A DNA stretch of 64,000 nt, from assembly GCF_014701195.1 (NCBI RefSeq), contig NZ_AP018712.1, positions 2,188,501-2,252,500 on the forward strand, in the 5' to 3' direction. The translations under genes and the position numbers were made by a program. Below are positions 1-64,000 of this stretch, piece after piece. Under the pieces are notes generated by a model, which had not been told where the DNA came from, ran no database searches, and saw nothing but the letters and a program-made list of their open reading frames with translations. The stretch's first letter is position 1. Each line of letters opens with the position of its first letter. The DNA is from Tepiditoga spiralis. GTDB taxonomy: Bacteria; Thermotogota; Thermotogae; Petrotogales; Petrotogaceae.

Positions 1-500
1 CTACCAAGAGATATAACTGCTATTTCTGTTGTACCTCCCCCAATATCTACAATCATATTTCCTGAAGGTTCTTCAACATTTAATCCTGCTCCTATTGCTG
101 TTGCCATAGCTTCTTCTATTAAATATACTTTTCCTGCTCCACCATCAAGTGCTGCTTCTCTAAGAGCTTGTCTTTCAACTTCAGTTGCTTCAGTTGGAAT
201 ACCAACAACAACTAATGGTTTTAATATACTAAAGCCACCGACTGCATTTTTTATAAAGTATTTTAACATTGCAAGAGCTATATCATAATCAGCAATAACA
301 CCATCTTTTAAAGGTCTTATCGCTATTATATTTGATGGTGTTTTACCTATCATTTTTTTTGCTTCTATTCCAACACTTAAAGCTTCCCCTTTGTCTCTTT
401 CTATAGCTATTACTGATGGTTCATTTATTATTATTCCTTTTCCTTTTGAATAAACAAGTGTATTTGCAGTTCCCAAATCAATCCCAAGATATGTCCTCAT
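1..500 (-). CDS. mreB: Rod shape-determining protein MreB (5' part only)
   Basis: The gene runs off the left edge; the N-terminal 166 codons are visible. The protein opens with [17 protein letters not shown], the phosphate-1 loop of the actin/Hsp70 fold, and near the cut end has [17 protein letters not shown], the phosphate-2 loop. Between them lie an [12 protein letters not shown] stretch and a [19 protein letters not shown] segment characteristic of MreB. The family forms membrane-associated actin-like filaments that guide elongasome peptidoglycan synthesis. The ATG at 498-500 has a GGAGG-type ribosome site just upstream. It is divergent from the polyamine operon. MreB rather than DnaK is favoured by the short N-terminus; the C-terminal half is unseen. 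Confidence 0.93.
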
Positions 501-590
501 AAATTTCCTCCTTAAGAATAAATATCAATTATAGTATATCACACCTAATGCCATTTGAAAATATAGAAACAAAAATTTAATTTTTTTTTA

Positions 591-647
591 TTGACATGTA
601 TAATATAAAAGTATATAATATTAAACGTATTGTTTAATATTATATAC
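591..647 (+). promoter_or_regulatory. Consensus sigma-70 promoter overlapped by a 16-bp perfect inverted repeat (probable operator)
   Basis: TTGACA (591-596), a 17-base spacer and TATAAT (614-619) match the housekeeping consensus exactly. The -10 box lies in the left arm of a perfect inverted repeat, GTATATAATATTAAAC (611-626) and its complement (632-647), separated by five bases. The expected transcription start falls inside the repeat, so a dimeric repressor bound here would block initiation. The first gene downstream encodes an XRE-cupin regulator, so autoregulation is the simplest reading. The repeat could also form a 5'-UTR hairpin. Confidence 0.85.
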
Positions 648-673
648 TAAAGCTTTTTATAGGGGGCTTTTTC

Positions 674-1210
674 GTGAAAATTGGTAAGAAATTAAAAAGT
701 TTAAGAATTATGAAAAACATGACACAAGAAGAATTAGCTGTTAGATCAGATTTAACAAGAGGTTTTATATCTCAATTAGAAAGAGATTTAACTTCTCCTA
801 CATTAGAAAATTTAGATATGATTCTTCATGCACTCGGAACTGATTTAAAAGAATTTTTTTCAAAATTTGATTCAGTTGAGAAAATTGTATATAAAAAAGA
901 AGATAGAATACCAATTTATGATACTCCAAAAGGGGTAAAAGAAGAGTTATTAATGACAGCAACTGACCCTAAAAAAATAGAACCTTCATTTTTATATTTG
1001 AAACCTATGAGTAAAACAAAGGAAGAAAATTATCATGAAGGAATTGAATTTGGTTATGTAATTGAAGGGAATATTATGCTTTACTTAGATGGAATTTCTT
1101 ACAAAGTAAAAGAAGAAGAATCTTTCTTTTTTACATCTAATAAAAAACATTTTATAAAAAACACATCTAAAAAAAACTGTGCAAAAGTTTTGTGGATAGA
1201 AATTTTTTAA
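674..1210 (+). CDS. XRE-family regulator with cupin sensor domain, probable polyamine operon regulator
   Basis: This 178-residue protein has an N-terminal helix-turn-helix (about residues 6-62; MTQEELAVRSDLTRGFISQLE) and a C-terminal cupin (about 105-178; HEGIEFGYVIEGNIMLYLDG). The layout is that of PuuR-like regulators, which bind DNA through the HTH and sense a small molecule in the cupin. The start is GTG at 674, with AGGGGGC about seven bases upstream. It is the first gene of an operon with speD (13 bases away) and speE, so control by spermidine or a precursor is inferred from position. The palindrome over its promoter is the likely operator. The ligand cannot be read from sequence. Confidence 0.88.
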   Translation: MKIGKKLKSLRIMKNMTQEELAVRSDLTRGFISQLERDLTSPTLENLDMILHALGTDLKEFFSKFDSVEKIVYKKEDRIPIYDTPKGVKEELLMTATDPKKIEPSFLYLKPMSKTKEENYHEGIEFGYVIEGNIMLYLDGISYKVKEEESFFFTSNKKHFIKNTSKKNCAKVLWIEIF

Positions 1211-1223
1211 GAGGGGGTAAAAA

Positions 1224-1622
1224 ATGGCAATATCTCTTGGAAAACATTTAATTGCAGAATTTTTTGAATGCAATAAAGACATTTTAGACAATGTCGAAAA
1301 AATAGAATATCATATGAAAAAAGCAACAATAGAAACAGGAGCTACTATAGTAACTTCAACGTTTCATCGTTTTTTACCTCATGGAGTTAGCGGTGCTGTT
1401 ATTGTTTCAGAATCACATTTAGCAATTCATACTTGGCCTGAATATGGATATGCTTCTATTGATTTATATACCTGTGGTGATCATGTTGATCCATGGAAAG
1501 CATTCGAATATTTAAAAGAAGCTTTTTCATCATCAAGAACACAAGTTTCAGAACATTTTAGAGGACTTTATAGTGAAATTGGAATAGCGGAAAATTCTCC
1601 GCATAAAGTGGAGGTGAAATAA
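1224..1622 (+). CDS. speD: S-adenosylmethionine decarboxylase proenzyme
   Basis: This 132-residue pyruvoyl enzyme makes decarboxylated SAM, the aminopropyl donor for spermidine. It is the short prokaryotic class known from Thermotoga. The self-cleavage site is Glu63-Ser64 in VSESHLAIHTWPE, and Ser64 would become the pyruvoyl group. His69 and Cys84 sit five and twenty residues further on, the same spacing as the Ser63/His68/Cys83 processing and catalytic residues recalled for the T. maritima enzyme. AGAGGGGG precedes the ATG. Its stop overlaps the speE start by one base (TAATG), indicating translational coupling. Confidence 0.97.
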   Translation: MAISLGKHLIAEFFECNKDILDNVEKIEYHMKKATIETGATIVTSTFHRFLPHGVSGAVIVSESHLAIHTWPEYGYASIDLYTCGDHVDPWKAFEYLKEAFSSSRTQVSEHFRGLYSEIGIAENSPHKVEVK

Positions 1623-2473
1623 TGAATCATTTAAGATTTGAAGAATACAATATAGGAAATAATTCTGGAATTTTTTTTACAATAGATAAATTTTTATATT
1701 CAACGCAAAGCAAATATCAAAGGATAGATGTATTTGAAACACCTGAATTTGGAAGAGTTTTTACACTTGATGGACTTACTATGACAAGGGAATCAGATGA
1801 ATTTATATATCATGAAATGATAACTCATGTTCCTATGTTTATACATCCTAATCCTAAGAATGTATTGATAATAGGTGGAGGAGATGGAGGAACTTCAAGA
1901 GAGGTTTTAAAACATCCATCAGTAGAGAATGTTATTATGTGTGAAATAGACTCAGATGTTGTAAACGTTGCTAAAGAATTTTTACCTACAACTTCTTGTG
2001 AATTTGATAATCCAAAATTAAAGATTATTTGTGAAGATGGATCTAAGTTGATAAAAAAATATAAAGATTATTTTGATGTGATAATAATTGATTCAACAGA
2101 TCCAACTGAAGGTCAAGGTGGTCTTTTATTTACTGAAGAATTTTATAAAGATTGTTATGAAGCTATGACAGAAAATGGTGTTTTTTCTGCTGAAACCGAA
2201 GATCCGTTCCTTCATAAAAAATGGTTGAAATTAGCTTACAATAGAATTTCTAATGTTTTTAATGTATCGAATTTATATATGGGATATGTTCCACAATATC
2301 CACCAGGCACTTGGACTTGGACCTTTGCATCAAAAGGATTAGATCCAATAAAAGATTTTAATCCAGAAAAGATTAAAGCTTTTGAATCAGAATTAAAGTA
2401 TTATAATGAAAGTATTCATATTGCTTCGTTTGCATTACCTAATTTTGTAAAAGAATTAATAAATATTAAATAA
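1622..2473 (+). CDS. speE: Spermidine synthase (polyamine aminopropyltransferase)
   Basis: This 283-residue Rossmann-fold enzyme transfers the aminopropyl group of decarboxylated SAM to a diamine or polyamine. Visible landmarks are the N-terminal beta domain (FETPEFGRVFTLDGL), the nucleotide-binding GGGDGG (85-90), the acidic EID (108-110) that ends strand 2, and the catalytic loop DSTDPTEGQ. Length and order are standard for the family. It is coupled to speD by a one-base overlap and followed by a strong hairpin terminator. Specificity for putrescine versus agmatine or longer amines, which varies in thermophiles, cannot be decided from sequence. Confidence 0.96.
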   Translation: MNHLRFEEYNIGNNSGIFFTIDKFLYSTQSKYQRIDVFETPEFGRVFTLDGLTMTRESDEFIYHEMITHVPMFIHPNPKNVLIIGGGDGGTSREVLKHPSVENVIMCEIDSDVVNVAKEFLPTTSCEFDNPKLKIICEDGSKLIKKYKDYFDVIIIDSTDPTEGQGGLLFTEEFYKDCYEAMTENGVFSAETEDPFLHKKWLKLAYNRISNVFNVSNLYMGYVPQYPPGTWTWTFASKGLDPIKDFNPEKIKAFESELKYYNESIHIASFALPNFVKELINIK

Positions 2474-2512
2474 AAAAATATCAATGGTTAAATAACCATT
2501 GATATTTCTTAT
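2474..2512. terminator. Bidirectional intrinsic terminator between speE and the Rpn gene
   Basis: A perfect 15-bp stem, AAATATCAATGGTTA with its complement, starts three bases after the speE stop. It is flanked by A-runs on the left and T-rich sequence on the right, so it can end transcription from speE (plus) and from the convergent Rpn-family gene (minus). Confidence 0.85.
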
Positions 2513-2524
2513 TATTTGTTTAAT

Positions 2525-3472
2525 TTAACTATCAGTGTTTTTTAATTTTTTAATTATTTCTTCAGTTAGTCCTGTTTTTTCAGCTATTGTCTTTATATCT
2601 AAAATATCTAATAAACTTTTAGCTATTTCCATTTTACCTTGTTCGATCCCCTGTTCGATCCCTTGTTCAATACCTTGTTCAATACCTTGTTCAATACCTT
2701 GTTCAATACCTTGTTCAATACCTTGTTCGATTCCCTGTTCAATTCCCTTAGATAAACCTTTTTTAAAACCTTTATTTTCAGCTGTTTTTATTGCAGCTTC
2801 TTCATCACGAAGCCACTTTAATCTTGCTTCATAGCTTTCTCGTTCTTCATAATTTAATGACATTTCATCCAATAATTCTACAGCTTTTTTTATACTTTCT
2901 ACTTCTTCTAATTCTTTTGGTAATTTATCTTTTTCATATATATCAGCTTTTTTTAGAAAGTTTACCCATCTATCCAACATGGTACTCATTTTTTCATCGT
3001 ACTTTTCTAGCTCAATAAAATGTATTTCTAAATGATCAATGAATTCTTTTTTGCTTTCCATATTTACTATTTTGTATACATTATGATAATTTTCCTCTTC
3101 TAAACATTTGAAGTTTAATATGTTTATACTAATAGTTTTTTTCAAATTATCATAGTTTATTCCTGCAAAAAGTTGTCCTGAATAGACTCTTGACCAGTAA
3201 TACAGTGCTCTTTTATCATAATATTCTTGATCTATTATCTGCATTTCTACATTGTACCAATGTCCCTTTTGATCTACTGCTTTTATATCTAATATTGAAA
3301 GTTTATCATTTTTAAAGTTTTTTTCATTGTATGGATTTTTTATTTCTATGTCCTTTACTTTATCTTCTTCTGATACTATTGAATTTATTAAGTCTATTAA
3401 TAATTGTTTATTTGATTCCGTACCAAATAACTTTTTGAATGCAAAATCTACTCTTGGGTTTATTCTACACAT
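2525..3472 (-). CDS. Rpn-family recombination-promoting nuclease / PD-(D/E)XK transposase-like protein
   Basis: This 315-residue protein starts with INPRVDFAFKKLFG, a hallmark of the Rpn (YhgA-like) family, related to transposase_31 proteins. The PD-(D/E)XK core is visible as Asp62 in LSILDIKA and Glu76-Met-Gln78 in YNVEMQI. The C-terminus carries nine consecutive GIEQ tetrapeptides and then a short helical tail; such low-complexity repeats recur in this family. Known members cut DNA and promote RecA-independent recombination. A strong AGGAGG-like site precedes the ATG. It is a probable solitary mobile or recombination gene, convergent with speE. Confidence 0.87.
   Translation of the reverse strand: MCRINPRVDFAFKKLFGTESNKQLLIDLINSIVSEEDKVKDIEIKNPYNEKNFKNDKLSILDIKAVDQKGHWYNVEMQIIDQEYYDKRALYYWSRVYSGQLFAGINYDNLKKTISINILNFKCLEEENYHNVYKIVNMESKKEFIDHLEIHFIELEKYDEKMSTMLDRWVNFLKKADIYEKDKLPKELEEVESIKKAVELLDEMSLNYEERESYEARLKWLRDEEAAIKTAENKGFKKGLSKGIEQGIEQGIEQGIEQGIEQGIEQGIEQGIEQGIEQGKMEIAKSLLDILDIKTIAEKTGLTEEIIKKLKNTDS
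2638..2747 (-). repeat. 12-bp tandem repeat encoding (GIEQ)9
   Basis: Nine tandem copies of a 12-bp unit lie inside the Rpn-family gene. The five central copies are identical at the DNA level; the outer ones differ at synonymous positions. The unit is a multiple of three, so copy-number change keeps the frame and alters only the length of the GIEQ linker. Uniform centre and diverged edges suggest recent slippage expansion. Confidence 0.92.
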
Positions 3473-3503
3473 GATTCTTTCCTCCTCTCTATACTTCCTT
3501 ATA

Positions 3504-4196
3504 TCACAACAAAATTATTTCATAAATTTTTTCTTGCGTTTTATTAGCTATATAAACTTTATTAAACTTATTTTCTAATACATAAAAATAATAATAATTT
3601 TTACTTTTAAAAACTTTTAAAACTTCTTCTGGTATAGTATAAGTTTCATCTTCATATTTTATGCAGGCTGTTTTTCCAGTTATTATTAAATTATTTTCTC
3701 CTTTTATTAATTCATTTTTTTTATCTTTAATTAAAGTTTCTAGAATTTCAAAAATATTATTTAATTTTTCTTCTGTAGGAATAATTATAAAATTTAATAC
3801 CTTTTTTTTAGAAAAAGCTTTATATTCAAGACCTCTATATTCATAAGATGGATAAGCAATTATAGAAAAATTACTATTTTCAAAAATGAAATATCTTGAA
3901 TCAAAAGTTTTTATTTCGCCATTTCCATATTTTGTAGAAATATTGTATATATTAATTTTATTAGTTAAATTTATTTCTATACTAGTATTCTTAAATTTAT
4001 ATGGATAATATTTTACTGTTGTATAACCGCTATCTCTTAGTTGAACATATGGATAATGTATTTTATTTTTTAAATGAAGTTCATATCTTTGCCAAGCAAA
4101 AAATGATAAAAGATATATCACTGCCATTATTCCAAGTATACTAAGAAAATTTTTTATAGTGTTTTCTTTTTCTTCTTTTGAGATCACATTAAACAC
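3504..4196 (-). CDS. Unknown single-pass membrane protein
   Basis: I do not recognise this 230-residue protein. It has a short cytoplasmic head, one hydrophobic segment at about residues 18-35 (LSILGIMAVIYLLSFFAW), and then a polar region rich in Tyr, Asn and Lys that would lie outside the membrane. There are no recognisable catalytic motifs and no cysteine cluster. The start is a GTG that overlaps the end of nadE by eight bases, so it is translationally coupled as the last gene of the pel-rbgA-nadE operon. Function is unknown. Confidence 0.7.
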   Translation of the reverse strand: MFNVISKEEKENTIKNFLSILGIMAVIYLLSFFAWQRYELHLKNKIHYPYVQLRDSGYTTVKYYPYKFKNTSIEINLTNKINIYNISTKYGNGEIKTFDSRYFIFENSNFSIIAYPSYEYRGLEYKAFSKKKVLNFIIIPTEEKLNNIFEILETLIKDKKNELIKGENNLIITGKTACIKYEDETYTIPEEVLKVFKSKNYYYFYVLENKFNKVYIANKTQEKIYEIILL

Positions 4197-5925
4197 CTTC
4201 TTTCCATACTTTATATCCGTTTGTTATAGGCATTCTTCTATCTTTCCCAAAACTTCTTTCCGTTAGTTTTATTCCAGGTGCAGCTTGCCTTCTTTTATAT
4301 TCATTTAAATCTACTAATCTAATTACAAATTTAACTAAATTTTTATCATAATTATCTTCAACTATTTCATCAAAAGACATTTCTCTATCTATATATCTAA
4401 AAAGTATTGCATCGAGTGTATCATAATCTGGTAAAGAATCTTGATCTTTTTGATCTGGACGTAATTCAGCAGAAGGAGCCTTTGTAAATATGTTTTTTGG
4501 TATGATTTCTGATTTATGTAATTCATTATATTTTTCAGCAACTTTGTATACTTCCGTTTTATATAAGTCCTTTATTGGAGAAAAACCACCAGCCATATCT
4601 CCATAAAGAGTAGAATATCCAACTGCAGATTCACTTTTATTTCCAGTTGCTAAAACCATATAACCAAATTTATTTGAAAATGCCATATTTATAACGCCTC
4701 TAATTCTTGCCTGTATGTTTTCTTCTGTTGTGTTAAATTCTGTTCCTTCAAAATCTTTATTTAACTTTTCCATGAATGAATCAAAAATATCCTTTATAGG
4801 TACTATTGTTGTCTTTATTCCAAGATTTTCTGCAAGTGCTTTTGAATCATCTATACTTCCTTCAGAAGAATATTGAGATGGCATCATTATACCAAAAACA
4901 TTATCTTTTCCAAGTGCATCAACGGCTATTGATGCAACTATTGCGGAATCCATCCCACCACTTAATCCTAGAACTACTTTTGAAAAACCATTCTTTTTAA
5001 CATAATCTTTTATTCCACATTTTATAGCCATGTACATTTGTGTATAAATATCTGGAAGATTTTCATTTTTTTGATCTAATTTTTCTTTTTTGCATACTTC
5101 ATGATTTATACTTTTTATTTTAATATTATTGTAAACACTATTATTATAATGTTTCCTCTTTCCTTCTCTTAAATTTGCTCTTGTTGTTTCATAAGGATCT
5201 ACATCATAATATAGAATAGTTTCTTCAAACAAAGGTGCTTGTTGCATTATTTCTCCATAAGGATTTAATATAGCACTTCCTCCATCAAAAACAACCTCAT
5301 CTTGTCCACCTATGAGATTACAGTAAGCAATCCAACAAGAAAGTTCAGATGCTCTGGTTTTTAACATTTCCAACTTTGAACTCTGTTTCCCTTTAAAAAA
5401 TGGTGATGCAGAAAGATTTAATATTATATTTGCACCATTTTGTGCAAGAGCTAAAGCAGGGCCATTTGGAACCCATATATCTTCACAAATAGTAATTCCA
5501 ATTTTTATATCATTAAATTCAATCATTGTAGGTGTATTCCCTGCAATAAAATATCTCTTTTCATCAAAAACTGAATAGTTTGGTAAAAACATCTTTTTGT
5601 ATTTAGATATTAATTGACCATTGTATACAATAAAAGCTGAATTATATGTTTCTACATCCCAATCTACTGCTCCAAATGCAATTAAAATATTTTTATTTTT
5701 TGAATATTCAATTATTTTATTTATATAGAGTTTAGATTTTTTTAAATATTGAGTTTTTAAAATTAAATCTTCTGGAGGATATCCATTTAAGGTTAATTCT
5801 GGAAAAATTATTATATCTGATTTATTGTTATGTGCTTCTTCAATAGAAGTTATAATTTTTTTGTAATTTTCTTCATAATTTCCAACGATTTGATTTATTT
5901 GAGAAATTGCAATTCTTACTCTCAT
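4189..5925 (-). CDS. nadE: Glutamine-dependent NAD+ synthetase
   Basis: This 578-residue two-domain enzyme converts nicotinate adenine dinucleotide to NAD+ using glutamine nitrogen. The N-terminal nitrilase-type glutaminase has the Glu43, Lys111 (KMFLPNY) and Cys147 (ICEDIW) triad. The C-terminal synthetase has the PP-loop SGGMDS at 322-327 and a GDMAGGFSPIKDLYKTEVY segment. Both domains are complete, so ammonia channelling is expected. It overlaps the upstream phospholipase-like gene by one base (TAATG) and the downstream membrane gene by eight. Confidence 0.96.
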   Translation of the reverse strand: MRVRIAISQINQIVGNYEENYKKIITSIEEAHNNKSDIIIFPELTLNGYPPEDLILKTQYLKKSKLYINKIIEYSKNKNILIAFGAVDWDVETYNSAFIVYNGQLISKYKKMFLPNYSVFDEKRYFIAGNTPTMIEFNDIKIGITICEDIWVPNGPALALAQNGANIILNLSASPFFKGKQSSKLEMLKTRASELSCWIAYCNLIGGQDEVVFDGGSAILNPYGEIMQQAPLFEETILYYDVDPYETTRANLREGKRKHYNNSVYNNIKIKSINHEVCKKEKLDQKNENLPDIYTQMYMAIKCGIKDYVKKNGFSKVVLGLSGGMDSAIVASIAVDALGKDNVFGIMMPSQYSSEGSIDDSKALAENLGIKTTIVPIKDIFDSFMEKLNKDFEGTEFNTTEENIQARIRGVINMAFSNKFGYMVLATGNKSESAVGYSTLYGDMAGGFSPIKDLYKTEVYKVAEKYNELHKSEIIPKNIFTKAPSAELRPDQKDQDSLPDYDTLDAILFRYIDREMSFDEIVEDNYDKNLVKFVIRLVDLNEYKRRQAAPGIKLTERSFGKDRRMPITNGYKVWKEGV

Positions 5926-6827
5926 TATTCACCTCTAAACATATTTTGAAATTTTTTATTTATTTTTTCTGAAATTATTCTATTTTTAATTATTAAAATA
6001 TATTCATCATTTTTTGCTCTTGCTCTATAAGTATAATTATAACTTCCAATTATTAATGTTTTTGAATCTATTACTATAATTTTTGCATGTATATCATTTC
6101 TTTTTTTTAACTCAATTCCTTTCATATATTTAATAGAAGATAAATATTTTTCATTCCAATCATCATATAATATTTTTATTTTTATATTTTTTGATGAAAT
6201 CTTTTCTAATTCTTTTAGTAAAAAAGGATCCGTAAATGAAAAAGTAAAAATATTTATAGATTTTTTTGCTGTGTTTAATTCTTTAATAATTTTTTTATAG
6301 ATTGTTTCTGATGGGGAGGTTATAAATTCTACATTTCCAAATTCTTTTGAATTTATTTTTTTATCAATTTTTTCTTTTTTTATTCCATATAAACCTCTTT
6401 TAAAATTATTTAATTCTAAATTGAATAAATTAACTATTTTTATATCTTTAGTATAAATAAAAACATTGAAATCATTTTTAAGACCACTTTCAGTAAAATT
6501 TCCAGTCCCAAATAATATACTCTTATTGTCAAATATCATAAATTTTTCATGTAAATAGCCATCTTTATTTTTATCTAGAATTATCATAGGAGAATTATTT
6601 AAAGTACTTTCAGCATATATCGTATAGTTTTTATCTTTTAATTTTGATAAAATTTCTTTATTTATAGTTAAAGTAACTACCTCTATGTTATTTGAAGAAT
6701 CAATTTTATTTTTAACAAAATCTTGTAATATTTCTCCAGAGTAAAAAATTTGAGTATAAGAATTTATGGCAATTAATAGAAAAAAAACATTAAACTTTAA
6801 TTTCTTCATATTCATCAGGTATTTCAT
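5925..6827 (-). CDS. Secreted or membrane-anchored phospholipase D-like protein
   Basis: This 300-residue protein of the PLD superfamily has two HKD-type motifs: HEKFMIFDNKSILFGTGNF in the first half and HAKIIVIDSKTLIIGSYNYT in the second, the normal pair for one active site. The N-terminus (MKKLKFNVFFLLIAINSYTQ from Met7) looks like a signal peptide or anchor. Met1, Met5 and Met7 are all possible starts and none has a good ribosome site; Met7 (6809) gives the neatest signal sequence. The start lies inside the end of rbgA, so coupled translation is likely. Substrate could be phospholipid or nucleic acid (Nuc-like). Confidence 0.83.
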   Translation of the reverse strand: MKYLMNMKKLKFNVFFLLIAINSYTQIFYSGEILQDFVKNKIDSSNNIEVVTLTINKEILSKLKDKNYTIYAESTLNNSPMIILDKNKDGYLHEKFMIFDNKSILFGTGNFTESGLKNDFNVFIYTKDIKIVNLFNLELNNFKRGLYGIKKEKIDKKINSKEFGNVEFITSPSETIYKKIIKELNTAKKSINIFTFSFTDPFLLKELEKISSKNIKIKILYDDWNEKYLSSIKYMKGIELKKRNDIHAKIIVIDSKTLIIGSYNYTYRARAKNDEYILIIKNRIISEKINKKFQNMFRGE

Positions 6828-7617
6828 AAGTTATTCTTCCCAATTTTCCATCTGAAATTTCTTTAAGCCATGTTTTTAATCCTCTTTGATAATCTCCAAT
6901 TCCACCTTTTTTTAAAAAATTTCTTTTTTTTGCAAAATTTTCAATAAACTCATAAGCATTTTCAAGTTTACTTCCATTCTCAACAGAATTTTCTAAAATT
7001 TTTGGATTATTTTCTTTTAGATAATCAAAAGCAAAGAAAGCTGCATCATCTGCTTCATCATCTTCTGCCTTTAAACAACCAGCTAAAATTAATTTATATG
7101 CTATTGATTTATTGTATAGTTCAGGAAATAATATACCTGGAGTATCCATTATTTTTGTTTTTGAATCTACATTTATCCATTGAACTCCACGTGTTATTCC
7201 TGGAGTATTACCAACAGAAGTTGTTTTTTTACCCTTTAAACTATTTATAAATGTTGATTTACCAACATTTGGAGCACCAACCACAAGAGCTCTACGTTCA
7301 TTAAATTTTTCTGGAATTTCATTAGCAATATTTTTTTTCAAAAAATTTTTTATGTTTATGCTTTTTAAACTTACAGTTTTCACTATGTATCCTTTATTTT
7401 CATAAATTTTAATCCATTTTTTTGTTTTTTCAATTTCACATATATCGTATTTATTAAAAATTATAATTTTTTTCTTATCTCTAAATAAACTAGCATATTC
7501 ATAAGCTCTACTTGAATATGGTATTCTTGAATCTACTAATTCAATTACTGCACTAACTGCTTTTATGTTATCTTTTATTGCTCTTTTTGTTTTAGCTATA
7601 TGACCTGGGTACCACAT
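6790..7617 (-). CDS. rbgA: Ribosome biogenesis GTPase RbgA/YlqF
   Basis: This 275-residue circularly permuted GTPase helps mature the 50S ribosomal subunit. The permuted order is clear: WYPGHIAKTKRAI at the N-terminus, then G4 (NKYD), then G1 (GAPNVGKST), G2 (a T in GNTPGITRG) and G3 (DTPG). The C-terminal helical domain contacts rRNA in known members. It starts in a one-base TAATG overlap with pelG, which places a ribosome-assembly factor inside an exopolysaccharide operon. Confidence 0.95.
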   Translation of the reverse strand: MWYPGHIAKTKRAIKDNIKAVSAVIELVDSRIPYSSRAYEYASLFRDKKKIIIFNKYDICEIEKTKKWIKIYENKGYIVKTVSLKSINIKNFLKKNIANEIPEKFNERRALVVGAPNVGKSTFINSLKGKKTTSVGNTPGITRGVQWINVDSKTKIMDTPGILFPELYNKSIAYKLILAGCLKAEDDEADDAAFFAFDYLKENNPKILENSVENGSKLENAYEFIENFAKKRNFLKKGGIGDYQRGLKTWLKEISDGKLGRITYEIPDEYEEIKV

Positions 7618-9119
7618 TATTTTTCCTCCACATATTTTTTTATGTCTTCATATTCGACGACATATCCTTTTGGCATAGATGTTTTTTGCCTATTAAATTC
7701 AATTTGTATAATCTTATCTAATTTTTTTAACAATAAATTATAACCTAAATAAGTTCCAACTAAGAATGCAATAGTGTAACCATATCCCATACCATTTATT
7801 CCATAAATATTTAAAATTATTGGTGTACTTATTAAATTTATTAAAAATGTCATAAAATGTAAATAAATTACTTCTTTTCTAAAATCAAAGTATAAAAGTA
7901 ATAAGGTTATCATTAAGTATACACCATTTAAAAATGCGCCAACAACTGCAATTCTTAATATAAGGCTTGAAATAGTAACCATTCCCATTATATCAAGTAT
8001 TTCATTTATCAAAAATAATATAACAGTTATAATTAATTGAAATTTTATAACCATTGAAATATTTGATTTCATTTCTGTAATCATATCTTTTTTGGCATAT
8101 TCAATTTCTGTATAAGAGCCACCTTCTATTATTGTATTATAAAAAGTTTTATATTTTTTATAAAAATAAGTTTCTAAAACTAAAACAAACATAGCCATAG
8201 TTGGAATTGTACTAAAATAAGCTACAAACATTGGTGAGTCATAAATAAAAGAAAGTCTAAAGCCTTGTATATTTTTAAAACCTCTTCCATAGTTTGAATA
8301 CCAAGTCATTAAATCATCAATCCAAAGAGCAAAATAGTAAAAAGTTCCAATTAATAAGTTTGTCCAATACTTTTTAAATCCATTAAACCAAGTGAAATCA
8401 AAGTTAAAAGAAAAGCCAAAATTGTTTCCAATTATATAAAGCATATAAGATGATCCAGCAGATATTCCAAGTCCATATCCAAATATACTACCTGAATATC
8501 CATAATTATATCCAAATATAAATGCAAATATTAAACTTGAAAATCCTGAAATAGCAAAACCTATCAAATACTTACCATAATCATCTGTTGAAACAGCTGA
8601 AACAGCCGAAATCCATAATGTACACAGAGAAACAAGCAAGTATATAAATGAAAGTTTAAAGTCTAAAGGTGAATTTGGATTGAATATAAAAAATATAATT
8701 GCTAAAAAAGAAGCTATTATATTGGTAAAAAATATAATATTTAAAGTATCAGAAAATATATTATCATATTTTTTTAAATAAATATTATCTGATATGACTC
8801 TTGAAATAACCATTAATACTCCACCAGTAATTAATGTTGAAAAAACGAAGCTATAAACTAATGCAACACTAAAATAATCATTGATTATTTTTTCAAAAGC
8901 ATTTGTTTTTATAAGTGAAATTCCAAAAAAATTAGATATATTAGCTATAATTTTAAATGCACTCAAAAAAAAGTTTTTAGATAATAATAAATAAAGTGTA
9001 AAAGATGTAATTATCCAAGGACCAGCAGAAATTATAGTTGAATATGTAAAGGCAAGTATATTTCCTGATATACTTTCATTTTGCATCATTCTATTTAACT
9101 TAAAGCCTATTCCTGCCAT
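7617..9119 (-). CDS. pelG: Pel exopolysaccharide transporter PelG
   Basis: This 500-residue inner-membrane protein of the MOP flippase-related PelG family has about 12 hydrophobic segments. The N-terminus MAGIGFKLNRMM followed by SGNILAFTYSTIISAGPWI is diagnostic. PelG forms the membrane channel that exports Pel polysaccharide made by PelF, with PelD and PelE as regulatory partners. It overlaps pelF by 13 bases. Length matches the family. Its presence with pelD and pelF makes the assignment firm. Confidence 0.95.
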   Translation of the reverse strand: MAGIGFKLNRMMQNESISGNILAFTYSTIISAGPWIITSFTLYLLLSKNFFLSAFKIIANISNFFGISLIKTNAFEKIINDYFSVALVYSFVFSTLITGGVLMVISRVISDNIYLKKYDNIFSDTLNIIFFTNIIASFLAIIFFIFNPNSPLDFKLSFIYLLVSLCTLWISAVSAVSTDDYGKYLIGFAISGFSSLIFAFIFGYNYGYSGSIFGYGLGISAGSSYMLYIIGNNFGFSFNFDFTWFNGFKKYWTNLLIGTFYYFALWIDDLMTWYSNYGRGFKNIQGFRLSFIYDSPMFVAYFSTIPTMAMFVLVLETYFYKKYKTFYNTIIEGGSYTEIEYAKKDMITEMKSNISMVIKFQLIITVILFLINEILDIMGMVTISSLILRIAVVGAFLNGVYLMITLLLLYFDFRKEVIYLHFMTFLINLISTPIILNIYGINGMGYGYTIAFLVGTYLGYNLLLKKLDKIIQIEFNRQKTSMPKGYVVEYEDIKKYVEEK

Positions 9120-10522
9120 TTTTCCACCACCATCTTATAAGCATTTCTATAATTTTCTAACATTTGGGGTAAATTATATTTTTTTTCGACTCTTTTTTTA
9201 CCGATAATAGAAGCATTTTTATAAAATTTTTCATCTTCAAAAATATTTATTATTTTTTTAGCCATATCCATAAAATCTTTTGATTTAACAATATAACCAC
9301 ATTTACCTTCTACATCATCTACTCCGCTTCCATTTATTATTTCAGAACATGCGCCAACATCTGTAGCTATACAAGGAATACCAACAGACATAGCTTCTAA
9401 AAGTACTAAAGGTTGTCCTTCACTAACACTGGATAATAATACTAAATCTAATTTTGAATACCATTCTAAAACATTTACATTTCCAGTAAATTCAACTATA
9501 CCTTCCAATTCTAAAACATTAATCATTTCTAAACATTCATTGAAATAATCTGGTTCTTCATCTGTAGGTCCAAGTACATAAAATTTTATTTTTATACTTT
9601 CACTAACTACCTTTATAGCTTTTAATGCTGTTTTTATATCTTTTATTTCTACAACTCTTCCAACAAGACCTATTGTAAATATATCGTTTTTTATTTTTTG
9701 TATAGAAGCAAATTTTTTATAGTCAACACCATTTGGGATTAGTTCGAGTTTAGAATGATCATAACATAACTCTTTTTCAACCTGTTGATTTTTATAAAAT
9801 AATGTTGTTACAAGAGAAGCACTATTATAAGTTAAAGCACTTATTGTATTAAACAATTTAATCCAAGACATTCTATATTCATCTTTAACCCATTTTGATC
9901 TAAGAAGTTCAAGTTGCCTTTCTCTATGATAAATTCCATGTTCAGTTATTATAAAAGGTTTTTTATAACGTAAAGAAGCCATTAATGCAATTAATCCAGC
10001 ATATCCAGTAGTAACTGAATGATAAACATCGCATTCTGGTATATCTATAGTAAGTGAATTTAAAAAAGGTATTAACATTGAACGAGTATTCCAATAATAA
10101 TAATTAAAATTTTCATAAGGTATAAATTTTTTATACATACTTAAAATTGCATCCCAATAAGAATTCATTTGAAACATTTTTGTAAAGTCAATATTGTTAT
10201 TTCTTTTTAAAATTTCATAAAGCTTACTACTCATATATTTTTCTTCAAAAGGATAAATTATGTTATCTGAAATTTCTTTTACAATAGAATCAGTTAATGG
10301 AGGTTTATTATAAGTATAATCTGAAAAGATAAAAAATTCAAAAAAATCTTTTATGTTTTTTGAAAATTTATATTTTGGTAATCTTCTTTCAGGATTTGCT
10401 CCTACATGTATAACTGTAAATTCTATGTCATCTAAACCACTCATTAAAGTTTTTCCCCATGAAGAAACACCACCTCTAACATATGGAAATGTTCCTTCAA
10501 ATAAGATTCCTACTCTCAACAT
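9107..10522 (-). CDS. pelF: Pel polysaccharide glycosyltransferase PelF
   Basis: This 471-residue GT4-family glycosyltransferase begins with VGILFEGTFPYVRGGVSSWG, the PelF signature. The C-terminal GT-B domain shows GLVGRVVEIKDIKTALKA and the donor-site SSVSEGQPLVLLEAMSVG, with the nucleotide-sugar-binding glutamates. PelF polymerises N-acetylated hexosamine from UDP-sugar in the cytoplasm for export through PelG. It is coupled to the preceding gene by a TAATG overlap. Confidence 0.96.
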   Translation of the reverse strand: MLRVGILFEGTFPYVRGGVSSWGKTLMSGLDDIEFTVIHVGANPERRLPKYKFSKNIKDFFEFFIFSDYTYNKPPLTDSIVKEISDNIIYPFEEKYMSSKLYEILKRNNNIDFTKMFQMNSYWDAILSMYKKFIPYENFNYYYWNTRSMLIPFLNSLTIDIPECDVYHSVTTGYAGLIALMASLRYKKPFIITEHGIYHRERQLELLRSKWVKDEYRMSWIKLFNTISALTYNSASLVTTLFYKNQQVEKELCYDHSKLELIPNGVDYKKFASIQKIKNDIFTIGLVGRVVEIKDIKTALKAIKVVSESIKIKFYVLGPTDEEPDYFNECLEMINVLELEGIVEFTGNVNVLEWYSKLDLVLLSSVSEGQPLVLLEAMSVGIPCIATDVGACSEIINGSGVDDVEGKCGYIVKSKDFMDMAKKIINIFEDEKFYKNASIIGKKRVEKKYNLPQMLENYRNAYKMVVEKWQE

Positions 10523-11187
10523 TAATCACCACTCAATATATTTTTAAAAGATTCATAAAGATTATCTTGAATATTATTTTTTGCTTTTAGTAAAAAATCC
10601 TCTTTTAATTCTTTAACTTCTTTATTATAAAACTTTAAATAAATTAAAAATTCCCCTTTTTCTTTCCAAGAGAGTTTTTTATATAAAAATTTTAGTATAT
10701 TTTCATCTTGAGATGATATAGCAATTTCTTTTAATAAAATATTTTTTTGTTCTGATGTATAATAATTGTATCCATCCATTAAATATGATATATTTAATTT
10801 AAAAAAGTTTATTAATTTTATATCTGTTTCTTCAATTTCTGCACTTATATCTTCTAAAAATCCCTTGAATTTTTCTTTTTTTATATATATTAATATATTT
10901 CTATATTCTTTTAATGTTTGAATATACTTAGCACTATACCTTTCAACATTTCTTTGAGAAGTCATGCTGTTTTCTAATTTTTTAATAAGATTTTCATGAT
11001 TGTTTTTATCTTGCATTAAAGTAACTTCATCACGAGATAAAATACTTGCTTCTCTTGCTGTTAAATTAGGTTTAAGATTTTTACCCGTTAATGCAATTAC
11101 TAATATAATTATAATCATAAGTATAAAGGTTAAATTTTTAGGTTTTAATATAAAAATTAAAATTTTATCTTTATAATCTTTTTTCAC
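10522..11187 (-). CDS. Unknown membrane-anchored protein of the pel operon
   Basis: This 221-residue protein has a single hydrophobic segment near the N-terminus (about residues 16-34, NLTFILMIIIILVIALTG). The remainder is charged and helical, with heptad-like stretches and no recognisable domain. It sits between the pelE-like gene and pelF, overlapping both by a few bases, so it is almost certainly part of the Pel complex in this lineage. It may be a split-off half of PelE or a lineage-specific scaffold; no catalytic residues are visible. The start is GTG after a GGGGGG site. Confidence 0.72.
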   Translation of the reverse strand: MKKDYKDKILIFILKPKNLTFILMIIIILVIALTGKNLKPNLTAREASILSRDEVTLMQDKNNHENLIKKLENSMTSQRNVERYSAKYIQTLKEYRNILIYIKKEKFKGFLEDISAEIEETDIKLINFFKLNISYLMDGYNYYTSEQKNILLKEIAISSQDENILKFLYKKLSWKEKGEFLIYLKFYNKEVKELKEDFLLKAKNNIQDNLYESFKNILSGD

Positions 11188-12107
11188 AATATTCCCCCCG
11201 ATTCAAAAAGATATTGAATAACTTCATTTTCTGTTTTGTAATCATTTTTAATAAAAATATTAGCAAATTTTTTCAAAACAGAATAATTTCTATACTTTAT
11301 TGATGTTATTATTAATAATTCTAATAAATTTTGAACAGGAAAGTTATTATAAAAATCTTCTATAATTAATAGAGAATTTTCTCCTGAAAGTTCAACAAAA
11401 AAAACATATTGTTCTATTAAATCGACTCTTGTTGGAAAAAGATTTATTTTATTTTTTAATAGTTTTTTTGCATTTAATAACATTCTTTTTTTTATGTTAC
11501 CTCCAACCATTCCAGATAAAAGATAATATTTTATATAATTTGTATAGGATATGATGTTATTAGGAGAATCTAATTTTTTCTTCAAACTTTCTATTTTTCT
11601 TATAAAAAAATTTTCTAACTCTGTCATAGCATCTGAAGCATACATTACAACATCAGGATGATCATCTTCTTGAAGAGTTTTTAAAACATTTAAGCTTTCA
11701 CTTACATTTATTTTTTCAGATTTTATTAATTCTACTAAAAGTCTTACACTAGATTTTTTTTGAGTTGTATCTCCATATTTAGATAAAACAGAAAGAGGTG
11801 TTGTATCAACAACATCTGTTTTTATACTTTTTGATATAGAATAAATAGGTTTTTCAATTTTATATTCAACATATTTTTTTTCTTTTTGTAAAATACTAAA
11901 AACTTTTATTAAAGGAAAATAAGGAAAAAATAGAAAAAGTGCTAAAATTTCAAGTAACTTTATACCAGAAATAATATAAAATATAAAGTACATTGAAAAG
12001 AAAATAAAAAAAACTGTATTAAAATCTCTTTCAAAAAAGAATATTAATGACATAAAACCAAATACAAAAGATATCAATAACAATGATACTTTTAAGTTTT
12101 TATTCAC
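11184..12107 (-). CDS. PelE-like protein: two membrane segments and helical repeats
   Basis: With GTG at 12107 (AAAGGGGATC upstream, overlapping the pelD stop by eight bases) the product is about 307 residues. Two hydrophobic segments near the N-terminus are followed by a helical region (PLSVLSKYGDTTQKKSSVRL, DDHPDVVMYASDAMTELE, then TPR-like helices). Position between pelD and pelF and this architecture match PelE, which links the c-di-GMP receptor to the synthase. The name is inferred from synteny and fold; similarity is too low by eye for certainty. A longer frame extends to 12146 but lacks a ribosome site. Confidence 0.75.
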   Translation of the reverse strand: MNKNLKVSLLLISFVFGFMSLIFFFERDFNTVFFIFFSMYFIFYIISGIKLLEILALFLFFPYFPLIKVFSILQKEKKYVEYKIEKPIYSISKSIKTDVVDTTPLSVLSKYGDTTQKKSSVRLLVELIKSEKINVSESLNVLKTLQEDDHPDVVMYASDAMTELENFFIRKIESLKKKLDSPNNIISYTNYIKYYLLSGMVGGNIKKRMLLNAKKLLKNKINLFPTRVDLIEQYVFFVELSGENSLLIIEDFYNNFPVQNLLELLIITSIKYRNYSVLKKFANIFIKNDYKTENEVIQYLFESGGIL

Positions 12108-13341
12108 TATAAGATCCCCTTTCAAGGATTTCAACATCATCTCCATATATATCCTTAAATCTTTCTATAATTTTTTCAAGACCTATTTTATCACAAATAC
12201 CAAATATAAATTGAAGTTTTTCATTTTCTTCACCTTCAAAAACTATATCCATAGCTCTTTTAGAACTTATTATTTTTTTTCTTATTTTGAGATTTACTTT
12301 TATTTTTAAATAAGAAAATGGCATTTTAAATTTATTCCATCTAGTTAAATAATCTTCAAGAAATTTTTCATAATAATTATTTTTAATAGTACCATCCTCA
12401 TTTTTCATAACAACTTCTAATTCTTTATTTATAGCTAACGAAGATGAAAGCATTGAAGATAACCAATCTGAAACGATTCTTAAATAAGATTCTGTATTTT
12501 TATTTAATTTATTAACATCAATATTTTCAACAACTACTAATCCTATTATTTTATCCAAACTTTTAATTACAGAAACCATTGAAGGTTCAAAATCTATTTT
12601 TGATTCTTCATCTGTTAAAAACATAACATTTATATTTGCTACATCATTTTTAATTGCATATTTAATAACAATTGAATCATCTGGCATTAAAGAATTTCTC
12701 AATAAACCTTTTCCTTTTCTTACCTTTAGGCGTAAAAAACCATTTTGTTCAAGATTATAAATTGAAACAGTTTCTGCACCTATAAAATTAGAAATTAATT
12801 CTACACCTTCATTATAGACATCTTCTAATTTATTTATATGAACATTTCTAAGTTTTTCAACGAGCATTGAAACACCTTTATCTTCAATGGTTAATTTTTC
12901 TTTTAAATTATCAATAGCATTTTGATGTTCTTCAATTAATTTATTTAAGTCATCTATTATTTGCTCTCTTTCTTTAACTTGATTTTTTAAATTCAAACTT
13001 CTTATATTTTCTATATCTTTTAAAATTCCAAAAATAAAAGCCATTATTAAATATATTATAGGATATTTAAAAAGATCTAATTTATCTAATGATTTACTTA
13101 TTTCATCAATCGACCCATAATATGTTAAAATAGATATAAACATATAAATTATATTTATAAATGCATCAATAAAACCAAATACTGTTCCATACCTTGAAGC
13201 AGCATAAATAACTATAATTAAATAAGGATTAGGAAAAATATCAACATAAGCTGCGCTACTTTTTATAAAAAATAAATCAATAAATAATAATATGGTTGAA
13301 AGCACAATAATTTCAAAAAAAAGATAGTAATTTTTCTTAAT
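12100..13341 (-). CDS. pelD: c-di-GMP receptor PelD (probable ATT start)
   Basis: PelD is the inner-membrane c-di-GMP receptor that activates Pel synthesis. The protein has about four hydrophobic segments in the first 95 residues, a coiled coil (about 100-140), a GAF domain (about 150-290) and a degenerate GGDEF domain. Numbered from the internal GTG at 13305, the inhibitory-site RxxD is R350-A-M-D353, and the GGDEF active site is replaced by a non-catalytic stretch, as expected of a receptor. That GTG has no ribosome site. GGGGGTGAT lies seven bases before an in-frame ATT at 13341, giving a KKNYYLFFEII start, so I place the start there. Confidence 0.86.
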   Translation of the reverse strand: MKKNYYLFFEIIVLSTILLFIDLFFIKSSAAYVDIFPNPYLIIVIYAASRYGTVFGFIDAFINIIYMFISILTYYGSIDEISKSLDKLDLFKYPIIYLIMAFIFGILKDIENIRSLNLKNQVKEREQIIDDLNKLIEEHQNAIDNLKEKLTIEDKGVSMLVEKLRNVHINKLEDVYNEGVELISNFIGAETVSIYNLEQNGFLRLKVRKGKGLLRNSLMPDDSIVIKYAIKNDVANINVMFLTDEESKIDFEPSMVSVIKSLDKIIGLVVVENIDVNKLNKNTESYLRIVSDWLSSMLSSSLAINKELEVVMKNEDGTIKNNYYEKFLEDYLTRWNKFKMPFSYLKIKVNLKIRKKIISSKRAMDIVFEGEENEKLQFIFGICDKIGLEKIIERFKDIYGDDVEILERGSYSE

Positions 13342-13393
13342 AATATCACCCCCATTATGAATATTTTAACACAAAATTTAAGGAGGAAACAAC

Positions 13394-14350
13394 TTGAAAT
13401 ATAACATTAAAGTTAATATTCCAAATGGAATAGAACCAGTAGAAATTTTAGGTGTTCACAACAATAAAGTAAGATATATCAAAAAATATTTTGATGTTGA
13501 AATAAAGTATGAAAACTTAAATATTTTGATAAATTCTAATAAGAAAGAAGAACTTAAAACTGTAGAAAAAATAATAAAGGAAGTTTTAGATGTAATATTA
13601 TTAAAAAAAACTATTGAATGGAGTGAATTTATATATATAGTATCTAAACAAGTTCAAAAAAACAGTATGTCAATGAAAAATATAGTTAATACTACAATAA
13701 ATGGAGTTAAAATTTCTGCAAAAACAGAAGGACAAGCAAAATATATAGAAAATTTAAAAAAATATGATATGCTTTTTTCAATTGGACCAGCAGGTACTGG
13801 AAAAACATATCTTGCAGTTGCAATGGCAGTTAAAAGCTTAAAGATGGGAGAAGTACAAAGAATAATTTTAACAAGACCTGCAGTTGAAGCTGGAGAAAAA
13901 TTAGGATTTTTACCAGGAACACTTTATGATAAAATTGATCCATATTTAAAACCCTTATACGATTCTTTAATGGACTTTATAGGAACAGAAAATTTAATTC
14001 AATATAAAGAAAAAGGTATAATTGAAATAGTACCACTTGCATATATGAGAGGAAGAACCTTAAATAATTCTTATGTTATATTAGATGAAGCGCAAAATTC
14101 AACTTATCAACAAATGAAAATGTTTTTAACGAGAATTGGATTTAATTCTAAAGTTGTAGTTACAGGAGATATAACACAAATAGATTTAGAAAAGAAAAAA
14201 GAATCAGGACTTCTTGCTATAACAAAAATATTAAAAGACATTGAAGAGATAAAAATAACTTATTTAAATAAAAACGATGTAGTTAGAAACCCAATGGTGA
14301 AAAAAATAATTCAGGCATATGAAATATATGAAAACAAAAAGGAGAATTAA
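13394..14350 (+). CDS. PhoH-family ATPase (YbeZ-like)
   Basis: This 318-residue protein has a KH-like N-terminal region and a PhoH P-loop domain: Walker A GPAGTGKT, then LTRPAVEAGEKLGFLPG, then Walker B VILDEAQN and the sensor-like VVTGDITQIDL. PhoH/YbeZ proteins are helicase-like ATPases functionally tied to YbeY in rRNA processing and RNA decay, and ybeY lies two genes downstream here. The start is TTG at 13394 with a perfect AGGAGG. It is divergent from pelD. Confidence 0.95.
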   Translation: MKYNIKVNIPNGIEPVEILGVHNNKVRYIKKYFDVEIKYENLNILINSNKKEELKTVEKIIKEVLDVILLKKTIEWSEFIYIVSKQVQKNSMSMKNIVNTTINGVKISAKTEGQAKYIENLKKYDMLFSIGPAGTGKTYLAVAMAVKSLKMGEVQRIILTRPAVEAGEKLGFLPGTLYDKIDPYLKPLYDSLMDFIGTENLIQYKEKGIIEIVPLAYMRGRTLNNSYVILDEAQNSTYQQMKMFLTRIGFNSKVVVTGDITQIDLEKKKESGLLAITKILKDIEEIKITYLNKNDVVRNPMVKKIIQAYEIYENKKEN

Positions 14351-14351
14351 A

Positions 14352-15740
14352 ATGATTAAATTAATAAAATTTTTAAAATTATCCGAAATAAAAATTCCTA
14401 ATTATAGAGAACAAATATTTAGAGGTTTATTATTTATATTTTTATCTATTATAGCTGAATTTTTTTTATGGAAACAAATAACTTTTAGTTTTCAAATTAT
14501 TTTTAATACAGTTTTTCTATCATTATGGATCTTTGTAATAGAGTTAATTATGAGCTATAAAAGGCTTTTTAAATTGCATAGAAAAAATTATTGGGGAGCT
14601 TTTTTAACTCCGCTAATTATAAATATTTTAATAAATTTGTTTATTTTTAAATATGTAAATATTTTTGCAGTCTCTGGAATATTAAGTACATTAATGATAA
14701 CAATGTTAATTGATTTTGAATCGGGTATTATATCAGCTATAACTTTTTCTATATTTTTTGGAGGGATTTTTGGATTTGATATAAAATATATGATACTTTT
14801 ATTTATTCCATCAGCCATTGTAGCATATTTTTCAAAAGGAATAAATAGAAGAGTAGAAATAATTTTTCCTTTTTTTATTTCAAGTATAATACAAATATTA
14901 TTGACTTATATATTTAAATATAAACATACTACAGAAGATATTTTTTTACTTATTGGAAGCAACTTCATAAATACACTTATAACAATGGGGATTTTACCTT
15001 TTATTGAATATATTACTCGTGTATATTCAAATATAGGCTTACTTGAATTAGGTAATTTAAATAATCCTTTATTAAAAAAATTAACCTTGAGAGCTCCAGG
15101 TACTTATTATCATAGTATGATTATTTCTAATATTGCTGAAAGTGCAGCTGAAGCTATTGGAGGTAATTCAACTCTTGCAAGAGTTGGATCATACTTTCAT
15201 GATATAGGAAAAATTTGGAAACCCATTTATTTTACAGAAAATCAAAAATCTGAAAACCCACACAATAATATTTCACCAAAATTGAGCTCATTAATTTTAA
15301 ATAATCATATAGTATATGGTATTGAATTAGCTAAAAAAAACAGATTACCAATTTTAATTGAAGATATGATAGCTCAACATCAAGGAACACGTATAAAACA
15401 ATACTTTTTTAAAAAGTATTATGATGAAACAGGAATATATGATAAAGAAATGTTTAAGTACCCAGGACCTATTCCTCAATTTAAGGAAAGTGCTATATTG
15501 ATGTTTTGTGATGTAACAGAAGCAATGAGTAGATCTTTAAAAGAAATTACACCATCTATTTTAAATGAAAAATTAGATAAATTACTTGAATCATTATTTG
15601 CAGAAGGACAATTAGATGATTGTGGATTAACATTAAGAGAATTTAAAAAAATGAAAGGACAAATAATAAGAACTATGCTTGAAATGAATCATAAAAGAAT
15701 TAAATATCCAAAAATAGAAGTTGACAAATTAAGGAGTTGA
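14352..15740 (+). CDS. 7TM-HD membrane phosphohydrolase (PgpH/YqfF-like, lacking the extracellular domain)
   Basis: With ATG at 14352 (GGAG upstream) the protein is 462 residues. Six or seven hydrophobic segments are followed by a cytoplasmic HD domain with the metal-binding motifs YYHSMIISNIAE, YFHDIGK, NNHIVYGIELAK and MIAQHQGT. This is the layout of the 7TM-HD family, whose Listeria member PgpH hydrolyses c-di-AMP. It lacks the large N-terminal 7TMR-HDED sensor of the classic enzyme, so it is much shorter. c-di-AMP breakdown is inferred from family. It sits between phoH and ybeY, a common arrangement. Confidence 0.88.
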   Translation: MIKLIKFLKLSEIKIPNYREQIFRGLLFIFLSIIAEFFLWKQITFSFQIIFNTVFLSLWIFVIELIMSYKRLFKLHRKNYWGAFLTPLIINILINLFIFKYVNIFAVSGILSTLMITMLIDFESGIISAITFSIFFGGIFGFDIKYMILLFIPSAIVAYFSKGINRRVEIIFPFFISSIIQILLTYIFKYKHTTEDIFLLIGSNFINTLITMGILPFIEYITRVYSNIGLLELGNLNNPLLKKLTLRAPGTYYHSMIISNIAESAAEAIGGNSTLARVGSYFHDIGKIWKPIYFTENQKSENPHNNISPKLSSLILNNHIVYGIELAKKNRLPILIEDMIAQHQGTRIKQYFFKKYYDETGIYDKEMFKYPGPIPQFKESAILMFCDVTEAMSRSLKEITPSILNEKLDKLLESLFAEGQLDDCGLTLREFKKMKGQIIRTMLEMNHKRIKYPKIEVDKLRS

Positions 15741-15745
15741 ACTTG

Positions 15746-16174
15746 ATGAAAATAAATATAATAAATGAACAAGAAAAAATTATAAATGAAGAATTAATAA
15801 AACATATAACAAAGTATATTATAGAAAAAGAATTTAAAGATGGAGACTTTGAATTAAATATATTAATTACAAAAAATGAGAGAATAAAAGAGTATAATGA
15901 AAATTATAGGCATAAAACAGGACCAACTGACGTTCTTTCATTTGAATACGGTTTGAATGAACAAATAATCGGTGATATAGTTATATCGACTGAACAGATA
16001 GAAAAACAAGCACCTACCTTTAATAATACATTTGAAGAAGAATTTTATTATAATATTATACATGGAATTTTACACATACTTGGATATGATCATGAGACAA
16101 ATGAAGAAGACAAAAAAATAATGTTTGAAAAACAAGATAAATATTTTAAAAAATTAGTAGAAAGGGGCGAGTAA
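15746..16174 (+). CDS. ybeY: Endoribonuclease YbeY
   Basis: This metal-dependent endoribonuclease acts in 16S rRNA 3'-end maturation and ribosome quality control. The zinc motif H-x3-H-x5-H is visible in HGILHILGYDH, and the family stretch RHKTGPTDVLSFEY precedes it. AAGGAG at 15731 favours ATG 15746 (142 residues) or the TTG three bases earlier; an upstream TTG at 15737 is too close to the ribosome site. It follows the 7TM-HD gene and completes a phoH-HD-ybeY operon. Confidence 0.95.
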   Translation: MKINIINEQEKIINEELIKHITKYIIEKEFKDGDFELNILITKNERIKEYNENYRHKTGPTDVLSFEYGLNEQIIGDIVISTEQIEKQAPTFNNTFEEEFYYNIIHGILHILGYDHETNEEDKKIMFEKQDKYFKKLVERGE

Positions 16175-16176
16175 TT

Positions 16177-17415
16177 TTGTCGATAGTTAGACCTTTTAAA
16201 GGATTAAGACCAACAGGAGAAAAAGTTGAAAGTTTTGCATGTCCACCTTATGATGTTTTAGAAGATTCAGAAGTAAAAGAAATTGTTTCAAAAAAACCAG
16301 AAAGCTTTTTAAAAGTTACAAGAGCAGAAGTTGAATTCCCTGAAGGTACAGATCCTCACTCTGATGAAGTTTATAAAAGAGCAGGAGAAAATCTAAAAAA
16401 CTTTGAAAAAGAAGGTATAATATTTCAAGATGAAACTCCAGCATATTATCTTTATAGAGAAACTTGGAGAGGTCAATCTCAAACAGGATTGTTTGCAACT
16501 GTATCTGTTGATGAATATGATAAAGGATTAATAAAAAAGCACGAACTAACAAGACAAGATAAAGAAGACGATAGAACAAGACATATAACATTATTAGGTG
16601 CTCAAAGTGGACCAGTTTTTTTAACCTTTAAATCAAAAGAAACTATAAAAAATATTTTATCTGAAATGTTAGAAAAATATGACAAAGAATATGATTTAAC
16701 AGATGAAAATGAAGTAAGGCATGAATTATGGGTAGTAAATAATGAAGAAGACGTTAAAAAAATTCAAGAATCATTTTCAGATATAGAAAAATTATACATA
16801 GCAGATGGACATCATAGAGCAGCAGCAGCATCAAGAACTCAAAAATTAATGAAAGAAAAAAATTCTAATCATGTAGGTAATGAAGAATACAATTATTTCC
16901 TTGCAGCAATTTTCCCACATGATGAATTAAGAGTATTAGATTACAATAGAGTTGTGAAAGATTTAAATGGCTTAAGTAAAGATGAATTTATTGAAAAAAT
17001 TTCTGAAAATTTCGAAATTACAGAAACAAAAGAAACACCTTACTCTCCAAAAGAATTACATACATATGGTATGTACTTAGATAAAAAATGGTATATACTA
17101 AAACCAAAAACAGTTGATGAAAGTGATCCAGTAAAAGCTTTAGATGTATATATACTTCAAAACTATCTTTTAGACCCTATTTTAGGAATTAAAAACCCAA
17201 GAAAAGATTCAAGAATACACTTTCTTGGAGGAATAAGAGGAATAGGTGTACTTGAAGAATGGGTAGATAATAAAGATTGGAAAGTTGCTTTTTCAATGCA
17301 TCCAACACCTCTCGAACAATTAATAGATGTAGCAGATGCTGATAAAGTTATGCCACCAAAATCAACATGGTTTGAACCAAAATTACGTTCAGGACTAGTT
17401 ATTCATAAAATATGA
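16177..17415 (+). CDS. DUF1015-family protein (possible free-serine kinase)
   Basis: This 412-residue protein is full length for DUF1015, with the opening PFKGLRPTGEKVESFACPPYDVL, the central YIADGHHRAAAA motif and DYNRVVKDL. The ADGHHR motif resembles the ParB/SbnI/SerK fold. From memory, a DUF1015 member from Thermotoga has been reported to phosphorylate free L-serine, which would feed cysteine or serine metabolism; I cannot verify that here. TTG start after AGGGGCGAG, two bases after ybeY. A terminator follows. Confidence 0.88.
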   Translation: MSIVRPFKGLRPTGEKVESFACPPYDVLEDSEVKEIVSKKPESFLKVTRAEVEFPEGTDPHSDEVYKRAGENLKNFEKEGIIFQDETPAYYLYRETWRGQSQTGLFATVSVDEYDKGLIKKHELTRQDKEDDRTRHITLLGAQSGPVFLTFKSKETIKNILSEMLEKYDKEYDLTDENEVRHELWVVNNEEDVKKIQESFSDIEKLYIADGHHRAAAASRTQKLMKEKNSNHVGNEEYNYFLAAIFPHDELRVLDYNRVVKDLNGLSKDEFIEKISENFEITETKETPYSPKELHTYGMYLDKKWYILKPKTVDESDPVKALDVYILQNYLLDPILGIKNPRKDSRIHFLGGIRGIGVLEEWVDNKDWKVAFSMHPTPLEQLIDVADADKVMPPKSTWFEPKLRSGLVIHKI

Positions 17416-17421
17416 TATAAT

Positions 17422-17454
17422 AATTAATACAGGGCTTGCCCTGTATTAATTTTA
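17422..17454 (+). terminator. Intrinsic terminator after the DUF1015 gene
   Basis: A perfect 14-bp stem, AATTAATACAGGGC with its complement, and a short TT loop end in a T-rich run. The next gene's GGAGG follows only a few bases later, so leaky termination or a separate promoter would be needed to express that gene. Confidence 0.8.
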
Positions 17455-17466
17455 TGGAGGTATATT

Positions 17467-17994
17467 ATGAAAAGTTATACATTTAATTTAAAAGAAAAAT
17501 CCGAAAAAATAAATACAATAAAAAATAAAGAAACCTTTGATTTTTCCGAATTTAGAAATTTCAATCATGACTCTTATGGCTTTAAAAGAGAATGGAAAAC
17601 TCTTTCTTCTCATAATGACGTAGAATACGTAAAAAGAATAATTAATCCACATTATCCTTATATGTTATCTAGTTATAAAGATATACCTCAAAAAAATTCT
17701 AAATACTCTAATTATTTAATTTATATGGATTTTGGAAAATACAAATACGAAAAAAATTTTATAGAATTTTTTGATTTAGAATTAGATATAATAATAACAA
17801 AAGATTTAAAGTATACTCTTTTAGATATGGATGAATTATTAGAATCTTTTTTAAAAAGGAAAATTCCTTTTTTTGAATTAGAAACAGTTTTAATAAATAT
17901 GGAAAAATTAATGAATGATTTTAATAAATATGGACCTTTAAATACATTAAAAGAACTTTATAATAAAAAAGTAATTGAATGGCTAATTGACTAA
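17467..17994 (+). CDS. DUF402-domain protein (probable nucleotide phosphatase-like)
   Basis: In this 175-residue protein the C-terminal half fits the DUF402/FomD-like fold: a strand-rich region, then LELDIIITKDLKYTLLDMDELLESF, which matches the usual D-x-D-hhhTxDG-hhhLDxDEL pattern of the family, and a terminal helical pair. Related proteins (Ntdp, FomD) are metal-dependent nucleoside di- or triphosphate hydrolases. The N-terminal 50 residues are divergent. A strong GGAGG precedes the ATG. It is convergent with uvrA. Substrate unknown. Confidence 0.72.
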   Translation: MKSYTFNLKEKSEKINTIKNKETFDFSEFRNFNHDSYGFKREWKTLSSHNDVEYVKRIINPHYPYMLSSYKDIPQKNSKYSNYLIYMDFGKYKYEKNFIEFFDLELDIIITKDLKYTLLDMDELLESFLKRKIPFFELETVLINMEKLMNDFNKYGPLNTLKELYNKKVIEWLID

Positions 17995-18015
17995 AAAATC
18001 ATTCATTAAAAACAT

Positions 18016-20844
18016 TCATTTTATTATTAATTCTTTTAAATATTTTCCAGTATAACTTTTTTGATTTTTAATTATTTCTTGTGGAGTACCAACTGCAATT
18101 ATTTCACCACCATCTTCTCCACCTTCTGGTCCTAAATCTATTATATAATCAGCATTTTTTATTATATCTAAATTATGTTCTATTATTATTACAGTATTAC
18201 CTTTTTCAACCAATAAATTTAAAACTGAAATTAATTTTCTAACATCTTCAAAATGAAGTCCCGTTGTTGGTTCATCTAAAATATAGATAGTTCTTCCTGT
18301 ATCTCTTTTTTTCAATTCTGAAGTTAACTTTATTCTTTGAGCTTCTCCCCCAGACAATGTAGTTGCAGGTTGTCCTAATTTTATATATCCAAGTCCAACC
18401 TCTTGTAATAAATTTAAAGTTTTCTTTATTGAAGAGATATTTTTAAAAAAGTCTGCTGCTTCATCTACAGTCATATTCAAAATATCAGAAATATTTTTCC
18501 CCTTATAAGTTACTTTTAAAGTTTCTTTGTTATATCTTTTACCTTTACATACATCGCAAGTAACATACACATCAGATAAAAATTGCATATCTATTTTTAT
18601 TACACCATGACCAGCACAAGCTTCACAACGACCACCTTTCACATTAAAACTAAACCTTCCCTTTGTATATCCACGAATTCTTGCTTCAGGTGTTTGAGAA
18701 AAAACATCTCTAATAGTATCAAAAATTTTTGTATAAGTTGCAGGATTACTTCTTGGTGTTCTGCCAATGGGCGACTGATCAATAGAAATTATATTATCTA
18801 AATTTTCAAGGCCAATAATATCTTTAAAATCTCCGTGCCTTGCTCTTGTTTTTCTCAATTTTTTTAAAAGAGCAGGATATAATGTATCCATTATTAAAGA
18901 AGACTTTCCTGAACCAGAAACACCTGTAACTACAACTAATTTTCCTAAAGGAATTTCAACATCTATATCTTTTAAATTGTTGTGCTTGGCTCCAAGTATT
19001 TTTATACTTTTATTTAAGTCAACTCTATTTTTTTCAAAAATTTCAACCTTTCTCTTTCCAGAAACATATTGAGCTGTTAAAGATTTTCCTGGAGCATTAA
19101 GAACTCTTTTTGTACTACCTTGATAAACAACCTCACCACCATTTACACCTGCTTTTGGTCCTAGATCAACAAGATAATCAGAAGATTTTATTACTTCTTC
19201 ATCGTGTTCTACTATAATTACTGTATTTCCTAAATCTTTTAATTTTTTTAAAGTTTTTATTAATCTATCATTATCTCTTGAATGAAGACCTATAGTAGGT
19301 TCATCCAAAACATAAGTAACTCCTGTTAAACCTGATCCAATTTGAGTTGCAAGCCTTACTCTTTGAGATTCACCGCCAGATAAAGTACTTGAAGTTCTTG
19401 AAAGAGATATATACCCAAGGCCAACATCAACTAAAAATGTAACTCTTTTTTTTATTTCTAAAAGAAGCTCATCGATTATTTCTTTTTCAAAATCAGAAAA
19501 TTCTAATTTATTCAATAAATTATTTAATTTATTTAAAGGCATATTCGTTATATCATGTAAATTATATTTACCAATTCTAACATTTAAAGCATCTTTATTT
19601 AATCTTTTTCCATTACATGAATTACAAGTTCTTTGAACCATAACATTATTTTCCATCCAAGAACGCATATCAGGAGATTCTGTTTGTTTATAACGCCTCT
19701 CATACCACTTCAAAAGACCTTCAAATTTTCTTTTAAAAACATAATGTTTTCCATTTTCAGTAGATACATCAAAGGATATTTTTTCTTTTGTACCATACAT
19801 AAGCTTGTTTAAAACTTCTTCAGGAAGTTCTGAAAGCTTTTTGTTTGAAGCTTCACCATAAAACTCTATTATTTGCTTCATCATTTCAGCCATATAAGTA
19901 TCTTTTCCCATAGTTAAAATTGCACCTTCATCTATTGATTTATTAAAGTCAAAAACATATGAAGGTTCAACTTCTAATTTAAATCCTAATCCATGACATT
20001 CAGTACACGCTCCATGCGGACTATTAAATGAAAATAATTTTGGAGTTATTTCGGGAAAACTATATCCGCATTTTGGACAAGCAAGCATTTCACTAAAATC
20101 CATTGATTTTAAAGTTTTTTCGTCAATATTCATTTCTCTTATATTAACGAAACCATTTCCTTCTTTTAAAGCTAATTCAATACTTTCATATAATCTTTCA
20201 AAATTATCTTTCTTTAGCTTCATTCTATCTATCAATAAGTTTATATTATGTCTCTTTGTTTTTTTTAGTTCTGTTAAATCTTCTAATTCATATAAAATTC
20301 CATCAACTTCAACCTTTTTATATCCAGAAAGTTTCATACTTTCTATTTCTTTTTTAAATTCTCCCTTTTTTTCTTTGGCAATTGGAGAAAAAATATATAT
20401 TCTCGAATCTTCTTCAAAATTAATATAAATATTATCAACTATTTCATCAACAGTTGAACGTTCAAGTTTTGTTCCACAAGATGGACAATAAGCCTTTCCT
20501 ACTCTTGCAAATAAAACTCTTATATAATCATAAATTTCAGTTACTGTACCAACTGTTGAACGTGGATTATGACTCACTGATTTTTGTTCTATTGCTATTG
20601 CAGGTGAAAGTCCTTCAATAGATTCAACATCTGGTTTGTTTAAATTACCCAAAAACTGTCTTGCATAAGAAGAAACAGATTCTAAATATCGTCTTTGTCC
20701 TTCAGCATATATTGTATTCATGGCAAGAGTTGACTTTCCAGAACCAGATAAACCACTTATTACAGTTATTTTGTTTTTTGGAATTTTTACATCTATATTT
20801 TTTAAATTATGTTCTCGGGCACCTCTTACATTTATAAAATCCAT
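18016..20844 (-). CDS. uvrA: Excinuclease ABC subunit UvrA
   Basis: This 942-residue damage-recognition ATPase of nucleotide excision repair has two ABC modules with Walker [10 protein letters not shown] and GVSGSGKSS, and signatures [12 protein letters not shown] and [11 protein letters not shown]. Zinc-binding cysteine pairs are visible (CPSCG/CPKCG in the first half, CEACAGHG and CDVCKGKR in the second). Length and motif order are canonical. The gene stands alone, convergent with the DUF402 gene. Confidence 0.98.
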
Positions 20845-20897
20845 AAAATTACCTCCAAAATAAAAAAGTATACTTATATATATATTATATCATAAAA

Positions 20898-20926
20898 ATA
20901 AAAAAAGTGGTGGCAAAAGCCACCAT
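20898..20926 (-). terminator. Intrinsic terminator for the secreted-protein gene
   Basis: Read on the minus strand, TGGTGGC, a TTTT loop and GCCACCA are followed by a run of Ts. It lies just after the stop of the 20937-21452 gene and separates it from uvrA. Confidence 0.82.
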
Positions 20927-20936
20927 AAAATTGGGT

Positions 20937-21452
20937 TTAATCGGGGTACATTGTTACATATATTTTTCCATTATATTCTCCTGATTTTATATCATAAAAC
21001 TCTTTATTTTTATAAGAAAACCTATACTCTATATTTGAATTATAAACTCCCTTTCTTAAAATAAAATCTATTGATTTATTTGAATTAAATTTATACTCAT
21101 GATATCTATCTTTTAAATAAAAATTTCCAGGGCCATCATAATCAGTAGTTATTTTCAAATTAAAATTCACATTTGAATACATATACAATTTAACTTTATC
21201 TTTAAATACTTTATCTTTATCTTTATCATCTTTATCATAATTTATAGTTGTATTCAGTCCCCAAGGACAAGTTTTATCATAAATAACTTGCATCATAAAA
21301 TATCTACAAGGTTTTATCTTAACTCTCACAGATATTTGACCAGGTTTTATATTTGGAACTGTTGGAGTTATTGGAACTAATGGATTTACAAAACATATAC
21401 TAAAAATATTTATTATTATAAACATATAAATTGTAACAAGTAGTTTTTTCAT
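20937..21452 (-). CDS. Unknown secreted protein
   Basis: This 171-residue protein has an N-terminal signal peptide (MKKLLVTIYMFIIINIFSIC), then a proline-rich linker (NPLVPITPTVPNIKPGQ) and a probably beta-rich domain with many Tyr, Lys and Asp. There is no clear lipobox and no catalytic motif. It likely lies in the periplasm or on the outer face of the toga. It has its own ribosome site (GAGGAG) and terminator, so it appears to be a single-gene unit. I do not recognise the family. Confidence 0.7.
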   Translation of the reverse strand: MKKLLVTIYMFIIINIFSICFVNPLVPITPTVPNIKPGQISVRVKIKPCRYFMMQVIYDKTCPWGLNTTINYDKDDKDKDKVFKDKVKLYMYSNVNFNLKITTDYDGPGNFYLKDRYHEYKFNSNKSIDFILRKGVYNSNIEYRFSYKNKEFYDIKSGEYNGKIYVTMYPD

Positions 21453-21540
21453 TTTTCATCTCCTCATATGAACTTCTAAAATATTATAACAAAAAAAAAT
21501 AAAAAACTACTAAAAATTTACTAAAAAAATGCTAAAAATT

Positions 21541-22425
21541 TTAAATTAAACTCAAATACTTATCTCCAGAATCAGGAGAAATAGTTACTATTCTTGAATT
21601 TTCATTCATGTTTTCTAAAACTCTCAAAGAAGCAACTACATTAGCAGCAGATGAAATACCTAAAAACAACCCTTCTTCTTTTGCCAATCTCTTTTTCATT
21701 TCAAAAGCTTCATCATCTTCTACTTGTACTATATTATCAATTAAAGAAATATCTAAATTTCTTGGAATAAAACCAGCTCCAATACCTTGAATATTATGCT
21801 TTCCTGGATTATTTCCAGATATAACAGAAGAATTTTTTGGTTCTACTGCTACTATTTTAACACAATTTTGGAAATATTTTCTCAATACTCTTCCAACTCC
21901 GCTTATAGTTCCTCCAGTACCAACTCCAGCAACAAATGCATCCATATTAAAGCTCATTTGTTTCAATATTTCTGGTCCAGTTGTTAATTCATGAGATAGT
22001 GGATTATTTGGATTTTCAAATTGATTTGGCATAAAAGCATCATATTCTTTTGTTAAACTTATTGCTTTATCAATAGCTCCTTTCATACCTTTTTCTGCAG
22101 GAGTTAAAACTAATTCAGCACCATAAGCTTTCAAAACTTTTCTTCTTTCTATGCTCATACTTTCAGGCATAGTTAGAATTACTCTATACCCTTTGCTTTT
22201 TCCTATTGCTGCAAGAGCAATACCAGTATTTCCACTTGTTGGCTCTATAATAACTTTATTTTTTAAGTTCCCAGACTTTTCAGCTTCACTTATCATAAAA
22301 TAAGCTGGTCTATCTTTAACACTACCTGCCACATTATTTTTTTCTAATTTAATAAATATTTTTCCAGGATCAATTATATTTGAAAGAGTTATTAATGGTG
22401 TAGTACCTATCGCATTTATAATCAT
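21541..22425 (-). CDS. cysK: Cysteine synthase (O-acetylserine sulfhydrylase)
   Basis: This 294-residue PLP fold-type II enzyme makes cysteine from O-acetylserine and sulfide. Lys37 in NVAGSVKDRPA binds PLP; EPTSGNTGIALA binds the substrate carboxylate; GTGGTISG binds the PLP phosphate. Slightly short, but complete. It lies 11 bases after cysE, so both steps from serine to cysteine are co-expressed. CysM-type substrate preference cannot be excluded. Confidence 0.95.
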   Translation of the reverse strand: MIINAIGTTPLITLSNIIDPGKIFIKLEKNNVAGSVKDRPAYFMISEAEKSGNLKNKVIIEPTSGNTGIALAAIGKSKGYRVILTMPESMSIERRKVLKAYGAELVLTPAEKGMKGAIDKAISLTKEYDAFMPNQFENPNNPLSHELTTGPEILKQMSFNMDAFVAGVGTGGTISGVGRVLRKYFQNCVKIVAVEPKNSSVISGNNPGKHNIQGIGAGFIPRNLDISLIDNIVQVEDDEAFEMKKRLAKEEGLFLGISSAANVVASLRVLENMNENSRIVTISPDSGDKYLSLI

Positions 22426-22436
22426 ATTATCATCTC

Positions 22437-23033
22437 CTATATCACAAAGTTTGTATTTTCAGAAAGAGCAAACATCTTTGATGCATTGCAATTAAACTTT
22501 TTAATCTTTGCAGGAATACCAACAACTAAACTTTTTCTTGGTATATCCATTAAAACAACTGAATTTGAACCAATAACAACATCATCTCCAATTATTATAT
22601 TACCAAGAACCTTTGCACCAGCTCCAATAGTTACATTTTTACCTATTTCAGGATGTCGTTTGCCTTTCATAACCTTTTTGGCTCCTAAAGTAACTCCATG
22701 ATATATTAAAGTACCACTACCAATCTTTGCAGTTTCACCAATGACAACACCTATACCATGATCTATAACAACTCCAGCATCTATTTGTGCTGATGGATGT
22801 ATATCCATTGAATACAATATCTTTGACAAAACATACAGTGGATAAGATAAAATATAAATCTTATATTTATGAAAAAAACTATAAAATCTATAAGAAATTA
22901 ACCCATGTAAAGATGTTGATATAAAAAATATTTTTAATTTAGAAGTTGCTATTGGATCTTTCTTTATAAATTCATTCAAATCTTTGTTTATTGATCTAAA
23001 AATGTGAAAAAAATCCTTAATTATTTTAATCAT
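22437..23033 (-). CDS. cysE: Serine O-acetyltransferase
   Basis: This 198-residue left-handed beta-helix acyltransferase forms O-acetylserine. Hexapeptide repeats run through DIHPSAQIDAGVVIDHGIGV and KNVTIGAGAKVLGNIIIGDD; the catalytic DHG (IDHGIGVVIGE) and the HPEIG loop are present. It is the shorter bacterial form. ATG with TTGGAGGC upstream. First gene of the cysE-cysK operon, with about 150 bases of leader before it. Confidence 0.94.
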   Translation of the reverse strand: MIKIIKDFFHIFRSINKDLNEFIKKDPIATSKLKIFFISTSLHGLISYRFYSFFHKYKIYILSYPLYVLSKILYSMDIHPSAQIDAGVVIDHGIGVVIGETAKIGSGTLIYHGVTLGAKKVMKGKRHPEIGKNVTIGAGAKVLGNIIIGDDVVIGSNSVVLMDIPRKSLVVGIPAKIKKFNCNASKMFALSENTNFVI

Positions 23034-23124
23034 GCATATACGCCTCCAATATTTGATTTTTAATTATTTTACATAAAAAATCAACAGACGTATATTGAGG
23101 AATTATGAAACAACTTTAAATATT

Positions 23125-23145
23125 TTAAACTAAAATGCACCCCAT
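23125..23145 (-). other. Possible six-codon leader ORF with a cysteine codon upstream of cysE
   Basis: In the cysE leader an ATG preceded by AGGTGGTGA at good spacing opens a six-codon frame reading M-G-C-I-L-V then TAA. A cysteine codon in a short upstream ORF before a cysteine-synthesis operon suggests translation-coupled control, but there is only one such codon and no clear terminator hairpin. Two TATAAT-like boxes lie at 23179-23191 on the minus strand. Treat as a candidate. Confidence 0.3.
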
Positions 23146-23197
23146 TTCTTTCACCACCTATTTTATCGTATTTAAAATATTATAGATTATAATTGTT

Positions 23198-23233
23198 AAA
23201 TAAAAGTGTTTACGAATGTAAACACTTTTATTT
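23198..23233. terminator. 16-bp perfect inverted repeat between cysE and hsdM
   Basis: AAATAAAAGTGTTTAC, loop GAAT and the exact complement form a stem with A-rich and T-rich ends on both sides, so it looks like a bidirectional terminator. It lies between divergent genes, where no terminator is needed, so it may instead mark the left edge of the restriction-modification insertion or insulate it. Confidence 0.6.
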
Positions 23234-23378
23234 GTTGTGATTAAAGGATATTTTTTTAGTTAAAAATGATAAAAGAATTTAAAGCGAAAAGTAATAGGTT
23301 ATAATTAATATGGTATAATAAACATAGAATTAAAGTTTTTGGAATATTATAAAAAATACATGTTTTGGAGGTATAAAA

Positions 23379-24926
23379 ATGTCAAGCACAGCTCAAAGAG
23401 CAGAATTACAATCTCAAATATGGAAAATAGCTAATGATGTCCGTGGTTCAGTAGATGGATGGGATTTTAAACAATATGTTTTGGGAACTCTTTTTTATCG
23501 TTTTATTAGTGAAAATTTTGCCAACTATATTGAAGGTGACGATGAAAATATAAATTATGCTGAATTATCTGACGATGTTATTACTCCAGAAATTAAAGAT
23601 GATGCAATTAAAACAAAGGGTTATTTTATATATCCTAGTCAATTATTTATTAATATTGCTAAAACAGCCAATACAAATGAAAATTTAAATACGGATTTGG
23701 CTGATATATTTTCATCAATAGAAAATTCTGCAAATGGTTATCCATCAGAATTGGATATTAAAGGACTTTTTGCTGATTTTGATACAACAAGTAATAGGTT
23801 AGGAAATACAGTTAAGGATAAAAATAGTCGTTTAGCAGCTGTAATTAAAGGTGTAGCAGAATTAAACTTTGGAAAATTTGAAGAGAATAATATTGACCTT
23901 TTTGGTGACGCATATGAATTTTTAATATCTAATTATGCTGCTAATGCAGGAAAATCAGGAGGAGAGTTTTTTACTCCTCAATGTGTATCTAAACTTATAG
24001 CAAAATTAGCAACTCATAAACAAGAAACTATTAATAAAATTTATGATCCTGCTTGTGGTTCAGGTTCATTATTATTACAAGCAAAAAAACAATTTGATGA
24101 GCATATTATTCAAGAAGGTTTTTATGGTCAAGAAATTAATCATACAACTTATAATCTTGCTCGTATGAATATGTTTTTACATAATATAAATTATGATAAA
24201 TTTAATATTGCTTTAGGAAATACTTTAATAGACCCACAGTTTGAGGATGAAAAACCTTTTGATGCAATTGTGTCTAATCCACCTTATTCAATAAAATGGA
24301 TTGGAAAAGATGACCCAACTCTTATTAATGACGAAAGATTTGCACCTGCTGGAGTATTAGCACCAAAATCTAAAGCTGATTTTGCTTTTATTCTTCATTC
24401 ACTACATTATTTATCTAGTAAAGGGCGTGCTGCTATAGTTACTTTCCCAGGTATATTTTATCGTGGAGGAGTGGAGAAAAAAATAAGACAATATTTAGTT
24501 GATAATAATTTTGTAGAAACTGTTATTTCATTAGCTCCAAACTTATTTTTTGGAACTTCTATAGCTGTTAATATTTTAGTTTTATCTAAACACAAAACAG
24601 ATAATAAAATTCAGTTTATTGATGTTAGTGGAGAAGATTTTTATAAAAAAGAAACTAATAATAATAAACTTACAGATGAACATATTGAAAAAATTATTGA
24701 AACGTTTGATAGTAAAGAAGATATTAAACATATTTCAAAATCTGTTGATTATGAAAAAATAGTTGAAGAAGATTATACTCTATCTGTTAGTTCTTATGTT
24801 GAACCAAAAGACACAAGAGAAGTTATTGATATAAAAGAATTAAATAAAGAGATAAAAAGTACAGTAGAAAAGATAGACAAATTGCGATCTGAAATTGATA
24901 AGATTGTAGAGGAAATAGAAGCATAA
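23379..24926 (+). CDS. hsdM: Type I restriction-modification system DNA methyltransferase subunit HsdM
   Basis: This 515-residue N6-adenine methyltransferase of a type I system has an N-terminal helical domain, SAM-binding DPACGSGS (223-230), [16 protein letters not shown], and catalytic NPPY (300-303) in AIVSNPPYS. The C-terminal coiled coil is likely the HsdS contact. TGGTATAAT (extended -10) lies at 23312-23319 and a GGAGG precedes the ATG. First gene of hsdM-ORF6N-hsdS-hsdR. Confidence 0.97.
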
Positions 24927-24929
24927 GCG

Positions 24930-25024
24930 TACCCCATCTAAATCTCCCCCTTAATAAAGGGGAGACTTTAAAAGATGTTCCCTCCCTTTTACAAAGGAGA
25001 GGACTAGAGTGGAGTGATTTTTTT
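24930..25024. repeat. Intergenic nested-palindrome element in the hsd locus
   Basis: Between hsdM and the ORF6N gene is a GC-richer segment of about 95 bases with two hairpins: CTCCCCCTTAATAAAGGGGAG (24944-24964) and CCTCCCTTTTACAAAGGAGAGG (about 24981-25002), flanked by roughly complementary ends (ACCCCATCT and AGAGTGGAGTG). Composition differs sharply from its surroundings. It resembles palindromic dispersed elements seen in many bacterial genomes; copy number here cannot be judged from one window. Confidence 0.75.
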
Positions 25025-25044
25025 ATGAGGAGAGAGGTTTTAAA

Positions 25045-25902
25045 GTGGAAGATTTAATAAAAACAGTTAATATAAAAGATACCATTTTTACCTTTCGAGG
25101 TAAACAAGTGATGATAGATAGAGATTTGGCAAGTTTATACCAAGCAGAAACAAAAAGAATAAATGAACAAGTTAAAAGAAATATAGAAAGATTCCCTAAT
25201 GATTTTAGATTTCAATTAACTTCTAATGAAAAAAATGAACTGGTCGCAAAATGCGACCGGCTTGAAAATTTAAAACATTCCTCTTCATTACCTTATGCCT
25301 TTACAGAACAAGGTGTATCAATGTTAAGTGCTGTTTTAAAAAGTAAAGTAGCTGTAGAAGTAAGTGTAAATATAATGAGAGCTTTTGTAGAAATGAAACA
25401 AATAATGTTATCAAATGCTTCTCTTTTTCAAAGAATTGACCGAACAGAGAAAATATTACTAGAACATAAAGAGAAATTTGAAAAAATTTTTAAATATTTA
25501 GAAGGTGATAAACCTCCTATTCAAAGAGTGTTTTTTGATGGAGAGATTTGGGATGCTTATGAGTTTATAAACAAATTATTACGAAGTGCCAAAAAAGAGG
25601 TAACTTTGATAGATAATTATATTGATGACACTGTTTTAACTCTTCTAAAAGAGTATCCAAAATTAACTGTTACAATTATCACAAAAAAGATAGATAAAAA
25701 ATTAAATCTTGATTTAGAGAAATATAATTCTCAGTATAAAAATCTAAAAGTGAAAACTTCTAATAAATACCATGATAGATTTTTGATAATTGATGAGATG
25801 GTCTATCATATTGGGGAAAGCTTAAAAGATTTAGGTAAGAAAGTTTTTGGCTTTAGTAAGATGAATATAGATAAAGAATTATTGGGGGTTGAAAATGATT
25901 AA
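25045..25902 (+). CDS. ORF6N-domain protein with PLD-like C-terminus, embedded in the hsd operon
   Basis: This 285-residue protein has an ORF6N DNA-binding domain in its N-terminal half (FRGKQVMIDRDLASLYQAE, NIERFPNDFRFQLT, LPYAFTEQGVSMLSAVLKS), an architecture common in phage antirepressors. The C-terminal half (DGEIWDAYEFINKLLRSAKK, IDNYID, then YHDRFLIIDE and IGESLKDLG) looks like a single degenerate PLD-type HKD unit. Such genes often sit inside type I loci (RhuM/virulence-associated annotations) and their role is unsettled. GTG start after GGAGAGAGG. Its end overlaps hsdS by eight bases. Confidence 0.82.
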   Translation: MEDLIKTVNIKDTIFTFRGKQVMIDRDLASLYQAETKRINEQVKRNIERFPNDFRFQLTSNEKNELVAKCDRLENLKHSSSLPYAFTEQGVSMLSAVLKSKVAVEVSVNIMRAFVEMKQIMLSNASLFQRIDRTEKILLEHKEKFEKIFKYLEGDKPPIQRVFFDGEIWDAYEFINKLLRSAKKEVTLIDNYIDDTVLTLLKEYPKLTVTIITKKIDKKLNLDLEKYNSQYKNLKVKTSNKYHDRFLIIDEMVYHIGESLKDLGKKVFGFSKMNIDKELLGVEND

Positions 25903-27124
25903 AAAGAATTTTATGGAAAAGTTGCTTAATGGAGTTGAGGTTGAGTGGAGGACGTTGGAGGAAGTGGCTGAATTAAAACGAGGTAGAGTTATGTCAAAAA
26001 CTTACTTAGCTGAAAATGCTGGCGATTATCCTGTATATAGTTCTCAGACTTTGAATAATGGAATGATAGGTAAAATTACCTCTTATGATTTTGATGGCGA
26101 GTATATTAATTGGACAACTGATGGTGCTAATGCCGGCACAGTATTTCATCGTAATGGAAAATTCTCTATTACAAATGTGTGTGGTCTTATAACAATTAAG
26201 AATGAAAAAAAATTAAGTTATAAATTCTTATATTTTTGGTTGTCAATTGAAGCTAAAAAATATGTTTACTCGGGGATGGGTAACCCAAAGTTAATGAGTA
26301 ATCAAATGGCAAAAGTAAAAATCCCAATCCCACCCCTACACGTCCAAAAGGAGATAGTCCGTATCTTGGATACCTTTACAGAGCTTACAGCAGAGCTTAC
26401 AGCAGAGCTTACAGCTCGTAAGAAGCAATATGAGTATTATCGTGATAAGTTGCTTACACCTATAGAAGATAATGGTAAATGGTTCTTAAATGGCAAAGAG
26501 GTGGAGTGGAAGAAAATTGAAGACATATTTTATTTAAAAAACGGATATACTCCTTCAAAATCTAAAAAAGAATATTGGAAAAATGGAGATATCCCTTGGT
26601 TTAGAATGGAAGATTTAAGAAAAAATGGGAATATTCTTAATAATTCAATACAACATGTTCACAAAAGTGGAATAAAAGGGAATTTATTTCCTGCTAATTC
26701 TATTATAATGGCGACAACTGCAACAATAGGTGAACATGCTCTTGTAACCGTTGATTACTTGAGTAATCAACGGTTCACAAATTTCACTTTAAAAGATGAG
26801 CTTTGTGAAAGATTATGTATGAAATTTGTTTATTATTATTTTTTTATTATTGATGAGAAAGCAAAACAATCAGTTAATAAGTCAAGTTTTCCTAGCGTGC
26901 AAATGGGGCAATTAAGAAAATGGGAAATCCCAATCCCACCATTAGAAAAACAAAAAGAGATTGTGGAAATTTTAGATAAATTTGAGGCTTTAACAACCTC
27001 AATTTCAGAAGGTTTACCTCGTGAAATAGAGTTGCGTCAAAAACAATATGAATATTATAGAAATATGCTTCTTAATTTTCCAGGGCTAAGGTGGAATAAA
27101 GGAGGGAACAATAAATATGACTAA
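25895..27124 (+). CDS. hsdS: Type I restriction-modification specificity subunit HsdS
   Basis: This subunit of about 409 residues has two target-recognition domains (about 10-140 and 205-350), each followed by a conserved helix: [19 protein letters not shown] then [13 protein letters not shown], and [19 protein letters not shown] then [13 protein letters not shown]. The two half-sites define a bipartite recognition sequence. The central spacer has ELTA three times, as in the EcoR124 family (type IC). ATG 25895 has GGGGG six bases upstream; an in-frame TTG at 25889 is too close. The end overlaps hsdR by eight bases. Confidence 0.95.
26381..26416 (+). repeat. Three 12-bp repeats in the hsdS spacer (ELTA x3)
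   Basis: Three tandem copies of GAGCTTACAGCA (the last ends in T) encode [12 protein letters not shown] between the first recognition domain and the central helix. In EcoR124-type HsdS, changing this repeat from two to three copies lengthens the non-specific gap of the recognition site by one base pair. This is a classic route to new specificity. Confidence 0.93.
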
Positions 27125-30100
27125 CTATAAACCAATAGCAGAATCAAATAACTTTATAGTTTTAGATAAATACAAAAAAATAGAGCAAGATGGTACAGGT
27201 TATCAAACAGAACCTGATTTAGAGCGAGAACTTATTCAAGATTTAGAAAATCAAGGATACGACTATCTAAAAGACTTAACAACTCCTGAAAAAATGCTTG
27301 CTAATGTTAGATTACAATTAGAAACATTAAATAAAGTAAAATTTTCAGAAGGTGAATGGCTTCGTTTTGTAGAAGAATATTTAGATAAACCTAGTGATAA
27401 TATTATAGATAAAACACGTAAAATACACAATGATTATATTTATGATTTTGTATTTGACGATGGACATATTCAAAATATTTATTTAGTAAATAAAAAGACT
27501 ATTTCAAAAAATAAATTACAAGTAATTTCTCAGTTTGAACAAACAGGAACTCATAAAAATAGATATGATGTAACTATTTTAGTAAATGGTTTACCTTTGG
27601 TGCAAATAGAACTTAAAAAACGTGGGGTTGCTATTCGTGAAGCTTTTAATCAAATTCATAGATATAGTAAAGAAAGCTTTAATTCTGAAAACTCTTTGTT
27701 TAAGTATTTACAGCTTTTTGTTATTTCTAATGGTACAGATAGTCGTTATTTTGCAAATACAACTAAAAGAGATAAAAATAGTTTTGACTTTACTATGAAC
27801 TGGGCAAAGTCAGATAACTCTTTAATTAAAGATTTAAAAGACTTTACTGCTACATTTTTTCAAAAAAACACTATATTAAAAATATTATTACATTATTCAG
27901 TTTTTGATACAAATGATACTTTGTTAATTATGAGACCTTATCAAATAGCTGCTACAGAAAGAATTTTATGGAAAATAAAGAGTTCTCATTTAGCAAAAAA
28001 ATGGAGTACTACTGAAAGTGGTGGATATATTTGGCATACTACAGGTTCTGGGAAAACTCTGACAAGTTTTAAAGCTGCTCGTTTAGCTACTGAATTAGAT
28101 TTTATAGATAAAGTATTTTTTGTTGTAGATAGAAAAGATTTAGATTATCAAACTATGAAAGAATATCAGCGTTTTTCTCCTGATAGTGTTAACGGATCAG
28201 AAAATACAGCAGGTTTAAAACGTAACATTGAAAAAGATGATAATAAAATTATTGTAACTACAATTCAAAAACTAAATAACCTTATAAAAAAAGAATCAGA
28301 TTTGTCTATATATAATAAACAAGTTGTATTTATTTTTGATGAAGCACATCGTTCTCAATTTGGAGAAGCTCAAAAAAATATTAAAAAGAAATTTAAAAAA
28401 TTTTATCAATTTGGATTTACTGGTACACCAATTTTTCCTGAAAATGCTTTAGGATCTGAGACTACTGCATCAGTATTTGGTAGAGAATTACATTCTTATG
28501 TAATTACTCACGCAATAAGAGATGAAAAAGTTTTAAAATTTAAGGTAGATTATAATAATGTCCGTCCTAAATTTAAGAATTTAGAAACAGAACAAGACGA
28601 GAAAAAATTATCAGCAGCAGAAAATAAAGAAGCTTTATTACATCCCGAAAGAATTAAAGAAATTTCAGAGTATATACTTAAAAATTTCAAAATAAAAACA
28701 CATCGAAACGCAAGTGGAAAAGGATTTAATGCGATGTTTGCAGTAAGTAGTGTAGATGCAGCAAAACTTTATTATGAATCATTGAATAATTTACAGAAAG
28801 GAAGCAATAAACCTTTAAAAATAGCTACAATATTTTCATTTGCTGCTAATGAAGATCAAAATTCTATAGGTGAAATTATTGATGAAACTTTTGAACCATC
28901 TGCAATGGATAGTAGTGCAAAAGAATTTTTAACATTAGCAATTAATGATTATAATGCTATGTTTAAAACTAATTATAGTGTAGATAGTAAGCAATTTCAA
29001 AACTATTACCGTGATTTATCTAATAGAGTCAAAAGAAAAGAAATTGACCTTTTGATTGTTGTAGGAATGTTTTTAACTGGATTTGATGCACCTATGCTAA
29101 ACACATTATTTGTTGATAAAAATCTACGTTATCATGGATTAATACAGGCTTTTTCAAGAACTAATCGTATTTATGATTCTACTAAAACATTTGGAAACAT
29201 TGTTACTTTTAGAGATTTAGAAAAAGCAACTATAGATGCAATAACTCTTTTTGGTAAGGAAAATACTAAAAATATTATTTTAGAAAAAAGTTATAAGGAA
29301 TATATGGAAGGATTTACTGATATAATTACCGGAAAAGCTCGACGTGGATATATAGATATAGTAAAAGAGTTACAAGAGCGTTTTCCAAATGTTGAAAATA
29401 TAACTACTGAAGAAGATAAAAAAGAATTTGTTAAACTTTTTGGAGAATATTTAAAAATTGAAAATATACTACAAAACTATGATGATTTTACTAAGTTAAA
29501 AGAGTTACAGTCAACAGATAATAACTTTTATATAAATGAAGAAGATGCATCAGATTTTTATGTAAGTGAAGAAAATATACCTTATGTACAAAATATTAAA
29601 ATTCCAGAAGAAAGAGTTATTCAAGATTATCGTTCAACTTATAATGATATTCGAGATTGGCTTCACTCTGAAAGAGTTGAGAAAGCAAAAGAATCCTCTT
29701 CTGTTGATTGGGATGACGTTGTTTTTGAAGTAGAACTTTTAAAGTCAAAAGAAATAAATTTAGATTATATTCTTGAACTGATATTTGAAAAAAATAAAAA
29801 AACAAAAGATAAAAAGTTATTAGTTGAGGATATAAAACGTTTAATTCGTTCTAGTGTTGGAAATAGAGCTAAAGAAAGTTTAATAGTTAACTTTATTAAT
29901 AATAATGATTTAGACGAGATTCAAGATAAAGCTAGCATTATTGATTCCTTTTTCTTATTTGCTCAAAAAGAACAGAAACGTGAAGCAGAAAAATTAATTA
30001 ATACAGAAAAACTTAATGAAGAAGCTGCAAAAAGATATATCTTAAATTCACTAAAAAAAGAATATGCTAGTGAAAATGGGACTGAACTTAATAGTATTCT

Positions 30101-30209
30101 ACCTAAAATGAGTCCTCTTAATCCACAATATTTAACAAAAAAACAAAGTGTTTTTCAAAAAATTGCTGCATTTGTAGAAAAGTTTAAAGGTATAGGAGGG
30201 AAAATTTAA
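27117..30209 (+). CDS. hsdR: Type I restriction endonuclease subunit HsdR
   Basis: This 1030-residue motor-nuclease subunit has an N-terminal PD-(D/E)XK nuclease with Asp151 and E165-L-K167 ([19 protein letters not shown]). The SF2 translocase carries motif I TTGSGKT (about 308-314), the DEAH-type motif II (about 408-411, [10 protein letters not shown]), motif III FTGTPIF and a motif VI-like IQAFSRTNR. The C-terminal helical region would bind the methyltransferase core. Full length, no frameshift, so restriction is probably active. Confidence 0.97.
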
Positions 30210-30263
30210 TTTAAATTAAATAAATATATTTTTAGCCAATTGAAAGGATATTATAGAATCCCC

Positions 30264-30964
30264 TTCGACAGGCTCAGGGAGCAAAAATCCGATCATCGAG
30301 CTTGTCGAAATGACTCCTACCCTTCGACTGGCTCAGGGAGCAAAAATCCGGTCATTGAGCTTGTCGAAATGACTCTCACCCTTCGACTGGCTCAAGGAGC
30401 AAAAATCCGATCATTGAGCTTGTCGAAAAATGACTCCCACCCTTCGACTGGCTCAGGGAGCAAAAATCCGGTCATTGAGCTTGTCGAAAAATGACTCCCA
30501 CCCTTCGACTGGCTCAGGGAGCAAAAATCCGATCATTGAGCTTGTCGAAATGTCACACACACTTTGACTGGCTCAGGGAGCAAAAATCCGGTCATTGAGC
30601 TTGTCGAAATGACTCCCACCCTTCGACTGGCTCAGGGAGCAAAAATCCGGTCATTGAGCTTGTCGAAATGACTCTCACCCTTCGACAAGCTCAGGGAGCA
30701 AAAATCCGATCATTGAGCTTGTCGAAAAATGACTCCCACCCTTCGACTGGCTCAGGGAGCAAAAATCCGATCATTGAGCTTGTCGAAATGACTCCTACCC
30801 TTCGACAGGCTCAGGGAGCAAAAATCCGGTCATTGAGCTTGTCGAAATGACTCCTACCCTTCGACAGGCTCAGGGAGCAAAAATCCGATCATTGAGCTTG
30901 TCGAAATGACTCCCACCCTTCGACTGGCTCAGGGAGCAAAAATCCGGTCATTGAGCTTGTCGAA
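30264..30964. repeat. Array of 12 palindromic 46-bp repeats
   Basis: There are twelve near-identical 46-bp units. Each begins TTCGACWGGCTCAGGGAGC, has an AAAAATCC centre and ends CATTGAGCTTGTCGAA, so the ends are inverted complements and each unit can fold as a hairpin. Spacers are 13 bases (three are 15, with two extra As) and themselves conserved (ATGACTCCCACCC and variants), giving a period of 59 or 61. An internal GG/GA difference partly alternates along the array, hinting at amplification of pairs. Composition is far richer in G+C than the surroundings. It lies between hsdR and a GIY-YIG gene. Confidence 0.95.
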
Positions 30965-30992
30965 ATGACTTATCAAAAGGGGGACTTTATTA

Positions 30993-31328
30993 ATGATAGG
31001 TTATACATATATATTAAAATGTTCTGATGGAAGTTATTATACAGGAAGTACTAATGATTTACAAAAAAGATTAATTCAACATCAAGATGGTAATGGAGCA
31101 AATTATACAAGAAAAAGATTACCTGTAAAGTTGGTTTATTATGAAGAATATTCAAGAGTAGATGAAGCCTTCTATAGAGAAAAACAAATTCAAGGTTGGA
31201 GTCGAAAGAAAAAAGAGGCATTGATCAATGGTTGTCCAGAATTATTACCAGAATTAGTAAAGAATCAAAGACAAACGAAAAAATACTCTTCGACTGGCTT
31301 AGGGGGAAAAAAGCAATCCAGTCATTGA
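30993..31328 (+). CDS. GIY-YIG nuclease family protein (UPF0213/YhbQ-like) with repeat-derived C-terminus
   Basis: This 111-residue small GIY-YIG domain protein has YTYILKCSDGSYYTGST (the GIY and YIG elements), a catalytic-type Arg (LQKRLIQH), TRKRLPVKLVYYEEY, and Glu in AFYREKQIQGWSRKKKEALI. Members act as standalone DNA endonucleases or as unknown genome-maintenance proteins. The normal family end is near ELVKNQ; the last 15 or so residues are encoded by a copy of the same palindromic repeat that forms the array immediately upstream. AAGGGGG precedes the ATG. Confidence 0.9.
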   Translation: MIGYTYILKCSDGSYYTGSTNDLQKRLIQHQDGNGANYTRKRLPVKLVYYEEYSRVDEAFYREKQIQGWSRKKKEALINGCPELLPELVKNQRQTKKYSSTGLGGKKQSSH

Positions 31329-31338
31329 GCTTGTCGAA
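31289..31338. repeat. 13th, diverged copy of the palindromic repeat, overlapping the 3' end of the GIY-YIG gene
   Basis: TTCGACTGGCTTAGGGGG and, 30 bases on, CATTGAGCTTGTCGAA are the same arms as in the upstream array, with a 4-base longer centre. The GIY-YIG stop codon lies within it, so the nuclease gene is bracketed by repeat copies on both sides. Confidence 0.93.
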
Positions 31339-31404
31339 ATGACAAATCTGTCTATTGAAAAAATTAAAAATTTACATAATAATTATTATAACATTATATA
31401 AAAA

Positions 31405-31436
31405 CACTTGCTCTCCTAAGAGTCAAGTATTTTTTT
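31405..31436 (+). terminator. Intrinsic terminator at the right end of the hsd/GIY-YIG island
   Basis: ACTTGCTCT, loop CCTA, then AGAGTCAAGT (one bulged base) is followed by a run of seven or more Ts. It would end transcription coming from hsdR or the GIY-YIG gene. Confidence 0.8.
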
Positions 31437-31512
31437 AGAATTTTTAAATGTTAGAAATTTTTTTACTATCTCTTAAAATTTTTTTGATAAACTCTATACG
31501 GAGGTGTTTACA

Positions 31513-32469
31513 ATAAAAATAATAGAAGAAATTAAAGAAGATATAAAACAAGTAGTTGGAAATAAAAAACTCTATATTGCTTTTTCTGGAGGATTAGATA
31601 GTACGGTCGTTGCATTACTTGCTAAAGATGCTCTTCCAAAATCTCAAATAACTCTAGTGAATGTATGTTTTGGTGCTTATTCTTATTCAAAAGGATTAGA
31701 AGCCGTACTGAGTTTATCAAATCAAATGAATTTAAATTTATTTTTTGTATCAGGAGAATCTGAACAGGAAACACTAATGTATCATGGCCCAAATTGTAAT
31801 CAATGTACCAAGAGTATAAAAATTGAAAAAGTAAAAGAATTTGCTTACAAAGGTATAGTAGCTTCTGGAGCTAATCAATCTGATTCTTGGGGAAAAACAA
31901 AAATTAAAATTATGAATAATATATATTCTCCTTTAGTCATGCTCAATAAAATTCAAATAAAAGAAATATTAAGCTATTATGGATTTACAATTCCAAAAAT
32001 TGGTGAAAATATTGGAAGAGAAGGATGTAAATTTAAACATCTTTTAAAAATGGCTGTAAATACACAATATCATTCAAGAGCTGATGTTATATCAAATGAA
32101 GTAATTCATGATGTTTTAGATTTTTATGAATTTAAAAGGGAAATTGCTAATGTAAAAATAATAGGTCCTTTGTCTAAAAATATAGCCATTATAAATATAA
32201 AGCCATTACCTCCACAAAACATAATAAATGATATTGTAAAACTTTTAGAAAAAGAAAGTACTATTGATGAAGTTGTTGTTGCTAATAAACCCATGAAACT
32301 AAAAATTTCAGCAAGTCCTGGAATATCTAATAATAAAGAATCAAGTTATTGGATTAAAACGGGAAGACTTCAACCAGAATTTGCAGTTCCAATAGAAGTT
32401 GAATGGTTACCTTCTAAAAATAATAAATTAAGAACTTTTTCTGTTATTGACTATGAATTTATAAAATAA
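31513..32469 (+). CDS. PP-loop superfamily ATPase, probable sulfur-transfer or thiolation enzyme (ATA start)
   Basis: This protein of about 318 residues has an N-terminal PP-loop (AFSGGLDSTVVALLA) that adenylates its substrate. A C-N-Q-C motif in HGPNCNQCTK and a further Cys in GREGCKFKHLL suggest sulfur relay or Fe-S ligation, as in LarE- or TtuA-type sulfurtransferases. The best ribosome site, GGAGG at 31500-31504, is eight bases from an ATA codon; the in-frame GTG at 31504 overlaps the site itself. The start is thus non-standard, or an ATG was lost. Exact substrate unknown. A palindromic terminator follows. Confidence 0.78.
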   Translation: MKIIEEIKEDIKQVVGNKKLYIAFSGGLDSTVVALLAKDALPKSQITLVNVCFGAYSYSKGLEAVLSLSNQMNLNLFFVSGESEQETLMYHGPNCNQCTKSIKIEKVKEFAYKGIVASGANQSDSWGKTKIKIMNNIYSPLVMLNKIQIKEILSYYGFTIPKIGENIGREGCKFKHLLKMAVNTQYHSRADVISNEVIHDVLDFYEFKREIANVKIIGPLSKNIAIINIKPLPPQNIINDIVKLLEKESTIDEVVVANKPMKLKISASPGISNNKESSYWIKTGRLQPEFAVPIEVEWLPSKNNKLRTFSVIDYEFIK

Positions 32470-32534
32470 CAATGTAAACTTTGAATAGACCTTTATCAAA
32501 TAAATCATTAACTAAATTAAAATGTTGTATATAT

Positions 32535-32578
32535 AAATGCATGGTTTCTATAATATAGAAACCATGCATTTTATTTTA
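32535..32578 (+). terminator. Intrinsic terminator after the PP-loop gene
   Basis: A near-perfect 17-bp palindrome, AATGCATGGTTTCTATA with its complement around a central A, is followed by TTTTATTTT. It is well placed to end transcription from the PP-loop gene. Confidence 0.8.
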
Positions 32579-32584
32579 AGATTT

Positions 32585-32880
32585 TTTTCATTGTAATATT
32601 TAATATATTCAACTACTTTACCTTTTAATTCTTCTATTCTTTTTCTTTCTCAAGTTCACATTTTGTTTTTTTAGCTTCAGTTAATTTGTTTTCATTAATT
32701 TTAGATTTTGACTTGCATCATAATTCTTTAAATCTATGCCATCTGTTAATTCATCTTTTTATAATAAAATAAGAAATTCATTAACTACATGTTCTTTATA
32801 TTTAGATATCTTTAATATACTTTTCTCATAAAAAATACTTCTTAATAGATAATCTAATTTTTATTCATTATCTACTTTTC
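32585..32880 (-). pseudogene. Decayed coding remnant
   Basis: Read on the minus strand this stretch gives protein-like pieces in shifting frames: KLDYLLRSIFYEKSILKISK, then KDELTDGIDLKNYDASQN, then ELTEAKKTKCELEKEKE, then ELKGKVVEYIKYYNEKN. They are interrupted by stops and at least two frameshifts. Lys/Glu-rich helical character suggests the C-terminal part of a longer coiled-coil protein. No start, ribosome site or intact frame remains. Parent family not recognised. Confidence 0.45.
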
Positions 32881-32887
32881 TTTGATT

Positions 32888-35521
32888 TTAAAAATTTTGA
32901 TAAAATTCTACTTGCATTTTTTGTAGTTCTTCTTCTAATGCATTTAAATAATATTGAGCTTTTTTTAAGTTAAAAGTTTTTCCACATATTTCTAATTGAT
33001 GAGCTAAATAAAAAGATTTTTTTGTACCAAGATATCCAACAGAAGACTTTAAAGAATGAGAAATTTCCTCTAATTTTTTAAAATTTCTTTCAAGTAAAGC
33101 ATTTTTTATTTCAGAAAGTATAGGCTTATAATTAGTTATAAATTCTGAAAAGATTTCTCTAAATGACTCTTTATCAAGTCCACTTCTCTCAATTCTATTT
33201 TCAAAATTATCTTCTATATGAATATTTTTAAAGTTATTTATACTTTGTTTTTTTAAGCTTGCATATTTTAATATTATATTGAACAAAGCCCTTTTACTTA
33301 TAGGCTTTACAAGATAGTCATTCATTCCATTTTTTATACATACTTCTTTATATCCTTTCATGGCATTTGCTGTTAAAGCTATAATCGGTATATTTTTATT
33401 GTGTTTTCGAATTTCTTTTGTTGCCTCAAATCCATTTAATTTAGGCATTTGTACATCCATTAATATTAAATCAAAAGGTATTTTTGAAATAAGTGAAACA
33501 GCCTCTTCGCCATCTGAAGCCATGTGTATATTAAAATTTTTATCTTTTAACATCATTTTTAATATTTTTTGATTAATATCATTGTCTTCAGCAATTAATA
33601 TAGTTATTTCAGAACTTTTTATTGTATCAATATTCAATGTATTATCTTTTTCAATGAACTTATTAGATTTTTCGATTTCAAGAACAAATTTAAAAGTACT
33701 TCCAGCATTTAAAACGCTTTCAACAATTATTTTCCCACCTAATTTTTCAATTATTTTTTTTGATATTGCAAGACCCAAGCCAGTACCGCCAAATTTTCTT
33801 GTTATTGAATTATCTGCTTGATTAAAACTTTCAAAAATTGTATTTATTTTCTCTTTTGGAATTCCTATTCCAGTATCTTTAACTTTAAATTCTAATTTAA
33901 CAGTTTTTTCATTTGATTCTAATTCATTTATTGATAAAGAAACACTACCTTCTGAAGTGAATTTAATTGCATTTGATATTAAGTTTACTAAAACTTGTTT
34001 TAATCTTGTTGGATCACTTTTTAAATTATATTTTTTACTCATATTATTTTCAAGATAAAAATTTATTCCTTTTTTATTTGCAAGAGGTCTAAAAATATTT
34101 TCAATATTTTCAAACATTATTGAAGGACTAAAATCAATAAATTCAAAACTTAAATGTCCACTTTCTATTTTTGAAAGATCTAATATGTTGTTTATTAACT
34201 CTAATAAAGTATCAGATGAACTTCTAAGTATATTAATTAGTTCTTCTTGTTCATTTGTATAATTATATTCTGATAATAATTCAATAGCTCCTATGATTGC
34301 AGATAAAGGAGTTCTTATTTCATGACTCATGTTAGCAAGAAAATTAGTTTTTAATTTTGAAGCTTCGGCTTCTTTTTTTGCAGCCATTTGTAGTTTTTTA
34401 AGAGTTAATTCTTCAGCACTTACATCTCTTCCTACACCAAATATTAGTTTTAATTCTTTAGAAGCCTTTGCTGATATTCTTAAAGGCAGATAAGTTCCAT
34501 TTTTTTTCTTCATATAAATTTTAGTGTTATTTATAAAATTTCCTTCTAAAATTTTATTATGTGTATTTTCTACAGTAATTAAATCCGAATCTTTTAAAAA
34601 ATATTTAATATTTTTATTTAATAGTTCTTCTTCTTTATATTCAAATGTATCCAATATAGATTGTGATACTTTTACTATATTTTGATTGAAATCAACTATT
34701 AATATAAAGTCTGGAGATAATTCAAATAATTTTTGAGTTATTTCCAAAAGTTTTTCTTTTTCTTTTTCAAAATTCTTTCTTTTTGAAATATCACTTAAAG
34801 TTCCTATGATTCTTATTGCTTTTAAATTTTGAGTTCTTTCAATTACTTTTCCTCGTGCTTCTATCCACTTTAAAGTTCCATTTTTCATTTTTATTTGTAT
34901 TTCACATGTAAAATCATCTGTTTTATTATTAACACAAGCATCTACTTTTTGAGATATTTTTTTTAAATCTTTTGGTGAAAATAAAGATTTCCAGTCTTTA
35001 AATTTTTCTTTTAATTCAATAATATTATAATCTAATACTTTTTCTATTGTTTTATTAAAATTAAATTCATTTTTTTCTAAGTCCCATTCCCATATTCCTT
35101 CATTAGAAGCACTCATTGCAAGATTCATTCTCTTTTGTTCTTTCCTAATTTTATTTTCTTTTTCTTTTTCATCGGTTATGTCAGATAAAATCAAAACAAA
35201 TTTATTGAAATTAATTTTATAAATTACTCCATAAGCCCATTTTTTTGTTTTTGAAAAATAAATATCTTTAACTTTTGAATATTTCATATTTTTTTCAATA
35301 TTAATTTTTAAATAATTTAATATATTTTTATTTTTTATCTTTTCGCCAAATAAAAGCTCTGCATATTCATTACAAGAAGATATTATTAATTTGTTATCTT
35401 TTTGTTTTAAGATAATTCTTCCATCAAAGTCACTCGATATTATGTTTTTAAAGAAAATTATTCTAATAAGAATATCAAAAAGTAAAACTATTAAAGTTAA
35501 TAATAAAATTATATTAATCAT
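32888..35521 (-). CDS. Hybrid sensor histidine kinase (PAS-PAS-HisKA-HATPase-REC-Hpt)
   Basis: This protein of about 877 residues (ATG 35521, GAGG eight bases upstream; an in-frame GTG at 35530 is within the ribosome site) has one N-terminal membrane segment (MINIILLLTLIVLLFDILI). At least two PAS domains follow (SNEGIWEWDLEKNEFNFNK; LSPDFILIVDFNQNIVKVSQ), then HisKA with FLANMSHEIRTPLSAIIG, HATPase (NLISNAIKFT, DTGIGIP, FGGTGLGLAISKK), REC (AEDNDINQ, LMDVQMPKLNG) and a C-terminal Hpt (SHSLKSSVGYLG). It is a complete internal phosphorelay with no response regulator next door, so its target lies elsewhere. Confidence 0.95.
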   Translation of the reverse strand: MINIILLLTLIVLLFDILIRIIFFKNIISSDFDGRIILKQKDNKLIISSCNEYAELLFGEKIKNKNILNYLKINIEKNMKYSKVKDIYFSKTKKWAYGVIYKINFNKFVLILSDITDEKEKENKIRKEQKRMNLAMSASNEGIWEWDLEKNEFNFNKTIEKVLDYNIIELKEKFKDWKSLFSPKDLKKISQKVDACVNNKTDDFTCEIQIKMKNGTLKWIEARGKVIERTQNLKAIRIIGTLSDISKRKNFEKEKEKLLEITQKLFELSPDFILIVDFNQNIVKVSQSILDTFEYKEEELLNKNIKYFLKDSDLITVENTHNKILEGNFINNTKIYMKKKNGTYLPLRISAKASKELKLIFGVGRDVSAEELTLKKLQMAAKKEAEASKLKTNFLANMSHEIRTPLSAIIGAIELLSEYNYTNEQEELINILRSSSDTLLELINNILDLSKIESGHLSFEFIDFSPSIMFENIENIFRPLANKKGINFYLENNMSKKYNLKSDPTRLKQVLVNLISNAIKFTSEGSVSLSINELESNEKTVKLEFKVKDTGIGIPKEKINTIFESFNQADNSITRKFGGTGLGLAISKKIIEKLGGKIIVESVLNAGSTFKFVLEIEKSNKFIEKDNTLNIDTIKSSEITILIAEDNDINQKILKMMLKDKNFNIHMASDGEEAVSLISKIPFDLILMDVQMPKLNGFEATKEIRKHNKNIPIIALTANAMKGYKEVCIKNGMNDYLVKPISKRALFNIILKYASLKKQSINNFKNIHIEDNFENRIERSGLDKESFREIFSEFITNYKPILSEIKNALLERNFKKLEEISHSLKSSVGYLGTKKSFYLAHQLEICGKTFNLKKAQYYLNALEEELQKMQVEFYQNF

Positions 35522-35589
35522 AAAATACACCTCTTAAAAGATTTTATTAGTGATCAATTAAAAAAATTAACTTTTTTTTAATATAATTA

Positions 35590-35618
35590 ATTATACCATA
35601 TATTCTTAATCTAATCAA
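35590..35618 (-). promoter_or_regulatory. Promoter of the hybrid kinase gene
   Basis: On the minus strand TTGATT (35618-35613), 17 bases, then TATAAT (35595-35590). It begins exactly where the T-run of the upstream small-RNA terminator ends and lies about 70 bases before the kinase start codon. Confidence 0.65.
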
Positions 35619-35722
35619 TTAAAAAAAATGCTGACATAAGTCAGCAATAGGATATATTGGGAAATTGAAGGGGATTAACCTTTTTATTCTAAATTGGGGA
35701 GTTTTTATACTTATTTAAGAAC
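35618..35722 (-). ncRNA. Candidate small regulatory RNA of about 100 nt with C-rich single-stranded motifs
   Basis: The minus strand has a promoter (see 35729-35757), about 75 bases with no ORF, and a textbook terminator: TGCTGAC, loop TTAT, GTCAGCA, T8 (35646-35621). The body is A/U-rich with three C-rich islands, ACTCCCCAA, AATCCCCTTC and TTTCCCAA, which could pair with GGGGA/GGAGG ribosome sites as RoxS/RsaE-type RNAs do. The kinase downstream has its own promoter, so this looks like an independent transcript rather than its leader. No known family is claimed. Confidence 0.6.
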
Positions 35723-35728
35723 AATTAA

Positions 35729-35757
35729 ATTATATCATATCTTTTTAATAAAATCAA
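35729..35757 (-). promoter_or_regulatory. Promoter of the candidate small RNA
   Basis: On the minus strand TTGATT (35757-35752), a 17-base spacer, then TATAAT (35734-35729). The predicted start is near 35722. It uses the same -35 hexamer and spacing as the kinase promoter 140 bases downstream. Confidence 0.65.
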
Positions 35758-35962
35758 CAAATTAATATTAATATTTTGTGAATGTTTTATAAAAATATTC
35801 ATTGTTGATTTGTTGTTTTATAATTTATTCTTAAAAATATTATAACAAATAATTTGTGCATAATATAATTAATTTGAACAACATTTAAAATCAATTTAAA
35901 CAAAATATTTTCTTTTTATGCTATAATTAAATAAATTACGTATTTCATTTTGGAGGTAAAAA

Positions 35963-37066
35963 ATGATTGATTATGAAGTTAAAGTAAAAATAGATGGACT
36001 TAAAAATAAGTTTAAAGATTTAAAAAATTTATTTAATATTGAAAAATCAAGAAATAGAGTTAAAGAATTGGAAAAAATTATGACAGATCCAAATTTTTGG
36101 AATGATTCTAAAAAAGCTGAAAGTGTTTCAAGAGAGTCACAACACCTAAAAAACGAAATAGGAGATTTTGAAGCATTAGCAAATTTATTTGATGATCTAG
36201 ATGCAGCAATAGAACTAACAGAAGAAGATTCAAGCATGGAATCTCAAATATTTGAAACACTCAATGAAATAGAAAAGAAAATAAAAGCATTTGAACTTTC
36301 AATGCTTTTATCAGGAAAGTATGACAACAATAATGTATTTCTTTCTATACATCCAGGAGCAGGTGGAACAGAATCTCAAGATTGGGCAAGTATGCTTTAT
36401 AGAATGTATGTAAGATGGTGTGAAAAAAATAAAATGAAAGTAGAAACAATAGATTATCTTGATGGAGACGAAGCGGGAATAAAAAGTGTAACAATAAAAA
36501 TTTCTGGACCATATGCTTATGGAAAACTAAAATATGAAAGTGGAGTACATAGACTAGTTAGAATTTCCCCATTCGATTCAAATGGTAGAAGACATACATC
36601 TTTTACATCTGTAAATGTTGTTCCTGAATTAAACGAAGATGTTGAAATAGAAATAAGAACAGAAGATTTAAGAATTGATACATATCGAGCAGGTGGAGCA
36701 GGAGGACAACATGTAAACAAAACAGATTCTGCTGTAAGATTAACTCATTTACCTACAGGAATAGTTGTTGCCTGTCAAAATGAAAGATCACAACATCAAA
36801 ACAAAGCAACAGCAATGAGTATGTTAAAAGCAAGACTTTATGAAATGGAAATGAGAAAAAAAATGGAAGAAAAAATGCAATTAATGGGAGATGTTAAAAA
36901 TATATCTTGGGGAAATCAAATAAGATCGTATGTATTATATCCATATCAAATGGTTAAAGATCATAGAACTTCTTATGAAACATCAGATACAGATGGAGTA
37001 TTAGACGGTACAATAGATGGGTTTATAGAATCAGAACTTTTGTACTTTGCAGAGCTTTCAAGATAA
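35963..37066 (+). CDS. prfB: Peptide chain release factor 2
   Basis: This 367-residue class I release factor carries the RF2 anticodon-like tripeptide SPF (202-204) and GGQ (247-249) in RAGGAGGQHVNK. It terminates at UGA and UAA. The whole protein reads in one frame from ATG 35963; the in-frame UGA and programmed +1 frameshift that autoregulate prfB in most bacteria are absent. TGCTATAAT (extended -10) lies at 35919-35927 and TTTTGGAGG precedes the ATG. Confidence 0.97.
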   Translation: MIDYEVKVKIDGLKNKFKDLKNLFNIEKSRNRVKELEKIMTDPNFWNDSKKAESVSRESQHLKNEIGDFEALANLFDDLDAAIELTEEDSSMESQIFETLNEIEKKIKAFELSMLLSGKYDNNNVFLSIHPGAGGTESQDWASMLYRMYVRWCEKNKMKVETIDYLDGDEAGIKSVTIKISGPYAYGKLKYESGVHRLVRISPFDSNGRRHTSFTSVNVVPELNEDVEIEIRTEDLRIDTYRAGGAGGQHVNKTDSAVRLTHLPTGIVVACQNERSQHQNKATAMSMLKARLYEMEMRKKMEEKMQLMGDVKNISWGNQIRSYVLYPYQMVKDHRTSYETSDTDGVLDGTIDGFIESELLYFAELSR

Positions 37067-37073
37067 AATAAAT

Positions 37074-37102
37074 TTGACAAAAACGTTAAGGTGGTGTATA
37101 AT
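37074..37102 (+). promoter_or_regulatory. Perfect consensus promoter lying over the rsmH ribosome site
   Basis: TTGACA (37074-37079), 17 bases, TATAAT (37097-37102). The spacer contains GGTGGTG, the ribosome site of rsmH, whose TTG start is at 37105. Transcription would begin near 37109, inside rsmH codon 2. Such transcripts would lack the rsmH start and serve the downstream ftsL-like and PBP genes, while rsmH itself is read from prfB transcripts. Confidence 0.7.
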
Positions 37103-37104
37103 TT

Positions 37105-37992
37105 TTGAGAGAGTATAAAGATTATCATAAAAGTATAATGGTGAATGAAGTTCTTGATTATCTTATTACAGTGGAAGATGGAATATATGTAGATTGTACT
37201 GCTGGAGAGGGTGGACATTCTAAAGCAATTTATGAAAAATGCAATGGGAAAGCTAGAGTAATATCAGTTGATGTTGATTATGAAGTCCTTGGAATAGCAG
37301 AAAAAAGATTAAAAGAACTTTCTTATAAAATAGATTTTTTTAAAGCACCGTATCAAGAAATAGATATTGTTTTAGCGGGACTTGGAGTTAAAAAAGTAAA
37401 TGGATTTTTTATGGATTTAGGAGTTTCAACTTTTCAATTAAAAGGCGTAGGAAGAGGATTTACATTTATGAAAGATGAACCTCTTGATATGAGAATGGAT
37501 TTAGAAGCTGATAAGACGGCTCATTATGTTGTGAATGAATATTCTGAACAAGAATTATCAAAAATAATATTTGAATATGGTGAAGAATTTAGATTTTCAA
37601 GGAAGATAGCAAAAAGGATAGTACAAGCAAGGCCATTAAATACTACTTTTGAATTAGTTGAAGCAATAAAATCTGCCTTTCCTTATTCTGAAATAAGAAA
37701 AAGAAAAAGACATTTTGCAACCAAAACATTTCAAGCAATAAGAATAGAAGTAAATGGTGAATTTAATAATATTAAAACGGCATTAAATAAATTTGGAAAT
37801 TATTTAGAAGTTGGGGGACGGGTTGTTGTTTTGTCTTTTCATTCTCTTGAAGATAAAATTATAAAAACATTTTTTAAAAATGATGAAAGGTTTAATTTAT
37901 TAACAAAAAAACCTTTGATACCTTCAGAAGAAGAAATAAAAAATAATCCACGTGCGAGAAGTACCAAACTTAGAGCTGCAGAAAAAAAGTAA
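37105..37992 (+). CDS. rsmH: 16S rRNA (cytosine-1402-N4)-methyltransferase
   Basis: This 295-residue SAM-dependent methyltransferase (MraW) opens with YHKSIMVNEVLDYL, then YVDCTAGEGGHSKAIYE (motif I), FFMDLGVSTFQLKG, and ends with VVLSFHSLEDKIIKTFF and a RARSTKLRAAEK tail; all are family landmarks. Start is TTG at 37105 with GGTGGTG upstream; the next Met is inside the conserved N-terminal motif, so a later start is unlikely. First gene of a division cluster lacking mraZ. Confidence 0.95.
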   Translation: MREYKDYHKSIMVNEVLDYLITVEDGIYVDCTAGEGGHSKAIYEKCNGKARVISVDVDYEVLGIAEKRLKELSYKIDFFKAPYQEIDIVLAGLGVKKVNGFFMDLGVSTFQLKGVGRGFTFMKDEPLDMRMDLEADKTAHYVVNEYSEQELSKIIFEYGEEFRFSRKIAKRIVQARPLNTTFELVEAIKSAFPYSEIRKRKRHFATKTFQAIRIEVNGEFNNIKTALNKFGNYLEVGGRVVVLSFHSLEDKIIKTFFKNDERFNLLTKKPLIPSEEEIKNNPRARSTKLRAAEKK

Positions 37993-38016
37993 TCTATTAA
38001 TTTGGGGGGCTTTATT

Positions 38017-38277
38017 ATGAGTACTAAAAGCATAAGAATTGAAAAAACAGAAGTAAAAACTATTGATTTAACTTTTTGGTCTATTCTTTTTATGATTTTA
38101 ATAGCAGTTGTTGTGTGGATTTCACTATTTTTAAACTTTGGAAAAAACGTAGAGAGTTATAGAGAATCTTTAGCTGTTTCTCAAAAAAAGATTAATGGTA
38201 CAGAACAAAAAATAGTACAATTAAATGATGAAATTGCAAAGATAACTCAAATTTTAAACTCTTATGAAGGAAAATAA
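38017..38277 (+). CDS. ftsL: FtsL-like cell division protein
   Basis: This protein of about 86 residues has a short cytoplasmic head (MSTKSIRIEKTEVKTIDL), one membrane helix (about 21-45, WSILFMILIAVVVWISLFL) and an extracytoplasmic coiled coil (ESYRESLAVSQKKINGTEQK and on). This is the bitopic layout of FtsL/DivIC, which link FtsI-FtsW to the divisome. Position between rsmH and a PBP is the usual ftsL slot. Sequence identity in this family is low, so the call rests on topology and synteny. GGGGGGC precedes ATG 38017. Confidence 0.8.
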   Translation: MSTKSIRIEKTEVKTIDLTFWSILFMILIAVVVWISLFLNFGKNVESYRESLAVSQKKINGTEQKIVQLNDEIAKITQILNSYEGK

Positions 38278-38280
38278 TTC

Positions 38281-39960
38281 ATGAAATTAAAAAAGTATAT
38301 TCTTTTATTACTTTTGTCAATGTTATATTTGACAATTATTTTTTTTGGTGTTTTTTTTAATTATAAAGTTATTGAAAATTCAAAAGATATAAATATTAAT
38401 AATAAAAATATGGCTACCCTTGTAGATTGCAAGGGTAATTTTATTGTTTATAATAAAAAAATGTATGAAGCTTGGATTGATTTATCTTTTTTAAGAAGAC
38501 AAAAAAAATTTAAAGAATACGAACATTTATTACTATCTAAATATACTCAAGATGAAATAAAAGATAAAAAATTTTTAAAATGGGGAAAATTCTATACAAA
38601 AAAAGAAGCTGAAGACAATTTGGGAGTTTTAAGAAAATTCTCTAAAATATATGAAACACAAGATAGAATATATAATGATTTATTTTCACTATCTCAATTA
38701 ATTGGAAAATATGACAAAACAAATTATGGTATTGAAAAATATTTATATAATAATAAGCTTTTAGAAACTCAAAAAGAACAAAATTTATCAATTGATTTAA
38801 CTTTACAAAGAATATTATATGAAGAACTTAAAAAAACAGTAAAAGAAAAAAATGCATCTGGTGCAGTTGCACTTATAATGAATACTAAAACGGGTGAAAT
38901 TAAAGCAAGTGTATCAATATATCCATGGAATATGGGATATATGGGATATATAGAGCCAGGCTCAACCTTAAAACCAATGATTTATGCAATGGCAATAGAT
39001 GAAAATATAATAAAGCCTTATGAAACATTTAAGTGGAGCTATCAATATACTCCTAAAAATACGAATATTAAAATAAAAGAATCAGAATATTTTGATTTAG
39101 GTACAATGGATATAAAAACCGCTTTAGCTCATTCTTCAAATGTTGCAATAGCCAAAGTTATGGAAAAAATTTTAAATACATATTCTCAAGAATGGTTGTA
39201 TAATAGTTTATTAAAAATGGGATTTGGGAAAAAAACAAATATAGAATTTTCTGGAGAAATTGATGGTGTATTAAAAAATCCAGATGAATGGAAATCTATA
39301 ACTCCATATCAAATTGCAATAGGGCAAGGAATTGGAGTAACTCCAATACAATTAATAACAGCATTTAATGCAATAGTAAATAATGGATATTATGTTTATC
39401 CAACTTTCTTTAAAAACAAAAAAGTATTTGGAAGACAAATATATTCAGAAAGAACCTCTAAAAAGTTATTGGATTGGATGAGATATACAACTATATTAGG
39501 AACAGCAAAAGATGCCTATAAAGAAGGGCTTTTAATTGGTGGAAAGACTGGTACAGCACAAAAAGCATTAAAAGGAATTGGTTATACAAAAGAAGATTAT
39601 TATTCATTATTTGAAGGATATTATCCGTCGATAAATCCAGAATATACTTTTTTAATTATTGTTGATGATCCAAAAGGAGAATATTATGGCGGAGAGGTTG
39701 CTGCACCAATAATAACTAATGTTTTTTATAATTATTCCAAAAGAAAAGAAGTTTATAATTACTTAGGTTATTATTTTAAAGGAGTTTTACCAAATTTAAT
39801 AAATTTTGATATGGAAGAAGCTAAAGCATTATTGATAAATCTTGGATATAATTTTAATAAAATAATAATAACTGGAAGTGGAACTAAAGTCACTTATCAA
39901 TATCCTAATCCTGGAACATTACTAAAAGATACTCAATATATAGAGTTGCGGAGTGATTAA
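38281..39960 (+). CDS. Division-type penicillin-binding protein (FtsI-like) with PASTA-like tail
   Basis: This 559-residue monofunctional class B transpeptidase has one N-terminal membrane segment and a short pedestal region. The transpeptidase domain has S228-T-L-K231, S285-S-N287 and K422-T-G424. The C-terminal 70 residues (VLPNLINFDMEEAKALLINL, YQYPNPGTLL) look like one PASTA repeat, as in Spo VD/PBP2x-type FtsI homologues. It cross-links septal peptidoglycan in the periplasm. The pedestal is shorter than in E. coli FtsI. It starts three bases after the ftsL-like gene. Confidence 0.92.
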   Translation: MKLKKYILLLLLSMLYLTIIFFGVFFNYKVIENSKDININNKNMATLVDCKGNFIVYNKKMYEAWIDLSFLRRQKKFKEYEHLLLSKYTQDEIKDKKFLKWGKFYTKKEAEDNLGVLRKFSKIYETQDRIYNDLFSLSQLIGKYDKTNYGIEKYLYNNKLLETQKEQNLSIDLTLQRILYEELKKTVKEKNASGAVALIMNTKTGEIKASVSIYPWNMGYMGYIEPGSTLKPMIYAMAIDENIIKPYETFKWSYQYTPKNTNIKIKESEYFDLGTMDIKTALAHSSNVAIAKVMEKILNTYSQEWLYNSLLKMGFGKKTNIEFSGEIDGVLKNPDEWKSITPYQIAIGQGIGVTPIQLITAFNAIVNNGYYVYPTFFKNKKVFGRQIYSERTSKKLLDWMRYTTILGTAKDAYKEGLLIGGKTGTAQKALKGIGYTKEDYYSLFEGYYPSINPEYTFLIIVDDPKGEYYGGEVAAPIITNVFYNYSKRKEVYNYLGYYFKGVLPNLINFDMEEAKALLINLGYNFNKIIITGSGTKVTYQYPNPGTLLKDTQYIELRSD

Positions 39961-39961
39961 T

Positions 39962-40918
39962 TTGAAAAAAATTTTAATATATGGTGATTCATTAATAAAA
40001 AAAGAATTAATAATAAAAAAGTTTTTTACTAATAATAACTTTGAAAAACTTTCAAAAGAAAACTACACTTTTGAAAAAATAAATACATTATTATCAACAA
40101 GAGGAATGTTTACTAAAAAAAAAGATATTTTAATTGAAAATTTTGATGATTTTAAAACATCTCAAAAGAAAGAAATTACTTCTTTATTGAATAATGAAAT
40201 ATTAACTGATGGTATTTTAATTGTTTCATCAAAAAAAGAAATCAAAAATATAAATTTTGATGAAAAAAAGAAAGCTTTCTTACCAAAGCCATGGGAAGAA
40301 GATAAATGGATAAAATTTATAAATGAACTTGCTGAACCAAAAAAAATAAAAAACGAAGCATCTGAATATCTTTTATCTTTATTAGGAAATAACGATTTAT
40401 ATCTTTATGGTGAAATAAAAAAGTTAAAAATTTATAGTAATGAATTTATAACATTTAATGATGTTGTTGAAATAGGATCTAATTTTTCTAAATCAAACTT
40501 GGAAGATTTTTTTTATTACTTATCTTCAAAAAAAATTAATGAAGTAATAAAACATTTTAAAAATATTTCAAATAATGATTTTGATAGTATAATGTTTAAT
40601 AGTTTTGCCTTTAAATATTTTTTTGATTTGTATAAAGTAATATCTTTTGTAGAAAAGAAAAATAAATATACTTGGCCAGAAGTAGAAAAAATAAAAAATG
40701 AAACTAAAGTTAATTCACAAAGAGTTAGAAATTTTTTAGGAATCAACTTTAAAAATGATAAAATAAAAAAAATAAATCTTGTAAAATTATATGAAATAAA
40801 AGAATTGAGAAATATTTTAATTGAAATTGAAAAAATAGATAGAAAGTTAAAAATTGGAGCTGATCATAGAGTTATCTTTTTGGATTTTTTTGAAAAGGTG
40901 TGTAGATATGAAAATTGA
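39962..40918 (+). CDS. holA: DNA polymerase III subunit delta (HolA-like)
   Basis: This is a clamp-loader subunit of about 318 residues. The N-terminal AAA-like region lacks a Walker A motif, as is normal for delta. DILIENFDDFKTSQKKE and GILIVSSKKE correspond to the family's central strands. The middle helical region has NEASEYLLSLLGNNDLYLYGEIKKL, the delta N-x-D-x-xxL-x-x-E-hxKL pattern. TTG 39962 after GGAGTG is favoured over an upstream GTG. Very Lys/Asn-rich, so similarity is modest. Confidence 0.82.
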   Translation: MKKILIYGDSLIKKELIIKKFFTNNNFEKLSKENYTFEKINTLLSTRGMFTKKKDILIENFDDFKTSQKKEITSLLNNEILTDGILIVSSKKEIKNINFDEKKKAFLPKPWEEDKWIKFINELAEPKKIKNEASEYLLSLLGNNDLYLYGEIKKLKIYSNEFITFNDVVEIGSNFSKSNLEDFFYYLSSKKINEVIKHFKNISNNDFDSIMFNSFAFKYFFDLYKVISFVEKKNKYTWPEVEKIKNETKVNSQRVRNFLGINFKNDKIKKINLVKLYEIKELRNILIEIEKIDRKLKIGADHRVIFLDFFEKVCRYEN

Positions 40919-41846
40919 TATATTTTGTACGGTAATAGATAATTATGGAGATGCTGGTTATACATTAAGAATGGCTATGGCTTTAAGATCACTAAAAACT
41001 TCACTTAAAATAAGAATTTATACAGATTATAAAGAGTTATTCTTAAAATTAAAACCAAAATTTATAAATGATATTGATATTTTGAGTTTTAATGAAATAA
41101 AAAAATATGAAGCATCAGATGTATGTATAGGAATGTTTCAGTACTTTCCAAATGATTTTTTTATTAATAAAATTAATAAAAATTCAAAAAAATTTATAGT
41201 TATAGATTATTTTACTTCAGAATCTTGGGCAGATGAAGTAAATGGAAATAATTGTTTGCACAATGGTTTAAATATTCCATGTGAATTTTATGTTCCAGGT
41301 TTATCTAATAAAAGTTTAGGCGTTTTAACATATACTTCAGCAATGAAAAAAACTAAAGTAAATAATAATATATATTTATATACACCTGAAAAATTAAAAA
41401 CTTTTATAGACCTTAATGATTCAATACTTTGGAGCGGAAACATAAATAATATAAAAAAAATGAATTTTAAAACACAAGATATATTTGATTCTTATATTTT
41501 AGGTGCAAAATATAATTGGATTAGAGGAGAAGACTCTTTTCAATTAGCACTTTGGTCTGGTATACCATTTTTTTGGGAGGCTTACCCCCAAAAAAATGAA
41601 ATAAAAAAGCTTAAAATAGATGCTTTTTTGAATTTTATGAAACCTTTTTTAGATGAATTTTATCAAAGTTATTATAACATAATTTTATATATAAATAATT
41701 TTAAAAAAACAAGTATAAAAGAATCATATTTATTTATAAACAATAATTATAATGATTTTAAAAATAAATTTATGAATTTAAATCAATATTTTCTTAATAG
41801 AAAAAGTTTTCAAAAAAACTTAATAAAAATAATAGAAATTTTATAG
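40908..41846 (+). CDS. earP: EF-P arginine rhamnosyltransferase EarP
   Basis: This protein of 312 residues has ATG at 40908 after AAAGGTG, overlapping holA by 11 bases. The EarP hallmarks are present: IFCTVIDNYGDAGYTLRMA, with D11 and D15 matching the catalytic Asp pair spaced by four, and NWIRGEDSFQLALWSGIPFFW, with E208 in RGEDS followed by AYPQ. EarP transfers rhamnose from dTDP-rhamnose to Arg32 of EF-P. The next gene is efp, with the accepting arginine in place. The C-terminal end is divergent. EarP is best known from beta/gamma-proteobacteria. Confidence 0.93.
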   Translation: MKIDIFCTVIDNYGDAGYTLRMAMALRSLKTSLKIRIYTDYKELFLKLKPKFINDIDILSFNEIKKYEASDVCIGMFQYFPNDFFINKINKNSKKFIVIDYFTSESWADEVNGNNCLHNGLNIPCEFYVPGLSNKSLGVLTYTSAMKKTKVNNNIYLYTPEKLKTFIDLNDSILWSGNINNIKKMNFKTQDIFDSYILGAKYNWIRGEDSFQLALWSGIPFFWEAYPQKNEIKKLKIDAFLNFMKPFLDEFYQSYYNIILYINNFKKTSIKESYLFINNNYNDFKNKFMNLNQYFLNRKSFQKNLIKIIEIL

Positions 41847-41885
41847 TATAATAAAAATAGAAAATCAACAAAAGGAGTGAATTCA

Positions 41886-42443
41886 ATGATAACAGCAGCA
41901 GAATTAAAACCTGGATACGTTGTAAAAATAAACGGAAAACTTTATACAGTTTTAAAGGCAAAATACAACTGGTCTGGAAGAAATGAAGCAACAGTAACTT
42001 TAAAAATGAAAAATATTGAAAATAATTCAATGTTAGATACAGTTATGAAGGGTGGAGAAAAATTAGAAGATATACAATTAGACCATAGAGAAATGCAATT
42101 CATATATACAAGTGGAGATTATTATGCATTTATGGATAATGAAACTTATGAACAAATAGAAGTTTTAAAAGATGAACTTGGAGATATAGTTAATTTTCTT
42201 GCAGAAGATGGAATAGTAATAGTATCATTTTATGAAGAAAGACCAGTAGCTTTTTCACTTCCAAAAAATGTTATTCTTGAAGTTACTTACACTGAACCAG
42301 GTGAAAGAGGAGATACTGTTGGTAATACATTAAAACCCGCTACTCTTTCAACAGGATATGAAGTTGGAGTACCTTTATTTATAAATATAGGAGATAAAAT
42401 AGTAATAGATACAAGAACTGGAGAGTATGCATCAAGAGCTTAA
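41886..42443 (+). CDS. efp: Elongation factor P (arginine-32 type)
   Basis: This 185-residue three-domain tRNA mimic relieves ribosome stalling at polyproline. With ATG 41886 (AAAGGAG upstream) the loop tip reads WSGRNEA and its arginine is residue 32 exactly, the rhamnosylated position in EarP-type EF-P, instead of the lysine modified by EpmA or YmfI-type systems. The end, VPLFINIGDKIVIDTRTGEY, is conserved. TATAAT at 41847-41852 may give it its own promoter. It follows earP by 39 bases and ends in a strong terminator. Confidence 0.97.
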   Translation: MITAAELKPGYVVKINGKLYTVLKAKYNWSGRNEATVTLKMKNIENNSMLDTVMKGGEKLEDIQLDHREMQFIYTSGDYYAFMDNETYEQIEVLKDELGDIVNFLAEDGIVIVSFYEERPVAFSLPKNVILEVTYTEPGERGDTVGNTLKPATLSTGYEVGVPLFINIGDKIVIDTRTGEYASRA

Positions 42444-42458
42444 AATAATATAATACAA

Positions 42459-42507
42459 AAAAAGAGATGGAATTAATCCATCTCTTTTTTTGGTATTATT
42501 GAGTTTT
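42459..42507. repeat. Left copy of a 49-bp direct repeat, containing the efp terminator
   Basis: The repeat begins AAAAAGAGATGGAATTAATC, continues through the complementary arm and T7 of an intrinsic terminator (stem AAAGAGATGGA, loop ATTAA), then GGTATTATTGAGTTTT. An identical 49-bp copy lies at 45654-45702. The last part encodes the C-terminus of the FolD-like protein in the right copy and is an orphan fragment here. Confidence 0.96.
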
Positions 42508-42510
42508 ACT

Positions 42511-43437
42511 TTATTTATTAAAATTTTTTTTATAAACTTGTTTAATTAAGCTTAGTATGTATTCTAAATTTTCATCATCATTTATAGTTGTTTCATAATC
42601 TCCATTTCCATGATGCCCTTTTTGTGAAACATCGTTAAAGATATTTCTACTATCTTCTAAATTTCCTTTACTTATATTCAACCATATTTTTAAATTCTTT
42701 TTTTGAAGTTTAAAATCAACTATATTTTTTTTATTTTTCTTAAATGCTATGTATATTTTTTTTGGTTCTACTTCAATATCTGGAATCATTTGTTCTATTT
42801 TATCACTAAATATTTTAAATAATTCAATAATTTCTTTGCTACCTGAGCTTAAACTGTCTTCTAATGTATAAGTTTTTATTTCAGAAATAACTTTTTGTAC
42901 CTTTTCATCTTTACTTAAAATATTTGAAATACTATTAGTAATTCTATTTCCTTTTATTTCGTTAAAGTACAAAATATTATTTTCAAATTGTTTTATTTCA
43001 TACAATTCAATCGGTAAATCTTTAAAATTGATAGTATCTTTTTGAAATTTATTAAAATTTTGAGATATGAAAATAACTTTAGATTGAGACCAATCAATAT
43101 CTATTTTTTTTAAGGAATTATCGAATTTTTCATTATATTCTAAAATAAATTCAGCTTTATTGTTTAACATTGTAGCTAAATATGCATATCCTTGGTCTAT
43201 AACACTATAATTTTGTCCTCTTTTATATTCGATAATTACAAAGGCTTTATTTTCTTCATCATATCCAAGAGTGTCAAATCTATAATTTTCAACTGCAAAT
43301 TCGCTTTTTATAAACTTTATACCTAATAATTTTTCCATATTAATTTCACAAACTTCTTGTAATTCTTTTTCAAGTTTAAATTCTTTTTCTTTTATTTCAT
43401 CAATTTTTTTATCGTTCTTCAACTCAAATAATGCCAA
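42511..43437 (-). CDS. PD-(D/E)XK nuclease-like protein with DUF5655 C-terminus
   Basis: In this 308-residue protein the N-terminal half shows a PD-(D/E)XK core: FDTLGYDEENKAFVIIEYKRG gives Asp and E-Y-K, followed by a Q in IDQGYAYLA. The C-terminal part (DIEVEPKKIYIAFKKNKKNI, GHHGNGDYETTINDDENLEY) matches DUF5655. Family members often sit in defence or mobile contexts. Start is TTG with AAGGAGTGAT upstream. Its stop is four bases from the left direct repeat, so it is the outermost gene of the inserted cassette. Role within the Rlo system is not established. Confidence 0.82.
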   Translation of the reverse strand: MALFELKNDKKIDEIKEKEFKLEKELQEVCEINMEKLLGIKFIKSEFAVENYRFDTLGYDEENKAFVIIEYKRGQNYSVIDQGYAYLATMLNNKAEFILEYNEKFDNSLKKIDIDWSQSKVIFISQNFNKFQKDTINFKDLPIELYEIKQFENNILYFNEIKGNRITNSISNILSKDEKVQKVISEIKTYTLEDSLSSGSKEIIELFKIFSDKIEQMIPDIEVEPKKIYIAFKKNKKNIVDFKLQKKNLKIWLNISKGNLEDSRNIFNDVSQKGHHGNGDYETTINDDENLEYILSLIKQVYKKNFNK

Positions 43438-43621
43438 TTAAATCACTCCTTTTTTCAATAAATAATACAATGTAATACAATTAATTGATTTGATTTGTTT
43501 TTTTCTCAAAATACTTCTTATACATTAAACATTTAACTTTTTAATTATATTATATCATGAAAATCTGTGATTGTTTATTATTTTTATTTTATTTAAGAAT
43601 AAATCTAAAAAATGTAATTAA

Positions 43622-43700
43622 TGAGAAAAATGCTCATAATTTATGATATATTATAATTTTTATGGTATAATAAAAACAGGAGGTGAGAAAAATGCTCATA
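43622..43700 (+). promoter_or_regulatory. rloA promoter bracketed by a 17-bp direct repeat
   Basis: TGAGAAAAATGCTCATA occurs at 43622-43638 and again at 43684-43700, where it covers the rloA start codon (ATG 43692). Each copy holds a small inverted repeat (TGAG/CTCA). Between them lies TGGTATAAT (extended -10, 43664-43671) and the AGGAGG ribosome site. Either a tandem duplication of the start region or paired binding sites for an autoregulator. Confidence 0.6.
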
Positions 43701-44924
43701 CAATTCAATTTTAAAAATTTTAAATCGTATAAAAATGAAGTGTCTTTAGATTTATCCGCAACATCAATAAAAGATCATGAATATAATTTAATACACGATA
43801 AAAATGAAGAAAAATTTTTAAAAATAGCTGCAATATATGGTCCCAATGCAGGCGGAAAAAGCAATATTATAGAAGCTTTTAGGTTTATGAGATATTGGGT
43901 GCTATCTTCTTTTAAGGAAGCAGGAGAAAGAAAAGGGATACCTCTTAAATGTTTTGCTTTTGATGAAAAATTTAAAAATGGTAAATCTGAATTTGAAGTT
44001 TTTTTTAAAGAAAAAGGTTATGAATATCAATATGGTTTTTTAATTGATGATAGTAAAGTATACGAAGAATGGTTATATAAAAGAGATTTTAGAGGAAAAA
44101 ATAAATATAATATAATTTTTGAAAGAAAAGAAAATAATATAAAATCTTCTAAATTTTTAAAAAAAGTTGTCTCTATAACAGAAAATATTATTAATGGTTC
44201 TACATTATTTTTATCATTTTTAGGAAATATTAATGTTAAAGAGATTAAAAATGTTTTTGATTGGTTTAGAGAAATAAAAGTAATAAATTTTGGAGATAGC
44301 TTTTCTGAATTAATATATGAAACAAATTCCGAATTAAAACGAAGGTATAAAGATAAAAAATATATTAAAGGATTAGTAGAATTTTTGAAATCAATAGATA
44401 TAGATATTGAAGATATTATGGTAAAAGAGCGAATATCAAATAATAAAAAAACATCAATTTTATATTCTAAACATTATGATAATAAAAAAAAATTAATAGA
44501 ATTACCATTTGATGAGGAGTCAGATGGAACAAAAAAAATGCTTCTTTTATATAACATTTTTTATGATGTATTTAAAAATGGAGAAACAATATTTATAGAT
44601 GAACTTGATTCAAAATTACATCCAATATTAATGAGAAAAGTTATAGCGATGTTTCATGATGAAAAAGTAAATAAAAATAATTCTCAATTAATTTTTACAA
44701 CTCACAATGTTGTATTACTTACTAAAGATTTATTTAGAAGAGATGAAATTTGGTTTGCTGAGAAAAAAAGTAAAGAATCAAAGTTATATTCCTTAGTTGA
44801 ATTTAAAGTTAATGGTAAAAAGGTAAGAAATGATGCATCATATGATAAGGATTATTTAAAAGGAAAGTATGGAGCAATACCAATAGTAAAAGATTTTTAT
44901 TTTAGGGCTGAGAAAAATGAGTAG
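43692..44924 (+). CDS. RloA/AbiLi-like AAA-family ATPase (defence)
   Basis: This 410-residue ABC/SMC-like (AAA_15/AAA_21) ATPase starts IQFNFKNFKSYKNEVSLDLSA. Walker A is GPNAGGKSN, the signature-like region is DEESDGTKKMLLLYNIF, Walker B is TIFIDELDSKLHP, and the H-switch is FTTHNVVLL. The next gene is rloB, overlapping by eight bases. RloA-RloB pairs were named from Campylobacter restriction loci and match the AbiL two-gene phage-abortive system. Chosen start ATG 43692; an in-frame GTG at 43683 is within the ribosome site. Confidence 0.9.
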   Translation: MLIQFNFKNFKSYKNEVSLDLSATSIKDHEYNLIHDKNEEKFLKIAAIYGPNAGGKSNIIEAFRFMRYWVLSSFKEAGERKGIPLKCFAFDEKFKNGKSEFEVFFKEKGYEYQYGFLIDDSKVYEEWLYKRDFRGKNKYNIIFERKENNIKSSKFLKKVVSITENIINGSTLFLSFLGNINVKEIKNVFDWFREIKVINFGDSFSELIYETNSELKRRYKDKKYIKGLVEFLKSIDIDIEDIMVKERISNNKKTSILYSKHYDNKKKLIELPFDEESDGTKKMLLLYNIFYDVFKNGETIFIDELDSKLHPILMRKVIAMFHDEKVNKNNSQLIFTTHNVVLLTKDLFRRDEIWFAEKKSKESKLYSLVEFKVNGKKVRNDASYDKDYLKGKYGAIPIVKDFYFRAEKNE

Positions 44925-45606
44925 TAGAAAAAGAAAAAAAAGAATTAGAAAAGAAAATATTAGGAACGAAAATATTGTAAGATATCTAATAGCTTGTGAA
45001 GGTAAAGAAACAGAAGTGAACTATTTTGAAGGAATAAAAAAGAAATTTGAAGAAAAAGGATTATTAAGAAGAGATTCAACAGTATTTGATTTAAAAAAAT
45101 ATAATTTTGAAATTAAGGGAGTCGAAAGAGGTACTGATGAATTATTAAAAGAGGTTAATAGATATATAAATAGAAATAGTAATATATATGATAATATATG
45201 GTTGGTTTTTGATAAAGATAATTTTTCGGATGAAAGCTTTAATTATACAATTGAACAGTCTAAAAATAATGGATATTCTGTAGCTTGGTCAAATAAATGT
45301 TTTGAATTATGGTTTCTTTTATATTTTGAATATAATGACTCTAATCTTAATTGTAAAAACTATATAGAAAAGTTGGATACAAATGTAAAAAAAAATATAA
45401 ATGAAAAAGGATACAAAAAAAATAGAAAAGATATGTTTGAAATTTTAGAAAGATATAGTGGATGGAAAAAAGCATATAAAAATGCTGAAAAATTAGTAAA
45501 TAAGTTTAAAAATGAAAAATCATATGCTAAAAAAGCACCATATACAACTGTTTATTATCTTGTTAAAGAATTATGTGAAATTATAGAAAAACAAGATAAA
45601 AAATAA
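44917..45606 (+). CDS. RloB-family protein (predicted TOPRIM-like effector)
   Basis: This 229-residue protein has a basic N-terminus (SSRKRKKRIRKENIRNE), then YLIACEGKETEVNYFEGI, the RloB opening with the acidic TOPRIM-like E-x-x-x-E, and IWLVFDKDNFSDE with the DxD-like pair. SNKCFELWFLLYFEY is the RloB core; a basic helical C-terminus follows. It is thought to be the nuclease effector held by the RloA ATPase. The start overlaps rloA by eight bases, so the two are translationally coupled. Confidence 0.9.
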   Translation: MSSRKRKKRIRKENIRNENIVRYLIACEGKETEVNYFEGIKKKFEEKGLLRRDSTVFDLKKYNFEIKGVERGTDELLKEVNRYINRNSNIYDNIWLVFDKDNFSDESFNYTIEQSKNNGYSVAWSNKCFELWFLLYFEYNDSNLNCKNYIEKLDTNVKKNINEKGYKKNRKDMFEILERYSGWKKAYKNAEKLVNKFKNEKSYAKKAPYTTVYYLVKELCEIIEKQDKK

Positions 45607-45653
45607 AAATAAAATTCTACTCGTACAAAAATTTTTATAGTTTTCATTAAATC

Positions 45654-45702
45654 AAAAAGAGATGGAATTAATCCATCTCTTTTTTTGGTATTATTGAGTT
45701 TT
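45654..45702. repeat. Right copy of the 49-bp direct repeat (terminator plus FolD-like 3' end)
   Basis: Identical over 49 bases to 42459-42507. Here it contains a terminator hairpin usable by rloB (plus) and by the FolD-like gene (minus), and its right third is the last codons of the FolD-like gene (minus strand, C-terminus ENSIIPKKEMD). Together the two copies mark the ends of a 3.15-kb insertion. Confidence 0.96.
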
Positions 45703-46666
45703 CAAAGTTTTTTAATTCAATTAAATCTTTTTCAGGTAAGTTCCTATTAGTTAAATAAAATAAATTTGAAATTAGTCTATGTAATGTCATATCGTTTATT
45801 CTGTTACCTTTTTTTACTAACTTCCACATTGGAGATATTTTATAAACTTTTTCATAAATAGAAGGGTATTCAAAATTTCCTGTAAAAGAAACATCGAAAA
45901 TTATAGAATTTTCTTTTATTGAGTTTGTTGGTATAATAAATTTTTTCGAAGGAACTGCTGATATAATTATATCTGAGTTTGATACAAAGTTTAAGATATC
46001 TTTATAATCAGTATATTTTTGACAAACTCTAACACTTGCATTTTCATTTAAAAACATTAAAGCTAATGATCTTCCAACAGCTAAAGAATCATTAATTATA
46101 GTTACTTTTTTCCCATTTAAATTAAACGGATTTTCTTTTACAGTATCAGGATATTTTCCAAAAGTTTTCATATGTGATTCAAAAATTCTATTGTATCTTT
46201 TTAAAACATATAAAATACCTTTGGCAGTTGGTGGAATAATTAGTTTTCTTAAGCCATATTCATCTTGAAACTTTTCATGCTGCATTAAGTATCCTAAGTA
46301 TTTATTATTTAGACCTTCAATATCTTTTTCAAAGGAAACTAAATTCATAAAATGAGTATCTTTTCCAAAATCAATTGGATACAAAGTTATTATTCCATTA
46401 ATACTTTCATTTTTATTACATGAATTAATGATATCTGTTAATTCGTGACGTGAATATGCATAGAAATTTTCAAAATCAATATTAAATTCTTTACATATAT
46501 TGTTGATACCTTTAGAATATGATAAACTTCCCAAATCATCTGAAGTAATTATACAAACTATTTTTGGATTTATATTATTGTTTTTATATAATTCAATATT
46601 TTTTTTAAAAATAGGTTTATCAAACATATCTATTATTGTTTTTATACTAAATAATTTATTTTGCAT
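45668..46666 (-). CDS. Divergent FolD-like protein (methylene-THF dehydrogenase/cyclohydrolase family)
   Basis: This 332-residue protein follows the FolD order: a first domain with SLSYSKGINNICKEF and GIITLYPIDFGKD, the link DIEGLNNKYLG, IPPTAKGILYVLKRY (PCTPxG region), and a Rossmann part VTIINDSLAVGRSLALMFL (GRSxxVGxP region) with ADIIISAVPS-like SDIIISAVPSK. The catalytic lysine normally four residues after the conserved Tyr appears to be Ile, and PCTP is PPTA. It may be a specialised dehydrogenase or inactive. It is coupled directly to the upstream histidine kinase. Confidence 0.75.
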   Translation of the reverse strand: MQNKLFSIKTIIDMFDKPIFKKNIELYKNNNINPKIVCIITSDDLGSLSYSKGINNICKEFNIDFENFYAYSRHELTDIINSCNKNESINGIITLYPIDFGKDTHFMNLVSFEKDIEGLNNKYLGYLMQHEKFQDEYGLRKLIIPPTAKGILYVLKRYNRIFESHMKTFGKYPDTVKENPFNLNGKKVTIINDSLAVGRSLALMFLNENASVRVCQKYTDYKDILNFVSNSDIIISAVPSKKFIIPTNSIKENSIIFDVSFTGNFEYPSIYEKVYKISPMWKLVKKGNRINDMTLHRLISNLFYLTNRNLPEKDLIELKNFENSIIPKKEMD

Positions 46667-47878
46667 TTAGAACACCTTTAATGAATGTGGGATTTTTATT
46701 GTAAATTTTGTTCCATATCCTACTTCTGAAACAATATTTAAATCTCCACCCAATAATTTTATAGTTTTCTTTACTATAGCTAATCCAAGTCCACTTCCAG
46801 GCTTATCTTTTGAAAGTCTAATAAAAGGTTTAAATATATCTTCTAATTTATCTTTTGGTATTCCTGGTCCTGAATCTTCTACGTGAATTATAAATAATTT
46901 TTTGTTTTTATCATAAGATACTTTAACATCAACGTATCCATAATCAGTATATTTTATAGCATTTCCTATGATATTTACTAGAATTTGAGTAAATTTTGTA
47001 GTATCTGTTTCAATAAACTCTGGAATATTTGCTTCATACTTTATATTTAATTCTACATCTGGAGAAGTTAATGGTTCAACTATAGAAACAGATTCAAACA
47101 TTATTTGTTTAAAATTTATTTTTTCAATACTTATTTTATTTTCTCTATTTAGTTTGTTAAAAGTAGAAATATCATTTATTAAAGAATTCATATGTTTTGA
47201 AGAAGCGTATATTTTTTTTACATGAATTCTCAATTCTTTTTCTTCTATATCTCTATTTCTAAGTATGTATTCCGCATATCCTAATGCTGAAGTTAATGGT
47301 GTCCTTAATTCATGAGTTATAAAACTCCAATAAACACTATTTAATTCATTTGCTTCTCTTTCTTTATCTCTTGAAGCTTTCAAAGTTAAAAAAGTAGATG
47401 CAAAATTACTAAAAACTTGTAATATTCTTTTGGATTCTTCTGAAAAGGATTTTATTAAGAAATTATCTATATATATGTGTCCAACTATTTTTTTATGTAT
47501 TTTTAATGGAACAATTAATGTTGTCACACTTTTAGTAAATTTGTTTGATTTATCTGAATAAAGTTCTTGAGGTTTCATTTTAGCGTTTTCTATATTTTTG
47601 ACTTCAATTATTTCGTCTTTTTCTAATGTTTTATAAATATAAGATTCTTCAATTGGTATTTCAACTTTTGAAATTGAATCATCATAACAATATCCAACCA
47701 TTCCTTTATAAAGAGACCCATTTATTTTCCATATTGAACCACATTCTGCTTCCGGAATGCTTTTAATAGCAGCACTAAGAAGTTTTTTAAAAAAATCTTT
47801 TTCGCTTTCAGTACCAGTTATAATTGAAGATAATTCTGCCATTTCTTTAAAACTTTTAAAATAAATATCAGAACTCAT
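46667..47878 (-). CDS. GAF-domain sensor histidine kinase
   Basis: This soluble kinase of about 403 residues has a GAF domain (about 15-160, ECGSIWKINGSLYKGMVGYC, IVPLKIHKKIVGHIYIDNF), HisKA with phosphoacceptor in SFITHELRTPLTSALGYAEY, then HATPase with N-box NIIGNAIKYT, DSGPGIPKDK and GSGLGLAIVKK. No membrane segment and no partner regulator nearby. ATG 47878 after AGGGGGCC is preferred over an upstream TTG. It lies between ygiQ and the FolD-like gene in one minus-strand operon. Confidence 0.93.
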   Translation of the reverse strand: MSSDIYFKSFKEMAELSSIITGTESEKDFFKKLLSAAIKSIPEAECGSIWKINGSLYKGMVGYCYDDSISKVEIPIEESYIYKTLEKDEIIEVKNIENAKMKPQELYSDKSNKFTKSVTTLIVPLKIHKKIVGHIYIDNFLIKSFSEESKRILQVFSNFASTFLTLKASRDKEREANELNSVYWSFITHELRTPLTSALGYAEYILRNRDIEEKELRIHVKKIYASSKHMNSLINDISTFNKLNRENKISIEKINFKQIMFESVSIVEPLTSPDVELNIKYEANIPEFIETDTTKFTQILVNIIGNAIKYTDYGYVDVKVSYDKNKKLFIIHVEDSGPGIPKDKLEDIFKPFIRLSKDKPGSGLGLAIVKKTIKLLGGDLNIVSEVGYGTKFTIKIPHSLKVF

Positions 47879-47906
47879 ATTAATAAGGCCCCCTGTTTTC
47901 AAAAAT

Positions 47907-49616
47907 TCAATTATATTTTACCACAATTTCTTTATGAATTTTACGCTTTTTTTCGTTTTTTTCAACAAAAATTTTTTTATTTGTATTTGGATCTTTTTCA
48001 GTATAATACATTGTTGTTGATTTTGTTGATGGAGTTGGAGTGAAAATTTGTACTTGATTTGGAGTAAATCCAAAACTTTTATTTAATCTTTTTTTTAAGT
48101 ATTTTTCATCTTCTAAAGTACTTCCTGGATGAGCTGCTATTATGTAAGCCGAAAAAAATTGTTTTTTTCCAGATTCTTTATTTAATTTTTTAAATGTTTC
48201 TATAAACTTTTCTGTTATTGAAAAATCCGGTTTATTCATTAAGTTTAAAACTTTTTTTGATGCGTGTTCTGGAGCTATTTTCATTCTTCCAGAAATATGA
48301 TGATTAATTAATTCTTTTAAAAAATCCATACCATAAATTTTATCTTCAAAAATTAAATCTAACCGGATCCCAGAGGCCACAAAAATTTTTTTTATTCCTT
48401 TAATTTTTCTGGCTTTTTTTAATAATTCAATATACTTTGAATGATTAGGTTTTAATAGATTACAAGTTTTAATCCCTATACATCTTTTATTTTTACAAGC
48501 TCCATGTTCAATTTTTTTTGAACAATCATGTCCATACATATTTGCAGTTGGACCACCTATATCTGAAATAATACCATTAAAAGAAGAATCAGCTGTCATT
48601 TTTTTTATTTCATTTAAAATAGATTCAATGCTTCTACTCTGTATAGTTCTTCCTTGATGAAGCGTTATAGCACAAAAACTACATTCTCCATAACAACCTC
48701 TGTGAGAAGTTATAGATGTTTTAACAGTATCCAAGGCTTTAACATAACCCATTTTTTTATAGTATGGATGAACTTTTTTTGTATAAGGCAAATCATAAAT
48801 CATATCCATTTCTTTAGTTGTTAAATATTTTTGTGGTGGATTTTGTATAACAAATCTATTATCATGTTTTTGTATTAATCCATCAGAGTTAAGAGGATCA
48901 TTTTCATTTTGAAAAATTTTAAACATTTCCATATACTTTTCTTTAGAATTTGAAACTTCTTCAAAAGAAGGTAATGATTTATATTTAAAGTTATTTTTAG
49001 GTAACTTTGATTTCCAAAAAACTACACCACGTAATTTTTTGCAATCATCTATGTTTCCTCCATTTTTGAAAATATCAGCTACTTGTAATATAGTTTTTTC
49101 TCCCATACCATAAACTAAAAGATCTGCTTTTGAATCTAAAAGAAATGATTTTTTTACTTTATTTTGCCACCAGTCATAATGAGAAATTCTTCTTAAACTT
49201 GCTTCTATTCCACCTAGAATAACAGGTATTCCTTTGAAATTTTGTTTTATTAAATTAGAATAAACTATAGTTGCTCTATCTGGTCTTTTACCAAAATCAG
49301 CATTTGGAGTATACTCATCAGTTTTTCTTTTTCTCCTTGAAGCAGTATAGTTAGCAACCATTGAATCCATATTTCCTGAAGTAACACCAAAAAAATACTT
49401 AGGTTCCCCAAGTCTAGTTATATCTTTTGATGTTTTCCAATCTGGTTGACAAATAATTCCTACTTTTAAATTAGCAATATCTTTTAAAACACGAGCTATT
49501 ATAGCAGTTCCAAAGGAAGGATGATCTACAAAAGCATCGCCACTAACTAAAATCACGTCTAATTGTTTAATTCCTAATTTATTCATTTCTTCACGTGTTG
49601 TCGGTATATCAAACAT
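47907..49616 (-). CDS. YgiQ-family radical SAM protein
   Basis: This 569-residue protein has an N-terminal B12-binding-like region (DVILVSGDAFVDHPSFGTAI, a family signature) and a radical SAM core with C-x3-C-x2-C in HRGCYGECSFCAITLHQGR. SDIGGPTANMYGHDC, IAPEHASKKVL and FTPTPSTKSTTMYYTEKDP complete the YgiQ pattern. An auxiliary Cys group (CKNKRCIGIKTC) lies mid-protein. Reaction not established for the family. First gene of ygiQ-kinase-folD-like. Confidence 0.93.
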   Translation of the reverse strand: MFDIPTTREEMNKLGIKQLDVILVSGDAFVDHPSFGTAIIARVLKDIANLKVGIICQPDWKTSKDITRLGEPKYFFGVTSGNMDSMVANYTASRRKRKTDEYTPNADFGKRPDRATIVYSNLIKQNFKGIPVILGGIEASLRRISHYDWWQNKVKKSFLLDSKADLLVYGMGEKTILQVADIFKNGGNIDDCKKLRGVVFWKSKLPKNNFKYKSLPSFEEVSNSKEKYMEMFKIFQNENDPLNSDGLIQKHDNRFVIQNPPQKYLTTKEMDMIYDLPYTKKVHPYYKKMGYVKALDTVKTSITSHRGCYGECSFCAITLHQGRTIQSRSIESILNEIKKMTADSSFNGIISDIGGPTANMYGHDCSKKIEHGACKNKRCIGIKTCNLLKPNHSKYIELLKKARKIKGIKKIFVASGIRLDLIFEDKIYGMDFLKELINHHISGRMKIAPEHASKKVLNLMNKPDFSITEKFIETFKKLNKESGKKQFFSAYIIAAHPGSTLEDEKYLKKRLNKSFGFTPNQVQIFTPTPSTKSTTMYYTEKDPNTNKKIFVEKNEKKRKIHKEIVVKYN

Positions 49617-49783
49617 CTTATAACTCCTTTAGTTTTTTCTTTTATTATACATTAAAAAAGTTATTTGTTCATTAAGAAATTAATTAGTTTAATGTTTAAA
49701 TTAGTTTAAACCAATGGATCTAATATTATTAATTTTTATTTAATAAAAAACCTATGGTATAATAAAAATTAGAGGTGATAAAA

Positions 49784-51310
49784 ATGAAAAAACTACCAAT
49801 AGGAGTACAAGACTACAAAGAATTAATAACAGATTATATATACATAGATAAAACAAAATATTTACATGAATTAATAACAAGTGGAAAATTTTATTTTTTA
49901 TCTCGTCCAAGAAGATTTGGAAAGAGTTTAACGATATCAACGCTGTATTATTTGTTTAAAGGAGAAAAAGACTTATTTAAAGGAACATACATATACGACA
50001 AATGGGAGTTCAAAGAGTATCCAGTAATAAGGATAAGTTTATTGGATACAACAAATGATACAGAAGAAGAATTAAAAGATGGATTATTAAGAATAATAAA
50101 AAGAGAAGCAAAAAAATATGGAATAAATATAGAGAGCGACCATTATAAATATGCTTTTGATGAATTAATATTTGAACTATCAAGAAAAGAAAGAGTAGTA
50201 ATATTAGTAGATGAATATGAAAAACCAATATTAGACAATATAAACAACAAAGAAAAAGCAGAAAGATATAGAGAAATATTGAGGAATTTTTATGTTAGTA
50301 TAAAATCAAATGATGAATACATAAAGTTTGTATTCATGACAGGAATAACAAAGTTCACAAAAACAGGAGTATTTTCAGCATTGAACAACTTAAATGATAT
50401 ATCGTTGAATAAAAAATACGCACAGATGTTGGGGTACACACAAGAAGAGTTGGAAAGTAACTTTAAAGAGCATATAAAAGAAACAGCAATTGAAATGAAG
50501 ATGGAAGAAAAAGAATTATTAAAAAACTTAAAGATGTACTACAATGGATTTTCATTTGATGGAGAGAATTCTGTATACAATCCATTTTCAATATTAAGAT
50601 TTTTTAATGAAAGAAAGTTTCAAAACTATTGGTTTGAAAGTGGATCGCCATCATTTTTATATGAATACATAAAAGGAAAGAAGATAAGATACGAAGACTT
50701 AGTGAAGTATCCAGTGAGTGAATTAGACTTTTCAACCCGAGAAATAGAAGAAGCAAATGCAAGCATATTCTTTACACAAGCAGGATACTTGACCTTTAAA
50801 GGAATAAAAAGATTAGGATTGAGGGAAAAGTATATATTAGACTATCCAAACATAGAAGTAAAGAACAGCTTTTCAAAGATAATATTAGAAGCAAACTATG
50901 GAATAAGAGAAACAGAACAAATAGAAACCACAATATATGAAAGAATATATGAAAAAGACATAGAAGGAATAATAAAAGAAATAAAAAGAATAATAAGTGC
51001 AATACCATACAACTTGCACAAAAAAGAAGAAAGCTACTATCACTCATTGATATACACAATACTTGCATCAGCGGGACTGAACGTAACAGCAGAAGAATTA
51101 ACGAACTTAGGAAGAAGCGATATAGTAATAGAGGAAGACACTATATACATAATGGAAATAAAGATAGACAAAAGTGCAGAAAAAGCTTTAAATCAAATAA
51201 AAGAAATGAAGTACTATGAAAAGTACAAAGAGAAAGAAATTTACATAATAGGAATAAACATAAACTCAGAAAAAAGAAACATAGACGAATACAAAATAGA
51301 AAAAATATAA
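49784..51310 (+). CDS. AAA-ATPase-like / PD-(D/E)XK (DUF1703-type) protein
   Basis: This protein of 508 residues opens with LPIGVQDYKELITDYIYIDK and FYFLSRPRRFGKSLTISTL (AAA-ATPase-like Walker A) with VVILVDEYEKPI (Walker B), and ends with a PD-(D/E)XK domain, LGRSDIVIEEDTIYIMEIKI. This fusion is widespread in Clostridia, Bacteroidetes and Thermotogota, often in many paralogues; role unknown, possibly mobile or defence. Extended -10 TGGTATAAT at 49754-49762, AGAGGTGA before ATG 49784. Codon use is markedly A-ending compared with neighbours. A strong terminator follows. Confidence 0.9.
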   Translation: MKKLPIGVQDYKELITDYIYIDKTKYLHELITSGKFYFLSRPRRFGKSLTISTLYYLFKGEKDLFKGTYIYDKWEFKEYPVIRISLLDTTNDTEEELKDGLLRIIKREAKKYGINIESDHYKYAFDELIFELSRKERVVILVDEYEKPILDNINNKEKAERYREILRNFYVSIKSNDEYIKFVFMTGITKFTKTGVFSALNNLNDISLNKKYAQMLGYTQEELESNFKEHIKETAIEMKMEEKELLKNLKMYYNGFSFDGENSVYNPFSILRFFNERKFQNYWFESGSPSFLYEYIKGKKIRYEDLVKYPVSELDFSTREIEEANASIFFTQAGYLTFKGIKRLGLREKYILDYPNIEVKNSFSKIILEANYGIRETEQIETTIYERIYEKDIEGIIKEIKRIISAIPYNLHKKEESYYHSLIYTILASAGLNVTAEELTNLGRSDIVIEEDTIYIMEIKIDKSAEKALNQIKEMKYYEKYKEKEIYIIGININSEKRNIDEYKIEKI

Positions 51311-51340
51311 TCCCAGCGGGTGCTGGGATTATATTTTTAT
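51304..51340 (+). terminator. Intrinsic terminator after the AAA/PD-(D/E)XK gene
   Basis: A perfect 14-bp stem, AATATAATCCCAGC with its complement, and a GGGT loop, followed by a T-rich tail. It starts in the last codons of the gene. Confidence 0.88.
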
Positions 51341-51904
51341 AAAAACTCATATTTTCTAAAAAACGTATTTCGTTCATGAAAAAATATTAAAAATTTAAAA
51401 CTCACTATACTTGGAACTAATAACGCTCAAACAGTTGAATTTTCTTAACATATTTCCCCATTCTCTCGATGGTTTTTATAACGAAAATTCTCACAAGGCT
51501 CACTTATTCATTTTTTTCACTATTTCCTTTTAAATTTAAATATTTTTGTAATATTCACGCATTTTGTGAGTAAAAAAAATATATAAAATTAAAAATTTTA
51601 ATAAAATACAATAGATTAAAGATAAAATCAAAGTAAAAAAACACTCAAATTTTTGATATTAATATTTCATCAATAATAAAAAATCAAATCAGAATATTTA
51701 TAAAAAATAAATTTTTGATAGAATTTCACAAACTTTTATAATGAAAATTATTAATAATAACATTATAAAAAATATAAAATCTAAATTCACAAAGATTAAC
51801 AGTTAATATGAAATTAATAACATAAAAAAATAAAATAAATGATATAAATTAATCAAAATTATATTATATTCAGGTAAAAATATTAATTAGTACACTAAAA
51901 ATAG
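51341..51904. other. Non-coding stretch, AT-rich, with one less AT-rich segment
   Basis: No supportable gene in these 560 bases. The part at about 51400-51540 is less AT-rich and reads on the minus strand as AGTGAGCCTTGTGAG, then CCATCGAGAGAATGGGG and GTTTGAGCG; it looks like a piece of a dispersed repeat or an element end rather than a gene. The rest is long runs of A and T without a hairpin terminator or ribosome site. Confidence 0.5.
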
Positions 51905-51932
51905 TTGATTTTTTTTTTTTTTTTGCTATAAT
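51905..51932 (+). promoter_or_regulatory. Promoter with a T16 tract as spacer (possible phase-variable switch)
   Basis: TTGATT (51905-51910), a 16-base spacer, then TGCTATAAT with TATAAT at 51927-51932. The spacer is almost wholly a homopolymer: 16 consecutive Ts from 51909 to 51924. Slippage would change the -35/-10 distance by single bases and so promoter strength. It drives the secreted-peptide gene at 52045. Confidence 0.7.
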
Positions 51933-52044
51933 ATTTATGTAATTAAAGAGAATTGATTAATTAATTGATTAAATTAAAATAAAAATTATAATATTAAAAT
52001 ATTTGTGCGCACAAATAAAAATACAAATTAGAGGAGGAACAAAA

Positions 52045-52563
52045 GTGAAAAAGAGTTTTGTAGTACTTATGTTAGTTTTAATGACGTTTTCTGTTTTTGC
52101 CGTATCACCTAAAAGAGATCAAAGTATTCATGCTTCAAACCCAGTTATAAATAGTGGTTTATTTAATGAAAAATTAAATACTCCCAAAATGCCTACAAAT
52201 ATTATTGTAAATTCTTTAGAAAAAAACTCAATTAATAAAGTAGGAGAAATAGGTCAAACAACAGGTATGGGAAGATTGATGGTAGTAGCTTGGAGAATAG
52301 GTAAAAAAGGAGTTGTTGGAACAGTAAAATAGGTTTGGAAAAATGGTAAAAAAATAAAAGAATTAGTTAAGGAAGTTGTAGATGTAATTGATTATGGGGT
52401 TAAAACAGTTAGAAGTTTATCAGAAGCTCGTCAAATTGCTGAAAGTTCTGCTAATAGTAAGCTTCAATCATATGGAAAAGTATATAGTTCACATACAACA
52501 TATTATAGTTCAAGTGTTCGTCAATATTTAACTCAAAAAGTTATTGCTCAACCAAATAAATAA
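52045..52563 (+). pseudogene. Secreted-protein gene interrupted by an in-frame amber codon
   Basis: GTG 52045 after GAGGAGG opens a protein with signal peptide KKSFVVLMLVLMTFSVFA, then SPKRDQSIHASNPVINSG. After 95 codons a TAG (52330-52332) stops it. The same frame then continues open for 76 more codons (VWKNGKKIKELVKEVVD, SEARQIAESS, YSSHTTYYSSSVRQYLTQ) to TAA at 52561. No frameshift is needed: one base change restores a 172-residue secreted protein. It may be a recent nonsense mutation, a readthrough site, or a genuine 95-residue peptide. Small secreted product, CPBP protease next door and a switchable promoter suggest a bacteriocin-like or surface peptide. Confidence 0.7.
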
Positions 52564-52570
52564 TACTTTT

Positions 52571-52593
52571 AAGAGACACAACTTGTGTCTCTT
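52571..52593 (+). terminator. Hairpin between the secreted-peptide gene and the CPBP gene
   Basis: AAGAGACAC, loop AACTT, GTGTCTCTT begins eight bases after the TAA. The tail is ATTAATAT, only weakly T-rich, so it is probably a partial terminator or mRNA-stabilising hairpin that lowers expression of the downstream protease gene. Confidence 0.6.
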
Positions 52594-52632
52594 ATTAATA
52601 TAAATGAATAAAAATGGAGGAGTAAAATAAAA

Positions 52633-53511
52633 ATGAATGTGAGAAAGTTTGAAAATATTAAAGCTCGAGAGTTTTTATCAATGTATATAGTAACAACTGG
52701 TTTGAATCATTTATATTTTTATAGGAAAAGTTTGAAAGAAGAAATTTTTTTCCTGATAATTTCTCAAATGTTAATTTTAATGTGGTTTCTTTATAAAATT
52801 AAGAAAAATAAAATTTATATAAAAAATTTTTTTAAAACAAATGGTAAAAAGTATAAAAAAAAAGATACAATAAAGTTTGTTACAGCAACTTCATTTATTT
52901 GGATAGTATACCTTACTGTGTTTATGTTGATAGCCCTAATGTATATTATGATAACAGGGAATGATATACATTTTCCAAATGACATACACTTTACAAATAA
53001 AGTTGAACCTAATATTTTAAATAGTGGTCTCTTAAATTTAATATATACAATTGCTCAATCCTTAATTATATCCCCTATATTGGAAGAGTTTATATTTAGA
53101 GGAATAATGATAAATCGATTTTCATTAAAGTGGAATGTAAAAAAAGCTGTAATTATTTCATCGATTATATTTGGATTAATACATGTAAATAAGATTAATA
53201 TTATTACTGCTACTATATATGGGCTAATTATTGGAATAGTGTATGTTAATACAAAGAGTCTTAAACTACCAATGTTAATTCATTTTTTTGTTAATTTTAT
53301 TACACTTATTATTGATTTTATACCAGATGATACATCAATTGAGGATATAACTATTTTTAAAAGTGATATAATATTTATACTTTTAATTGTTGTTCCAATA
53401 AGCATTTATATTTTAAAAACAATAATAAAGTTTTTAAAGAATAATTCTTTATCAAAAGTAAAAAATGTACCTCTTGAAATGGAAGAATTTGATTATGAAT
53501 TAAATCAATAA
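52633..53511 (+). CDS. CPBP-family intramembrane metalloprotease
   Basis: This 292-residue protein has about six or seven hydrophobic segments. The Abi/CAAX (CPBP) motifs are present: EEFIFRG in SPILEEFIFRGIMINRF (motif 1, EExxxR), FGLIHVN (motif 2) and HFFVN (motif 3), with the metal ligands Glu and His. Family members process prenylated proteins in eukaryotes and mature or give immunity to peptides in bacteria. GGAGGAG precedes the ATG. It follows the secreted-peptide gene, so that peptide may be its substrate or the toxin it protects against. Confidence 0.9.
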   Translation: MNVRKFENIKAREFLSMYIVTTGLNHLYFYRKSLKEEIFFLIISQMLILMWFLYKIKKNKIYIKNFFKTNGKKYKKKDTIKFVTATSFIWIVYLTVFMLIALMYIMITGNDIHFPNDIHFTNKVEPNILNSGLLNLIYTIAQSLIISPILEEFIFRGIMINRFSLKWNVKKAVIISSIIFGLIHVNKINIITATIYGLIIGIVYVNTKSLKLPMLIHFFVNFITLIIDFIPDDTSIEDITIFKSDIIFILLIVVPISIYILKTIIKFLKNNSLSKVKNVPLEMEEFDYELNQ

Positions 53512-53797
53512 GAAGGATAAAAAATAGTAGTTGAAAAAAAGGAATCTCCCGGTAAAATAAAAGTGTAGAGAGAAAACTAAAAATATTAAAAAAAGAAAAA
53601 GTCTCTTACAATGATTTTTTATTAATTTCTTAGGTATTGGAGCTTTTTGAATGTGTAAATCATTAAAATAGTATCAAATTTATTTATTTCAAAAATGATA
53701 TATATCTTTCTAAAATTTCTACATTTACATTAAAAAAACTTATTTGTTAACCTTGTATGGTAAAATAACAAAAACTAACGAAATTGGAGGGATTATT

Positions 53798-55519
53798 ATG
53801 AGATTTTCAAAGCTCTACGCACCAACCCTCAAAGAAGTACCTTCAGATGCAGATATAAAAAGCATGGAACTTCTTATTAGGGGAGGATTTATTAGAAAAG
53901 TAGCTTCAGGAGTATATTCTTATCTTCCTCTTGGATGGAAAGTAATAAGAAAAATAGAAAATATAGTTAGAGAAGAAGTTAATGCAATAGGTGCACAAGA
54001 AATGTTAATGCCTGTTGTTCAACCAGCTGAACTTTGGAAACAAACTGGTAGATGGGATGATTATGGACCAGAAATGATGAAATTAACAGATAGACACAAT
54101 AGAAGTTTTACACTTGGTCCAACACATGAAGAAATGATAACACACATAGTAAAGAATGAACTCATTTCTTATAAACAACTTCCTACTACTTTGTATCAAA
54201 TAGCAACAAAGTATAGAGATGAAATAAGACCAAGATTTGGTGTTTTAAGAGCAAGAGAATTTATTATGAAAGATGCTTATTCATTTCATACAAGCGAAGA
54301 ATCTTTAGATGAAACTTACAATGATTTTTATAAAGCATATGAAAAAATTTTAAATAGAATGGATGTTGAATTTGTTGCAGTTGAAGCTGATACAGGGGCA
54401 ATTGGAGGTAGTAATTCTCATGAATTTCAAGTTTTAGCAGAATCTGGGGAAAGTACTATCTTTTATTGTTCAGAATGTGGATATTATGCAACAGATGAAA
54501 AAGCAGAGTCTGGAACAAAGTTTGAAAAAACAATTGAAGAAATGAAAGATTTAAAGATTGTAGACACACCAAATCAAAAAACAATTGAAGAAATTTCAAA
54601 GTTTTTAAATACAACTCCTCAAAATACAATAAAATCTATTTTATTAAAAGGTAAAGAAGGTTGGGTTCTTGCTCTAATAAGAGGTGACTATGAAATAAAT
54701 TTATCAAAAATAAGAACCGTTGCAAATGATCAAACATTAGATTTAGGAGAACCAGGAGAAATTTGGAATAAATTTAATGTTGAGATAGGCTTTATTGGTC
54801 CTATTGGCATAAAAGATGTAAAAATAATTGCAGATTACAGTATAAAAACCATAAACAATGGAGTAACAGGAGCACTTGAACAAGATAAACATTATATAAA
54901 TGTTAATGAAGGAAGAGATTTTAATGTTGATATTTATTCAGATATTAGAATAATATCTGAAAATGAACCTTGTCCAAAGTGTGGTGCTTCATTAAAGTCT
55001 AAAAAAGGTATAGAAGTTGGACAAGTTTTTAAACTTGGAACTAAATACTCTGAAAAGATGAATGGAGTATATGCTGATGAAAATGGAAGACCAAAACCAT
55101 ACATAATGGGATGTTATGGTTGGGGAATTTCAAGAACCCTTGGTGCAATAGTTGAACAACTGCATGATGAAAATGGAATAAAATGGCCAAAGGCTATTGC
55201 ACCATTTGAAGTAATAGTTATAAATGCAGCAAAAACTCCTGAAGCTTTACAAAAGTCCGAAGAAATTTACAATGAACTGTTAAAAAAAGGATATGATGCT
55301 GCACTTGATGATAGAAAAGTATCTCCAGGTTTTAAATTTAAGGATAGCGATTTAATGGGAATTCCTTTAAAAATTGTTGTTGGTCGTTCTTTTAAAGAAG
55401 GAAACGTTGAATTAAAATTAAGAAATGAAAAAGATGGAGAAATATTAAAAGCTGATACAGAAAGTATTTTAGAAAAGGTTGAAGAAAAATTAAACAATTA
55501 TAAACCAATAAAAAAATAA
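53798..55519 (+). CDS. proS: Prolyl-tRNA synthetase
   Basis: This 573-residue class II synthetase, bacterial type, opens with [15 protein letters not shown]. Motif 1 lies near [20 protein letters not shown], motif 2 is [19 protein letters not shown], and motif 3 is [17 protein letters not shown]. An INS editing domain (about 230-390, [20 protein letters not shown]) would clear Ala-tRNA(Pro). The C-terminal anticodon-binding domain is present. ATG 53798 with TTGGAGG upstream; a longer in-frame TTG start has no ribosome site. The 286 bases before it hold no gene that I can see. Confidence 0.97.
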
Positions 55520-55543
55520 TCCCGTTAGGGATTATTTTTTTAT
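55514..55543 (+). terminator. Intrinsic terminator after proS
   Basis: AAATAATCCC, loop GTTA, GGGATTATTT is followed by a T-run, overlapping the proS stop codon. Confidence 0.88.
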
Positions 55544-55657
55544 TTCAGAGAGGTTTTTGGGTTATTTGTTGTTTTGTTGTCAAGATAATTATACTTTATT
55601 ATTTTTTTGTATTAGTATGAATAAAGTACAAAAAATATGTTACTTTAGTAACTATTA

Positions 55658-57442
55658 TTAAACTCCTTTTGCTATAAATTCAAATTGTGACATATACAAA
55701 TTATAATAATAACCTCTTTTTTCAATTAATTCATCGTGTGTTCCGGATTCAACTATCTTTCCTTTATCTATATACATTATTCTATCAGCATCTCTAATTG
55801 TTGAAAGTCTATGAGCAATTACAAATGATGTTCTGTTTTTTAAAAGTTTCTTTATACCTTCTTGTACCAATTTTTCTGTATGTGTATCTATATTTGATGT
55901 TGCTTCATCAAGTATTAATATTTTTGGATCTGCAAGTAAAGCTCTTGCAAGAGATATTAATTGCCTTTGTCCAACAGAAAGTCTGGTACCTCTTTCATTT
56001 ACATTTGTATCATATCCTTTTTCTAAACTCATTATGTAATCATGAATACCTACAATTTTTGCAACCTTAATAATTTCTTCATCAGTTGCGTTAAGTTTTC
56101 CATATTTTATATTTTCTTTTATACTTTCAGAAAACAAAAAAGTGTCTTGAAGCATTATTCCCATTTGAGATCTAAAAGATTCCAATTCAACAGTTTTTAT
56201 ATCTACTCCATCAACTAAAATTTTTCCAGAAGTTACATCATAAAATCTTGATAAAAGATTTATGATAGTTGTTTTTCCTGCGCCAGTTGGTCCAACAAGT
56301 GCTATTACTTCACCAGCATTAACTTTAAAATTGACTTTATGGAGAACTGGTATACCTGTTTCGTATTCAAAAGATACATTTTTAAATTCAACTTCTCCAT
56401 TTATTTTTTTCATCTTATTTGTAGAATAATCTTTTATATTAGGTTCTATTTCTAGTATTTCAAATATTCTATCTGCTGCAGAAAAACTGGTAACTAATGT
56501 GTTATAAAAGTTTGCTATATTCATTATTGGACGCCAAAACATACTTATATACCATGTAAAAGCAACTAAAGTACCTATTGTTATACTTTTTTCATCTATC
56601 ATTTTAACACTATAAAAATACACTATTACCATTCCAAGTCCCCATGAAAGTTGTACCATTCCCCAAAATAAGTCTTGAAGTTTAACAGCTTTTATAAAAG
56701 AATTTGTCATTTCATCAACAAAGTTATTGTAAGAATTTATTGCCTTTTCTTCGGCAACAAATGATTGGACTACTCTTATTCCAGAAAAATTTTCATGTGT
56801 ATAAGCATTTAAATTAGATTTTTTCTTTCTAAATAAGTCCCACCTTTTTCTACTCAAAATTTCTATAGTAAAAAGTCCAATGAATAAAAGCGGTAATATA
56901 GATATACTAACGAGTGCCAATTTAAAGTTCATTGAAAACATTATTATAGTTACAAATACAATTCTTAATATTTCTGGTATAAATTGTTTTACAGAGTTTG
57001 AAAAGAATTGCTCTAATGATTTTACATCGCCTATTACTCTTGCAAGTATCTTACCTACAGGTCTGTCATCAAAAAATGAAAAAGAAAGTTTTTGAATATG
57101 TGAGTACAATTCTCTTCTTATGTTTACAACTATTCTATTTGTCATTTTTCCCATCATAGTTACTCTTAATTTTGAAATGATTAAGGCAAAAAAATTTAAT
57201 CCTATCATTATCATTCCTATTTTTAATAATCCATATATGTCATTGGCTTTTATATACTTGTCAATAGCAACTTTTAATAAGTATGGATTTAATAAGTTTA
57301 TTGCCATTACAAATATCATAAATACTGTTATTGTAAATACTGATAATTTAAATGGTTTCATATAATTTGCTAATCTCATTATTATTTCAAATTTTGATCT
57401 ATGTTTTAAAAATTCATCTTGTTTTATTGCATTTTTTGCCAT
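55658..57442 (-). CDS. ABC exporter half-transporter, canonical catalytic site (TM288-like)
   Basis: This 594-residue protein has six membrane segments and an ABC ATPase domain: Walker A GPTGAGKTT, signature LSVGQRQ (Val for the usual second Gly), Walker B with the catalytic Glu (ILILDEATSNID) and H-loop IAHRLST. It pairs with the next gene upstream, whose catalytic Glu is Asp. This asymmetric arrangement matches heterodimeric drug/lipid exporters such as TM287/TM288 and BmrCD: the non-canonical signature here completes the weak site. The start overlaps the upstream gene by one base. Confidence 0.93.
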   Translation of the reverse strand: MAKNAIKQDEFLKHRSKFEIIMRLANYMKPFKLSVFTITVFMIFVMAINLLNPYLLKVAIDKYIKANDIYGLLKIGMIMIGLNFFALIISKLRVTMMGKMTNRIVVNIRRELYSHIQKLSFSFFDDRPVGKILARVIGDVKSLEQFFSNSVKQFIPEILRIVFVTIIMFSMNFKLALVSISILPLLFIGLFTIEILSRKRWDLFRKKKSNLNAYTHENFSGIRVVQSFVAEEKAINSYNNFVDEMTNSFIKAVKLQDLFWGMVQLSWGLGMVIVYFYSVKMIDEKSITIGTLVAFTWYISMFWRPIMNIANFYNTLVTSFSAADRIFEILEIEPNIKDYSTNKMKKINGEVEFKNVSFEYETGIPVLHKVNFKVNAGEVIALVGPTGAGKTTIINLLSRFYDVTSGKILVDGVDIKTVELESFRSQMGIMLQDTFLFSESIKENIKYGKLNATDEEIIKVAKIVGIHDYIMSLEKGYDTNVNERGTRLSVGQRQLISLARALLADPKILILDEATSNIDTHTEKLVQEGIKKLLKNRTSFVIAHRLSTIRDADRIMYIDKGKIVESGTHDELIEKRGYYYNLYMSQFEFIAKGV

Positions 57443-59169
57443 TATAACACTTCCTTTATTTCTTTAAAATCTTTGAACTGTTGTTCATAAATTTCATAAT
57501 ATTTTCCTTTTTTTTGTAATAATTCATCATGTGTTCCTCTTTCTACTATTTCACCATTTTCTATAAAAATAATTTCATCAGCATTTTTAACAGCAGAAAT
57601 TCTATGCCCTATGATGAATGTTGTAACTTTATTTGGAAGTTTCTTTAAGTTTTTCAAAAGTTCAAATTCTGTATCCATATCCAATGCAGAAGTTGCATCA
57701 TCAAGAATGAGTACTTTAGAATTTTTATTGAATGCTCTGGCTATTGTAAGTCTTTGTTTTTGTCCTCCAGATAATCCTATACCTCTTTCACCAATTATAG
57801 TATTTTCTTTTTCTTTTAAATTGTATACAAAGTTAGAACAAGATAGTTTAATTGCTTCATTTATACTTTCATTTTTATTTACAAACTTTATATTTTCTTT
57901 TACACTTTCAGAAAACAAAAAATTATCTTGAAATACATTTGCTATGTTCTTTCTTAAAATATTTAATGGAATATCTTTTACATTATAACCATCGAAAGTA
58001 ATTTCACCTTCTGATACTTCATAAAATCTACTTATTAAATTGATCAGAGTAGTTTTTCCAGAACCAGTTGGGCCCATTATTGCAATAGTATTACCTGGTT
58101 TGGCTTCTAAATTTATATTTTTCAAGATATACTCATCTTCGTATTTAAAACTAACATTTTTAAATATTACATGACCTTTAAAAGTTTCTTTATTTAGATT
58201 ATTTGTTTCTTTATTTAAAAAAATTTCTGGTTTTGTATCAAAAATTTTATTTATTTTTTTTGCAGAAGCTTTACTTTCAGAAAACATATTAAAAAGCCAC
58301 CCAATTTCTCGCATAGGCCATATTAGCATCCAAATATATTGAGAAAAGCTTATTAATGTACCAATAGATAATTTTTCTCCAATAACCATCATTCCACCAA
58401 AAACAACGACTAAAACTACTGATAAATCACTTAAAAATTCTATTAGTGGAAAGTATCTTCCCCATATCCTCAACTTTTCAACATTCAAATCATAATTTTT
58501 TTCATTCATAGTTAAAAACTTTTTTATTTCGTATTTTTCTCTTGTAAAAGCTTTTACTAATCTTACTCCTGAAATATTTTCTTGAGCGGTTGTATTTATT
58601 TCAGCATTTTGATCACTGATTTTTTCAAATGCTTCTCCAATTTTTTTTTCAAATTCAAAGGCTAAATAAGCTATTAGTGGAGTAGTCAATAAACTAATTA
58701 ATGCTAATTTCCAATTTAAAAAAAAGATTATAGAAGATGCTGTTATAAAATACAATATATTTTCTATTAATAATCCCATACCAAAACCAACTAATGACCA
58801 AATGTTATCAATATCATTACCTATTCTTGACATTAGTTCTCCAGTATTCATTTTATCAAAAAATCCAAAATGTAAACTTTGTATATGTTTAAACAAATCT
58901 TTTCTTATATTTCCTTGAACCTTTCCACCAATATAATCAAAGGTAAACTCTCTTAAATATCCGAGCAAAGCTCTACTCAAGGAAATACCTGCTATACCTA
59001 ATAAAACTGTTTTTAATAAATTACGTTTATTTCCAATTAAAACATCATCTACCATTATTTTCATTAAATATGGATTAATCATATCAAGAATTATTCCTGC
59101 AATCATACAGAAGAAAGCAAAAAAAATCAATAATTTATATTTTTTTAAATATTTAAAAATTTTTTTCAT
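57442..59169 (-). CDS. ABC exporter half-transporter, degenerate catalytic site (TM287-like)
   Basis: This 575-residue protein has six membrane segments, Walker A GPTGSGKTT, a canonical signature LSGGQKQRL, and Walker B VLILDDATSALD in which Asp replaces the catalytic Glu; H-loop IGHRISA. Asp at this place is the mark of the inactive half of heterodimeric exporters (TM287, BmrC). With its partner it would export drugs, lipids or peptides across the inner membrane. Its start is overlapped by 17 bases by a 38-codon ORF, and a structured leader with hairpins lies further upstream. Confidence 0.93.
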   Translation of the reverse strand: MKKIFKYLKKYKLLIFFAFFCMIAGIILDMINPYLMKIMVDDVLIGNKRNLLKTVLLGIAGISLSRALLGYLREFTFDYIGGKVQGNIRKDLFKHIQSLHFGFFDKMNTGELMSRIGNDIDNIWSLVGFGMGLLIENILYFITASSIIFFLNWKLALISLLTTPLIAYLAFEFEKKIGEAFEKISDQNAEINTTAQENISGVRLVKAFTREKYEIKKFLTMNEKNYDLNVEKLRIWGRYFPLIEFLSDLSVVLVVVFGGMMVIGEKLSIGTLISFSQYIWMLIWPMREIGWLFNMFSESKASAKKINKIFDTKPEIFLNKETNNLNKETFKGHVIFKNVSFKYEDEYILKNINLEAKPGNTIAIMGPTGSGKTTLINLISRFYEVSEGEITFDGYNVKDIPLNILRKNIANVFQDNFLFSESVKENIKFVNKNESINEAIKLSCSNFVYNLKEKENTIIGERGIGLSGGQKQRLTIARAFNKNSKVLILDDATSALDMDTEFELLKNLKKLPNKVTTFIIGHRISAVKNADEIIFIENGEIVERGTHDELLQKKGKYYEIYEQQFKDFKEIKEVL

Positions 59170-59269
59170 TTTTTATCACCGTATCCTTTTTATTTTTAGT
59201 ATTATCAATAATGTCAACATCAAATTCTTTAGTAAAAATATCAATAACTTCAAAAACATCTTTTTTCAT
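59153..59269 (-). CDS. Small ORF (38 aa) overlapping the ABC exporter start
   Basis: ATG 59269, with GGAGTGAT upstream, encodes a 38-residue acidic then basic peptide (MKKDVFEVIDIFTKEFDVDI...). It ends 17 bases inside the exporter gene, so termination-reinitiation coupling is likely. It shares a weak pattern, I-x3-E-F-x-V-x-I-x-D, with the 36-residue ORF just upstream, suggesting the two arose by duplication. No known family; could be a transported peptide or a translated regulator. Confidence 0.6.
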   Translation of the reverse strand: MKKDVFEVIDIFTKEFDVDIIDNTKNKKDTVIKNEKNF

Positions 59270-59296
59270 AAAAATCACTCCTACCACAAAATTAAC

Positions 59297-59407
59297 CTAA
59301 AAACTATTAAGATCAACAATTTTGACTTTAAATTCATCAAGTATAATTTGAGAAATACAAAATCTTTTTTCTTTTCTTAAACCTTTTTCAATTGTTCTTT
59401 TTAACAT
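59297..59407 (-). CDS. Small ORF (36 aa) in the exporter leader
   Basis: ATG 59407 after AGGGAGGGATGACT encodes 36 residues, with a basic N-terminal half (MLKRTIEKGLRKEKRF) and a hydrophobic/charged second half (ISQIILDEFKVKIVDLNSF). The ribosome site is very strong for so short a gene. It is 27 bases from the 38-codon ORF. It may be a leader-core type precursor or a small regulator; no modification enzyme is adjacent. Confidence 0.6.
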   Translation of the reverse strand: MLKRTIEKGLRKEKRFCISQIILDEFKVKIVDLNSF

Positions 59408-59451
59408 AGTCATCCCTCCCTAATGTTTTTACTTGAATAATGTTTATAAAT

Positions 59452-59477
59452 AAAAAAATGAGCCTAAATAGGCCCAT
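59452..59477 (-). terminator. Second terminator in the exporter leader
   Basis: On the minus strand ATGGGCCTA ... TAGGCTCAT (one G-T pair) is followed by T7. It stands between the 24-codon leader peptide and the two small ORFs. Confidence 0.78.
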
Positions 59478-59480
59478 TTA

Positions 59481-59510
59481 TACAAACAAATACCTATATT
59501 TTTGTTTGTA
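59481..59510 (-). other. Middle hairpin of the exporter leader
   Basis: TACAAACAAA and its exact complement form a 10-bp stem around a 10-base loop, between the two terminator-like hairpins. No T-run follows. It may be a spacer hairpin or part of an alternative fold. Confidence 0.55.
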
Positions 59511-59544
59511 AAATTAAAGGGCCATAGCTGGATAGCTATAGCCC
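59509..59544 (-). terminator. First terminator / attenuator hairpin of the exporter leader
   Basis: On the minus strand GGGCTATAGCT, loop ATCC, AGCTATGGCCC forms an 11-bp stem (one G-T pair) followed by TTTAATTTT. The segment AGCTATCC at 59537-59530 (stem plus loop) is complementary to GGATAGCT within the leader peptide at 59599-59592, so an alternative pairing would break this hairpin. Confidence 0.75.
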
Positions 59545-59559
59545 GATTGTATTTTACAG

Positions 59560-59634
59560 TTAAATCTTTATAGACAAATACTTCGAGGTAAAGCTATCCC
59601 ATGAGTTACTTTGACTAAATAATCTTAAATTCAT
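59560..59634 (-). CDS. 24-codon leader peptide of the ABC exporter operon
   Basis: ATG 59634 with a perfect AAGGAGGT opens MNLRLFSQSNSWDSFTSKYL and four more residues. Codons 12-15 (Trp-Asp-Ser-Phe) contain GGATAGCT, which can pair with the downstream terminator hairpin. The arrangement recalls the bmrB leader peptide of the BmrCD heterodimeric multidrug exporter in Bacillus subtilis, where drug-stalled ribosomes prevent termination. Not related in sequence; the role is inferred from architecture. Confidence 0.7.
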   Translation of the reverse strand: MNLRLFSQSNSWDSFTSKYLSIKI

Positions 59635-59674
59635 AACTTTACCTCCTTTTTATTTTTTTGCTTTATGCTTATTC

Positions 59675-59692
59675 ATGTGTAATAATACACAT
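59675..59692. promoter_or_regulatory. 18-bp palindrome upstream of the leader peptide
   Basis: ATGTGTA, four bases, TACACAT: perfect 7-bp arms, about 30 bases before the leader peptide's ribosome site and 20-25 bases after a TTGACG-like hexamer on the minus strand. It may be an operator or a 5'-UTR hairpin. No good -10 box could be fixed. Confidence 0.45.
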
Positions 59693-59821
59693 TTTTTATT
59701 ACAAAATTATTTCGTCAAAAATATTTTAATGTTAATAAATTCATACTTTATATTTTTTTTATAACAAAATATATTTAATTAAACTTTTTATTATAATAAA
59801 AAAATACAACCTTTAATAAAT

Positions 59822-60313
59822 TTATTCATTAAAGGTTGTGTAAGTTTCTAAAATATTTTTAAATTCTTCATAATTTGTATTTAATTTACTACTTTCATAA
59901 AAAAGTAAGTCAAATTTGTCAGCAACACTTATAATCATACTTTCATATGGATAATTATTTTTTCCATAGTTCCAATTTTCATGATGAAATCTTATTATAT
60001 TTGAATATTCCTTAAAAAAATTAATGTCTTTCAATAATAAATATGCTATTTCAACATGTTTAGAATTTTTTTCAAAAATAAAGTTAAAAATTTGCTTAGC
60101 ATCATAGTTAGATATTATACCTATATCATGTATAAGAGAAGAAATAATTAATTTTTTTAAGCCTTTTTTATTCATATTTAATTTTTTACCAATTAAATAA
60201 GATAAAAAAGAGACTCTTTTCATATGACCATTTAATAGTGGAGAAGTTTTTTCAGAACATTCAGATATTGATGAAATAAATTCATTCATATTAAAACTTA
60301 TTGTATATTCCAT
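59822..60313 (-). CDS. Small HD-domain protein (HD-GYP-like)
   Basis: This protein of about 163 residues has HD motifs in order: GHMKRVSFLSYLIG, SSLIHDIGI, KHVEIAYLLL, RFHHENWNYG, and VADKFD. The HHExxxGxxY-like order resembles a minimal HD-GYP phosphodiesterase, though the GYP triad itself is not clear. It may act on a cyclic nucleotide, which would fit the c-di-GMP receptor PelD elsewhere in the window. ATG 60313 after TTTGGAG is preferred over an in-frame TTG at 60328. Confidence 0.8.
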   Translation of the reverse strand: MEYTISFNMNEFISSISECSEKTSPLLNGHMKRVSFLSYLIGKKLNMNKKGLKKLIISSLIHDIGIISNYDAKQIFNFIFEKNSKHVEIAYLLLKDINFFKEYSNIIRFHHENWNYGKNNYPYESMIISVADKFDLLFYESSKLNTNYEEFKNILETYTTFNE

Positions 60314-60391
60314 TTTATTCATCTCCAAAGAATGGGGTTAAAAATAAAAAATTTAAAATAAGTTGCTTTATATATCAATTATATCATTTTT

Positions 60392-61690
60392 TTATAAAAA
60401 TTTTAATATTTTTACTCTTAAAATTAAATAAAAAGTAGACACAATTAGCCCAATTAATGAAATAATAATTCCTATTTTCATAAAATCAAAAAATTTAATT
60501 TTTCTTTTAAAATTTGTTTCTATTATTCCCACAATTACCATGTTAGAGGCAGCACCACTTATAGTTCCATTTCCACCTAAACTTGCTCCAAGTGCCAATG
60601 CCCACCACAATTCATTTCCATATGGATTAATCAATATTAATTTTTGAATTATTGGTATAAATATTGTAACAACAGGTACTGCACCTATAAAAGCTGCAAG
60701 TATTCCAGATATCCATAAGACCAAAATTAAAGTTATTAATGGATGATTTGAAAATGATGAAATTATTCTTGTAATATCTGTTATTACATTTGTATCTTCT
60801 AAAGCTTTTACTATTGTAAATAATCCAACAAAGAAAAATAATGTATTCCATTCTACATCTCCAGCAATTTCTTCAAAATTTTTCTTTGATACTAAAAGCA
60901 TAACAGCTCCTCCAGTTAAGGCTATTAAAGAAGCTTCATAGTCTAAATATTCGTGAATTATAAAACCAAAGATTACCATAGAAAAGATTAATAATCCTTT
61001 ATATAACAGTTTTTTATCTGTTATAGCTTTTGATGGTTCTATTTGAAGTAATTTCTCAAATTTTTCTGGTGTTGCATTTTTTAATTCTTTATATTTGAAT
61101 AAAAAAAACAGTAAAGTTAATGAAAATATTAATAGTGTAGGCAGTATCATAACACTTAAAAATTCAATAAAGCCTTTATTTGAAGCACTTGCAACAAGTA
61201 TGTTTGGAGGGTCACCTATCATTGTAGCTGTTCCACCAATGTTTGCTGCGAATATCATAGGAAATAAAAAATATTCTGGTTTTATTTCTGCTTCTTGACA
61301 TATAAGTAAGATTACGGGTGAGAATAAAAGAAGTGTCGTAACATTATCTAACATACTTGATAAAACTGCTACTGCAATTAAGGTTAATATAAAAATAGAA
61401 ATAACATTACCCTTTGATTTTTTTACAATATAACCAGCTATTGCTTGAAAAACTCCAGTTGTTTTTAATATTCCAACAACAATCATCATTCCAAGTAATA
61501 TTCCCAAAGTATTAAAGTCTATAAAATCTCCAATTTTGGAAACTTTTATATTCTTAGAAACTTTTACGAGTGCGGCAAGTAGCCCCATAGAAAAAGCTAC
61601 TACTGATTTGTTTGTTTTACCAAAAATTATCAAATAATAAGTAACAAAAAAAATCCCAATAATTAAAATTTTTGATATTGATAAATCCAC
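60392..61690 (-). CDS. ArsB/NhaD (ion transporter superfamily) permease
   Basis: This 432-residue protein has about 11-12 hydrophobic segments. Two inverted halves each carry a re-entrant signature: ANIGGTATMIGDPPNILVA in the first and LGASLGGNGTISGAASNMV in the second, typical of the ArsB/NhaD/SLC13 group. SSMLDNVTTLLLFSPVIL is the usual metal/ion site neighbourhood. Likely a sodium/proton antiporter or oxyanion permease of the inner membrane; no ars genes are nearby, so arsenic export is not favoured. Confidence 0.88.
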   Translation of the reverse strand: MDLSISKILIIGIFFVTYYLIIFGKTNKSVVAFSMGLLAALVKVSKNIKVSKIGDFIDFNTLGILLGMMIVVGILKTTGVFQAIAGYIVKKSKGNVISIFILTLIAVAVLSSMLDNVTTLLLFSPVILLICQEAEIKPEYFLFPMIFAANIGGTATMIGDPPNILVASASNKGFIEFLSVMILPTLLIFSLTLLFFLFKYKELKNATPEKFEKLLQIEPSKAITDKKLLYKGLLIFSMVIFGFIIHEYLDYEASLIALTGGAVMLLVSKKNFEEIAGDVEWNTLFFFVGLFTIVKALEDTNVITDITRIISSFSNHPLITLILVLWISGILAAFIGAVPVVTIFIPIIQKLILINPYGNELWWALALGASLGGNGTISGAASNMVIVGIIETNFKRKIKFFDFMKIGIIISLIGLIVSTFYLILRVKILKFL

Positions 61691-61694
61691 TGTA

Positions 61695-62177
61695 TCATCC
61701 CCATTTGTTTAAAAATTTATCTATATCTTTTTTTAAGTAGTTCAATAAAATTGGATAATACATAATAAAGATATAATAAATAACATATAATGAAATTAAT
61801 AATATATTATTTTTTAAAGGTATATAGAGTTTATAAAAAGGTAAAAGTGCATATAACAAAAATGTATATACTATATATATAAATTTTGGTAAATTAAATT
61901 TATATATTAATATTGGTACAAAAAAGAAGACAAAAATACCAATACTTTCTATAATAAATCCACTAATAAAGATTAGAAAAATTAGTGAAACTGTATATAT
62001 GATAGAATTTTTTTTGTTTAAATAAAACATTCCAAGAGGTAATAAAATACTAATAATAGTTGGTGCTATTCTTAAAAATCTCGATAAAATAAATATCATA
62101 TAAAATGTTACAACGATCAGGGATGTGTAGGCAATCTTATTTTTTAGAAACAAGAGCAAAGATCCCCACCCATACAC
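61695..62177 (-). CDS. Small polytopic membrane protein of the DUF5685 cluster
   Basis: This protein of up to 160 residues has about five hydrophobic segments (AYTSLIVVTFYMIFILSRFL and on) and a lysine-rich C-terminus. GGTGGGGATC, a good ribosome site embedded in the last codons of the cysteine-rich gene, points to TTG starts at 62159 or 62153 rather than the GTG at 62177. Translation is therefore coupled to the cysteine-rich peptide. No family recognised. Confidence 0.72.
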   Translation of the reverse strand: MYGWGSLLLFLKNKIAYTSLIVVTFYMIFILSRFLRIAPTIISILLPLGMFYLNKKNSIIYTVSLIFLIFISGFIIESIGIFVFFFVPILIYKFNLPKFIYIVYTFLLYALLPFYKLYIPLKNNILLISLYVIYYIFIMYYPILLNYLKKDIDKFLNKWG

Positions 62178-62365
62178 TCACAAAGAGAATCAGCACATGC
62201 TATTGATCCTATACACTGTAAACAGTCTCCACAATCATTTCTTCTATATCCATAGTAACCTTCTCTGAATTTATTTATATCTTCTTTTAGTTCTTTATTT
62301 TTGTTATATTCTGAGAATAATTTTTTGAAGTTTCCCTCTTCCATCAATGTTTTTTTTGTTTTCAT
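62144..62365 (-). CDS. Cysteine-rich small protein
   Basis: This 73-residue protein (ATG 62365, GGGAG nine bases upstream) has a Lys/Glu-rich first half without cysteine (MKTKKTLMEEGNFKKLFSEY) and a C-terminal 31 residues with eight cysteines: CGDCLQC, then ACADSLCEC, then GGDLCSCF. The leader-plus-Cys-tail layout resembles metal-binding peptides or RiPP precursors. It overlaps the end of the DUF5685 gene by 62 bases in another frame and contains the ribosome site of the following membrane gene. Confidence 0.75.
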   Translation of the reverse strand: MKTKKTLMEEGNFKKLFSEYNKNKELKEDINKFREGYYGYRRNDCGDCLQCIGSIACADSLCECMGGDLCSCF

Positions 62366-63182
62366 TTTTATCAACTCCCATTAATATTTTTGTTATTTCT
62401 ATCCTGTGAAATTGAAATGAAAAAGTTAATAATTTTTTGACAAGATATTTATTAAATTTTGAAAGTTTATCAGAATTTTCTATTATTTCTTTTGCACATA
62501 TATCATACGTAAATAAAATTCTTTTTTTTTCTTCATTTTTTAGATTTTCTATTTTTTTTACATTAAAAGAAGCTCTTATGGCATTAAATTTTTTCTTTTT
62601 TAAGTCTTTTTTAAAATCATATATACTATCAACAAGATAAATCAACATACCTATACTTATTGGTACAGTATCTTCTATATCTTTAAAATAATTTTTCATC
62701 ATTATTTTAGTGAGTTCTTGACTTGGTTTTGCATATTCATCTAAATCTAATAATTTTTTTTCTATTTTATCTTGTTTTTTTAAATAAAACTCATATTCTT
62801 CTATTAATTGTTCATCAAATTCTTTTAATAGTTTGTTTTTTAATTTTTTTATATAATTATTTGGAATAGGAGTTCCTTCAAACTTATAATCTAATAACTT
62901 TCCATAAATAATTAACATATTTAAATAAGAATATTTATCTAAAATGGATAAATTATTTGGTTTATATCTTTTTCCAAAATGCATCCAAGTACATCTAAAT
63001 TCACTTATATCTTTGTACTCTTCATTCATCATAGCAAACAACACAACTTCTTTTATTATTGTTGGTCTATATATATTACCAAAGTTCTTTTTTAAAGAAT
63101 GGCAAATTCCACAATAATAGTATAGGTATTTTTTCCTTTCTTCATCATTTGGTTTGAAGTACAATGAAATATATCCATACAT
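62304..63182 (-). CDS. DUF5685-family protein
   Basis: This 292-residue protein starts MYGYISLYFKPNDEERKKYL then YYCGICHSLKKNFGN, the DUF5685 signature with a C-x-x-C pair. The remainder is helical (TIIKEVVLFAMMNEEY, CTWMHFGKRY, ISIGMLIYLVDSIYDFKKDL) and vaguely like helical-bundle enzymes. Function unknown. It is coupled by a one-base overlap to the upstream beta-rich protein and overlaps the cysteine-rich gene, suggesting joint action on that peptide or a shared metal. Confidence 0.82.
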   Translation of the reverse strand: MYGYISLYFKPNDEERKKYLYYYCGICHSLKKNFGNIYRPTIIKEVVLFAMMNEEYKDISEFRCTWMHFGKRYKPNNLSILDKYSYLNMLIIYGKLLDYKFEGTPIPNNYIKKLKNKLLKEFDEQLIEEYEFYLKKQDKIEKKLLDLDEYAKPSQELTKIMMKNYFKDIEDTVPISIGMLIYLVDSIYDFKKDLKKKKFNAIRASFNVKKIENLKNEEKKRILFTYDICAKEIIENSDKLSKFNKYLVKKLLTFSFQFHRIEITKILMGVDKNENKKNIDGRGKLQKIILRI

Positions 63183-64000
63183 TATTTAACCTCTATTTTT
63201 TGTTTTTTATTAAAGGTTTTTCCATTTATTAAAGCTATAAATTCAACATTGTATGTTCCAGCTTTATCTAATTTTATTTTTTTTGTTTTTTCAAGATCAA
63301 AAATTCCTTTTGTTCCAAATGAAGGTAAATAAACTCTAACAGGATTTACTTTTATATACTTATAAATAATTTCATCATTATAATAAACTTTTATTATCAT
63401 TTGTTTTATTTCAATACCTCTATTCTCTTTATTTCTATTGTTTAGTTTTGCTATATAATAAAGTGTTTGCCCTTTTTCTATTATTGGTAAACTTAAATTA
63501 CTCAAATATAATTTTGAGGATGTATAATCAATTTTTTTAGTTATATTTAAAATAGTAATGAGCATTTTTTCAAAAGCAGGAGTTTCAAAGGTTATGGTGT
63601 ATGTTCCTTCATTTAATTTAGTTTTTAATTCAATATTTAATACTTTATTAGTCATTGGATTTAATGAAATACTTCCAAAATTTATATTTTCTTTATAAAT
63701 TTCTTTATCTTTTTTTATTACTTTTAGTATACCTTTTATTTCTTTGGCTTCAGTTTCATTTGTTTGATTGAATATTTCTAAACCTATTTTAGGATTTTCT
63801 GTGGATAAGAAAAAATCTTTATAAGGATATAGATTTAATTTTAAATCATGTGAATAATAAAATTCTTTTGTCAATACAACATCTTTTTCATTTAATTTAA
63901 AGCTAACTCTAATTTCATAATTACCTTTTTTTATATTGGATATTTTTTTTTCTTTTGTTAAATCATAAATTGTTTGATTGACATAAGTATTAATTTTATT
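63182..64000 (-). CDS. Beta-rich protein, N-terminus beyond the window
   Basis: The frame is open to the right edge (at least 272 codons); an internal TTG at 63874 is not a convincing start because the same frame continues upstream through coding-like sequence (KKGNYEIRVSFKLNEKDV). Repeating patterns such as EGTYTITFETPAF, KAGTYNVEFIALINGK and GNYEIRVSFKL suggest several Ig-like or CARDB-type beta domains, typical of extracytoplasmic proteins. Ends in a TAATG overlap with the DUF5685 gene. Signal peptide not visible here. Confidence 0.72.
   Translation of the reverse strand, partial: NKINTYVNQTIYDLTKEKKISNIKKGNYEIRVSFKLNEKDVVLTKEFYYSHDLKLNLYPYKDFFLSTENPKIGLEIFNQTNETEAKEIKGILKVIKKDKEIYKENINFGSISLNPMTNKVLNIELKTKLNEGTYTITFETPAFEKMLITILNITKKIDYTSSKLYLSNLSLPIIEKGQTLYYIAKLNNRNKENRGIEIKQMIIKVYYNDEIIYKYIKVNPVRVYLPSFGTKGIFDLEKTKKIKLDKAGTYNVEFIALINGKTFNKKQKIEVK

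Follow-up and report, generated by a model that had tools for sequence, protein, structure and literature searches.

Genomic setting and anatomy of the candidate RNA unit

Tepiditoga spiralis sy52 is a species of the Petrotogaceae (Thermotogota) with a G+C content of 25.8% (PMC7734402). The window analyzed here is a stretch of 64,000 nucleotides that covers positions 2,188,501-2,252,500 of the single 2,502,404-bp chromosome of this marine bacterium. Coordinates are those of the window unless they are given as genome positions. Two divergent genes, prfB and a hybrid histidine kinase, enclose the region of interest, which presents the following features.

35963-37066, plus strand: prfB (peptide chain release factor 2), the divergent neighbor
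35751-35811, unstranded: possible operator, a perfect 10-bp inverted repeat AAATCAACAA / TTGTTGATTT
35729-35757, minus strand: promoter P1, assigned to the putative small RNA (boxes TTGATT and TATAAT, 17-bp spacer with TG)
35621-35722, minus strand: about 102 nt of putative non-coding RNA, from a predicted +1 G at 35722 to the T8 end at 35621
35621-35646, minus strand: intrinsic terminator, a perfect 7-bp hairpin (TGCTGAC-TTAT-GTCAGCA) followed by T8
35590-35618, minus strand: hybrid-kinase promoter P2 (boxes TTGATT and TATAAT, 17-bp spacer with TG)
32888-35521, minus strand: hybrid histidine kinase (PAS-PAS-HisKA-HATPase-REC-Hpt), ATG at 35521, preceded by AAGAGGTG

The original prediction, made from the sequence of the window, had placed a small RNA between prfB and the kinase and had given no strand. 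The placement is correct, and the strand is minus. The 17-bp-spaced TTGATT/TATAAT promoter that it described is present as P1, with its boxes at 35757-35752 and 35734-35729, the latter extended by TG. The TGCTGAC hairpin with its T8 was likewise found (hairpin 35646-35629, T run 35628-35621), and the intervening body of about 76 nt (35722-35647) presents no credible or RBS-preceded open reading frame, in agreement with the roughly 75 ORF-free bases described earlier. We infer both the start at 35722 and the end at 35621; an RNA of about 100 nt had been proposed, and the promoter-to-terminator anatomy predicts one of about 102 nt. The kinase was said to have a promoter of its own exactly after the terminator, and P2 indeed begins 3 nt beyond the T run. 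On the other side, prfB has its own TG-extended TATAAT at 35922-35927.

P1 and P2 are identical at 24 of 29 bases, and their spacers rank near the top of 97 sites in identity. This likeness makes a local duplication or a common control possible, and the sequences suggest either a local promoter duplication or a shared or related control. The arms of the inverted repeat lie at 35751-35760 (AAATCAACAA) and 35802-35811 (TTGTTGATTT), one of them over the -35 box of P1, and the repeat may be a putative operator. Only four copies occur in intergenic DNA across 864 kb, the two arms at P1 included.

Calibration of the promoter and terminator within the genome

A loose promoter scan (9 of 12 matches) returned 28 sites compared with 26.7 in shuffles, which is not above chance. 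Such a scan is uninformative in AT-rich DNA, and therefore 864 kb of the same chromosome (the window plus 40 further stretches, one third of the genome) were sampled for a stricter class of promoter. Genes in the sample were called by a simple ORF method, so the intergenic counts are approximate. Intergenic DNA (123 kb of strand-bases) contains 14 sites of the class TTG-N17(TG)-TATAAT, P1 and P2 among them, and coding DNA (1.6 Mb of strand-bases) contains 5, a 33-fold intergenic enrichment in this sample. Other sites of the class are the promoters of tRNA-Asn and tRNA-Trp, and another precedes an apparent tRNA-Ser that is cut by the end of its stretch and was identified by eye. Because the same class drives tRNA genes, transcription from P1 is credible. 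The same class also stands before a cobalamin-riboswitch-like leader (from position 18969 of the sampled stretch L208 onward), which was recognized by eye and not by a model search.

Terminator-like sites number 3 in the 3.5-kb neighborhood, compared with 0.6 in shuffles. A looser scan for promoters ahead of orphan terminators recovered tRNA-Asn, tRNA-Asp and a TPP riboswitch. The recovery of known RNA genes indicates that a promoter and terminator unit of this quality usually marks a real RNA in T. spiralis, as judged from small counts. The unit has both a promoter and an intrinsic terminator of its own ahead of the next gene, features by which an independent intergenic small RNA is recognized from sequence. 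That the RNA is likely independent, as was first proposed, is well supported by this anatomy and by the calibration on known RNA genes, which together point to a transcript of its own of about 100 nt.

C-rich islands and the proposed pairing to ribosome sites

Three C-rich islands had been reported (CTCCCC, TCCCCTTC and TTCCCA in the DNA), and all are present at the places described.

35696-35701, minus strand: C-rich island 1, CUCCCC (probability of being unpaired 0.98)
35667-35674, minus strand: C-rich island 2, UCCCCUUC (probability of being unpaired 0.60, with a weak AAGG/CCUU stem)
35658-35663, minus strand: C-rich island 3, UUCCCA (probability of being unpaired 0.85)

The claim that the islands are probably unpaired agrees with the folding model, which predicts them to be mostly so. 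Three runs of CCC or longer without GGG inside 76 nt are uncommon in this genome: of about 692 intergenic strands, 6 have them. The body as a whole (76 nt) shows no more structure than shuffled sequence (z 0.22).

The further claim, that these islands are ideal to mask GGAGG ribosome sites, finds no support beyond what base composition gives. CCUCC is absent from the RNA, whose islands are complementary to GGGGAG or GAAGGGGA, both rare at start sites: of 734 start regions, 8 contain GGGGAG and 1 contains AAGGGGA, while GGAGG is found in 275. Target prediction against ribosome sites, which had been suggested as a check, gave duplex energies to the 734 start regions equal to those of dinucleotide shuffles. 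The best energy was matched by 54 of 100 such shuffles, and the mean of the best 20 by 53 of 100. Simple shuffles and random intergenic pieces pair somewhat worse than the candidate RNA, as its C content would lead one to expect. Genome-wide, 22 sites resemble the complement of island 1, compared with 19 for the reversed control.

Conservation and origin of the locus

No DNA homologue of the candidate RNA was found in 103 Thermotogota genomes, among which there is no second Tepiditoga genome. Searches of 61 relatives together with these 103 phylum genomes gave weak matches only, mostly to the AT-rich promoter part of a longer query; five matches to the body were inspected, and none showed a comparable unit. 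Rfam gave no match at gathering or at permissive thresholds (up to E = 10). Phage DNA gave low-coverage AT-rich matches only, the paired C-island pattern was not matched in viral contigs, and plasmids gave no match. A contig scan based on prfB returned, among the matches listed, distant phyla only.

In 19 relatives from the family, the DNA just before prfB encodes the end of another gene on the same strand, apparently secA as judged by eye, with no comparably long intergenic region before prfB. Since these 19 relatives carry a same-strand gene before prfB, the junction between prfB and the kinase is specific to Tepiditoga. In T. spiralis itself, secA lies far from prfB (genome 292,767-293,891, at about 293 kb), and the neighborhood of prfB is rearranged. 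The best family homologues of the hybrid kinase share about 38-43% identity over the core, with no close orthologue. Upstream of ten kinase homologues, one region contains several CCC runs and lacks a T run, and none of the ten strongly shows CCC runs and a T run together. Judged from these comparisons, the candidate RNA element is young or fast-evolving.

The proposed independent RNA and its alternatives

The P1 transcript could instead be a leader of the kinase, its terminator acting as a conditional attenuator that passes some transcription in addition to that from P2. The kinase lies on the same strand with its start about 200 nt from P1, and the 24 of 29 bases shared by the two promoters would fit a related control as well as a local duplication. 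Against a leader, the fold of the full stretch that runs from P1 up to the kinase start gives the terminator stem a probability near 1 at both 37 and 48 degrees, and the search for an antiterminator partner upstream of the terminator found a longest pairing of 4 nt with either arm. Since the stem is almost always formed and no antiterminator was found, an independent RNA is favored over a kinase leader. The position of P2 directly 3′ of the terminator also makes the independent RNA the better reading, as it renders a leader unnecessary, and no riboswitch or leader family in Rfam matches the P1 transcript. We consider a leader rather unlikely. Neither a structured aptamer nor an alternative antiterminator pairing, the marks of a riboswitch or attenuator leader, was found: the body folds like its shuffles (z 0.22) and the longest competing pairing is 4 nt. 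That the RNA encodes a short peptide is hardly credible: the predicted 5′ end does carry an 11-codon frame that opens with TTG, but the frame has no ribosome site, no ATG or GTG lies outside the terminator hairpin, and there are stops in every frame.

An appreciable but minor chance belongs to a functionless short transcript, or to decayed sequence left where a rearrangement joined prfB to a lineage-specific kinase, with the C islands accidental. The displacement of secA, which apparently precedes prfB in the 19 relatives and sits at about 293 kb in T. spiralis, would fit such an origin, as would the low identity of the kinase homologues (about 38-43% over the core) and the lack of conservation, body structure or target signal. 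But the strong promoter and the perfect terminator are both intact and spaced as in an RNA gene, and of random decay one would expect damage to at least one of the two. The body, being single-stranded, unstructured and rich in C and U, might also bind a protein, or soak up G-rich RNAs as a sponge (decoy), in place of pairing to ribosome sites. The start-region targets, which are not above chance, would accord with this; neither a known binding motif nor a partner was found, and we give it only a slim chance.

These considerations leave the window RNA as a probable short transcript and, plausibly, an orphan small RNA of putative function. We tentatively favor, as quite possible, a free-standing non-coding RNA of about 102 nt that is transcribed by the vegetative sigma factor, terminated intrinsically, and probably aided by Hfq in trans-pairing. 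P1 would be transcribed by the vegetative sigma factor and the intrinsic terminator would end the RNA, while the kinase would be transcribed separately from P2. The mode, argued solely by analogy, would most likely be trans-acting base pairing. C-rich UCCC motifs contact ribosome sites in LhrC of Listeria (PMC4132741), and UCCC motifs do the same in RsaE/RoxS of Staphylococcus and Bacillus (PMC9217828). With this contact established in LhrC and RsaE, the same mode is the natural one to propose here. In a few mRNAs, the unpaired C-rich stretches would first touch the G-rich ribosome sites, and Hfq would probably assist the pairing through the U-rich tail of the terminator. Translation of these mRNAs would then be reduced, the targets and the effect both being putative. 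The genome encodes Hfq (at 1,565,800); we infer both the transcription of the RNA and its binding by Hfq.

A second small-RNA-like unit

A second candidate lies elsewhere on the chromosome.

13834-13930 of the sampled stretch L206 (genome about 1,073,834-1,073,930): second candidate, promoter TTGCAA-17(TG)-TATAAT

This promoter is of the same class as P1, and about 65 nt follow it, with a hairpin at the 5′ end, the unpaired sequence AAAAAUCUCCUCUUUA, and a second hairpin that forms a terminator with T8 (z -5.1). Between the two hairpins, UCUCCUCUUU is an unpaired anti-SD stretch. The segment UUUUUCACAAAAAUCUCCUCUUUA is complementary to a ribosome site together with a GTG start, and several of its weak matches elsewhere, in other genomes, are gene starts. 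Its pairing to start regions was compared with that of 30 mononucleotide shuffles by four measures, and by three of them it outdid all 30. In Rfam it has sub-threshold scores only (csRNA, Qrr). By sequence, its anti-SD fit is stronger than that of the window RNA, and it would be the better candidate of the two for SD masking. That the window RNA and this unit at about 1,073,834-1,073,930 are two of a small Hfq-dependent set of C-rich or anti-SD small RNAs in Tepiditoga, we hold to be distinctly unlikely. If true, these would be the first translational repressors of this kind described in Thermotogota, with an evolution separate from that of the UCCC small RNAs of Bacillota.

Comparison with known systems

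By itself, the window RNA is one more orphan small RNA prediction without conservation or target. Regulatory small RNAs are little described in Thermotogota, and a defined candidate in a genome that encodes Hfq would offer an entry point. RNA-seq of Thermotoga maritima gave 12-13 putative non-coding RNAs of undefined structure (PMC3636130). The candidate resembles these in being unstructured and from the same phylum (PMC3636130) and differs from them in having no homologue in the Thermotogota genomes searched.

RsaE/RoxS belongs to another phylum, and its targets are known, while the candidate has none and no Rfam match (PMC9217828). The two are alike in their repeated UCCCC seed motifs, a length of about 100 nt, and a promoter and terminator of their own (PMC9217828). 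LhrC is multicopy, presents its UCCC in stem-loops and has a proven target, whereas the candidate is single copy and without a target (PMC4132741); nor does the candidate have a sequence or Rfam match to LhrC (up to E = 10). Its motifs comprise two of the UCCCC type and one UUCCCA, with probabilities of being unpaired of 0.60-0.98. The candidate is nonetheless LhrC-like in being small and guanosine-poor, with three accessible UCCC-type sites and an intrinsic terminator in a low-GC genome (PMC4132741).
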